Source: Candidatus Omnitrophota bacterium (lineage in GTDB: Bacteria > Omnitrophota > Omnitrophia > Omnitrophales > JACQQS01). Taken from it: 41,861 bases of DNA. Below are positions 1 through 41,861 of this stretch, piece by piece. A program made the translations under genes and the position numbers. The notes beneath the pieces were generated by a model, which was not told the origin of the DNA, did not search any database, and saw only the letters and a list, made by a program, of their open reading frames with translations. The DNA is taken from assembly GCA_016206925.1 (NCBI GenBank), contig JACQQS010000030.1, forward strand, positions 1 to 41,861, read 5' to 3'. Each line of letters begins with the position of its first letter. Position 1 is the first letter of the stretch.

Positions 1-2
1 AT

Positions 3-158
3 AACAGCACCCTTCACCTCTTTAAACAAAGAGATGACGGCACACTTGAAAAAGTAGGTGAGCCTCAGGAACTGGATGGATGGGTTTGGACCACCTCCAT
101 CCTTGCCAATGGATATATCCTTGCGGGGACAGGTAACTCCACCCTTCACCTCTTTAAA
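3..158 (+). repeat. Tandem 132-bp coding repeat (44 aa propeller-like unit)
   Basis: The 24 bases at 3-26 and 135-158 differ at only two positions and both encode NSTLHLFK, giving a 132-nt period. The intervening residues (GWVWTTS, GYILAGTG) look like a beta-propeller blade. Only one full unit is visible; more probably lie to the left of the window. Confidence 0.65.
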
Positions 159-3100
159 CTAAAATTGTCTCCTCAAATCGGAACCTCAGATGAGTTACGC
201 CACTGGATCATGGACCGAGAAAAACCGGTTTCTCCGCGCTTGGCGGCGTTTAATGTTGTTGAGCAGGAGAAAGTGTATTATGAATTTGATCCAAAGGTGG
301 GCCCGAAAGGAGCGGTTTTGCCGACGACTTACCGCATGGAAGTGCCCGAAGGAGAGATGCCGGCCGCAAATCCTCACGCGCAGGAGCTCATGGAGAAGTT
401 TGACCGGTTTGAGTCGCTTAATTTTGAGGTCTTGTCTGGTCTTAATAAACAAGAAAAGACCGTCGGCGATTTCAATGATCTTCTTTCAAAGATGCGGCAG
501 ATGCTGAATGCGTACGAAAACCTCTTTAAGAAGCAGCGCTTGGATGAACCGCTCGAAAACATTGCCGCAGCGCCTTCCGATCTTGAGGGCGGGCGAGCCG
601 TTGCTCAGATTTTCCTAAGGATTGAGAACCAGTTAAAGCAAGGTTTGGAAAAAGCGCTTCCGGGCGCGCGTACAACCGATCGCTTGCCCGAAGCAGTCAG
701 ATCCGAGCTTGAGCGCTTTGACGGAGATAAATCCTCCACACTTATTGGGACCCCCGCCGAACATTATTCTCCAGCACAGCAGCAAGGCGTAAGTTTCGCT
801 GAGCTTTTAAACATCGTCCACCAAAAAGGCGTGCGGAATCTTTCGGATATCGTTGCAGGCGTCACCGGCGGCAGAAGGATGCTTACGGTAAAAATCAGAA
901 GGGGCTCTGCGCCTCCAACTGGGCCTACGCCCGCAATTCCTCCAAGCCCAGCGCCGACTGGCGATGTGATTCCGCCGGGAACTTTCTACATCCCTCCGAT
1001 TGAGTCTCCCATTTCTCCGACTCTTGGCATGGGAGAATGGAAGGAGATTCAGGCGTTTATTCAATCATTAAAATCAAAGATCCATTATGTTGGTCCCGTC
1101 GGCGGCACACCCGGCGAGAAACCGCCCGAGGGAACACCCATATTTCATCACCACGCCGCCGCGGATGTTTTGTCAGGATATCTCAAAAATCTCATAAAAG
1201 AAGCCGTTACTAAAAAAAATTTGGCGTATCCAGGGTTTGTTGATAAATGGGTAAAGCTGCACAATTTGCTCGAGAAGTATTTGGGTCCTGAAGTTGAGTA
1301 CGACCCGGATTTCGGTCCTCTGCAGCCCCATCACAGTTTAAAGACCCTATTTTCAGTGATTGTAAATGGCGGTTCTCATCTAGGAAAACTTTCTGAGAAG
1401 GACAAAAACAAGCTTTTAGAATTTGCGAATCAGAACCCCACAAGTGAATTAGACGCAGCCTTGTTTGCGGTGATTAAACAATTACTCAAAGACAGCGAAG
1501 CCGCAGGATTTGGCGCGCAGGAAAATGAATCCTCGATTACGATTAATTATTTGGATGCGCGAAAAAATCCGGATAAAGAACCGCCGCTGCCGGCACACTA
1601 CGTCGCGCTGGCATTTGCCAAAGGCCAACTTGTTCATCAAAATAAAAATCTCTTCACACCCGAAAACGCACTAATTCTTTCCGATGAAAGGCGCGCAATT
1701 GTGGGCATGAGATTAGGCGCGCACAGCGCGCGGATTCAGTTTGCCTTGCTTCCGGTACAGGAAGGCGGACGCGTGGCAGTGAATTACACCGATAGCGGTC
1801 CGTCGTTTGCGCCGGGAAGCGACATTCGCATAAAAGCTTTGGCTGAAGCTTTTGCCGAAGTGGGTTTTAAGGTGCATCAGGAAGGTTACCATTTGGACGC
1901 TTATTTCGATAAAGACAGCGGCGCAAGCTCCATTGATGAACTGCCGGAGAAACTCGAGTTTGCGATTCAGGCTTTATCTTCAACGCTTGATTTAGACACA
2001 GCGATTAACAAGAGCAAGGGCGCAGAGCTGCACGTGGTGCACACGATTTTGACAGGAGATTTAGAGGCGGACGGTTATCTAATTCGTTCAAGACACCAAG
2101 TCGTTCAGACTGGCGGACCAAAGGGGCAGATAAAAGAGCAGACCATTGGGCAGCTTGCCCCGATAGCCGATTTTGTTGGCGTTGATGTTTTGCCCCCCTA
2201 TTTAGGTCAAAGATCGCTCGATAGATTGAGTGAAAAGCTGAGCCTGCTTTTCTCCCGCGGCGCGCTTTTGGTTGGTTCCGATGGTTCAATTCAAAAGAAT
2301 CCTGCGTATGAAGAAGCTTCAAAAGCTTCGCCAATCGAGCGCTTCTTTAAAATCATCGGCGACGCGGATGCGGCGAAGCTTAAAGAACTTCGAAATATTG
2401 CTGCTGTTGCGCGAACCGTGGAAGGTTTTACGCAGCGACGTACGATTGGTGCGGTTGGGCCATTCCACATTGAGCAGTTGACTCTGCCGCTATTGGGTGA
2501 CCAAGTCGTCTTTTATGCTTTGAGGCACAAAGAAGATCTCACAATTCAGTCAGCTTATGCTGTTTTGGGTGAATTTCCTTTCGATCAGTCCCGTTACGAC
2601 CGCTTTCGCGGGAAGCTTCTGCCTAGTGGCAACCTTATTTCGCCTGCAGATCTCGAGGAAATTCTCGTGCCTCAAAACATGGCAGCAAGCGAGTCCCTCG
2701 CACAATGGTTTCGCGAACATGAGAAAGCAAGCGTGGCCGCTTTAATCGCTGGCGAGATCTCCGACGAGATCACACCTAAATATATGTACGAAGCGGGGGT
2801 TTCTGGAACGATTTTTAATCTTCTCCCTTTTTCTGCATTCCTGAATCTGTTGGTACCCGAATTTTCTAAAGACACTCTTAAATCGCAGGCGTTTCAAACC
2901 GAAGTGGTAAGCTGGATATACCTTGAAGGTGTCACGATAAACCAAGGTAAAAGTCTCGGTCGATTGGTTCCTAATGTGGAAGGGAAAAAGGCTGAGGACT
3001 TTAAGAACGGGATTCTCGTGGCCGCCTACACGGACAATAAAGATGACGAAAGCATTAAGATGTCAAGTGGAGTGATCGTCACTACGGGAAGTGTTTTGTC

Positions 3101-5861
3101 GCATGCCGCCATTCGTTCACGTGAGCACGAAAAGCCTGCTGTCATTTTAAACGGCGCTGAGTTTAGGAACGGCAAGCTTCACTTCAAGCGGTTTAAGGGT
3201 GAGGAAGTCAAAAGGGAATTTCAAATTGGCGGCGAACCGATTACTTATTATGAGCTCTCCGATTACACGGAAACCGAGGAAGTTCTAAAGGAAGGCGATC
3301 TTGTGTATTTGGATGCGAAGAATGGAATCCTTTATCTGCTGGCAAGAGCCGAAGAAAAAGAGGCCATTGAACAGTATGAGCGCTACCGAAAATCCTTTGG
3401 TTTCGGCGCAGAAGCCGAACCTTCTCGGGAAAGATTGAAAGAACTAAAAGCGCTTTTGAAAGAAGTTACGAATCCAGGGCTTCTCAAAGCCATCGTCGAT
3501 GAGCTGATTTATCGAGGCGGCGTGCCGATCGCTGCGCTTGAGGAAATCCTTGCCGATGCTGCGAAGGAACCCGCGAGGAAAGGTGTCATCGTAGGCTTTT
3601 TGAGAACACAGGCGCTTCAAGCCATTAAAAATTTCAAGGAAGCCGTTGAGCACTACAAAGAAACCGCCTCTAAAAGCAAAGACATTGAGCAAGTCTACTT
3701 GATGGTGGATGAGATTGTGAGTCAGCAAGAGCATCTTCAGCACATGATCCAGCTTGCAAACGGAGATTGGACTGCGCCCGTAACGAGCACAGGCTCAAGG
3801 GAAATGATCGATGAAGTCATCAAAATTGGCAAGGCTTGGCTTTCCATTTATCAAAAAGAGCTTCAAGGACAGTTTCAACATTTTAGATTAGATCCCTTAA
3901 ATGGTCTCACGCGGCTCCTTAGGATTTCAGCGAGCCTCGGTCTTGCGGGAATTTCTGCTGAGTTAGTTCGTCCGGATCTGGTAGAAAAGATGAAAGAACT
4001 AATGGAAGCGCGCGCATCTGAGGTGGAATCGCAAAAAGGGCGGGGCATTGTGTGGAAAAAAGACTTAAAAGACCGGTTTAGCCGTCCGATTGCTGGCGGC
4101 AAAGCTTCGCATTCCGCTGAAATTGTTCAAGCGCTCGGAACGCTTAAAAAGGCTGGCGCATTGGACGAATCGGTCGTCTATCCCGAAGGTTTCGCGATTC
4201 AGGCGGAAGAATTCCGCCTTTGGCACGACCGAGGAAGACCAGATGAACTTGCGCCAGAACTCAAACAGGCAATTGCATTGGGCTACCGTGATATTGTTAT
4301 TGAGCAGGCGGAGGGCTTGCTCTCATTCCTTGAGGCGGACCAGCGTACGGTGGAACATTGGAAAGTCATGTTGCGTCCCACATTAAAAAAGATTCTAGAA
4401 AATTTGAAGCGTGTAAGCGATCCTTTGGCCATTGACGCAATTGTTCAGGCAGGGCGAGCCTCGGTGCTTGGCGTGGTTGGATTGGCCGAACAATTTTCAA
4501 AAGAAAGCGATGCTCTCAAAACCTCCCAGTCTTTCCTTAAACGCGGCCAAGTCTTCGGCGCAGTTGCGGTGCGTTCTTCCGGGCTGAGAGAGGACAGCCT
4601 TAAGGAAGCGATGGCCGGTCTTAGAAAATCCCCAGTCAATGTGATTGGCGGCCTTGATGACGTTCACCGCGCGGTTCGTGAAGTATGGGAATCAGGTGCA
4701 GAGAGCGTTCTCATTGAAGAAATGATCAATGCCAAGGTTTCAGGTGTTTCCTTCAGCACCGATCCTGTTCAGAAGAGGACAGACCGCATTCGCATTACTG
4801 CTGCACACGGGCTTGCGAAGGGGCTTGTCGATCACGACGTGACAAGTCCTGACTCTTACGTTGTCGCAAAAGAAAAAATCGATGGCTTTCAATACAACAT
4901 GCTTTCTTCTGAAACCGGCACGAAGGAACAGATGGTGATTTTAGACGTGGAGAAGGGCGGCACGAAAATTGTGCAGCGTGAAGCGGACAAAAATCCCGTT
5001 CTTAAAACTGACGATATTGCTCTTGCGGCTAAAACGGTTGATGCATTTTCTAAGTACTTCGGTTTCCAAGTGGACATGGAATGGTCGATCGATTCCGACG
5101 GCCGGTTTGTCGTGCTTCAAGCGCGGCCCATTACCACCATTGCAAGATCCATTGAGCGCGGCAGGCAGTACCTTTTGGGTGATGCAGGGTTTGGCGTAGG
5201 CGGGGCTTCCAGCCCCGCAGAGCAGTTTGTCGCCGCGCAAGAAGCTCCCCCCGCTTCTGATGAGCGCTTGGGGCAGATTCTCTTTCGTAGAACACTTGAA
5301 CGCAGACTTGCGACCGTGGCTGTGCTAGCGGATCGTTACCCTTCGCTTCTGCCCGATCTGCTTAAAGATACATTTGGGCGAGTCGATCGCGCTGCCGAAC
5401 TAGCGGAAGCTGAAAAGCAATCTATTTTGAAGCAAATTGAAAGCTTGGATTTGAGCACGCTTATCATTACCGACTTGGATTATCTAAACCACATGAAAAT
5501 TGCGTTGTCGAATCCCACAATCGGTTCTTTGCTTGAACGTAAGCTCAGCGAAGTTCACCAAGTTTTGGGCTTGTTTGCAAACGTTTCTCAGAATGAAGAA
5601 GCTGTTTTGGCGGAAAGGCTGAGGGAAGAGCTGAATCTGCCGCATTACATTAAGATTGTCGTGGCCGATCACCAAAGGCCTGTTGCCCTTGAATTAAAAT
5701 CCACAGCTATTTCGCTTTTGGGTGAAATTCCTGATAACCTGCGCATAGCTCTTGGTGTGTACGCTGAACAAGTTGCTTCCGATCTCGGCGCGCTTTCCAC
5801 ATTGCTAAATCGCTTTGCCGAGCTTGAGAAAATCACGCGCGCCATCTCCATCGCTGCTTGA
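3..5861 (+). CDS. Giant glucan-dikinase-like protein (5'-partial): propeller repeats, His swivel domain, C-terminal ATP-grasp
   Basis: The frame is open to the left edge, so the N-terminus is missing; an in-frame TTG at 165 is probably internal. Positions 3-164 encode about one 44-residue repeat with motif NSTLHLFK at both ends, resembling a beta-propeller blade. Counting residues from 165, a proline-rich linker lies near 250-290. A phosphohistidine swivel motif follows with LSHAAIRSRE (His about 980). The C-terminal PPDK_N-type ATP-grasp domain contains VAVRSSGLRED (Arg about 1470) and VLQARPITT (about 1651-1659). PEP synthase and PPDK have ATP-grasp first, then His, then a PEP-binding barrel. 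Here the order is His then ATP-grasp, and I see no barrel or catalytic-Cys motif, which matches alpha-glucan water dikinases. Expected chemistry is transfer of the ATP beta-phosphate through His to an unknown acceptor. Domain calls are confident; the substrate is inference. Confidence 0.8.
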   Translation, partial: NSTLHLFKQRDDGTLEKVGEPQELDGWVWTTSILANGYILAGTGNSTLHLFKLKLSPQIGTSDELRHWIMDREKPVSPRLAAFNVVEQEKVYYEFDPKVGPKGAVLPTTYRMEVPEGEMPAANPHAQELMEKFDRFESLNFEVLSGLNKQEKTVGDFNDLLSKMRQMLNAYENLFKKQRLDEPLENIAAAPSDLEGGRAVAQIFLRIENQLKQGLEKALPGARTTDRLPEAVRSELERFDGDKSSTLIGTPAEHYSPAQQQGVSFAELLNIVHQKGVRNLSDIVAGVTGGRRMLTVKIRRGSAPPTGPTPAIPPSPAPTGDVIPPGTFYIPPIESPISPTLGMGEWKEIQAFIQSLKSKIHYVGPVGGTPGEKPPEGTPIFHHHAAADVLSGYLKNLIKEAVTKKNLAYPGFVDKWVKLHNLLEKYLGPEVEYDPDFGPLQPHHSLKTLFSVIVNGGSHLGKLSEKDKNKLLEFANQNPTSELDAALFAVIKQLLKDSEAAGFGAQENESSITINYLDARKNPDKEPPLPAHYVALAFAKGQLVHQNKNLFTPENALILSDERRAIVGMRLGAHSARIQFALLPVQEGGRVAVNYTDSGPSFAPGSDIRIKALAEAFAEVGFKVHQEGYHLDAYFDKDSGASSIDELPEKLEFAIQALSSTLDLDTAINKSKGAELHVVHTILTGDLEADGYLIRSRHQVVQTGGPKGQIKEQTIGQLAPIADFVGVDVLPPYLGQRSLDRLSEKLSLLFSRGALLVGSDGSIQKNPAYEEASKASPIERFFKIIGDADAAKLKELRNIAAVARTVEGFTQRRTIGAVGPFHIEQLTLPLLGDQVVFYALRHKEDLTIQSAYAVLGEFPFDQSRYDRFRGKLLPSGNLISPADLEEILVPQNMAASESLAQWFREHEKASVAALIAGEISDEITPKYMYEAGVSGTIFNLLPFSAFLNLLVPEFSKDTLKSQAFQTEVVSWIYLEGVTINQGKSLGRLVPNVEGKKAEDFKNGILVAAYTDNKDDESIKMSSGVIVTTGSVLSHAAIRSREHEKPAVILNGAEFRNGKLHFKRFKGEEVKREFQIGGEPITYYELSDYTETEEVLKEGDLVYLDAKNGILYLLARAEEKEAIEQYERYRKSFGFGAEAEPSRERLKELKALLKEVTNPGLLKAIVDELIYRGGVPIAALEEILADAAKEPARKGVIVGFLRTQALQAIKNFKEAVEHYKETASKSKDIEQVYLMVDEIVSQQEHLQHMIQLANGDWTAPVTSTGSREMIDEVIKIGKAWLSIYQKELQGQFQHFRLDPLNGLTRLLRISASLGLAGISAELVRPDLVEKMKELMEARASEVESQKGRGIVWKKDLKDRFSRPIAGGKASHSAEIVQALGTLKKAGALDESVVYPEGFAIQAEEFRLWHDRGRPDELAPELKQAIALGYRDIVIEQAEGLLSFLEADQRTVEHWKVMLRPTLKKILENLKRVSDPLAIDAIVQAGRASVLGVVGLAEQFSKESDALKTSQSFLKRGQVFGAVAVRSSGLREDSLKEAMAGLRKSPVNVIGGLDDVHRAVREVWESGAESVLIEEMINAKVSGVSFSTDPVQKRTDRIRITAAHGLAKGLVDHDVTSPDSYVVAKEKIDGFQYNMLSSETGTKEQMVILDVEKGGTKIVQREADKNPVLKTDDIALAAKTVDAFSKYFGFQVDMEWSIDSDGRFVVLQARPITTIARSIERGRQYLLGDAGFGVGGASSPAEQFVAAQEAPPASDERLGQILFRRTLERRLATVAVLADRYPSLLPDLLKDTFGRVDRAAELAEAEKQSILKQIESLDLSTLIITDLDYLNHMKIALSNPTIGSLLERKLSEVHQVLGLFANVSQNEEAVLAERLREELNLPHYIKIVVADHQRPVALELKSTAISLLGEIPDNLRIALGVYAEQVASDLGALSTLLNRFAELEKITRAISIAA
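5200..5218. repeat. GC-rich hairpin inside the dikinase gene
   Basis: Eight-base arms (GCGGGGCT and AGCCCCGC) are separated by a 3-nt loop. The hairpin lies in frame just after the ATP-grasp domain and encodes a Gly/Ala/Ser/Pro-rich linker. It resembles the dispersed intergenic hairpins elsewhere in the window. Confidence 0.5.
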
Positions 5862-5874
5862 TGCGCTTAATAAA

Positions 5875-5902
5875 GCTCTCAGACATCTGCCGTGATGAGA
5901 GC
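5875..5902. terminator. Stem-loop between convergent genes
   Basis: Arms GCTCTCA (5875-5881) and TGAGAGC (5896-5902) form a 7-bp stem between the dikinase stop and the minus-strand retropepsin-like gene. There is no T-tract, so it is at best a weak bidirectional terminator. Confidence 0.35.
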
Positions 5903-5906
5903 AAGG

Positions 5907-6299
5907 CTACAAATTAGCAGCGATCTCGACAATTGACTTTTCGGTATCGAAACTCAAGCGCTTGAAGAGGTCGAAGAAGCCGTAGCGTCCGAGAAGGCCG
6001 AATTTTACCAAATCCATTGCCGTTGAAAACCCGGCATAACATTCAAATTCGAAAGAATGCGCGTTCAGCAGCTTAAAAGCAATTTTCACCTTATGAAAGT
6101 AAGAAACGTTGCCCGCGGAACCAACGCCAGAGGAAAATTGCTTTTTCCCTTCCTCGACGTTCAGGCCGATTTCCCGACCCACGAGCGCAGGGAAAAGGCA
6201 ATCGTCCGCGCCTGAATCAAGGAATCCTTCATCTGTAAATTTGTCTCCGGTGTCCAAGGTCAAGAAGAACCACTCGTTTTGACTTGTCGTCAATTTCAT
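5907..6299 (-). CDS. Retropepsin-like aspartyl protease family protein
   Basis: This 130-residue protein has the single-domain retropepsin hallmarks: FLDSGADDCLFP near residue 26 (catalytic Asp in DSGA) and LLGRYGFFDLF near residue 98, the usual LLGRxxFF strand. A GVGSAGNVSYFHKV segment sits where the flap region is expected. Small bacterial proteins of this type are common but mostly uncharacterised. The ATG at 6299 lies inside the upstream relE-like gene, so the two share 71 nt in different frames. The residues before DSGA (WFFLTL) look like a genuine first strand, which favours this start over a shorter one. It could instead be a gene whose 5' end was replaced when the toxin gene arrived. 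Confidence 0.6.
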   Translation of the reverse strand: MKLTTSQNEWFFLTLDTGDKFTDEGFLDSGADDCLFPALVGREIGLNVEEGKKQFSSGVGSAGNVSYFHKVKIAFKLLNAHSFEFECYAGFSTAMDLVKFGLLGRYGFFDLFKRLSFDTEKSIVEIAANL

Positions 6300-6492
6300 A
6301 GAGAAGCCGGAAATCGCCGATCCGGACCCGCCATACGCCTATAAGCTTCCCCGATAGTTTTTTAGTTCCAGCCGGCCGCGGATTTGAAGTTAGCCCTTTA
6401 ATCGCAACGGTAACCCGTTCTTGGACAAGCGGAGACAATTGGTCAAAAACTTTTTGAACTTTTCGGTCAGCCCAAAAAACACTATAGCTCAA
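6229..6492 (-). CDS. relE: RelE/ParE-family toxin
   Basis: The 87-residue product has the RelE pattern: a basic N-terminal helix pair, PRPAGTKKLSGK, WRVRIGDFRLLYEI and the C-terminal VLLDLGHRRQIYR. The family cleaves mRNA on the ribosome. The start appears to be TTG at 6492, overlapping the antitoxin stop by 11 nt, as expected for translationally coupled pairs; no in-frame ATG is available upstream. The 3' end overlaps the retropepsin-like gene by 71 nt. The family call is strong. Toxicity is inferred from the neighbouring antitoxin. Confidence 0.85.
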   Translation of the reverse strand: MSYSVFWADRKVQKVFDQLSPLVQERVTVAIKGLTSNPRPAGTKKLSGKLIGVWRVRIGDFRLLYEIDDKSKRVVLLDLGHRRQIYR

Positions 6493-6742
6493 ACTTTATT
6501 CCGCCGGTTTTTTTGAAATTCCTTCTGGCTTCTTCAACACGGAGAGCAAGGAACTCGTCCTTTTCATCCAGCGCATCTTCCACCAAACTGATCAGTTCAT
6601 TGAAACGCTCGACACTGATCATGACGGCTTGGGCTTTTCCATATTGAGTGATGAAACAGGAAGTACCTTCTTTTGAGATGCTTTTAATGATTTCAGCCAT
6701 ATGGTCACGCACTTCCGAACTGGGGAGTATCTGGATTCCCAT
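6482..6742 (-). CDS. Phd/YefM-family antitoxin
   Basis: This 86-residue protein begins MGIQILPSSEVRDHMAEI and continues with a segment (CFITQYGKAQAVMISVERF) matching the Phd/YefM DNA-binding fold. Its acidic, helical C-terminus (EDALDEKDEFLALRVEEAR) would wrap the toxin. The ATG at 6742 was chosen because GGAGGTGA lies just upstream on the minus strand; the longer open frame to 6883 crosses the operator palindrome and an unrelated hairpin. It probably represses its own operon through the palindrome at 6769-6788 and neutralises the adjacent RelE-like toxin. Confidence 0.87.
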   Translation of the reverse strand: MGIQILPSSEVRDHMAEIIKSISKEGTSCFITQYGKAQAVMISVERFNELISLVEDALDEKDEFLALRVEEARRNFKKTGGIKFEL

Positions 6743-6768
6743 AGGTGTCACCTCCAACGTACAAAATG

Positions 6769-6788
6769 TAACACAAGATATTGTGTTA
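6769..6788. promoter_or_regulatory. Palindromic operator candidate upstream of the toxin-antitoxin pair
   Basis: TAACACAA and TTGTGTTA form a perfect 8-bp inverted repeat around a GATA centre, 26 nt upstream of the antitoxin start. Phd/YefM antitoxins bind such palindromes to autoregulate. The -10 and -35 boxes are not clear enough to place. Confidence 0.55.
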
Positions 6789-6818
6789 TTCCAGTTCAAA
6801 TTTGCCCGATGTCTGGAT

Positions 6819-6855
6819 TCAAGGGACGGCGACGCAAAGCGGGGCCGTCCCTTGA
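6819..6855. repeat. Long hairpin, 12-bp arms
   Basis: Arms TCAAGGGACGGC (6819-6830) and GCCGTCCCTTGA (6844-6855) are perfectly complementary with a 13-nt loop. No T-tract follows on either strand. It may be the remains of a small mobile repeat or a boundary of the accessory island. Confidence 0.5.
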
Positions 6856-6942
6856 CTGGATCGGCTGAAAATTTATCCCCCAAAACGTATCAACCAATCA
6901 AAAATGTAGTGATAACTTCGAGGGTCTCGTCGTCGCAACTCC

Positions 6943-7133
6943 AATGCTTACAACAAACTCACTTTTGAAACCGGCGAACTTGGGTTAAAGCTCTTGATAT
7001 AAATCAACTTCGTCAAACCTACACCTATACGCTTCACAGCGCTGATGTAAGCGGCAGTACGGTTGTGGGCAGCAGCAACGTGACTTCGTCGCGCACAATA
7101 CAAGTGGCTAAAGTGGCGGCAACCCTTGAGTGA
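6943..7133 (+). pseudogene. Frameshifted remnant of a repetitive or surface-type protein
   Basis: Two short plus-strand segments in different frames read like one continuous Ser/Thr/Gly-rich beta-structure protein: NAYNKLTFETGEL from 6943, then a frame change near 6984 into KALDINQLRQTYTYTLHS and a normal-looking stop at 7131. There is no start or ribosome binding site. It is probably the degraded C-terminus of a lost large gene. The parent family is unknown. Confidence 0.3.
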
Positions 7134-7378
7134 TCGATACCAGAAATTCTTTTTTTTAGAAAATCTGATGAACCTCCTTCTTCACCAGTATCTTTATCGT
7201 CGCCCTTTTTCTTCTCCGAGCCTTTCGAGCAATTGCTTTCGGCGTGCCATCAATCTGCTTATGGAAAGTTGCTAGATGTTGTGGGCTAGTAATAATCCTT
7301 ATGTCTGCTTTCGTGAGATGGTGGAGGAATTTAGAAGTAGTAAATGATCTGAGATTTGTGTCTGTGAAAACGCCGGCC

Positions 7379-7588
7379 CTACGCAGCTTTGGAATCTATG
7401 ACTCTCTTTTTAGCATTTAGGACAGTTAGGCCCACAATGCGACCCTCACGAAGGCGTACGACAACTCCTTCGTCGGTGATATCACTATCATCGGCGGGTT
7501 GAGGATCACCGAAAGAAATGTAGAGGACATCTCCTTCCGGATCATAGGAAAGCTTGGTTCGTTTAATTAAGGAAGTTTCTTTTGCCAC
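7379..7588 (-). CDS. DUF2283 family protein
   Basis: This 69-residue protein matches the DUF2283 pattern: KLSYDPEGDVLYISFGD near the N-terminus, then DITDEGVVVRLREGRIVGLTVLNAKKR. The start is GTG at 7588, with GAGG a few bases upstream on the minus strand. Function is unknown; such proteins often sit in small accessory islands, sometimes beside DUF4258 proteins, but no DUF4258 gene is visible here. It lies with the toxin-antitoxin pair in the only minus-strand stretch of the window. Confidence 0.7.
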   Translation of the reverse strand: MAKETSLIKRTKLSYDPEGDVLYISFGDPQPADDSDITDEGVVVRLREGRIVGLTVLNAKKRVIDSKAA

Positions 7589-7732
7589 TGGATGCCTCGC
7601 CTTAATAGTTTATCCTACCGGGAAATAAAAAAAGCCGTAATGCCGTAATTATGAAACGGCCGCGAGAGTTCTTCGTGGAGTGTTGGAGAACTTATCAATT
7701 TTCGTACGTTACCCTTAACACAGTTGGTTTAA

Positions 7733-7761
7733 TTGACTTGTGAGAAGCCCCGCTGTACAAT
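7733..7761 (+). promoter_or_regulatory. Sigma70-type promoter for lysS
   Basis: TTGACT (7733-7738), a 17-nt spacer and TACAAT (7756-7761) form a near-consensus promoter about 70 nt before the lysS ATG. A second possible -10, TATAAT, lies at 7792-7797 without a good -35. This promoter could drive the long housekeeping gene train. Confidence 0.7.
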
Positions 7762-7830
7762 CTTGGCATAATTACTCATAAATTTTTACCATATAATATC
7801 TTTTAACATTAATAAGGCTTCTTACGATAG

Positions 7831-9273
7831 ATGTCGAAGATCCCCAGTCTCATACAGGAGCGGCTGGATAAAATCGGTGAATTAAGGCGAAAAGGATACT
7901 CGCTTTACGGCAGCCGCTTCAAAGATCGAACGCTCGCCAAGGTTCTGCACGATCAGTTTACTCCCGATCAGACGGTCAAAGCGGCAGGACGCCTCGTTGC
8001 CAAGCGCGGGCACGGCAAGGCCATGTTTGCAGACTTGAGGGATGAGAGCGAAAAAATACAGCTCTACGTCAAACTTGATTTGGCCGGCCAGGAATTATTC
8101 GACCTTTTTGGTTCGCTTGATATCGGTGATTTCATCGGCGTCGAGGGAAGGCTGTTCAAGTCCAAGATGGGCGAAATCACCATTGAAGTGCACAAGTTTC
8201 AACTGCTTACAAAAACGCTCCGGCCATTGCCGGAGAAATGGCACGGCTTAAAGGATGTCGAAGTACGGTATCGCCAGCGTTATCTGGATTTGATTGCCAA
8301 TGAGGAGGTCCGGAAGGTTTTTCATACACGCCCGCAGATCATTGCGGAGGTGAGGCGCGTGCTTATCGAAAAAGGTTTTCTGGAAGTGGAAACGCCGATG
8401 ATGCAGCCCATTCCGGGCGGCGCGCGTGCGGAACCTTTTAAGACGCACCATAACGCGCTCGATATCGATCTTTATCTGCGCGTAGCCCCGGAGCTTTATC
8501 TGAAGCGGCTTCTGATCGGCGGATTTGAGAAAGTTTTTGAGCTCAACCGGAATTTCCGGAACGAAGGCATTTCCGCGCGGCATAATCCGGAATTTACGAT
8601 GATCGAAATATACGAAGCCTATGCTGACTACACTGACATGATGGATCTTACAGAGGAAATTTTCACCCGTGCGGCCGGGAAGATCCACGGAAAACTTCAG
8701 ATTGAGTATGCCGGTCAGACGCTGGATTTAACGCGGCCGTGGAAGCGCATCCGTTTTTATGATGAGTTAAACAAAAAAAGCGGGCTGGACTGGTATGAGG
8801 GTGATATTCGCAAATTGGCCAAGCAGGCTAAACTGGAAATCGACCCCGCTTTGCCGGAAGTAGATATTTTGAATGAGGCCTTCGGGCATTTTGTGGAGCA
8901 GGGCCTTTTTCAACCCACTTTTGTTTTGGATTATCCGACGGTGACTACGCCGCTTGCCAAGCGGCATGAACAGAATGAAAAACTGGTTTATCGCTTCGAA
9001 CTATTCATGGGCGGTATGGAATTGGCGAACGCCTTTTCCGAATTGAACGATCCCGTCGAACAGCGCGCGCGCATGGAATCACAGCGTCTGGAAGAAAACG
9101 GGAAAGTGCTGGATGAGGATTTTCTCACGGCGATGGAATACGGCATGCCGCCGGCCGGCGGGCTTGGGATCGGAATCGACCGCATGGTCATGCTTTTGAC
9201 GAATCAACAGTCGATCCGGGATGTGATTTTTTTCCCGCACATGCGCCCGCAGGAGCAGGAACAGGTTGAGTAG
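7831..9273 (+). CDS. lysS: Lysyl-tRNA synthetase, class II
   Basis: It attaches lysine to tRNA-Lys in the cytoplasm. The 480 residues comprise an OB-fold anticodon-binding domain (about 50-140) and a class II catalytic core. Motif 2 is FRNE (242-245) followed by GISARHNPEF, and motif 3 is GIGIDR (446-451). The segment PMMQPIPGGARAEPF is typical of bacterial LysS. The ATG at 7831 gives the normal N-terminus, although the ribosome binding site is weak. It is the first gene of the long plus-strand run, and its 3' end lies 7 nt before the likely lolC/E start. Confidence 0.96.
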   Translation: MSKIPSLIQERLDKIGELRRKGYSLYGSRFKDRTLAKVLHDQFTPDQTVKAAGRLVAKRGHGKAMFADLRDESEKIQLYVKLDLAGQELFDLFGSLDIGDFIGVEGRLFKSKMGEITIEVHKFQLLTKTLRPLPEKWHGLKDVEVRYRQRYLDLIANEEVRKVFHTRPQIIAEVRRVLIEKGFLEVETPMMQPIPGGARAEPFKTHHNALDIDLYLRVAPELYLKRLLIGGFEKVFELNRNFRNEGISARHNPEFTMIEIYEAYADYTDMMDLTEEIFTRAAGKIHGKLQIEYAGQTLDLTRPWKRIRFYDELNKKSGLDWYEGDIRKLAKQAKLEIDPALPEVDILNEAFGHFVEQGLFQPTFVLDYPTVTTPLAKRHEQNEKLVYRFELFMGGMELANAFSELNDPVEQRARMESQRLEENGKVLDEDFLTAMEYGMPPAGGLGIGIDRMVMLLTNQQSIRDVIFFPHMRPQEQEQVE

Positions 9274-9280
9274 ACCGATT

Positions 9281-10546
9281 ATGCGCGTTGAAGCTTTTTT
9301 AGCGTTCCGGTATTTGACGAGAAAACAGCGGGTCGGATTTATTTCGCTGATTACCTGGATTTCCGTCTTGGGCATGGCTGTGGGCGTAATGGCGCTCATC
9401 GTAGTTTTGGCTGTGATGAGCGGATTCGATGCGGAGCTGAAACAAAAGATTGTCGGTATGCAGCCCCATGTTACGGTTCAGGAAATTGGGGGAACAAGAG
9501 CCGCCGGAGATACTCTTGAAGAATTGGAAGCGCTAAAGGTGCCTGGTGTTGTGTCCATCGCGCCTTTTGTCGAAGGCCAGGGCATTATTCGATCGAGCAC
9601 CAATGCGTTTGGCGCCGTGGTAAAGGGCATTGACGACAAGCGTGATCAGATGAATCAGATCGAGAAATACCTGATCGCCGGATCGGCAAATTTAAGCGAA
9701 CTGTACAAAATCGGCGAGGAAACGTATCCCCGCATCCTTATGGGGAATAGCCTGGCCTGGACACTCCAGGTTCATTTGGGCGATGTTGTGGACGTTATTT
9801 CTCCGCATGTCGAGCGGCGCGGTCTCTTGCCGCCCAAAGCGGCAACAATGTCTTTTGTCGTTTCGGGAATTTACGCTTTCGGAATGAATGATTTTGATTC
9901 CGCGCTCGGCATAGTGGACGTAAAGAGCGCGCAATCGCTCTTTCATTTGGAGGAGGGCAGGGTCACGGGCATCAGTTTAAGGCTTGCAAACGTGGATGAT
10001 TCGGAGAATGTCCGCACACAGCTGGAACAGACCTTGCGCAAGGGCCGGCTCATTTCGACATGGATTGATCAAAACCGGAACTTTTTCGCGGCATTAAAGG
10101 TCGAGAAAACGGTCATGACGATTATTCTTTCACTAATTATTCTGGTGGCGGCTTTTAATATTGTTTCGTCGCTCATCATGGTGGTGCTTGAGAAAACAAA
10201 GGACATCGGGATTTTGCAGGCCCTCGGACTTTCGCGCGCGCGCATCCGGAGCATTTTCCTGATGGAAGGACTTTTCATCGGAGCGGTTGGGACACTGGCC
10301 GGTGCGCTGCTCGGGCTCTTTGTGGCGATGAATTTAAATCCGATCGCGGATTTTCTGCAGAAGACCACCGGTATCGAGGTATTTCCGAAGGATATTTACT
10401 ACTTTGACAAAATTCCAGCAAAAATCCAGACCGGTGATATTTTCGTCATCGTGTCCTGCGCGTTCATCCTGGCGCTCCTGGCGGCATGGTATCCCTCGCA
10501 TCGGGCATCGCGAATGCTTCCGGTGGAAGCGCTGAGATATGAATAG
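9281..10546 (+). CDS. lolC: Lipoprotein-releasing ABC transporter permease, LolC/LolE type
   Basis: It is the inner-membrane permease that extracts lipoproteins for delivery to the outer membrane. The 421 residues have the MacB/FtsX-like layout: one N-terminal membrane segment (about 17-45), a large periplasmic domain to about 270, then three membrane segments (near 275-305, 325-350 and 390-410). The motif VVLAVMSGFDAEL after the first segment is characteristic of LolC/E. I chose the ATG at 9281; the TTG at 9266 would overlap lysS and add residues not seen in the family. The lolD ATPase gene follows with an 8-nt overlap. One permease gene is present, so it may act as a homodimer. Confidence 0.9.
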   Translation: MRVEAFLAFRYLTRKQRVGFISLITWISVLGMAVGVMALIVVLAVMSGFDAELKQKIVGMQPHVTVQEIGGTRAAGDTLEELEALKVPGVVSIAPFVEGQGIIRSSTNAFGAVVKGIDDKRDQMNQIEKYLIAGSANLSELYKIGEETYPRILMGNSLAWTLQVHLGDVVDVISPHVERRGLLPPKAATMSFVVSGIYAFGMNDFDSALGIVDVKSAQSLFHLEEGRVTGISLRLANVDDSENVRTQLEQTLRKGRLISTWIDQNRNFFAALKVEKTVMTIILSLIILVAAFNIVSSLIMVVLEKTKDIGILQALGLSRARIRSIFLMEGLFIGAVGTLAGALLGLFVAMNLNPIADFLQKTTGIEVFPKDIYYFDKIPAKIQTGDIFVIVSCAFILALLAAWYPSHRASRMLPVEALRYE

Positions 10547-11246
10547 CGGCGGGATTCTTCTGAAGGCGCGCGGATTGGTCAAACGATACCGCACAGCCGG
10601 CGGGGCGCTGACGGTTCTTGACAACCTGGACCTGGAAGTGAAACGCGGCTCTGTTTGTTTTATCATTGGCCGGTCCGGTTCCGGTAAGACGACGCTCCTC
10701 CATTTGCTTGGGGGGCTGGACAGGCCGGATTCGGGCACCGTTGAATGCAAGGGAGAAAACATTCATGCTTTGCCCGAGCATAAGTGCGCCGAGTTCCGCA
10801 ACAGGCATCTGGGTTTTGTGTTTCAGTTCTACCATTTACTGCCGGAATTGACGCTGATTGAAAATTTACTGCTTCCTTCGGAAATTTCGGGAGGTAGCTT
10901 GGGCGAGGCGAAGAAACGCGCCGGGCGGCTTCTGGAAGAGCTCGATTTGCGCGGCCGTGACAGGCATTTTCCCTCACAGCTTTCGGGCGGCGAACAGCAG
11001 CGGGTGGCCGTGGCGCGGGCCCTGATGAACGAGCCGGACCTGGTTTTTTGCGATGAGCCGACGGGCAATCTGGACAAGGACAACGCGGAAAAGATGACGG
11101 AATTGATTAAGAAACTGAACCGGGAACATCAGCAGACCTTTTGCATTGTTACTCATGAAGAGGCGTTGGTACGCGGACAAGCCAATGTCTACAGGCTCGA
11201 GGGTGGACAGCTAGAGGCGGTTGAGATATTGAGGAGCACGCATTAA
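10539..11246 (+). CDS. lolD: Lipoprotein-releasing ABC transporter ATPase, LolD type
   Basis: It is the ATPase partner of the LolC/E permease encoded just upstream. In 235 residues it has Walker A GRSGSGKTT (44-52), a Q-loop (FVFQFYHLLPELT), signature LSGGEQQRVAVARAL and Walker B LVFCDEPTGNLD, then the switch histidine in IVTHEE. The Q-loop and signature sequences are typical of the LolD/MacB/FtsE branch; the permease neighbour favours LolD. The ATG at 10539 overlaps the permease stop by 8 nt, and the next gene starts on its stop codon (TAATG). Confidence 0.92.
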   Translation: MNSGGILLKARGLVKRYRTAGGALTVLDNLDLEVKRGSVCFIIGRSGSGKTTLLHLLGGLDRPDSGTVECKGENIHALPEHKCAEFRNRHLGFVFQFYHLLPELTLIENLLLPSEISGGSLGEAKKRAGRLLEELDLRGRDRHFPSQLSGGEQQRVAVARALMNEPDLVFCDEPTGNLDKDNAEKMTELIKKLNREHQQTFCIVTHEEALVRGQANVYRLEGGQLEAVEILRSTH

Positions 11247-12148
11247 TGGAAAGGCTAGTTTACATTGACGGGAAACTTCTTCCGGAATCAAAAGCAAAGA
11301 TCTCTGTCTTCGATCACGGGTTCCTTTACGGCGACGGCGTTTTCGAGGGGATACGTGTGTACAGCGGCTTGATCTTCCGTCTGGACCAGCATCTGGACCG
11401 GCTTTACGAATCGGCGCACACCGTTCTCCTGAAAATTCCCATGATGCGCAAAGAATTGGGGCAGGCCATAATCAAGACGCTAAAGGCCAACCGGCAGAAG
11501 GATGCGTACATTCGTTTGGTGGTTTCGCGCGGCGTCGGGGACCTGGGCCTCGATCCCAATAAATGTAAGACACCGACCATCGTGATCATCACAAACAGCA
11601 TTACGCTCTACCCGTCCAAGCTTTATGAAGACGGGCTTAAGATCATTACGGTGCCCACCGTCCGCAATATTCCGGAGGCCTTGAATCCCCAGCTTAAGAC
11701 ATTGAATTATTTGAATAACATTCTGGCCAAGATTGAAGCTTCAAACAGCGGTTTTGTCGAAGCGCTCATGCTGAATCATCAGGGTTATGTGGCCGAATGC
11801 ACGGGAGACAATATTTTCATGGTAAAGAGAGGCGTTGTGACGACTCCGCCGGTGTATGTCGGAGCGCTGCCCGGTATTACGCGGGGGGCCATCATTGATT
11901 TGATTACCAAGCCGGGCCTTGTGAAAACCGGAAATCTGCCCAAGAAATTTGAGGAGCGCTTGCTCACGCGGCATGATTTGTATAATGCCGATGAGGTGTT
12001 TCTGACGGGCACGGCTGCGGAATTGATACCGGTTGTGGAAATTGACGGGCGCATGATTGGCTCCGGCGAACCGGGGCCGGTGACGCGGTCATTGATGAAA
12101 GGTTTTCGTGAGCTGACACGTAAGGACGGCGTAAAGTATGCTGTGTAA
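11246..12148 (+). CDS. ilvE: Class IV PLP aminotransferase, probable branched-chain aminotransferase
   Basis: This 300-residue protein has the fold-type IV pattern: FDHGFLYGDGVFEGIRVY near residue 22, the PLP lysine at about 151 in LKTLNYLNN, and EALMLNHQGYVAECTGDN. The best match is branched-chain amino acid aminotransferase, which interconverts Leu, Ile and Val with their keto acids using glutamate. D-amino acid aminotransferase and aminodeoxychorismate lyase share the fold and cannot be excluded by eye. It overlaps lolD by 1 nt and mcsA by 11 nt; no other isoleucine-valine genes are nearby, so its place here looks incidental. Confidence 0.82.
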   Translation: MERLVYIDGKLLPESKAKISVFDHGFLYGDGVFEGIRVYSGLIFRLDQHLDRLYESAHTVLLKIPMMRKELGQAIIKTLKANRQKDAYIRLVVSRGVGDLGLDPNKCKTPTIVIITNSITLYPSKLYEDGLKIITVPTVRNIPEALNPQLKTLNYLNNILAKIEASNSGFVEALMLNHQGYVAECTGDNIFMVKRGVVTTPPVYVGALPGITRGAIIDLITKPGLVKTGNLPKKFEERLLTRHDLYNADEVFLTGTAAELIPVVEIDGRMIGSGEPGPVTRSLMKGFRELTRKDGVKYAV

Positions 12149-12680
12149 CTTGTGTGGGAAAAATGATGCCAGCATTCATCTCACAGAAATTGTGAATGGA
12201 AAGGCCATAGAGCTCCACCTTTGCGAGTCCTGCGCACAGGAGAAAGGCGCGGAATTCAGCCACCAGTTTTCATTCGGTGATTTGCTGGCGGGCCTTGCCG
12301 ACCTCGCGCCCATTACGATGTCCGAGGCTGTGCGTCTGGAAAAGTGTTCGACATGCGGACAATCCATTGCCGAGTTGAGCAAGTCCGGCCGATTGGGCTG
12401 CCCCGACTGCTACAAAAATTTGCAGCGATCTTTGTTGCCGATTATCAAGCGCGTGCAGCGTTCAACCCAGCATGTGGGCAAGCGCCCGCAAAAGGTTTCG
12501 GCAAAAGTTAAACGCCAGATTACGGTGCGTGAGCTGGAAGAAAAATTGAAGAAATTTATTGCACAGGAAGACTACGAGAAAGCGGCTGAGGTGCGTGACG
12601 AAATCAGGAAGCTCGCCGCCGAGAAATCCAGGACCAGCGAAAACAGTTCGAAAGAAAGCGGCACGAAGGAAAAAAAGTAA
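12138..12680 (+). CDS. mcsA: McsA, zinc-finger activator of the McsB arginine kinase
   Basis: The 180-residue protein has paired CxxC zinc sites at Cys3/Cys6 with Cys29/Cys32 and at Cys70/Cys73 with Cys88/Cys91. A UVR motif follows near 136-170 (EDYEKAAEVRDEIRKL). This is the McsA layout known from Bacillus, where McsA activates the McsB kinase and helps McsB-ClpC work. Its position directly before mcsB and clpC supports the call. No ctsR repressor gene precedes it, unlike the Bacillus operon; the upstream gene is an aminotransferase with which it overlaps by 11 nt. The lysine-rich tail (160-180) looks disordered. Confidence 0.9.
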   Translation: MLCNLCGKNDASIHLTEIVNGKAIELHLCESCAQEKGAEFSHQFSFGDLLAGLADLAPITMSEAVRLEKCSTCGQSIAELSKSGRLGCPDCYKNLQRSLLPIIKRVQRSTQHVGKRPQKVSAKVKRQITVRELEEKLKKFIAQEDYEKAAEVRDEIRKLAAEKSRTSENSSKESGTKEKK

Positions 12681-12681
12681 A

Positions 12682-13752
12682 ATGGCGATCGGTTTTTTGG
12701 ATGAATTAATCAACGTGCCCGGTGAATGGCTCCGCGCGGAGGGTCCGGAAAGCGACATTGTCATCAGTTCGCGGATCCGGCTGGCGCGCAATTTTTCGGG
12801 ATTTTTCTTCTCCAACATTTTGGAAGGCGAGGCGAGGCGCCAGTTGATTGAAATGGTCCGGGAGGCCATCGCTAAAACCTCTTTGCTTAAGGAAAGCGAG
12901 TTTTTTTACAATGACAAACTTACCGCCGTTGACAACGAATTTCTGGTTGAAAGGCACTTGATCAGCCGGGAGCATGCCCGCGAGAAACGGGAACGCGCTG
13001 TTTGCCTAATGAAGGATGAAATCATCAGCTTGATGATTCTAGAAGAAGATCACATGCGCATTCAAATGCTGCAGTCCGGGTTCAAGTTAAAGGAAGTTTG
13101 GGGGACCATGGATACGCTGGATAGCCAGCTTGAGAAAAGCCTGCCCTACGCTTTTCATCCGGAGTTCGGTTATTTGACGGCATGCCCCACCAATGTGGGA
13201 ACGGGTATCCGCATTTCCAGTATGCTTCACCTGCCGGCGCTGGTGATGATTAAGCAGCTTAGCAAAGTGCTTCAAGCGCTTCAGAAGATGAATTTGGCTG
13301 CGCGAGGAATGTACGGTGAAGGAACGCAGGCAACCGGAAATTTTTTCCAGATTTCGAATCAGATCACGCTGGGTCTGGATGAGCTGGATATTGTGGACAG
13401 CCTGGAGAAGGTAATCAGGCAAATCATTGGTCACGAAAGGGAAGCAAGGCAGGCTTTGCTCAAGTCCCGGAAGTTCAGATTGCAGGATCAAATCGGCCGG
13501 GCGCTCGGCATCCTGAAGAACTCCTACATCATTTCAAGCAACGAAACGATGACGCTGCTTTCCATGGCGCGGTTGGGTCTGGATCTTTCTCTTATAGGAG
13601 GCATGAACACGAGAATGCTCAACGAGCTTTTCCTGCTTATACAACCTTCCCACCTTCAGCGCATAGCGAAGCGCACTTTATCGGCCAAAGAAAGGGATAT
13701 TCGCCGCGCCGAGCTGGTCCGCGAGCGACTAAAGTCGGTTGAATTGGCTTAG
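12682..13752 (+). CDS. mcsB: Protein arginine kinase McsB
   Basis: McsB phosphorylates arginines on proteins, marking them for ClpC-ClpP. The 356 residues belong to the ATP:guanido phosphotransferase family: SSRIRLARN (29-37) begins the catalytic domain, and CPTNVGTG (168-175) carries the signature cysteine. NEFLVERHLIS near 90 is also typical. The ATG at 12682 was chosen because it lies 1 nt after the mcsA stop with AAGGA upstream, and the encoded start (MAIGFLDELIN) fits; longer forms would read through mcsA. Only mcsA, mcsB and clpC of the Bacillus ctsR operon are kept. Confidence 0.94.
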   Translation: MAIGFLDELINVPGEWLRAEGPESDIVISSRIRLARNFSGFFFSNILEGEARRQLIEMVREAIAKTSLLKESEFFYNDKLTAVDNEFLVERHLISREHAREKRERAVCLMKDEIISLMILEEDHMRIQMLQSGFKLKEVWGTMDTLDSQLEKSLPYAFHPEFGYLTACPTNVGTGIRISSMLHLPALVMIKQLSKVLQALQKMNLAARGMYGEGTQATGNFFQISNQITLGLDELDIVDSLEKVIRQIIGHEREARQALLKSRKFRLQDQIGRALGILKNSYIISSNETMTLLSMARLGLDLSLIGGMNTRMLNELFLLIQPSHLQRIAKRTLSAKERDIRRAELVRERLKSVELA

Positions 13753-13771
13753 GTAGGTTATAATTTTTGAG

Positions 13772-13794
13772 GGGTCGCAGTATTTTTGCGACCC
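13772..13794 (+). terminator. Stem-loop after mcsB
   Basis: GGGTCGCA and TGCGACCC form a perfect 8-bp stem with a 7-nt loop 19 nt after mcsB. No T-tract follows, so it could be an mRNA-stabilising or attenuating hairpin rather than a true terminator. Confidence 0.45.
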
Positions 13795-13798
13795 ACTC

Positions 13799-13853
13799 AT
13801 CCCCGCGAAAGCGGGGATCCAGAGTTTCTGGATCCCGGGTCAAGCCCGGGATC
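13799..13853. repeat. Three consecutive palindromes (dispersed repeat, copy 1)
   Basis: Three hairpins lie head to tail: ATCCCCGC-gaaa-GCGGGGAT (13799-13818), GATCCAGA/TCTGGATC (13816-13834) and GATCCCGGG/CCCGGGATC (13831-13853). The CCCGC-gaaa-GCGGG core recurs at 37863 and 38280, so this is a dispersed REP-like element. Confidence 0.75.
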
Positions 13854-13944
13854 AGTCCGTCGCGTAAGTTATGGAAGCTCCGCGACAGCTGAATTTTTAA
13901 TAGGCGGCAAAAGGATTTTTTGCCTCAATTTCATGGGGGTAAAC

Positions 13945-16404
13945 ATGTTTGATCGTTTTACGGAGCGGGCACGAAAAGTCATTATCTTGGCGAAAGAAGA
14001 GGCCAAGCGTTTTAATCACGATTACATCGGAACAGAACATATCCTTCTCGGTCTTATTAAAGAAGGTGAAAGTGTAGCCGCGGCGGTGCTCCAAAATCTG
14101 GGCCTTTCGCTGGACACTATCCGTCTCGAAGTGGAGAAGCTGGTTCAATTCGGTCCAAGCACAATCGTCTCGGGTGATATTCCGTTCACGCCGAAGGCAA
14201 AAAAAGTAATTGAGCTTGCCATGGATGAAGCGCGGCGGCTTGGCCACAATTACATCGGTACGGAACATTTGCTGCTTGGTTTAATTAAAGAAGGCGAAGG
14301 CGTTGCTTCCCACGTGCTCATGAATGTCGGCTTGGATTTAAACAAAGTCCGCGCGGAGGTGATCAAACTGCTAGGATCATCGGTTGCGCAAGGGGTCGTC
14401 GGTGTCACTCCTCAAGCGACGGGGGGGAAAGGTTCGAAAACCAAAACACCCGCGTTAGATTCGTTCGGGAGGGATTTAGCCGCTCTCGCACAGGAAGGCA
14501 AATTGGATCCCGTCGTCGGCCGCGAAAATGAAATTGAAAGAGTCACTCAAATCCTTTCGCGCCGGACAAAAAATAACCCTGTTCTTCTCGGAGAAGCCGG
14601 AGTCGGTAAGACGGCTATCGTGGAGGGGCTTGCTCAGCGCATCGTGTCCGGAAACGTGCCCGAAATTCTATCGGATAAGCGGGTTGTCGTTTTGGATTTG
14701 GCGCTGATGGTGGCCGGAACGAAATATCGCGGTCAATTCGAAGAGCGCATAAAAGCGGTCATGGATGAAATCCGCCGGTCCGAGAACGTGATCATTTTCA
14801 TCGATGAATTGCATACGCTTGTGGGTGCGGGAGGAGCAGAGGGTGCCATCGATGCGGCGAATATTTTAAAGCCGGCATTGTCCCGGGGAGAAATCCAATG
14901 CATTGGCGCGACGACCCTCGACGAGTACCGCAAATACATTGAGAAAGATTCTGCCCTCGCGCGGCGCTTCCAGACCATCATGGTGGATCCGCCCAATGTG
15001 AATGAAACCATAGAGATTTTAAAGGGTCTGCGCGACAAGTACGAAGCGCACCATCGCGTAAAAATTTCCGACGAAGCGCTCGAGGCCGCTTCAAAACTTT
15101 CCGACCGTTACATCACGGGACGCTTTCTTCCGGACAAGGCCATCGATTTGATTGACGAGGCCGGTTCCCGCGCGCGTCTTTCCGTTACCACGCTTCCGAA
15201 GGACTTAAAGAAGCTCGAGGCGGAAATCGAAGAGTACCGGATGGAGAAGGAGGCGGCTATTAAAGCGCAGGATTTTGAAAAAGCCGCCAAACTTCGCGAT
15301 CACGAACGCCAGGCCAAAGAAGAACTGAACCGGCTAAAGAAAGTATGGAAAGAATCCAAGTCCGAGGTTGAGGTCACCGTTACCGGGGAAGATATCGCGC
15401 ATATTGTTTCCCGCTGGACCGGTGTCCAGCTCCAGCGGCTTGAGGAAAAGGAAACCGTGCGGCTCCTCAGAATGGAAGATGAAATTCACAAGCGCGTCAT
15501 CGGGCAGGAGACCGCCATTAAGGCCATTGCCAATGCGGTGCGCCGTTCCCGTTCGGGCATTCGTAGTCCCAAGCGGCCTATTGGCTGCTTTATGTTCCTC
15601 GGGCCGACCGGCGTCGGAAAAACATTGCTGGCCCGGGCGCTCGCGGAGTTTATGTTCGGCGATCAGGAAGCTATCGTTCAAATCGACATGAGCGAATATG
15701 CGGAGAAGTTTAATGTTTCGCGCCTGGTCGGTGCTCCTCCCGGATATGTCGGCTACGAAGAGGGCGGCCAGCTTACCGAAAAGGTCCGCAGGCGGCCCTA
15801 TTGCATCGTTCTTTTGGACGAACTCGAAAAGGCGCATCCGGATGTGTTCAATATTTTGCTGCAGATCATGGAAGACGGGCATCTTACGGATTCGTTCGGG
15901 CGCCGCGTGGATTTCAGGAACACCATTCTCATCATGACTTCCAACCTGGGGACGGACCTTATCCGAAAACAAGGTAGCATCGGCTTTTCTACCCGCAAAG
16001 ACGACGAGACTTACGAGGCCTTGAAAATGAAACTGCTGGATGAATCCAAGCGCGCTTTCCGGCCGGAATTCATGAACCGGCTCGATGATACGGTGGTTTT
16101 CCATCAATTGAGGCGTGAAGACCTCGAACAGATCATCCAGCTTGAATTGAAAGACGTGATGAAACGGCTTGAAGAGAAACGGATTATTATGGAGCTGACA
16201 CCCGAAGCCGTGAAATTCCTTATCGACAAAGGCTATGATCCGATCTATGGCGCGCGGCCTTTGCGGAGGACGATTCAGCAGTTCATCGAAAACATTCTCT
16301 CCGAAGAGATTTTGTCCGGAAAGGTCAAGGAGGGCGACACGATCAAGGGTGAGCTTGTCGGCGAAGAAATTAAGTTTCAAAAGCAGCAGCGCGTAACCGT
16401 TTAG
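13945..16404 (+). CDS. clpC: ATP-dependent unfoldase ClpC
   Basis: ClpC is the AAA+ unfoldase that feeds ClpP, including substrates arginine-phosphorylated by McsB. The 819 residues have two Clp N repeats (1-145, each with YIGTEH), a first AAA domain with Walker A GEAGVGKT (216-223) and Walker B IIFIDE, and a middle UVR segment ([15 protein letters not shown]). The second AAA domain has Walker A GPTGVGKT (553-560) and Walker B IVLLDE. The ATG at 13945 with GGGGG upstream gives the standard start MFDRFTERA. An upstream extension to 13786 would read through the repeat and is rejected. I see no clpP in the window. Confidence 0.97.
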
Positions 16405-16418
16405 GCAACATGCAATAG

Positions 16419-16515
16419 GTCATTGCGAGCCGCCGGTTTTTTGGCGGGCGAAGCAATCTCAAAGCAATTCGGAGATTGCTTCATCGTCCGCCTGCGGCAG
16501 ACTCCTCGCAAAGAC
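16419..16515. repeat. MITE-like repeat with GTCATTGCGAG ends
   Basis: This 97-bp element has terminal inverted repeats GTCATTGCGAG (16419-16429) and CTCGCAAAGAC (16505-16515, one mismatch). Inside is an 11-bp hairpin, GAAGCAATCTC/GAGATTGCTTC (16450-16482). The same ends bound the element at 38253-38381. It fills most of the space between clpC and mlaE. Confidence 0.75.
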
Positions 16516-16530
16516 AATTGGGAGTTCAGT

Positions 16531-17349
16531 TTGATTTTAACTTTTTCGATAAAGCGGCGTTTGGTACGCGTACGGAGCGCTTTGGTGGAATTGGGCGAGG
16601 GGACGCTCAACTTCATCATGGATTCGGGCGGTCTTATGATCCTGCTCGGGGATGCGATCCGGACATTAAGTTTGAAGCCTCTGCGCGTCCGTCTCCTCCT
16701 GACTCAAATGTACAAGATGGGTGTTCAGTCCCTTCCGTTGGTTGCATTGACCGCGATTTTTACGGGAATGGTGCTCGCGCTCCAATCCTCCTATCAGCTA
16801 AAAATGTTTTCCGCGGTGAAATTTACGGCCGATCTTGTTTCGCTTTCCGTCGTCCGCGAGCTCGGTCCCGTGCTGACCGCCATGGTGGTGGCGGGACGCG
16901 TTGGAGCCGGCATTACGGCTGAGTTGGGCACGATGAAAGTGACCGAACAGCTGGATGCATTAAAGGCCCTTGCGACCGATCCGGTGCATTACCTGGTGGT
17001 GCCCCGTATTGTGGCGGGGTTCTTTATGCTTTTTGTGCTCACTATTTTCGCGGACATCATCGGCATTATCGGAGGCTATGTCGTCTGCATTTTTAAGCTG
17101 GGCATATCGCATCATGTGTACTGGACGAGAACGTTTGTGGCGCTCACGATGCGTGATTTGATGAGCGGACTGCTCAAAGGTTTTATATTCGGCATCATTA
17201 TTTCATCCGTCGGCTGTTATTTTGGTTTTCAAACCAAGGGCGGCGCCGAAGGCGTGGGTATGGCCACCCGGACTTCGGTGGTCGTATCTTTGATTTCCAT
17301 CATTGCGTTTGATTGTTTTTTTACCGCTCTTTTTTACTTTGTGCTCTAG
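16531..17349 (+). CDS. mlaE: MlaE-type lipid ABC transporter permease
   Basis: It is the inner-membrane permease of a phospholipid transporter (Mla). The product is about 272 residues with the MlaE features GMVLALQSSYQL, VRELGPVLTAMVVAGRVGAG and AELGTMKVTEQLDALKALA, plus about five hydrophobic segments. The start is uncertain. The frame is open back to 16423, but that part lies within the MITE-like repeat. I prefer TTG at 16531, which has GGGAG 6 nt upstream and lies just after the repeat; TTG at 16561 or 16582 is possible. mlaF and mlaD follow at once. Confidence 0.9.
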   Translation: MILTFSIKRRLVRVRSALVELGEGTLNFIMDSGGLMILLGDAIRTLSLKPLRVRLLLTQMYKMGVQSLPLVALTAIFTGMVLALQSSYQLKMFSAVKFTADLVSLSVVRELGPVLTAMVVAGRVGAGITAELGTMKVTEQLDALKALATDPVHYLVVPRIVAGFFMLFVLTIFADIIGIIGGYVVCIFKLGISHHVYWTRTFVALTMRDLMSGLLKGFIFGIIISSVGCYFGFQTKGGAEGVGMATRTSVVVSLISIIAFDCFFTALFYFVL

Positions 17350-17351
17350 TC

Positions 17352-18140
17352 GTGATTGAAATTGCGGACCTGTACAAGTCATTTGACGCTAAGCCGGTGT
17401 TAGAGGGATTGAGCTTGACGATCCGGAAGGGTGAGACACTCGTGATCATCGGCCGTTCCGGCTGCGGGAAAAGCGTCCTCTTGAAACTGATCATGGGATT
17501 ATTGAAAAGCGATTCGGGCCGCATTGTGGTAAATGGACAGGATGTATCTATGCTTTCGGATGAACAATTGAATAAGCTTCGAACGCGCATCGGCATGCTC
17601 TTTCAGGGCGGGGCACTATTCGATTCGATGACCGTCGGGGATAATGTGGGTTTTTCCCTGATAGAGCATTCCGATCTGCCCGCTCCGCGCATCCGGCAGA
17701 TTGTGCGCGAGAAATTGCGGATGGTGGGGCTGGCCGGCATCGAACATTTGGATCCTTCACAATTAAGCGGCGGTATGAAAAAACGGGTCGCGCTGGCCCG
17801 GGCGATCTGCCAGGATCCCGAAATCATGTTTTATGATGAACCGACGACCGGCCTCGATCCCATCATGGCGGAGGCGATTAACGAACTGATCGTGAATCTT
17901 AACACAACGCTTAAGGTCACCTCCATTGTGGTGACCCACGATATGCACAGTGCCTACAAAGTCGGGAACCGCATCGCCATGCTTTTTGAAGGGAAAATCA
18001 TCGGCCTGGGAACCCCGGATGAAATCAAGCATTCGAAAGATCCCATCGTTCAACAGTTTATTCACGGGTCCGCCCGCGGTCCGATCACGGAACGTGCGGA
18101 GCGGCGTTTCTTGATTGATAAGGAAGCAGGACACGAATGA
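17352..18140 (+). CDS. mlaF: MlaF-type lipid ABC transporter ATPase
   Basis: It is the ATPase of the Mla lipid transporter. The 262 residues carry Walker A GRSGCGKS (34-41), signature LSGGMKKRVALARAI, Walker B IMFYDEPTTGLDP and the switch histidine in VVTHDM. SGCGKSVLLKLIMGL and LSGGMKKR are typical of the MlaF/Mkl branch. I chose GTG at 17352, 3 nt after the mlaE stop; the open frame to 17313 would overlap the last membrane helix of MlaE. The 3' end overlaps mlaD as ATGA. Confidence 0.93.
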   Translation: MIEIADLYKSFDAKPVLEGLSLTIRKGETLVIIGRSGCGKSVLLKLIMGLLKSDSGRIVVNGQDVSMLSDEQLNKLRTRIGMLFQGGALFDSMTVGDNVGFSLIEHSDLPAPRIRQIVREKLRMVGLAGIEHLDPSQLSGGMKKRVALARAICQDPEIMFYDEPTTGLDPIMAEAINELIVNLNTTLKVTSIVVTHDMHSAYKVGNRIAMLFEGKIIGLGTPDEIKHSKDPIVQQFIHGSARGPITERAERRFLIDKEAGHE

Positions 18141-18967
18141 AAGCCGAAACCGTAATGACCAAGACAAACCATCAGTTCATTGTCGGCTTGGTGGTCGTTT
18201 TATCTTTCATAATTTTAACCATCTTTGTTTTGATGGTGAGCGGCATCTCGACCGTCCTTCGCCCAGGATATAATTTGAACGTTTATTACGATTATATCCG
18301 CGGGGTCGGAAAAGGCTCCGGCGTTAAATATGCGGGTGTTCAGGCCGGTGAAATTGTGGATATGGACGTGGTCTATGACCAAACCAAAGAAAAACCTCAG
18401 GTAAAAGTAACTATATTTCTAGACAACTGGGTAGTTGTCCGGGAGAGCTCTTCTATTTATGTGCGCGGCAGTACGCCTTTAAGCGAACCGCATCTGGAGA
18501 TCATTGACAGAGGAGAAAAGGAGGACGGCAAGGTTTTAGAGCATGACAGCAGTATCCAGGGAATCAGCCCGACGCCCATCGAAGATCTTGTAGCGAACGG
18601 CGAAGTCATCGCTCAGCAGCTGCGCGAGACGGTCACGAAGATCAATTCTATTATGGGCGACGAAAAAGTCGGTGAGGACCTGCGGAATCTGGTGGGCAAC
18701 CTCTCGGAACTGGCCGGAACGATGAACGAGATTTTAGCCAAAAATCAGGGTAAGATCGGCGAAACGATTGAACATGTGGAACAGGCAACACAGGATCTGG
18801 AAGCACTCGTGGAACAGGCTAAGTCGAAGGACAGTTCCGTGGGAAGATTTGTGAACGATGATGAATTGTACGAGGAACTGCTGGCTTTTGTGAAGGAGAT
18901 CAAAGCCAGGCCGTGGCGGCTGATGAAACGGGACAATGAACGCAAGCGGTTTTTATTTCTTTTTTAA
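18137..18967 (+). CDS. mlaD: MCE-domain lipid-binding protein, MlaD type
   Basis: It is the membrane-anchored periplasmic substrate-binding component of the Mla transporter. In 276 residues it has one N-terminal membrane segment (about 13-37) and one MCE domain (about 40-125) with KYAGVQAGEIVDMDV and VVRESSSIYVRGSTPLSEP. A helical or coiled-coil tail follows (about 150-250), ending in a basic stretch. It starts in the mlaF stop (ATGA). No mlaB or mlaC is nearby. It may have other MCE-type roles, but the E-F-D order supports lipid traffic to an outer membrane. Confidence 0.9.
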   Translation: MKAETVMTKTNHQFIVGLVVVLSFIILTIFVLMVSGISTVLRPGYNLNVYYDYIRGVGKGSGVKYAGVQAGEIVDMDVVYDQTKEKPQVKVTIFLDNWVVVRESSSIYVRGSTPLSEPHLEIIDRGEKEDGKVLEHDSSIQGISPTPIEDLVANGEVIAQQLRETVTKINSIMGDEKVGEDLRNLVGNLSELAGTMNEILAKNQGKIGETIEHVEQATQDLEALVEQAKSKDSSVGRFVNDDELYEELLAFVKEIKARPWRLMKRDNERKRFLFLF

Positions 18968-19024
18968 TGCTCAATACCATACTTACACTCATGCTCAATG
19001 CTAATCCCATAAGGAGGAATCATA

Positions 19025-20053
19025 ATGTTCATGGTCATTTTTCTGCGTGTTATCGTTCTCATCGCATTTGCGGTAATGGGATTTTTCTACGAGGCATTTT
19101 TTGTTGCGCCCCTTCCGCATCTTATCAGCGGTCCGCTTGAGCGTACGTTTGTCGGTCTTTGCTTCGGCGCTGCCGTAATTCTCATCGACATTTATTTCAA
19201 GCGCGTGTCCGTCAAATCAATTTTGTCGGTATTTCTGGGTGGGCTGCTCGGTCTCTCAGCCAGCAGACTGTTGATGGGCGTACTGGCCTACCTTCCGTTC
19301 CCCGAGGAGGTTTTTAAGAATGCGGGGGTGGTAACCGCCCTATGGTTTAGTTATTTGGGGGCGGTGATTATTGTCCGCGGACAGAGTGAGTTTACGACGA
19401 TGATTCCTTTCGTGAAACTGCATACCAAGGATTCGTCGGCGCCGGTAACCATTCTGGACACCAGCGTCATTATTGACGGCCGCGTGGCCGACATGTGCGA
19501 AACGGGGTTTTTGTTCGGGAAGATCATTATTCCGCGCTTTGTCTTAAAAGAGCTCCAGTTAATTGCGGATTCCGCAGATTCGCTCAAGCGGAATCGGGGA
19601 AGAAGAGGTTTGGATGTTCTTAACCGCATCAAGAACAACGCAAAGATTTCCGTCATGATCCATGAAGCGGAGTATCCTGGCGTGACGGGCGTGGATGCCC
19701 AGCTCGTCAGGCTTGCGAAAGATTTAAACGCACACATATTTACGAACGACTACAACCTCAACAAAGTAGCCGAACTTCAGGGTGTTTCCATTCTGAATAT
19801 CAATGAGCTGGCCAATGCTTTAAAGCCTGTAGTGATGCCGGGCGAGGTGCTTCGTGTGAAGGTGATCAAAGAAGGCAAGGAATACGAGCAGGGCATCGCC
19901 TATCTGGATGACGGGACGATGATCGTTGTGGATAATGGAAGATCAAAGATCGGCCAGCATACGGAAGTTACAGTTACAAGCGTTCTTCAAACTCCCGCCG
20001 GACGCATGATATTTGCCCGCTTTGGGGAAGAAGGCGTACGTCCTGTCGTATGA
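19025..20053 (+). CDS. YacL-like membrane PIN-TRAM domain protein
   Basis: The 342-residue protein has about four N-terminal membrane segments (1-125), a PIN nuclease-fold domain beginning ILDTSVIIDGR (Asp145 a likely metal ligand) with TNDYNLN further on, and a C-terminal TRAM domain (about 275-342), a probable RNA-binding module. This matches Bacillus YacL, also encoded between clpC and ispD. Function in vivo is unclear; RNA cleavage is inferred from the PIN fold. AAGGAGGA at 19011-19018 strongly supports the ATG. The 3' end overlaps ispDF by 4 nt (ATGA). Confidence 0.9.
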   Translation: MFMVIFLRVIVLIAFAVMGFFYEAFFVAPLPHLISGPLERTFVGLCFGAAVILIDIYFKRVSVKSILSVFLGGLLGLSASRLLMGVLAYLPFPEEVFKNAGVVTALWFSYLGAVIIVRGQSEFTTMIPFVKLHTKDSSAPVTILDTSVIIDGRVADMCETGFLFGKIIIPRFVLKELQLIADSADSLKRNRGRRGLDVLNRIKNNAKISVMIHEAEYPGVTGVDAQLVRLAKDLNAHIFTNDYNLNKVAELQGVSILNINELANALKPVVMPGEVLRVKVIKEGKEYEQGIAYLDDGTMIVVDNGRSKIGQHTEVTVTSVLQTPAGRMIFARFGEEGVRPVV

Positions 20054-21237
20054 GAATCAGTGCAATTGTTTTAGCCGCCGGCGCCGGTCGGCGATTTCGA
20101 TCGACGGCCGGAAAGCGTTTCAAGCTTCTTAAAGCATTTTATCCGCTTAAATCCCGGCCCATGTTTCTTTATTCTCTGGATATTCTGAGCGCTTCGAAAG
20201 AAATATGTGAAATCATTCTGGCTGTCCCAAGTCAATGGGTTGGCCGCATTCGAAGAAGATTTCTTGGGAAAAAATACTCCCCAAAAGTTTCCGCGGTTGT
20301 GCGCGGCGGGAAAGCGCGAACCGATTCCTGCCAAAGTGCATTTAAGCGTCTCGATCCAAAATCCACGCATGTCCTCATTCATGATGCGGCCCGGCCGCTT
20401 CTATCTTCCAAGGCGTTGGCAAAGCTTGTGAGTGTCGCCAAAAAATATGACGGGGCAATATTGGGAAAGCGTGTGGTTCCCACGATCAAACAAACGGATA
20501 GGAGCCGGTCCATCAAGTTGACCGTGTCCAGGGAAAATATGTGGGAAGCCGAGACGCCGCAGATTTTTAAAAGAGGCCTGCTTGAAAAGGCATTCGCGCA
20601 GTATAAGAAGAATCCCGCCCCCATTTTGGATGATGCCGCGCTCTGTGAGCCGTTGGGCGCCAAAATTAAAATTGTTGAGAATCCCACGCCTAATGTAAAA
20701 ATCACAACCTTTTCCGATTTGCGTCTGGCGGAAAAAATCCTTGCCAACGGCGCTTCCGAGCGATGGGGAATTGGTTTTGATGTACATCGTTTGGTGCCGA
20801 ATCGAAAATTTATGCTGGGCGGCGTCCGGATTACCGGAAAATTCGGCGCTTTGGGTCATTCGGACGGAGATGCTTTGCTTCACGCGGTTACGGACGCTCT
20901 TTTGGGCGCGGCAGGGCTAGGTGATATCGGTGACTGGTTTCCGGACACGAATAAACGGTACCGGGGAGTACCCAGCTCGATTTTTCTCAAACGCGCCCTC
21001 CGGTCTGTGAAAGAACTGGGCCTTGCACCGGTTCATTTGGATACGATCGTTCATCTTGAGAGGCCTAAATTAAAGCAATTCAAAGAAAAGATCCGCAGCC
21101 GTTTGGCAAGTCTCTTATCGATGCGGAAAAGTCAGGTCAATATCAAGGCCAAGACGCACGAGGGCCTCGGGTCGATCGGAAAAGCAAAGGCGGTAGCAGC
21201 CGAAGCCGTTATTACGCTGGGAATGGAAAATGGTTAG
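20050..21237 (+). CDS. ispDF: Bifunctional IspD-IspF of the MEP isoprenoid pathway
   Basis: IspD (about 1-228) makes CDP-methylerythritol, and IspF (about 238-395) makes the cyclic diphosphate. IspD shows IVLAAGAGRR, HDAARPL and AETPQIF. Its usual PKQF motif reads GKRF, keeping the lysine. IspF shows DVHRL (Asp244 and His246 metal ligands), LGHSDGDALLHAVTDAL and EGLGSIGK. Fused forms occur in several bacterial phyla; in Bacillus the two genes are separate but adjacent at this same place. It overlaps gltX by 8 nt. Confidence 0.95.
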   Translation: MRISAIVLAAGAGRRFRSTAGKRFKLLKAFYPLKSRPMFLYSLDILSASKEICEIILAVPSQWVGRIRRRFLGKKYSPKVSAVVRGGKARTDSCQSAFKRLDPKSTHVLIHDAARPLLSSKALAKLVSVAKKYDGAILGKRVVPTIKQTDRSRSIKLTVSRENMWEAETPQIFKRGLLEKAFAQYKKNPAPILDDAALCEPLGAKIKIVENPTPNVKITTFSDLRLAEKILANGASERWGIGFDVHRLVPNRKFMLGGVRITGKFGALGHSDGDALLHAVTDALLGAAGLGDIGDWFPDTNKRYRGVPSSIFLKRALRSVKELGLAPVHLDTIVHLERPKLKQFKEKIRSRLASLLSMRKSQVNIKAKTHEGLGSIGKAKAVAAEAVITLGMENG

Positions 21238-22675
21238 GGTAAGATTTGCCCCTTCTCCCACGGGTTATATTCACATCGGAAATGCGCGCACGGCGCTTTT
21301 CAATTACCTGTTCGCCCAAAAGCAGGGCGGCTCTTACATTCTCCGCATCGAAGACACGGATGCCGAGCGCTCAAAAGACGAATACATCCACGCGCTTTAC
21401 GAGGACCTGGCGTGGCTCGGTATTGAGTGGCAGGAAGGGCCGGACATCGGCGGTCCGTTCGGACCATATCGCCAGACAGAACGCATCGAGACCTATCGGG
21501 ACATGGCCGCCAAACTGCTTAAAGAGGGGAAAGCGTACCGTTGTTATTGCACGGAGGAGGAATTGGAAGCGCACCGGCGCGAAGCCGAAATGAAAAGAAT
21601 TCCTCCGCGCTACAGCAACCGCTGCCGGACCTTAAGCAGTGAGGAACGGGAAAAACGGATTCGCCGAGGCGTCCGTCCGGTCCTCCGTTTCAGGATTGAC
21701 GATCCGGAATTAACTCTGGTTGATCTTATCCGCGGGACCGTTGAGTTCAATCTGGATCAAATGGTGGGCGATTTCGTGATCATGAAACAGGACAATACGC
21801 CCACGTTTCATTTGGCGGTTTGTGCGGACGATGGACTCATGAAAATAACGCATGTCATCCGCGGCGAAGATCATTTGCCGAATACGCCGAGGCACATTCT
21901 TCTTTTTCGGGCGCTTGGGTTTGAGCCGCCAAAATTTGCACACATGTCGCTTACCGCGTCTCCGACGGGAGGCCTTTTGAGCAAGCGTGAAGGCGCGACC
22001 TCGATTCGGGAATACCGTGAGCTGGGCTATCCGGAGAGCGGTGTTGTGAACTATCTCTCGCTTTTGGGCTGGTCAAGTTCGGATACGCATGAAATTTTTA
22101 CGATGGATGAGCTCAAAGAACGTTTCGATCTGGCGCATATGCGGAAATCAGCCGCCATTTTTGACCGGGCCAAGCTGGAATGGGTTTGCGGGATGCATCT
22201 GCGCCGCATGACCGACCGGGCTTTTGTTGAACAGGCATTTCAATATATTTCCGCGCATCAGATCCTTCCGCCCGGGTGCATGGAAAAAGAAGGCGAATGG
22301 TACGAGCAGGCTGTCCTTTTGTTTAAGGACAATATACACAGCTATTCGGATTTGAAAAACCGGCTGTCGGTGTTTGAAGAGCCCCTGCGCTTTGAAGAGG
22401 ATGATGCCATGAAGTCCGAGGAGGTACAGCGTTTGCTTGAAGCCGCGGCGAAATCGCTTGAAAGTCTGCCTGATGTTCCGGCAGATTTTTGGCCGGAGTG
22501 GACGGCGAAGCTCAAGATGATGACAAAGCTAAAAGGGAAAGACTTGTTCATACCGCTCCGCCATGCGCTGACCGGATGCAGGGAAGGGCCTGAGCTCAGG
22601 CGGCTGGTCCAGCTTTTGGGGCGCGAGCGGTGTTTAAACCGTCTCCGGCAGGCCAGAAAAACAGTTACTTCATGA
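21230..22675 (+). CDS. gltX: Glutamyl-tRNA synthetase
   Basis: It charges tRNA-Glu. The 481 residues form a class I synthetase with the HIGH-type motif HIGN (15-18, in PTGYIHIGNARTALFN) and the KMSKS-type motif LLSKR (249-253), followed by a helical anticodon-binding region. The bacterial-type FAPSPTGYIHIGN start and length are normal. It could be a non-discriminating enzyme that also charges tRNA-Gln; no glnS or gatCAB is visible here to decide. The ATG at 21230 overlaps ispDF by 8 nt, and the stop overlaps the cysS start (ATGA). Confidence 0.95.
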   Translation: MVRVRFAPSPTGYIHIGNARTALFNYLFAQKQGGSYILRIEDTDAERSKDEYIHALYEDLAWLGIEWQEGPDIGGPFGPYRQTERIETYRDMAAKLLKEGKAYRCYCTEEELEAHRREAEMKRIPPRYSNRCRTLSSEEREKRIRRGVRPVLRFRIDDPELTLVDLIRGTVEFNLDQMVGDFVIMKQDNTPTFHLAVCADDGLMKITHVIRGEDHLPNTPRHILLFRALGFEPPKFAHMSLTASPTGGLLSKREGATSIREYRELGYPESGVVNYLSLLGWSSSDTHEIFTMDELKERFDLAHMRKSAAIFDRAKLEWVCGMHLRRMTDRAFVEQAFQYISAHQILPPGCMEKEGEWYEQAVLLFKDNIHSYSDLKNRLSVFEEPLRFEEDDAMKSEEVQRLLEAAAKSLESLPDVPADFWPEWTAKLKMMTKLKGKDLFIPLRHALTGCREGPELRRLVQLLGRERCLNRLRQARKTVTS

Positions 22676-24069
22676 CAACACCAATCGAGTTGTTTAACAC
22701 GCTTTCCGGAAAGACGGAGACCTTTAAGCCCATGAAAGGCAGTGAGATCCGCATGTACACCTGCGGCCCGACGGTCTATGATTTTGCGCACATTGGAAAT
22801 TTTCGCGCGTATGTTTTCGAAGATCTTCTGCGCCGCGTTCTGAAGCTGAACGGATTTAAAGTGCATCAGGTAATGAACCTTACGGACGTGGATGACAAGA
22901 CCATCCAGGGAGCGCGTTCAAAAGCCATTACGCTTGCTCAGTTCACCGAACCGTACATCAAAGCATTTTTCGAGGATCTGGATCAGCTTCGAATAGAACG
23001 GGCCGAACATTATCCGCGCGCCACGGAATTTGTCGAAGAAATGATCCGCTTGATCGAGACGCTGCTCAAATCGGGGCACGCGTATGAAAGGGATGGCTCG
23101 GTTTATTACAGCATCAAAAAGTTCCCAAATTACGGAAAACTTTCAAAGAAAACCGTTTCAGGAAATATGGCCGGCGCGCGTGTGGATCAGGATGAATATG
23201 CCAAAGACGAGCCCTGTGATTTTGCATTGTGGAAAAAGGCTGCGCCGGATGAGCCCTCTTGGCCGGCTTCGTTTGGCTGCGGACGGCCCGGCTGGCATAT
23301 CGAATGCTCTGCAATGAGCATGAAGCTTTTAGGCGCATCCTTTGATATCCACACGGGCGGTGAAGATAATATTTTCCCGCATCATGAAAATGAGATCGCC
23401 CAGTCCGAAGGCGTAACCGGAAAACCATTCGTGCGCTACTGGCTCCACTGCCGCTATCTTTTAGTGAACAATGAAAAGATGTCCAAATCCAAAGGCAACT
23501 TTTTCACGGTAAGAGACATTCTCGCAAAAGGCCACGATCCCGGGGCCTTGCGTTACCTCCTGATTTCCCATCATTACCGCCAGCCGCTGAATTTTACCTT
23601 GGATAGTCTTCGGGCCGCGGAAAAGACCGTGAGGCGCTTAAACGATTTTTATGTACGCTTTACAGAAGCAGAAACTTCCACCGCAGCGCCAAAATCGGCT
23701 GTCCGGGAAACGGAAAAGGCCCGCGAAGAGTTCCGCAGTCTTCTAAGCAATGATTTAAATATGCCGGAGGCGCTCGCGGTGTTTTTTGGCTGGATGAATG
23801 AAGCCAACATTTCTATGGATCGAAAAATATTAACTCTTGACGGGAAGCAGGCCGGCCTCGCGTTTTTGGAAGATTTCGACCGGGTCCTGGCTGTTTTTGA
23901 AAAGGATCCGGCTGAAGTGCCTGCCGAGGTAAGGCAGCTTGTGGAGGCGAGGGAAAAAGCCCGCGCCGGCAGGGATTTTCGAAGATCGGATGAGCTGAGA
24001 GATTTGATCCGCCAGGCGGGGTTTTTGGTGGAGGACACGTCAAAAGGCGTGAAAGTCAAGAAATTATGA
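22672..24069 (+). CDS. cysS: Cysteinyl-tRNA synthetase
   Basis: It charges tRNA-Cys. The 465 residues show MYTCGPTVYDFAHIGNFRAY with the zinc ligand Cys31 and HIGN (40-43), ECSAMSMKLLG with further metal ligands, HHENEIAQSE and KMSKS (269-273). The C-terminal helical region ends RSDELRDLIRQAGF, typical of CysS. I chose the ATG at 22672 for its ATGA overlap with gltX; the open frame to 22630 would add residues inside gltX. The gltX-cysS order mirrors Firmicutes, without the cysE that often separates them. Confidence 0.96.
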   Translation: MTTPIELFNTLSGKTETFKPMKGSEIRMYTCGPTVYDFAHIGNFRAYVFEDLLRRVLKLNGFKVHQVMNLTDVDDKTIQGARSKAITLAQFTEPYIKAFFEDLDQLRIERAEHYPRATEFVEEMIRLIETLLKSGHAYERDGSVYYSIKKFPNYGKLSKKTVSGNMAGARVDQDEYAKDEPCDFALWKKAAPDEPSWPASFGCGRPGWHIECSAMSMKLLGASFDIHTGGEDNIFPHHENEIAQSEGVTGKPFVRYWLHCRYLLVNNEKMSKSKGNFFTVRDILAKGHDPGALRYLLISHHYRQPLNFTLDSLRAAEKTVRRLNDFYVRFTEAETSTAAPKSAVRETEKAREEFRSLLSNDLNMPEALAVFFGWMNEANISMDRKILTLDGKQAGLAFLEDFDRVLAVFEKDPAEVPAEVRQLVEAREKARAGRDFRRSDELRDLIRQAGFLVEDTSKGVKVKKL

Positions 24070-24695
24070 TGCGGAGGAAACTTGGACACGGCGCATTTTT
24101 AACCATCGAGGGCCCGGAAGGTTCCGGCAAGAGCACCCAGGTTCCGCACATTGTAAGATGGCTTAAAAGTCACGGCTATCGAGTCCGCTCGATCCGGGAA
24201 CCGGGCTGCACATTTCTCGGTGAGAAAATCAGGGAGACCCTGCTCTCTTCAAAGCATAAAAATATAACGACGCATGCAGAGCTTTTCCTTTTTCTTGCTG
24301 CGCGGGCACAGCTGGTCGAAGAAGTTATTCTCCCGGCGCTCAAGCGGGGGGAGGTAGTTGTGTGCGACCGGTACATGGATTCCACGGTTGTGTATCAAGG
24401 CATTGCGGGAGGGCTCGGAAGGGATTTTGTCGAGCGTTTATGCGCCTGGGGCGCTCACGGACTCAGGCCCGACGTATCGTTTTTTCTGGATCTCCCTTAT
24501 CGTGAAGGATTGAAGCGCTCTGGCCGGAAGGACCGGATGGAGCGCAAAAGTTTTATATTTCATGCGCGCGTAGCAGAGGGTTATCGTAAACTGGCTTCCG
24601 GGCATTCCAGGAGGGTCGTGGTGATCAACGCCAAGTCGGATGTTGGGTCGGTTTGGAGGAACATTGAAGAAGAGCTCAAACAGTTATTTAAATGA
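24066..24695 (+). CDS. tmk: Thymidylate kinase
   Basis: It phosphorylates dTMP to dTDP. The 209 residues contain the P-loop EGPEGSGKST (15-24), the CDRYMDSTVVYQG motif (dTMP-binding DRY) and FFLDLPYREGLKRSGRKDR, a lid-like region. The first ATG at 24066 overlaps the cysS stop; a second ATG follows immediately and either may be used. The 3' end overlaps the holB-like gene. The tmk-holB pairing is common in bacteria and helps confirm the next gene. Confidence 0.93.
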   Translation: MMRRKLGHGAFLTIEGPEGSGKSTQVPHIVRWLKSHGYRVRSIREPGCTFLGEKIRETLLSSKHKNITTHAELFLFLAARAQLVEEVILPALKRGEVVVCDRYMDSTVVYQGIAGGLGRDFVERLCAWGAHGLRPDVSFFLDLPYREGLKRSGRKDRMERKSFIFHARVAEGYRKLASGHSRRVVVINAKSDVGSVWRNIEEELKQLFK

Positions 24696-25644
24696 ATTAA
24701 TCCCCGGTCAGGCGGCTGTATTCGAAAGGCTCCTTTCGATGAAAGAAACGGGTGCGCTGGGCCAGAGTTTTATCTTTGTCGGCGGAGCGGGTTGGGGCAA
24801 ATATGCCTTGAGCCGGGCGTTTGCGCGAATGCTTTTATGCGGCAACGGAACATTTCCGGGTTTTTGCGAATGCTCATCCTGCCGGCGCGTTCAGAGCGGA
24901 CAGCACCCTGATTTTCGTTACTTCGGCGGAGATGAGTCAAAGCGGTCAATTGCCATTGCCGAAATCCGCAGCCTGCTTGAATGGATGGGATTTAAGTCTT
25001 TTGAAGGCAAAGCAAAAATCGCGGTTTTGAAGGGCTCGGAACGGCTTACGCAGGAGGCCGGAAACGCGCTTTTAAAACTGCTTGAGGAGCCCCCGGTTTC
25101 TTCCTATCTCATATTGCTTGCGGAAAATCCGAAACGATTGCTCGAGACCATCCGTTCGCGCTGCTCGTTCATTCGTCTGCGCCCGCCATCTTTGGCCGAA
25201 GCCGGCAAGCAATTGGAGAACGGGGGAATTTCGAGGGAACGCGCGCTTTATCTGGCCAGGAAGTCCGGCGGAAATTTTGCCGTCGCCATGGAATTATCCG
25301 AAGCGAACGATGAGAAAGAAATCAGAGAATTCTTGAGGAAGGTCAGCCTTGGCTCTGCGCAGCCTCTAATAGCCCTCTGGCAGAAGCTGGAGCGCGCAGA
25401 GATCGTGAAAAACATACGGAATACTCAGCAAATTTTTCGCGATGCACTGGTACTAGCAGTCGGCGGTTCCGAGGATCAGGTTCTCTTTCAGGAAAGCCGG
25501 AATGAACTTTCTTCCCTCGGCCGCGAAGGTATTCCCCGGTTACTGCGGAAACTGGGCTATCTCCTGGAAGCGGACAGGGCGTTACGATCCAATGCAAATC
25601 AAAAACTGGTTTTGACCCGGCTTGAAATGATGTGGGACCAATGA
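24640..25644 (+). CDS. holB: DNA polymerase III delta-prime subunit
   Basis: It is a clamp-loader subunit of the replicative polymerase. In 334 residues it has a degenerate P-loop (GGAGWGKYALS, with Tyr where Thr or Ser is usual), a small zinc module (CECSSCRR), KAKIAVLKGSERLTQEAGNALLKLLEEPP and the SRC motif TIRSRCSFI. These are standard for delta-prime, which generally does not hydrolyse ATP. The start is uncertain: ATG at 24640 (56-nt overlap with tmk) or TTG at 24664. The zinc module has only three clear cysteines in a row, plus Cys65-like residues upstream. Confidence 0.88.
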   Translation: MLGRFGGTLKKSSNSYLNELIPGQAAVFERLLSMKETGALGQSFIFVGGAGWGKYALSRAFARMLLCGNGTFPGFCECSSCRRVQSGQHPDFRYFGGDESKRSIAIAEIRSLLEWMGFKSFEGKAKIAVLKGSERLTQEAGNALLKLLEEPPVSSYLILLAENPKRLLETIRSRCSFIRLRPPSLAEAGKQLENGGISRERALYLARKSGGNFAVAMELSEANDEKEIREFLRKVSLGSAQPLIALWQKLERAEIVKNIRNTQQIFRDALVLAVGGSEDQVLFQESRNELSSLGREGIPRLLRKLGYLLEADRALRSNANQKLVLTRLEMMWDQ

Positions 25645-27194
25645 CCGGAAAGAAACCGTATTACATTACTACCCCGCTCTATTACGTGAACGACAAGCCC
25701 CATATCGGGCATGCCTATACGAATATCCTCTGCGACACGATTGCGCGATTTCGCCGTTTCGAAGGCAGAAAAGTGTTCTTCCTGACGGGCACCGATGAAC
25801 ACGGGGAGAAAGTGGACAAAACGGCCAGGAAAGAAGGCGCCGAGACCAAAGAATTTGTCGACCGTATCGTCCCGCGATTCAAGGAACTGTGGCAGAAACT
25901 CGGCATTAGCTATGATCACTTTATCCGCACGACGGACCCGTACCATCGCGAAAGCGTTTATGCCTTGATTTCCAAACTGGAAAAACAGGGCGACATCTAC
26001 AAAGGAAAATATTCGGGATGGTACTGCACGCCCTGCGAATCGTTTTGGATTGATTCGCAGCTGATGGAAGGCAAGTGCCCGGATTGCCGCCGGGAAGTGT
26101 CCGGCATTCAGGAGGAAAATTATTTTTTCAAAATGTCAAAACACCAGAGTTGGCTGATCAGGCATATCCGGGAACATCCCGGGTTTATTCAGCCGGAGGA
26201 GAGAAGGAAAGAAGTGCTCGGTTTTCTCGAACGTGGCCTTGAGGATTTGTGCATTACGCGGCCCAGATCAAGACTTTCCTGGGGCATTCCATTTCCGAAT
26301 TCAGCCGAATACGTGATTTATGTTTGGTTTGACGCGCTTACCAATTACATAAGCGCTGTAGGCTACGGGAAGGACGAAGAGAAGTTCAGCCAATACTGGC
26401 CTGCGGACGTGCATATGGTGGGGAAGGACATTATCCGGCACCACGCGGTTTACTGGACCATCATGCTTCACGCGCTGGGGTTGCCACAGCCGGCGACCAT
26501 ATTCGGGCATGGGTGGTGGACGATTTCGGGCAGCAAAGTTTCCAAGTCCAGGGGAAATATTGTGGATCCCGCCGAAGTGGCGAAAAATTTCGGAGTCGAC
26601 ACGCTCCGGTACTATTTTCTGCACGAGGTCACCTTGGGCGCGGACGGAGCTTATTCGGAATCCCTGCTGGTGGAGCGATACAACAAACATTTGGCAGACG
26701 AGCTCGGAAATCTGCTTCAGCGTGTGATAAGCATGTTACAGCAATACACCAACGGCGTTCTTCCTTCCTTTGACAAGGCGGGGGGAAGTACCTCAAGTAT
26801 CGAAACCGAAGCGAAGGGATTAGGGGTCCGTCTGACAACACTTGTGAATAAATTCCGGCTGCGTGAGGCCGTGGAAACGATTTGGAATTTGATCCGCGTT
26901 TCGAATCGCTATGTCGATGATATGAAGCCATGGGCCATGGCGAAGGATAAAGCAAAGGAAAAAGAACTTCATTTCTGCCTCATGTCGCTCGCAGAGGGGC
27001 TGCGCACCATAGGCATGGCGTTGGCGCCCTTTCTTCCGGAAACATCGCGAAGCATTCTCGAGCATTTAAATATTACGGCCGAACCGAATATCAAAGATCT
27101 GGATTCCTGGTGGGCATTGAAACCGGGCGCGTCCGTTCAAAAACCGCGGGTTCTTTTTCCAAAAATGGAAATGGAGGGTCAACCCTATGGGTAA
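25641..27194 (+). CDS. metG: Methionyl-tRNA synthetase
   Basis: It charges tRNA-Met. The 517 residues show HIGH (21-24), a knuckle with YCTPCESF and KCPDCRRE (zinc-type CxxC pairs), WFDALTNYISAVGY and KVSKS (299-303), with a helical anticodon-binding domain. There is no C-terminal tRNA-binding (Trbp111-like) extension, so it is the short form. The start ATG at 25641 overlaps the holB stop as ATGA; a GTG at 25632 is less likely. The next gene overlaps by 8 nt. Confidence 0.96.
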   Translation: MTGKKPYYITTPLYYVNDKPHIGHAYTNILCDTIARFRRFEGRKVFFLTGTDEHGEKVDKTARKEGAETKEFVDRIVPRFKELWQKLGISYDHFIRTTDPYHRESVYALISKLEKQGDIYKGKYSGWYCTPCESFWIDSQLMEGKCPDCRREVSGIQEENYFFKMSKHQSWLIRHIREHPGFIQPEERRKEVLGFLERGLEDLCITRPRSRLSWGIPFPNSAEYVIYVWFDALTNYISAVGYGKDEEKFSQYWPADVHMVGKDIIRHHAVYWTIMLHALGLPQPATIFGHGWWTISGSKVSKSRGNIVDPAEVAKNFGVDTLRYYFLHEVTLGADGAYSESLLVERYNKHLADELGNLLQRVISMLQQYTNGVLPSFDKAGGSTSSIETEAKGLGVRLTTLVNKFRLREAVETIWNLIRVSNRYVDDMKPWAMAKDKAKEKELHFCLMSLAEGLRTIGMALAPFLPETSRSILEHLNITAEPNIKDLDSWWALKPGASVQKPRVLFPKMEMEGQPYG

Positions 27195-27771
27195 AACCGT
27201 TGCTCTGATTGTAGCTGTTTTGCTGGTGCTTGTACTGGGAGCAGCTCTTTTCGCCGTACAAACGCGTTTTCAACGCGAATTGTCGGGTCTCCAACAGCTC
27301 CTTGAAAAACAGGAGGGCAATCTGGGTATATTGCGCGCGGATAATGCCTACCTGAAATCACAGACGACCGAGATCAGCGTTCTCGAGGAAGAATTGGCCG
27401 GCAAGCGTACCGAGATCGATGCGCTCAAGAAAAAGGGTGAGGAACAGCAGGAAATGATCCTGTCGCTGGAGGAGCGGTTGAATGAGCTTGGCGTGCTCAG
27501 GGAGCAACTTGACCGGTTGGAGGCGGAGAACGAGCGCCTCCGGCTGGAGGCCGGAAAGAAAGCGCTTGAAGGATTGGGCGCTAAATCAACGGAAGTTCCT
27601 TTTGACAAGGCTCCTGCCGGAGAAACGGGCGAATCCGTTACTGGAGAAGCGGGCACTGGGGGCGGAAGCGGCGAGGGAGATGAATGGTCTCAGACGGATG
27701 AGAGCGGCGATGAATTACTTGAATTTCCGGATATGCCCAACGATCAAGAGGAAAGCGGAACGCCCCCATGA
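27187..27771 (+). CDS. Membrane-anchored coiled-coil protein of unknown function
   Basis: I do not recognise this 194-residue protein. An N-terminal hydrophobic segment (about 4-26) is followed by a long heptad-like helix rich in Leu, Glu and Arg (about 28-125), then a low-complexity acidic Gly/Ser/Glu tail (about 145-194). The layout suggests a type II membrane protein with a periplasmic coiled coil, a common scaffold design. It starts 8 nt inside metG and lies before tatD, so it is translationally coupled to both. A role in envelope organisation is possible but unproved. Confidence 0.75.
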   Translation: MGKTVALIVAVLLVLVLGAALFAVQTRFQRELSGLQQLLEKQEGNLGILRADNAYLKSQTTEISVLEEELAGKRTEIDALKKKGEEQQEMILSLEERLNELGVLREQLDRLEAENERLRLEAGKKALEGLGAKSTEVPFDKAPAGETGESVTGEAGTGGGSGEGDEWSQTDESGDELLEFPDMPNDQEESGTPP

Positions 27772-27795
27772 CCGGGCGGAGGTGATCGAATCAAA

Positions 27796-28569
27796 ATGAC
27801 TCTGGTCGATACGCATGTCCATTTTCATTTTCCGGATTTCGATGCGGATAGGCACGAAACAATTGAGCGCGCAAGGCAGGCGGGCATCACCCGCTTTATC
27901 AATGTGGGAACAAATCTTGAAACTTCAGTTGCCTCACTTCATTTAGCGGAAGAGGAAAAAGGATTTTCCGCTGGCGCGGGTTTTCATCCGCATGACGCCG
28001 CCCGCTTTTCGGAAGTAGACCTGCCGCAATGGGAAAATCTGGCGCGCCATCAGAAAATAGTTGCCATCGGCGAGGTGGGTCTGGATTACTTTCGTAATCT
28101 CTCTCCGCACCCGGCGCAGGAGCTTGTTTTCAGGCACGCATGCCGTATTGCGCGTGCGGTTGATAAGCCTTTGATTCTGCATGTCCGGGATGCGTTCCCG
28201 GATATCTTTCGCGTGCTCTCCGAAGAATTTCAGAAGGGCTGGAAGGGTGTCTTTCATTGCTTTAGCGGGGACGTTCCGGCCATGAAACAGGCCGTCGCAT
28301 TTGGTTTCCATATTTCCTTTTCAGCTATTCTGACATACAAACGAAACGATGAACTGAGACTTGCGGCAAGGGAAGTGCCTTCCGATCGAATACTGCTTGA
28401 AACAGATGCTCCTTTCCTCCCGCCCCAGTCGCAAAGAGGCAAGCGCAATGAGTCCGCATTCATGCTGGAAACCGCTCGCTGCCTGGCTGAGGTCAGGGGC
28501 GTAACACCGGAAGATATTGCCTGTCTGACGACCGAAAATGCGGCAAATTTGTTCGGTTTAGCTGAGTAA
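27796..28569 (+). CDS. tatD: TatD-family metal-dependent hydrolase / DNase
   Basis: The family comprises metal-dependent nucleases with 3'-5' exonuclease activity. The 257 residues show DTHVHF (metal ligands His7 and His9), GEVGLDYF (Glu93), ILHVRDA, FHCFSGD and LLETDAPFLPP (Asp about 206), the full TatD ligand set, and end with the usual NAANLFGL. GGAGGTGAT lies about 9 nt before the ATG at 27796. In Bacillus and relatives a tatD gene also follows the metS/metG gene, so the neighbourhood is conserved. Confidence 0.94.
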   Translation: MTLVDTHVHFHFPDFDADRHETIERARQAGITRFINVGTNLETSVASLHLAEEEKGFSAGAGFHPHDAARFSEVDLPQWENLARHQKIVAIGEVGLDYFRNLSPHPAQELVFRHACRIARAVDKPLILHVRDAFPDIFRVLSEEFQKGWKGVFHCFSGDVPAMKQAVAFGFHISFSAILTYKRNDELRLAAREVPSDRILLETDAPFLPPQSQRGKRNESAFMLETARCLAEVRGVTPEDIACLTTENAANLFGLAE

Positions 28570-28571
28570 TC

Positions 28572-29648
28572 ATGTTGAAAATCCGCCCATTTCTTTTCCG
28601 GGAAGCGAAATATATCGCCCTTTTCCTCTTGACGCTCATCATTTATTTTTTCTTTTTCTTCGGGACCGGGGAAGACAGAGCTGAAGAAAAATTGGAGAGG
28701 GACAAAGGCATCGCCACCGTCCGCGAGGCAGAACAAAAGATTCAGGAGCGGGCTCGGGATGAGGAATACTGGAATTCAGCTTTAGAGCAGAAGCCCTGGC
28801 TCGGATATGTCATTGCCGCCAGCTCGGCTTTTTTAATGTCCGCCGTTTCGTACGGCCTGGTTTTAAACGTCATTTGGCTGGTTTTTCTTGTGAGGCGAAG
28901 AAGATTGATACCGCCGTTTTTAAATATTGAAAGCCCGCCGTTTTCATTTACAGATATATTTCGCGTTTCCATCCTTCTCTTAAGCATATCGATTGTTTCC
29001 GGCATCTTCATCAATCTCATATGGTTTGTTTTTGGAGCGCAAGCCAGTGAGAATCTCATGGTTTTGTTGCACACCGTTCTTACGGATCTGGCTGTCGTGT
29101 GCTGTGTCATCTATTTTGCGAAATCCATTCACGGTGCCGGTCTGCGCACGGTGGGTTTGACGATGGACAGATGGAAAAAGGATGTCTTTGTGGGGTTTTC
29201 CGCGTACTGCGCGGTGCTTCCTGTTTTTTTGGCGCTGCTCGCGGTTCTAATAGCAGGATCGCATTGGATCGGTTATGAACCGCCTCCCCATCCCCTCGTT
29301 GAAATTCTGGTCGAAGAGGAAAAGAAAACTTCGCTGGCGGTATTTTCGGTGGCGCTTGGATGTTTCATCGGGCCCGTCGTGGAGGAGATATTTTTCCGCG
29401 GCTTTTGTTATCCTATATTGAGAAAGTACTGGGGAACTATTGCGGCCGCGCTGGTTTCCTCAGCCGTGTTCGCGGCGGTGCATAATTCCGGATTCGCATT
29501 TATTCCCGTGTTTGTTTTGGGCCTGGCGCTTGCCTATTTATATGAAAGCCGCGGGACGCTGGTTCCTTGTTTTACGATGCATATCGTTCATAATTCGCTT
29601 TTTCTGGCATACTTTTTCATTTTGAAAAGCATGTTCCTGGTGAACTGA
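28572..29648 (+). CDS. CPBP-family intramembrane glutamic protease
   Basis: The 358-residue membrane protein has about eight hydrophobic segments and the CPBP (Abi/Rce1-like) motifs: EEIFFRGF with Glu271, Glu272 and Arg276, then AAVHNS (His304) and MHIVHN (His340, Asn341). These are the expected catalytic residues. The N-terminal part (1-85) with one membrane segment and a charged helix is an extra region. The substrate is unknown; family members process peptides or prenylated proteins. It follows tatD by 2 nt and sits beside a second intramembrane protease. Confidence 0.88.
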   Translation: MLKIRPFLFREAKYIALFLLTLIIYFFFFFGTGEDRAEEKLERDKGIATVREAEQKIQERARDEEYWNSALEQKPWLGYVIAASSAFLMSAVSYGLVLNVIWLVFLVRRRRLIPPFLNIESPPFSFTDIFRVSILLLSISIVSGIFINLIWFVFGAQASENLMVLLHTVLTDLAVVCCVIYFAKSIHGAGLRTVGLTMDRWKKDVFVGFSAYCAVLPVFLALLAVLIAGSHWIGYEPPPHPLVEILVEEEKKTSLAVFSVALGCFIGPVVEEIFFRGFCYPILRKYWGTIAAALVSSAVFAAVHNSGFAFIPVFVLGLALAYLYESRGTLVPCFTMHIVHNSLFLAYFFILKSMFLVN

Positions 29649-29650
29649 TT

Positions 29651-30253
29651 ATGTGGATGTGGATTCTGGGTTTTGCCGTGTTTCTGGTTTCGGTTACCGT
29701 TCACGAGGTTGCACATGGCTTCACGGCCGTTTGCCTTGGAGATGATACTGCATTGCGTAAAGGCAGAATCAGCTTGAATCCGTTGAAGCATATCGACTTG
29801 TTTTGGACTATTCTTCTGCCCTTAACTCTTTTTCTTACAACCGGAGGGAAGTTTGTCATCGGGCAGGCCAAGCCGGTTCCGGTTAATTTCGCGAAACTCC
29901 GCCCCTACCGGGCCGGAATGATTGGCGTGGCGCTTGCCGGCCCGGGCATGAATTTCTTGGCGGCGTATCTCTTTTCGGTTCTCTACCACCGGACTGCTTG
30001 GACGATCTTTCTTATTCTGGGCGTCTACTTGAATCTGGCTTTGGGTGTGTTTAACCTTTTACCCATCCCTCCGCTTGATGGCTCCAGGGTGGTGAGCGGG
30101 ATTCTTCCGAAGAAATGGGCGAGGCGGTATGCCTATCTTGAGCCCTATGGTTTTATGATTGTAATCGCTTTCCTTTACTTTGGGCTGCTGAGAAACGCAG
30201 TGATCCCCGGTATAAACTTATTTTGCCGAATTTACGGTGTTCCCTCTGTATAG
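29651..30253 (+). CDS. M50-family site-2-protease-like membrane metalloprotease
   Basis: This 200-residue protein has the zinc motif HEVAH (His18, Glu19, His22) in its first membrane segment and NLLPIPPLDGSRV (Asn135, Asp143) as the third metal-binding motif. It contains four to five hydrophobic segments and no PDZ domain, which fits the compact M50B (YwhC/Rip3-like) type. The substrate is unknown. It starts 2 nt after the CPBP gene, so the two intramembrane proteases are probably co-expressed. Translation start: ATG at 29651. Confidence 0.9.
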   Translation: MWMWILGFAVFLVSVTVHEVAHGFTAVCLGDDTALRKGRISLNPLKHIDLFWTILLPLTLFLTTGGKFVIGQAKPVPVNFAKLRPYRAGMIGVALAGPGMNFLAAYLFSVLYHRTAWTIFLILGVYLNLALGVFNLLPIPPLDGSRVVSGILPKKWARRYAYLEPYGFMIVIAFLYFGLLRNAVIPGINLFCRIYGVPSV

Positions 30254-30284
30254 TTCCGGTTCCTGTGAATTTCCATAGAGACGC

Positions 30285-31232
30285 ATGAAGACATTAAAGA
30301 GTCTAGGAGAATTTGGGTTTATCAAAGAAATTCGGCGATGGCCGCGTTCCGGCCGGAAAGCATTGGTAGGAATAGGTGATGACACCGCGGTATTCTCATT
30401 ACCGCGCGGTCCGTTGATTTGTTTCACCACTGACACTTTGGTGGAGGGAGTCCATTTTGAACGCTCGGCTCTTCCCCGGCGGGTCGGCTGGAAGTCCATG
30501 GCTGTTAATCTGAGCGATGTAGCCGCAGTCGGCGGAATTCCGAAATATGCCGTAGCAAGCATCACCATTCCGAAATGGGTGAATTGGCCTTATCTAAAGA
30601 GTTTTTATAGCGGTGCTTTGGATTGTGCCGGGCGGTTTGGGGTTGAGCTGGTCGGCGGCGATACCGTAAAGGGGCGCGAGCTTTCCATAACCATTAGTCT
30701 CGTGGGCATTGTAGAAAAAGGAGAGTTGACGCTCCGCCGCGGAGCAAAATCTGGGGATAGCTTGTACGTGACCGGATATTTAGGGGGATCTTTGGCCGGC
30801 CGGCATTTGACTTTTTCGCCCCGTTTGCCCGAAAGCCGTTTTTTGGTTAAGCATATCCGCCCGACTGCCATGATGGATGTTTCTGACGGCCTTATTCAAG
30901 ATCTGGGGCATATTTTGGAGGAATCTCGAAGCGGCGCGGAAATTTGGCTGGATAAGATTCCTGTCAGTCGGGCGGCGAGGAAACTTTCGGCAGGCGATCG
31001 CAATGCAGCACTGTCGTCCGCTTGTCAGGACGGAGAAGACTTCGAACTTTTGTTTACCGTTTCTCCGCGGAAAGCTCCGGTACTTGAGAAAATGTGGCCA
31101 AGGCGGTTCGCTGTGCGATTGACGAAAATAGGCCGGATGACAGCCGCTTTCAGAGGAATTATTTATACCGACAAAGGTATCAGGATCGCAAGACCGAATT
31201 GGCTTAATAAGGAAGGTTACAGGCATTTCTGA
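30285..31232 (+). CDS. thiL: Thiamine-monophosphate kinase
   Basis: ThiL phosphorylates thiamine monophosphate to the active diphosphate. The 315 residues show GIGDDTAVF (Asp32 and Asp33), TDTLVEGVHF, NLSDVAAVGG and VGGDTVKG, all Mg-ATP or substrate-binding motifs of the PurM/ThiL fold, and MMDVSDGLIQDL near 195. ATG at 30285 gives the normal N-terminus, although the ribosome binding site is weak. No other thiamine genes are nearby. The next gene, tsaE, begins 10 nt after its stop. Confidence 0.94.
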   Translation: MKTLKSLGEFGFIKEIRRWPRSGRKALVGIGDDTAVFSLPRGPLICFTTDTLVEGVHFERSALPRRVGWKSMAVNLSDVAAVGGIPKYAVASITIPKWVNWPYLKSFYSGALDCAGRFGVELVGGDTVKGRELSITISLVGIVEKGELTLRRGAKSGDSLYVTGYLGGSLAGRHLTFSPRLPESRFLVKHIRPTAMMDVSDGLIQDLGHILEESRSGAEIWLDKIPVSRAARKLSAGDRNAALSSACQDGEDFELLFTVSPRKAPVLEKMWPRRFAVRLTKIGRMTAAFRGIIYTDKGIRIARPNWLNKEGYRHF

Positions 31233-31242
31233 AAAGGAAGAG

Positions 31243-31722
31243 ATGGCAAGAGAAAGCTTTGAGACAGAGACTAAATCGCCCGAAGAAACCATGGCCCTGG
31301 CAGCCTGCGTTGCCCGCTTTTTAAGACCGGGCGATCTGGTTACGCTAAAAGGCGGATTGGGAACGGGGAAAACCACGTTCGTCAAGGGCTTGGTAAAGGA
31401 ACTTTACGGCACCGGTGGCGATGAAGTGACCAGCCCTACTTTTGTTCTTATGCATGAATACCAGAGCGGACAGAAACTTATTTATCACATCGATGGCTAC
31501 CGGTTAAAGGACGCCGAAGGCGCCCGCGCTGCCGGTCTCGAGGAATTCCTTTATTCGGAAGCCATGAAGGTGATTGAATGGCCGGAACGCTTGGGCACGC
31601 TGGTTCCTGATCCTGCCGTTAGAGTCGAATTCAGTGTGAGCGGCGATGACAGGCGATGGGTGAGTTTCACAGGGGATCGCGATCTCATCGCTAAACTTAA
31701 GAGAGAGTTGGCATTGAAGTGA
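31243..31722 (+). CDS. tsaE: tRNA t6A synthesis ATPase TsaE
   Basis: TsaE supports the TsaB-TsaD complex that makes N6-threonylcarbamoyl-adenosine on tRNA. The 159 residues contain the P-loop GGLGTGKTT (37-45), SPTFVLMHEY and YHIDGYRL, then VIEWPERLG, all TsaE hallmarks. GGAAGAG precedes the ATG. The stop overlaps the GTG of tsaB (GTGA), so the two t6A genes are translationally coupled. tsaD and tsaC are not in the window. Confidence 0.95.
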   Translation: MARESFETETKSPEETMALAACVARFLRPGDLVTLKGGLGTGKTTFVKGLVKELYGTGGDEVTSPTFVLMHEYQSGQKLIYHIDGYRLKDAEGARAAGLEEFLYSEAMKVIEWPERLGTLVPDPAVRVEFSVSGDDRRWVSFTGDRDLIAKLKRELALK

Positions 31723-32456
31723 ACGGGCAGAGATTCAATTTAATTTTGGCTTTGGACAGTTCTTCGCGCCGTCTGTCGTTTGCCATTGGCGGAAAACTGC
31801 TGGGAGAAATTCCGCATGTCGAGACGGATAAAGATTTTAGGCATGCTGAAACCGTTGTGCTAAAGATCGATCAATTGCTCAAATCATCCGGCCTTGGCTT
31901 GGACAAGGTGGATTGTCTGGCTTGCGGCATGGGGCCGGGGTCTTTTACGGGTCTTAGAGTCGGTCTGGCGGCAGTCAAAGCCATGATGATGGCGCGGAAT
32001 CTGCCGTGTTATTCGATCTCGACACTTGATCTGATTGCGGAAAATGTCCGCGATATCAAGGGAGAGGAAATTTCCTCCGTACGCGTACTTGTGGATGCCC
32101 GCCAGTCGCGGTATTATACGGCCTTGTATAAATATGATGGCCATGTATTCGTTAAGGAAGGCTCGGACGAAATTCTTCAAATTGAAGGACTCATTTCCAG
32201 GATTAAAGGCCGAACGACTTTGCTCGGTGACGGAATTCCGTCGTTTCGCGCATCGGAGCTTGCGAAAGAATTGAAGTTTGGAATATTTTTTCCGGAATCA
32301 ACCTGGTATCCCCGGGCATCGGAAATCATCCGCTTGGTAATGGAAAATTCACCCATCTTAAAACAAGTAAACATTCGGAACATAGAGCCCGCCTATTTGC
32401 GGTCCACCGAACCTGAGCAGCGGCTTATGGAGATGGAGAAGAAGAGACATGCGTAA
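31719..32456 (+). CDS. tsaB: tRNA t6A synthesis protein TsaB
   Basis: TsaB is the non-catalytic partner of TsaD in t6A formation. The 245 residues carry the ASKHA-fold start LILALDSSSRRLSFAI and the family signature GMGPGSFTGLRVGLAAVKA. The GTG start at 31719 overlaps the tsaE stop. The C-terminus (NIEPAYLRSTEPEQRLM) resembles the usual TsaB end. It overlaps the alanine racemase gene by 8 nt. Confidence 0.94.
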   Translation: MNGQRFNLILALDSSSRRLSFAIGGKLLGEIPHVETDKDFRHAETVVLKIDQLLKSSGLGLDKVDCLACGMGPGSFTGLRVGLAAVKAMMMARNLPCYSISTLDLIAENVRDIKGEEISSVRVLVDARQSRYYTALYKYDGHVFVKEGSDEILQIEGLISRIKGRTTLLGDGIPSFRASELAKELKFGIFFPESTWYPRASEIIRLVMENSPILKQVNIRNIEPAYLRSTEPEQRLMEMEKKRHA

Positions 32457-33627
32457 ACCGGCGACGTCCGAAAGAGCCGAATCCCGCAGAACCTCGCCAT
32501 TAGCGGCCGACACGCCGTCTCTATGGGTTGAAATTGACCGCGAGAAACTTTTGAATAATCTCGGCATCGCCAAAAATTTGGCCGGTCCGGGGGTCGGGCT
32601 CATTGCTGTAGTTAAAGCAAATGCCTATGGGCATGGGCTTGAGATTGTGGCGTCGACGCTCGAGCCGCATGTGGATATGTTTGCGGTTACGAAGATACAA
32701 GAGGCCCTCCGTCTTCGCGAGCACGGCATCGAAACGCCCGTTCTTATTTTAGGGCCTGTGGCCGCAGGTGAGTTGAAGTCGGTGATTCGAATACGGTCGG
32801 TCATCACCATTTCCAGCCTGGAGGAAGCGAATCAATTGAATCAGGAAGCGGAAAAACTCAATCGGAACATATTTGTGCATGTAAAAATTGATACGGGAAT
32901 GGGCCGGCTCGGAATTTCATCCCGTGATGCGCTTGAACATGTTCTTAAAATAGCCGGTCTTTCACGTATCCGGATAACCGGCCTTTATACTCATTTTCCT
33001 TCTGCAGATGAACCCAAATCTCTACTCACGCAGAAACAGGTTAAACGATTTGGTGAATTAACCGGAGCATTGAAGCGGAAAAGAGTTGAATTGGGTTCCA
33101 CGCATCTTTCCAATTCATCTGCCCTCGTTTTATCGCATGCATGCGGCGGATCCATGGCTCGTCCAGGCATTATGCTTTACGGGGTTCTCCCGGGAAGCCT
33201 TTCCGGAAGCGCCGGCCGGCTGGGACTTAAACCTGTCTTGTCCTGGAAAGCAAAAGTTATCTTTGTGAAGGAATTGCTGAAGGGGGAAACGTGTGGTTAT
33301 GGCTGCGCTTACAAGGCTTCTCGAAGAATCCGAATAGCCTTGCTGCCCGTTGGCTACAGTCATGGCTACCCCTTTGCGCTTTCCTCGAAGGCGGAAGTTT
33401 TGATCAAGGGTAAGCGGTACCCTGTGGCGGGCCGCGTCAGTATGGATTTTCTGGCCTTAGCGATTGGCAAGGGTTCAAATATTGCCATCGGTGACACGGT
33501 AACCTTAATCGGAGGAGAAGGAAATGATGAGATAACGGTCACCGAAATTGCGGAGCGCGCAAGGACCGTACCGTATGAAATTATGACCGGCATTCATCCA
33601 TCCATACGCAGGAGATGTCGGCCGTGA
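32449..33627 (+). CDS. alr: Alanine racemase
   Basis: It makes D-alanine for peptidoglycan. The 392 residues have the PLP lysine (Lys56) in AVVKANAYGHG, the IDTGMGRLG motif, and the second catalytic base Tyr284 in CGYGCAY followed by IALLPVGYSHGYP. AGRVSMDFL is also typical. The N-terminus carries about 20 extra Ser/Arg-rich residues before the family's usual start, so a later start is conceivable, but the ATG at 32449 overlaps tsaB by 8 nt in the operon's usual way. Presence of alr argues for a peptidoglycan wall. Confidence 0.95.
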   Translation: MRKPATSERAESRRTSPLAADTPSLWVEIDREKLLNNLGIAKNLAGPGVGLIAVVKANAYGHGLEIVASTLEPHVDMFAVTKIQEALRLREHGIETPVLILGPVAAGELKSVIRIRSVITISSLEEANQLNQEAEKLNRNIFVHVKIDTGMGRLGISSRDALEHVLKIAGLSRIRITGLYTHFPSADEPKSLLTQKQVKRFGELTGALKRKRVELGSTHLSNSSALVLSHACGGSMARPGIMLYGVLPGSLSGSAGRLGLKPVLSWKAKVIFVKELLKGETCGYGCAYKASRRIRIALLPVGYSHGYPFALSSKAEVLIKGKRYPVAGRVSMDFLALAIGKGSNIAIGDTVTLIGGEGNDEITVTEIAERARTVPYEIMTGIHPSIRRRCRP

Positions 33628-34163
33628 AGCTAAGGATTCTCGAGTATGAAAGCGTTTCATCCACAAATGATGTGGCCATCAGCTTCGCCAAGCGCGGGGC
33701 AAAGGAAGGATTGGTGGTGTCGAGCAAGTATCAGGCGAACGGGAGGGGGAGTGGCCGCCGCCGCTGGTATTCACCCAAAGGAAAGAGCGTATTGGCGACT
33801 ATCCTATTGAAACCCGGCAGGGCGGCATTAAAGCTGAGTGATCTAACCCTTACAGCTTGTAAGGCGGTTTCGGATTTCCTGGCTGATTATGTAAGCGATG
33901 TCAGACTTAAGCTGCCTAATGATGTTCTCGTGTCAGACAAGAAGATTGCAGGCGTGTTGGTCGAAGGAGCCAGCAAAGGCAGGATGCTTGATTGGGCCTG
34001 TGTAGGAATAGGTGTGAATATACAAGCTAGGAAAGGTGAAATATACAGGGGTGGAACATCATTAATGATAGAAAACAATAGGAAATTATCGATACAATAT
34101 GCTTTAAGAAGTCTTATGCATAAATTTGTAGAAAAATATGAAAATAGACAAAATATCACATAG
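33615..34163 (+). CDS. birA: Biotin-[acetyl-CoA carboxylase] ligase, short form
   Basis: It should attach biotin to carboxylase carrier protein. The 182 residues contain SSTNDVA, the KLPND motif and KKIAGVLVEG (Lys110 equals E. coli Lys183), then GIGVNI. There is no N-terminal repressor domain, and little or no C-terminal SH3-like domain. The adenylate loop, canonically GRGRxGRxW, reads GRGSGRRRW (43-51), with Ser46 where E. coli has Arg118. Start may be ATG at 33615 or GTG at 33624 (overlapping the alr stop). The 3' end becomes strongly A+T-rich. Confidence 0.86.
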   Translation: MSAVKLRILEYESVSSTNDVAISFAKRGAKEGLVVSSKYQANGRGSGRRRWYSPKGKSVLATILLKPGRAALKLSDLTLTACKAVSDFLADYVSDVRLKLPNDVLVSDKKIAGVLVEGASKGRMLDWACVGIGVNIQARKGEIYRGGTSLMIENNRKLSIQYALRSLMHKFVEKYENRQNIT

Positions 34164-34184
34164 ATTTGCCTTAATTTATGTGAT
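34155..34184. promoter_or_regulatory. Inverted repeat ahead of coaX
   Basis: ATCACATA (34155-34162) and TATGTGAT (34177-34184) are perfect 8-bp arms with a 14-nt centre covering a possible -35 box. It may be an operator or a short transcript hairpin at the birA stop. Confidence 0.45.
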
Positions 34185-34194
34185 ACAATATTAT
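34166..34194 (+). promoter_or_regulatory. Internal promoter for coaX-pyrE
   Basis: TTGCCT (34166-34171), a 17-nt spacer and TATTAT (34189-34194) lie 14 nt before the coaX ATG in an A+T-rich gap, so initiation would be close to the start codon. The motif is moderate, and the inverted repeat overlaps its -35. Confidence 0.45.
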
Positions 34195-34208
34195 AAGTCA
34201 CTTTTGCT

Positions 34209-34979
34209 ATGTTATTAAGTAAGTCATTTATCGCTATGGATATAGGGAACAACAGCATTGACAACGCGGTGTTCAATAATGGCCGGCTTGTCTCAAGATT
34301 CAATGTTTATGCAAGTAATATCCCAATTTACAGTAAATATTTAGGATTTAGTGGTAAGGAATCATATAAAATTGCCATTATTTGTAGTGTTGTCCCAGAA
34401 TTATCGAAAAAAGTTAGTTTTGTACTAAAAAAAAGCGGCATCGAAAGTTTGAAACTTGGAGATATCGGATTTCGACCTCTTATCAAAGGATGTTACAAGG
34501 GATTAGGCGAGGATCGAGAGGTGGGACTTTGGTCGGCAAAGCAGTCCTATAAATGCCCCTTGACTGTTATTGATGCAGGGACGGCGATTACGATAGATGT
34601 AGCTAAGTCGGATGGAAGTTACGGCGGCGGTATCATTATTCCGGGGATTAAAATGTGGAGCGAGTCGTTGACTCAAGGGACCGCGCTTTTGCCGGAAGTA
34701 ATATGGAAAGCACGGAAGAAAGATCGTTCGCCTTTGCTTGGCAAAAGCACAAAGCAATGCATACTTGCCGGCATAGAGCATAGTCTGATAGGAATGATTG
34801 ATGCTACGTTGGATAATATACGCAGGTATTTGGTCAAGAAGCCGTTCGTTGTATTGACCGGCGGCGATTGTCACAGGGTGTCTCGGTTTTTACGGCATAA
34901 GCATATTGTCGATGACATGTTAATTCTGAGAGGGTTGCGGGATCTTTATTATCGATCACAAAAGCGGAGAGAGGCATGA
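34209..34979 (+). CDS. coaX: Type III pantothenate kinase
   Basis: CoaX makes phosphopantothenate, the first step to coenzyme A. The 256 residues match the ASKHA-fold type III family: MDIGNNS (10-16), GLGEDREVGLW (98-108, pantothenate-binding GxDR motif with Glu at x), DAGTAITID (122-130) and GGGIIIPGIKM. The first half is unusually A+T-rich compared with neighbours. The biotin ligase and type III PanK genes are often adjacent in other bacteria, supporting both calls. The stop overlaps the next gene as ATGA. Confidence 0.92.
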   Translation: MLLSKSFIAMDIGNNSIDNAVFNNGRLVSRFNVYASNIPIYSKYLGFSGKESYKIAIICSVVPELSKKVSFVLKKSGIESLKLGDIGFRPLIKGCYKGLGEDREVGLWSAKQSYKCPLTVIDAGTAITIDVAKSDGSYGGGIIIPGIKMWSESLTQGTALLPEVIWKARKKDRSPLLGKSTKQCILAGIEHSLIGMIDATLDNIRRYLVKKPFVVLTGGDCHRVSRFLRHKHIVDDMLILRGLRDLYYRSQKRREA

Positions 34980-35437
34980 AAAACCAGAGAAAAATCTCAA
35001 ATCTCCTCATACATCGCGCGCAGCGGGAAATCGGCATTCTCGTTGTCGTTGTTCTTTTGATAACCACTTTATTTCTGGCATTCCTGGTACACGTGACTCT
35101 TGAGCAAGCTGTGAACCAGGTTAGTTCGGAACAACTGGGAGGAGGTGCGTTGGAGACGCTCCTTGTGTTTAAACGATTGTTATTAGACCGCATGCTGATT
35201 TCGTTGGGTGCCGGTATTTTTATCATCGGGTTTGTATTGGTAAAAGCGCTGCATAAAGCTACGGGTCCGCTCGGGAGAATTGTTTCTACTCTTCACGCGT
35301 TGGGGGAGGGGGAGATTCCCAAGGAAATAGTGATACGCCAAGGCGACTACTATGTAGAGTTGGCCAGAGAGGTGAACCGGGTCATACAAGTTCTGCGGGT
35401 ACGGTCTAGTCAAAAAGAGTCAAGTGTGCGTAAATGA
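34976..35437 (+). CDS. Small two-helix membrane protein with HAMP-like segment
   Basis: I do not recognise a named family. The 153-residue protein has two hydrophobic segments (about 20-42 and 73-93) separated by about 30 residues. The second is followed by a HAMP-like helix pair (KATGPLGRIVSTLHALGEGE, then LAREVNRVIQVLRV). That resembles the membrane and HAMP part of a sensor without any kinase, cyclase or receptor output domain. It overlaps both coaX (ATGA) and pyrE (ATGA), so it is part of this operon. It could be a regulatory partner for another protein or a truncated sensor. Confidence 0.75.
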   Translation: MKNQRKISNLLIHRAQREIGILVVVVLLITTLFLAFLVHVTLEQAVNQVSSEQLGGGALETLLVFKRLLLDRMLISLGAGIFIIGFVLVKALHKATGPLGRIVSTLHALGEGEIPKEIVIRQGDYYVELAREVNRVIQVLRVRSSQKESSVRK

Positions 35438-36012
35438 ACGAGTCCTCTGAAAGGCGAGAATTGCTGGAATTGCTTTGCAGCAAAGCCGTAATTTACGGTC
35501 CCCGGGTATTGGCATCGGGGAAAACGAGCTACTACTATATTGATGGAAAACAGGTTACTCTTGATGCGCGCGGATCCTATTTGACCGGGCGGTGCATTTT
35601 TGAAGTGATTAAATCGGCCGGTGTTCAGGCGATTGGCGGGCCTACATTGGGTGCTGACCCGATTGTAGGTGCTGTTCTGGCGGAAGCCGGAAGACAAGGA
35701 ACAGCGCTTCAAGGGTTCATTGTAAGAAAAGAGACTAAGGATCACGGGACTTCAAAGTTGATTGAAGGGGCCGTTCTTAGGCGCGGGAGCCGTGTAGCCC
35801 TTGTAGAAGATGTGATCACGACGGGCGGATCTGTTTTAAAGGTTGTTCATGCTATAGAACAGGCGGGGGCAAAGGTTGTACAAATTATCGCTCTGGTTGA
35901 CCGTGAAGAAGGCGCCTTGTCAAAGCTGGCTTCATATCATTACACGCCGCTCTTCACCAAATTAGACCTCCGCATAAAAAGCGAAGAGCAAGCCCCCGCA
36001 GATTTATCTTAA
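35434..36012 (+). CDS. pyrE: Orotate phosphoribosyltransferase
   Basis: PyrE converts orotate and PRPP to orotidine monophosphate in pyrimidine synthesis. The 192 residues contain SGKTSYYYIDGKQVTL, FIVRKETKDHGTSK and the PRPP-binding loop VALVEDVITTGGSVLK, diagnostic of the family. It ends the long run of overlapping genes; its ATG lies in the preceding stop. No other pyr genes are nearby, and no attenuator or PyrR-type leader is evident. Confidence 0.95.
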   Translation: MNESSERRELLELLCSKAVIYGPRVLASGKTSYYYIDGKQVTLDARGSYLTGRCIFEVIKSAGVQAIGGPTLGADPIVGAVLAEAGRQGTALQGFIVRKETKDHGTSKLIEGAVLRRGSRVALVEDVITTGGSVLKVVHAIEQAGAKVVQIIALVDREEGALSKLASYHYTPLFTKLDLRIKSEEQAPADLS

Positions 36013-36107
36013 CCCATTGCGATTAAATTATTTAGGACTCTAATGACCCCGCCATGAATGCTGTAGATCGTCCCGCCGTGCCTCAGCGAAAAAATTTATT
36101 CACCCCG

Positions 36108-36135
36108 TTGACACGCGAAATTTTTTTGCTATTAT
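36108..36135 (+). promoter_or_regulatory. groEL promoter
   Basis: TTGACA (36108-36113), a 16-nt spacer and TATTAT (36130-36135) form a strong vegetative-type promoter placed directly before the CIRCE element, so HrcA bound at CIRCE would cover the start point. Confidence 0.75.
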
Positions 36136-36144
36136 AGTGTTCCC

Positions 36145-36171
36145 TTAGCACTCAAATGGTTCGAGTGCTAA
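36145..36171. promoter_or_regulatory. CIRCE operator (HrcA binding site)
   Basis: The arms TTAGCACTC and GAGTGCTAA are a perfect inverted repeat with a 9-nt spacer, exactly the CIRCE consensus. It lies 10 nt after the promoter -10 and 43 nt before the groEL ATG. It predicts heat-inducible repression of groEL-groES by HrcA, whose gene is not in the window. Confidence 0.97.
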
Positions 36172-36196
36172 TGAATTAACCCCCAAGAAAAACTAA

Positions 36197-37849
<1,653 letters not shown>

Positions 37850-37862
37850 GATCGTATTTGTC

Positions 37863-37917
37863 GCCCCCGCGAAAGCGGGGGCCCAGTGGACTGGATTCCC
37901 GCTTACGCGGGAATGAC
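37863..37917. repeat. Double hairpin repeat between groEL and groES (copy 2)
   Basis: GCCCCCGC-gaaa-GCGGGGGC (37863-37882) and ATTCCCGC-ttac-GCGGGAAT (37895-37914) followed by GAC. The same pair recurs at 38280-38333 and the first core at 13799. It may dampen or stabilise transcription between groEL and groES. Confidence 0.8.
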
Positions 37918-37954
37918 GAAGCAATTATTTAAATATCCTTAGGAGGAAATAGCC

Positions 37955-38242
37955 ATGAAAATCAGACCACTCGGAGAGAAAGTGCTCGTTCGTATCCTTG
38001 AGAGCGAGGAAAAGACCAAGGGAGGAATTATTCTTCCGGACACTGCGAAAGAGGAAAAGGCGGAAGGCCAGGTTGTAGCGGTCGGAGCCGGGAAGAAGCT
38101 GGATAGCGGCAAGCTTCAGCCGCTGGAAGTGAAAAAGGGCGACAAGGTCATTTTCGGAAAATATGCCGGGGATGAAGTCACCATTGACGGCGATAAGCAT
38201 AAAATCATTAAGGAAGAGGAAATTCTCGCAATATTCGAGTAA
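37955..38242 (+). CDS. groES: Co-chaperonin GroES
   Basis: GroES caps the GroEL ring. The 95 residues begin MKIRPLGEKVLVR and include the mobile loop region KTKGGIILPDTAKE, then KKGDKVIFGKYAGDEV, all standard. TAGGAGGAAA precedes the ATG. Length is normal. It sits between two groEL copies, about 105 nt after the first and 171 nt before the second, with palindromic repeats in both gaps. Confidence 0.97.
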   Translation: MKIRPLGEKVLVRILESEEKTKGGIILPDTAKEEKAEGQVVAVGAGKKLDSGKLQPLEVKKGDKVIFGKYAGDEVTIDGDKHKIIKEEEILAIFE

Positions 38243-38252
38243 CTAATAGATC

Positions 38253-38381
38253 GTCATTGCGAAGCGACACCGCTGTGTCGCCCCCGCGAAAGCGGGGGCA
38301 CAGTTCGTAGATTCCCGCTTGCGCGGGAATGACGTCCGTGTCAGATTGCTTCGTGGTCCTATCGGGCCTTCTCGCAATGAC
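38253..38381. repeat. MITE-like repeat with GTCATTGCGA ends and nested hairpins
   Basis: The 129-bp element has perfect 10-bp terminal inverted repeats, GTCATTGCGA (38253-38262) and TCGCAATGAC (38372-38381). Inside is the double hairpin seen after groEL (38280-38299 and 38311-38330). The ends match those of the element at 16419-16515, so one repeat appears inserted in another. Confidence 0.8.
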
Positions 38382-38413
38382 ACATCAAACACAACAAAAA
38401 GCGAATCCATCAC

Positions 38414-40036
38414 ATGCCTAAACAACTGCTGTTTGAAGCGTCCGCCCGGGAAAAGTTGAAGCGCGGACTCGACGCGCTGGCCAATGTGGTCAAGGTTACT
38501 CTTGGGCCGCGCGGACGGAACGTTTTGCTTGACAGGAAATTCGGCGCTCCTTTGATGACCAAGGATGGCGTTACCGTAGCAAAAGAAGTTGATCTGCCCG
38601 ATCCGTATGAGAACCTTGCCGTGCGTATGCTTCGTGAGGTTGCTGAAAAGACTTCTGATCAGGCCGGTGACGGCACGACATCCGCTACGGTATTGGCTCA
38701 GGCCATCTGTACGGAAGGGCTTAAAAATGTGGCTGCGGGCACATCCGCCATGGGTATTAAGCGCGGGCTGGACCGCGGGGCTGCCATGGTCATTGAGGAA
38801 GTCAAGAATTTGTCGAAGCCCGTCAAAGGCAAGGAGAAGCTCGCTCAGGTAGCGACCGTAAGCGCGAACGGCGACACCGAAGTAGGCAATCTTATCGCTG
38901 AAGCAGTGGACAAAGTCGGCGAGAGCGGCGTAGTTACGGTGGAAGAATCGAAAACCACGAAGACCGCGCTTGAGTTCACGGAAGGTATGAATTTTGACCG
39001 GGGATATATTTCGCCTTACTTTGTAACCGATGTTCAGCATATGCGCGCCGTTCTAAGGGAAGCTTACATCCTGCTTTACGAAAAGAAAATCAGCGCTTTA
39101 AAGGACCTCGTTCCGCTTCTTGAAAAGATTGCGCGGACGGGCGGCTCGTTATTGATTGTTGCGGAGGATGTGGAAGGCGAGGCGCTGGCTACGATGGTCG
39201 TCAATAAAATCAGGGGAACGCTCAAAATCGCCGCAGTGAAAGCACCGGGATTTGGCGACCGCCGCAAAGCCATTCTGGAGGATATCGCGGTTCTCACAGG
39301 CGGTAAATTTATTTCAGAGGATTTGGGTCTGAAACTGGAGAAAGTTGATTTAAATATGCTGGGCCGCGCCCAGTCGGTAACGGTCGACAAGGAATCAACG
39401 ACCATCGTTGCCGAGAAGCCGAATAAATCAGCCATTCAGGAGCGCGTGCGGTTGATCCGAAAACAAATAGAAGAAACCACTTCAACCTACGACAAAGAAA
39501 AATTTCAGGAAAGACTGGCTAAACTGGCGAGCGGCGTCTGTGTAGTTAATGTCGGAGCTGCTACGGAAGTGGAGTTGAAGGAGAAGAAGGCGCGCGTGGA
39601 AGATGCGCTTCACGCGACGAAGGCTGCGGCAGAGGAAGGAATCGTTCCGGGCGGCGGAGTTGCGCTTATCCGTGCGCAGAGCGCGCTTGATGCCGCGAAA
39701 ATTTCCGATCCGGATGAGCGGATAGGCATAGCTGTTTTGAGGCGCGCCCTTGAAGAGCCGGCCCGGCAAATTGCCGCAAATGCCGGTTACAACGGTTCGC
39801 TGGTGGTTGAAAATATCAAATCCAAAACGGGCGCATACGGATTTGACGCGGATACTTTTGAGTATAAAGATCTCCTTTCTGCCGGTATCGTTGATCCGGC
39901 AAAAGTGGTGCGGATTGAGATTGAAAATGCCGTGAGCATTGCCGGTTTAATTCTTACCACCGACTGTGCCGTGGCGGAAAAACCGGAAGAGAAAAAGGAA
40001 GAAAAGGGACGGGCGCACGCGCATAGTCATCGCTAA
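38414..40036 (+). CDS. Chaperonin GroEL paralogue (copy 2) with His-rich tail
   Basis: The 540 residues are full length and keep ATPase and folding motifs ([57 protein letters not shown]). Identity to copy 1 is high across the core. The C-terminus differs: it lacks the GGM tail and ends [14 protein letters not shown], charged and histidine-rich. No CIRCE precedes it and no good ribosome binding site is visible; the upstream gap holds the MITE-like repeat. It may be a specialised chaperonin or form mixed rings with copy 1. Function beyond GroEL is inference. Confidence 0.93.
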
Positions 40037-40038
40037 TC

Positions 40039-40190
40039 CGGGGCAAGACAGCCCCGCTATTTTTGCAGTCCCGCAAAAATCGAGGGCAGTCTTTACTTCC
40101 GACAGTCCAGTCCTGTCGGAAGTAAAGGCAGCGCGCCAGCGCAGTCCCCGTGGGATGCTCCGGCCAATTCCCACACCGGTGTGGGAATTG
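40039..40190. repeat. Cluster of four inverted repeats after groEL2
   Basis: Successive hairpins: CGGGGC/GCCCCG (40039-40056); ATTTTTGC/GCAAAAAT (40059-40080); a perfect 15-bp stem with 7-nt loop (40091-40127, arms beginning CTTTACTTCC); and a loopless 26-bp perfect palindrome (40165-40190, first arm CAATTCCCACACC). More GC-rich partial repeats continue to about 40255. Confidence 0.8.
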
Positions 40191-40280
40191 CCTAGAGACT
40201 GGGCCCCGGCCCGACGCAAGGGCCGCTCCTTTCGGGGCGCTTTTGCGGGGGCGACAAGCCGTTCAGAGGACAATTTCTAG

Positions 40281-40323
40281 ATAACCTGCTGTAAGTTATT
40301 TTCTTGCAACAGGTTATTTTTTT
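40281..40323 (+). terminator. Rho-independent terminator
   Basis: ATAACCTG (40281-40288) and CAGGTTAT (40310-40317) form an 8-bp stem, with a seven-T run (40317-40323) directly after. It should end the groEL2 transcript. Confidence 0.75.
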
Positions 40324-40333
40324 GCTTACTCAG

Positions 40334-40362
40334 TTGACTGTGAAGGCGCCTCAAAGTAGAAT
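40334..40362 (+). promoter_or_regulatory. Sigma70-type promoter for the last gene
   Basis: TTGACT (40334-40339), a 17-nt spacer and TAGAAT (40357-40362) lie 29 nt before the ATG at 40392. The layout is the same as the lysS promoter and follows a terminator, so this gene is a separate unit. Confidence 0.7.
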
Positions 40363-40391
40363 CCTGGGCTATAGGACATTATCAATAGCCT

Positions 40392-41774
40392 ATGAAATCT
40401 ACTGGTAAAAAGCAAACCCTAGTCAAGTATGTTTCTCTCCTTCAAGTCATAGCATTTCTGTGTCCATCCGCAGGTGCAGGGAGTGTCACTTTGCCGGCTC
40501 CCGTGAATTCAATAACGCACGATTCTGCGGCGCGCGAATCGGCCGCGGATTTTAAAGACCTCCTGCCTTTTGAAATTCCCGCAGAATTTGGTTCGATTCG
40601 AGAATTTTTCCTGAGCCCTGAATTTGAGAAGAGTCGCGCGGGCTATTTTTATGTATTGATCGAGGACGCCCACGGAAATCTTTCCGCGCAAAAAAACATT
40701 TACGAGATCACACGTCACCTGGTTAGCGCGCAGCCCGAGAAACCCCTCGTCCTTCTCGAAGGCGCCGTTGGAACGGTGGACACCTCGCTTGTTTCCAGGT
40801 ACCCGGATCAAAAAGTAAAGGAGCGCGTCGCAAACCGGCTTTTTAACAACGGGCAAATTGACGGTATCGAGCTTTTGAATATCAACGAAATGCCTGACTT
40901 AAAACTGATGGGCATCGAAGAGCCGAAAAGCTACAGTAAAAATCTTGAAGCGGCTTTCGCTGTAGTGCCGGAGCAGAACCGTGTGCTCGGCAGGCTGGAG
41001 AAGATCGACCGGATGCTCACGGCGTTCATGCCCTACGTTTGTTCATCTGAATTGACGGAGGTGCTGGCTCATATCGCGCAGAACCGCGAGGCGAATGCGG
41101 CGTTGCCGGATTACCTGAGTTGGCTTATGGACAAGGCAAAAAAGCACACGGTTCCGCTCGGCAAATTTCCTGAGCTTACACGCCTGTTTTCCGAGAAAGA
41201 TCGGGATGCCGGAAGCCTGCTTCTGTCTTTGGACCAGGCCGCCCTTATTTCGGAAATCCGGAATTTGGAGGAGGATCTGGTAAATCTTCTAATCAAAAAT
41301 ACAAGAGAGAAATCATTTGTCAGGGTATTGAATCATTTCCGGCTGTTGGAACGCGCGGTTGCAATGAAGCTCGATCCGGATGAAGCGCGTTATTTCCTGA
41401 AATTCACCGATGAGTTCAAAGAAAAGGTATTTCTCGGCTACCTCAAGAGGGGAAAGAGATTCGATAGAGGGAAAACCGTTACGCCCGGCTCGGACGCGCT
41501 CCTGCCGGCTCTCCGGCAGTTTTATGAACAAGCGCTTAGACGCGACCATGCCATGAAAGAGAAAATGCAGAAAAGAATGTCCGAAGAGCGTACGCAGACG
41601 GCCACTGTCATTACAGGAGGTTTTCATACGGACGGGATCGCCCATTTTTTAAGAGAAGAGGGCGCGTCTTATGTCGTTATTACTCCCCAAGTGTCCGACC
41701 ATCTTGGCGCTACTCTCTACCGCAACAGTATTCTAAGATTCCTTAACTCAATGATAGGTAAGCCACTGGTTTGA
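40392..41774 (+). CDS. Secreted protein with distant TIKI/TraB/ChaN-like pattern
   Basis: I do not recognise a named family. The 460 residues start with a signal peptide (basic KKQTLVK, hydrophobic to about 24, likely cut near 29). Two segments recall the TIKI/TraB/ChaN superfamily: VLIEDAHGNLSAQ (Glu91, Asp92, His94) with LVLLEGA (Glu123) about 30 residues on, and near the C-terminus VITGGFHTDGIAHFL (His412). Members are metal-dependent hydrolases or binding proteins, so a surface or periplasmic enzyme is possible. The middle (about 190-380) is helical. It has its own promoter and terminator-bounded unit. The assignment is by eye and weak. Confidence 0.55.
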   Translation: MKSTGKKQTLVKYVSLLQVIAFLCPSAGAGSVTLPAPVNSITHDSAARESAADFKDLLPFEIPAEFGSIREFFLSPEFEKSRAGYFYVLIEDAHGNLSAQKNIYEITRHLVSAQPEKPLVLLEGAVGTVDTSLVSRYPDQKVKERVANRLFNNGQIDGIELLNINEMPDLKLMGIEEPKSYSKNLEAAFAVVPEQNRVLGRLEKIDRMLTAFMPYVCSSELTEVLAHIAQNREANAALPDYLSWLMDKAKKHTVPLGKFPELTRLFSEKDRDAGSLLLSLDQAALISEIRNLEEDLVNLLIKNTREKSFVRVLNHFRLLERAVAMKLDPDEARYFLKFTDEFKEKVFLGYLKRGKRFDRGKTVTPGSDALLPALRQFYEQALRRDHAMKEKMQKRMSEERTQTATVITGGFHTDGIAHFLREEGASYVVITPQVSDHLGATLYRNSILRFLNSMIGKPLV

Positions 41775-41780
41775 CCAGTG
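41764..41780. terminator. Stem-loop over the last stop codon
   Basis: CACTGGT (41764-41770) and ACCAGTG (41774-41780) form a 7-bp stem whose loop contains part of the TGA stop. A smaller AAGGC/GCCTT hairpin follows, but no T-tract; the rest of the window (to 41861) shows no gene. Confidence 0.3.
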
Positions 41781-41861
41781 AGACTTGAAAAGGCTTGGCC
41801 TTACAGAAGGAAGTATAAAATATCCTCCTCCGTGGCAAAGACGGTTGTGAGAAACCACAGA

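What the first reader, a model, noticed from the sequence alone, without database searches (positions are those of the whole stretch)
3..5861. Giant dikinase with permuted domains and propeller repeats: acceptor unknown
The His swivel motif (LSHAAIRSRE, His about 980) lies before the ATP-grasp domain (R1470, ARP at 1653-1655), and no PEP-binding barrel follows. That order is known in glucan water dikinases, not in PEP synthase or PPDK. Adding beta-propeller-like repeats and about 900 unassigned residues makes an architecture I do not know. It could phosphorylate a polysaccharide or another surface or storage polymer.
Basis: partly seen in the sequence, partly recalled or inferred. Interest (0 to 1): 0.72.

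Follow-up and report, generated by a model that had tools for sequence, protein, structure and literature searches.

The report
Giant dikinase in modular Omnitrophota proteins
The gene encodes a real, probably active phosphate-transferring enzyme with its parts in an unusual order, and it is one of many enzymes that bacteria of the poorly known phylum Omnitrophota attach behind a shared, export-like head to build giant proteins that can fill a fifth of the genome.

Summary
Confirmed: bases 3-5861 encode the last 1,952 residues of a larger protein (5' end lost at the contig edge), with a phosphohistidine swivel (His1034) before an ATP-grasp domain and no PEP barrel. The propeller claim rests on one 44-residue unit. 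The organism belongs to Omnitrophota. The same order recurs in giant ORFs (2,261-12,928 aa); 14 of 384 genomes of the phylum have the core. Every catalytic residue is kept at 22-41% identity, so I think the enzyme is active. The acceptor is unknown; the best candidate site is a new domain N-terminal to the swivel with invariant His574, Arg609 and Lys637. A polysaccharide role is not supported. The larger result is the context. Most complete relatives begin with a signal-like segment and a ~500-residue head that looks like a divergent TIKI/erythromycin-esterase-fold hydrolase. This head is in half of 285 Omnitrophota genomes, up to ~50 copies each, followed by swapped payloads (one carries isocitrate lyase, malate synthase, PEP carboxykinase and glutamate dehydrogenase). 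Such proteins usually end in a helix closing in Ala-Ala, as the window protein does (SIAA). Heads follow genomes, not payloads. The dikinase is one payload of a polymorphic giant-protein family; the site of action is unproven.

The parts
3..5861 (+). Giant dikinase gene, 3' part (1,952 codons plus stop), truncated at the contig start
3..158 (+). One 44-residue propeller-like unit and the first 8 residues of a second (NSTLHLFK at aa 1 and 45); contig ends inside it
222..860 (+). Helical segment (aa 74-286) conserved in relatives L012, L014, L034, L035
861..1502 (+). Insert (aa ~287-500), Pro-rich then helical-looking, not aligned in relatives
1548..2102 (+). New domain X (aa ~516-700), invariant H574, R609, K637; candidate acceptor site
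2100..2867 (+). New domain Y (aa 700-955) between X and swivel, conserved in the family
2868..3377 (+). Phosphohistidine swivel (aa 956-1125), LSHAAIRSRE
3102..3104 (+). Codon of His1034, the predicted phospho-acceptor histidine (9 of 9 proteins aligned there)
3378..4079 (+). All-helical linker (aa 1126-1359), absent from the most distant relatives
4080..5177 (+). PPDK_N ATP-grasp (aa 1360-1725) with K1367, R1524, E1530, D1531, E1693, Q1706, R1708 all conserved
5799..5858 (+). C-terminal tail (last 20 residues, ends AISIAA), fits the family's Ala-Ala-ending helix
40392..41774 (+). Stand-alone copy of the TIKI-like head module (460 aa, no payload, no Ala-Ala tail); second member of the giant-protein family in the window

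Best explanation
The gene is the C-terminal part of a giant modular protein of an Omnitrophota bacterium. By homology the full protein is: signal-like segment, ~500-residue TIKI-fold head, variable repeat region, domains X and Y, phosphohistidine swivel, helical linker, ATP-grasp, C-terminal Ala-Ala tail. As in other dikinases (inferred), the ATP-grasp passes the beta-phosphate of ATP to His1034, and the swivel carries it to an acceptor that is not pyruvate, most likely bound by domain X on the N-terminal side of the swivel. The enzyme is one of many swapped enzyme payloads carried behind the same head and in front of the same tail, a polymorphic family probably exported from the cytoplasm. 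Shown: domain order, family, conserved catalytic residues, head and tail statistics, head-payload swapping. Inferred: activity, the acceptor site, export, and that the window protein itself has the head, which would lie off the contig.
For: Order X-Y-swivel-ATP-grasp is the same in window, L013, L014, L016, L034, L035, L036, L037 and L038, and in L012 joined to L015; the core region is found in 14 of 384 genomes of the phylum. Swivel His and K1367, R1524, S1525, E1530, D1531, E1693, Q1706, R1708, plus X-domain H574, R609, K637, are 9 of 9. Folds confirmed by Foldseek. The head occurs at the N-terminus of 6 of 7 dikinase giants with a complete 5' end and in 143 of 285 genomes. 60 of 69 such ORFs end in Ala against 3 of 31 other window genes; the window protein ends SIAA. 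In the head tree the five dikinase heads do not group; four of the five have as sister a head of another giant from the same genome or the same taxonomic family. Payload enzymes. Named loci are Candidatus Omnitrophica/Omnitrophota.
Against: The window protein's own head is not in hand; no other contig of the bin carries the end repeat. One complete relative (L035) lacks both the head and the Ala-Ala tail. The head's fold match is weak (Foldseek best E = 0.05). No signal-peptide program was available; a hydropathy cut-off marks only 34 of 79 N-termini. An exported ATP-using enzyme would need ATP where it acts. The X-domain acceptor role rests on conservation and position alone.
Confidence: 0.7

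Rival explanations
1. A bacterial analogue of glucan water dikinase that phosphorylates a storage or surface polysaccharide, with the repeats or domain X holding the glycan.
For: Same relative order of phosphohistidine and ATP-binding domains as GWD (own knowledge; His992 of potato GWD is in the phosphohistidine domain, PMC12892837). Other giants carry glycan enzymes (starch synthase, alpha-amylase, 4-alpha-glucanotransferase).
Against: No carbohydrate-binding module or GWD-specific family matched in the window protein or in complete relatives. The repeat region is not conserved in kind between relatives. Neighbouring genes checked are housekeeping.
Confidence: 0.15
2. A permuted relic of PEP synthase/PPDK that has lost its acceptor domain and no longer catalyses.
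For: The barrel is missing; the ATP-grasp is closest to PEP synthases and related enzymes. It is the only PPDK_N ORF in its own 86%-complete bin.
Against: All catalytic residues tested are invariant at 22-41% identity, which a relic would not keep. All seven relatives searched have a separate 867-944-aa PPDK_N ORF.
Confidence: 0.1
3. The giants are effector-like proteins delivered into a host or prey cell, where ATP and metabolites are available; the dikinase and the other metabolic enzymes act there.
For: Signal-like N-termini, common head, swapped payloads and a C-terminal tag resemble polymorphic secreted effectors. Payloads need cytosolic substrates. Omnitrophota are thought to be host-dependent or predatory and have giant ORFs of unknown function (PMC10066038).
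Against: No delivery machinery was identified; no localisation data; the payloads recognised are metabolic enzymes rather than known toxins.
Confidence: 0.25
4. Assembly or gene-calling artefact: neighbouring genes read as one frame.
For: The contig ends inside a repeat and the data are metagenomic.
Against: The same fused order recurs in independent assemblies of several genera, with no internal stop.
Confidence: 0.02

Closest known systems
Glucan water dikinase / phosphoglucan water dikinase (plants)
   Same: Phosphohistidine domain N-terminal to a C-terminal ATP-binding domain; no PEP barrel
   Different: No CBM45 or other carbohydrate-binding family; X and Y domains, TIKI-like head and Ala-Ala tail are absent from GWD as far as I know; bacterial, probably exported
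PEP synthase / PPDK and rifampin phosphotransferase
   Same: PPDK_N ATP-grasp and His swivel folds with conserved catalytic residues
   Different: Opposite order of the two domains; no PEP barrel; no rifampin-type acceptor domain detected
TIKI superfamily (erythromycin esterase, ChaN, HopBA1)
   Same: The head module's best solved-structure matches are EreC and HopBA1, with ChaN at rank 11; two invariant His, one invariant Glu, one Glu/Asp and one Arg
   Different: Sequence is too divergent for Pfam (Erythro_esteras E = 0.46, one member of five); it heads giant multi-enzyme proteins in tens of copies
Polymorphic toxin/effector families (logic only)
   Same: Common N-terminal module with interchangeable C-terminal payloads; heads tend to resemble those of the same genome or taxonomic family
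   Different: Payloads recognised here are mostly metabolic enzymes and repeats; an additional common C-terminal tail
Omnitrophota giant ORFs described in PMC10066038
   Same: Same phylum and size class
   Different: Described there as having few annotated domains and, in Velamenicoccia, being poorly conserved; the shared head, tail and dikinase were not mentioned in the passages found

Membership tests
Glucan water dikinase (GWD/PWD) | Phosphohistidine domain before ATP-binding domain | tested here: met
Glucan water dikinase (GWD/PWD) | N-terminal starch-binding modules (CBM45 or similar) | tested here: not met
   No such family in window protein or complete relatives; window N-terminus is truncated
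Glucan water dikinase (GWD/PWD) | Phosphorylation of alpha-glucan | not testable with these tools
   Needs an assay
PEP synthase / PPDK | PPDK_N ATP-grasp with catalytic residues | tested here: met
PEP synthase / PPDK | PEP/pyruvate-binding TIM barrel (PEP-utilizers_C) | tested here: not met
   the barrel is detected in another giant, L119, so the search can see it
PEP synthase / PPDK | ATP-grasp N-terminal to swivel | tested here: not met
TIKI superfamily (head module) | Fold match to Ere/ChaN/HopBA1 | tested here: inconclusive
   Ranks 1, 2, 3 and 11 are superfamily members, but best E = 0.05
TIKI superfamily (head module) | Catalytic His/Glu residues | tested here: inconclusive
   H94, E123, R384, H412 in 49 of 49 and E/D176 in 49 of 49, as a 2His/2Glu site would require; positional equivalence to the known site not checked residue by residue
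Polymorphic secreted effector family | Common N-terminal module, swapped payloads | tested here: met
Polymorphic secreted effector family | Secretion and delivery | not testable with these tools
   Signal-like segments only

The most novel reading that the evidence does not exclude
Omnitrophota run a dedicated export or compartment system for giant multi-enzyme proteins: a Sec-type signal and a TIKI-fold hydrolase head, interchangeable blocks of central-carbon and phosphate-transfer enzymes (including a dikinase with a new acceptor domain), and a C-terminal Ala-Ala helix read by a specific receptor or protease. Metabolism would then be carried out by exported polyproteins outside the cytoplasm or inside another cell.
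Probability: 0.35. Interest if true: 0.93.

Novelty: new variant of a known kind. Interest (0 to 1): 0.8.

Why it matters
The giant ORFs of Omnitrophota, among the largest known bacterial genes, have been described as having few recognisable domains (PMC10066038). A common head and tail give a way to recognise and count them, show that many of them form one family, and make their processing and location testable with antibodies or proteomics against a single module. For the dikinase it defines a family with conserved residues, so the acceptor can be sought. If the giants are exported, whole metabolic pathways placed behind a signal peptide would be a new kind of bacterial physiology.

Tried and rejected
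Pattern scans for close relatives in genome contigs and viral contigs with the single protein found none; an alignment query found two, which named the phylum. Two alignment queries had no stretch conserved enough. Plasmids: no match for the head. Search for the missing 5' part through the end repeat: no second contig. A conserved C-terminal domain before the tail was sought by BLAST: only small groups, so the shared element is the ~20-residue tail. A membrane-anchored common topology was considered; 43 of 79 head proteins have no strongly hydrophobic segment after the head. Co-inheritance of head and dikinase was rejected by the head tree. Reading the Ala-Ala tail as proof of ClpXP targeting was rejected: the organism's tmRNA tag also ends ALAA, but that is only a resemblance.

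Full report
Setting. The window is the whole of contig C3 of a 2.01-Mb metagenome bin (86% complete, 87 contigs).

The observation. Bases 3-5861 are one open frame of 1,952 residues that runs off the contig's left edge. Pfam finds the swivel (aa 1002-1108) before the ATP-grasp (aa 1363-1716) and no barrel. The contig breaks off inside a 44-residue repeat, so the propeller is barely visible in the window; the repeat does not occur elsewhere in the bin. In relatives the same region holds WD40-like stretches (L035; weak) or 34-residue solenoid repeats (L034; lag-34 score 1.05 against a shuffle 99th percentile of -0.52). So the repeat scaffold is exchangeable and probably not part of the enzyme.

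The enzyme family. Searching 58 and then 384 genomes of the phylum gave 14 genomes with the conserved core region, mostly in very long frames. Profiles of domains X (aa 562-700), Y (700-955), swivel (955-1125) and ATP-grasp (1360-1725) hit the same proteins in the same order. In the largest (12,928 aa) the swivel profile does not reach threshold, but a His in the context NHAN stands at the right place. Across nine aligned proteins the swivel His and eight ATP-grasp residues are invariant, as are H574, R609 and K637 of X. The AlphaFold2 model of the core has mean pLDDT 76; Foldseek matches are to HpeI (1.3e-13), PEP synthase, rifampin phosphotransferase and PPDK, and to the PPDK phosphoryl-carrier domain. 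X and Y gave no match of their own among the hits listed and no Pfam match. All seven relatives searched carry a separate 867-944-aa ORF with PPDK_N. In the window's own bin this is the only PPDK_N frame, which may reflect incompleteness.

Context: a common head. Dikinase giants with a complete start, except L035, share a ~500-residue N-terminal module after a signal-like segment. It is in 143 of 285 Omnitrophota genomes, with tens of copies in some: summed frames are about 0.13 Mb in the window's bin, 0.21 Mb in G067, 0.42 Mb in G015 and 0.74 Mb in G021, or 6, 12, 16 and 21% of the genome by rounded sizes. A stand-alone copy lies in the window itself at 40392-41774. Its model (pLDDT 85.5) has EreC and HopBA1 as best solved matches and ChaN at rank 11; PMC6254334 lists HopBA1, ChaN and an Ere-family protein among the TIKI superfamily. 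Scores are weak, but H94, E123, R384, G409, G410 and H412 are invariant in 49 of 49 and position 176 is Glu or Asp in all. I call it a probable divergent TIKI-fold hydrolase.

Context: a common tail. Of 69 proteins (68 with the head, plus the window dikinase), 60 end in Ala and 46 have Ala at position -2, with Leu/Ile at -15, Ala at -9 and Val/Ile/Leu at -5; 3 of 31 other window genes end in Ala. With further giants whose starts are off the stretch, 63 of 72 end in Ala and 47 in Ala-Ala. The sample was chosen by head score from about a dozen genomes, so the figures describe this set. The window dikinase ends AISIAA, which is one reason to think it carries the head; L035 has neither.

Payloads. 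Pfam scans of 41 giants gave mostly different families per protein: PEP carboxykinase, isocitrate lyase, malate synthase, UDP-glucose dehydrogenase, macro, NUDIX, starch synthase, alpha-amylase, ABC1 kinase, hexokinase, FBPase, 4-alpha-glucanotransferase, methyltransferases, TPR and HEAT repeats. L120 (3,587 aa) has isocitrate lyase (with KKCGH), malate synthase, PEPCK and glutamate dehydrogenase in one chain; L119 has a canonical-order PPDK with its barrel. Ordinary-sized GAPDH genes exist beside a giant with a GAPDH-like piece, so that payload is an extra copy. Many payloads have no Pfam match at all.

Swapping. In a tree of 49 heads the five dikinase heads are scattered; L034's sister is L153 of the same genome, L013's is L110 of the same genome, L012's and L037's come from the same taxonomic families, and only L016's is from another family. 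Heads therefore tend to follow genomes while payloads follow function, as expected if modules are exchanged or heads are homogenised.

Mechanism and its limits. The dikinase chemistry is inferred from residue conservation and fold. Placing the acceptor at X is a guess from position and invariant polar residues. Export is inferred from N-terminal sequences read by eye; a strict hydropathy threshold marks only 34 of 79. If the proteins are exported, ATP supply becomes the main puzzle, and action inside a host, prey cell or internal compartment would solve it; none of this was tested.

Novelty. The dikinase is a new permuted variant of a known enzyme kind. The head-payload-tail family was not mentioned in the passages I found in papers on Omnitrophota giants; the West-Roberts giant-gene preprint (no bioRxiv held) and the Velamenicoccus paper could not be read, so prior description cannot be excluded.

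Noticed in passing
window 40392-41774: Stand-alone TIKI-like head module gene without payload or Ala-Ala tail, just downstream of two Cpn60 paralogues (36215-37849 and 38414-40036).
   Followed up: partly
L120:398-11158 (G015:C4): One 3,587-aa frame with signal-like start, head, isocitrate lyase, malate synthase, PEP carboxykinase and glutamate dehydrogenase, ending Ala-Ala-Ala.
   Followed up: partly
L119:350-14488 (G015:C20): A 4,713-aa giant with the head and a canonical-order PPDK including the PEP barrel.
   Followed up: partly
G113:C68: A frame of 35,884 codons with weak PPDK_N matches, a very long bacterial ORF.
   Followed up: no
L040-L042 (G232:C17): Two giant frames in tandem (at least 8,265 aa, then 12,928 aa), both with ATP-grasp-like matches; the first ends LIAA.
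   Followed up: partly
L034:3064-13392, aa ~770-1500: About twenty similar 34-residue solenoid repeats (ALGSAYASLTSSQQSEIYPILKT) in the place where the window has a propeller-like unit.
   Followed up: partly
L169 (G000:C11:16485-16878): tmRNA tag ADENLAFERVDISPMSMPLALAA of the window's organism ends like the giants' tails.
   Followed up: partly
window 20050-21237: IspD and IspF (YgbB) fused in one 395-aa gene.
   Followed up: no
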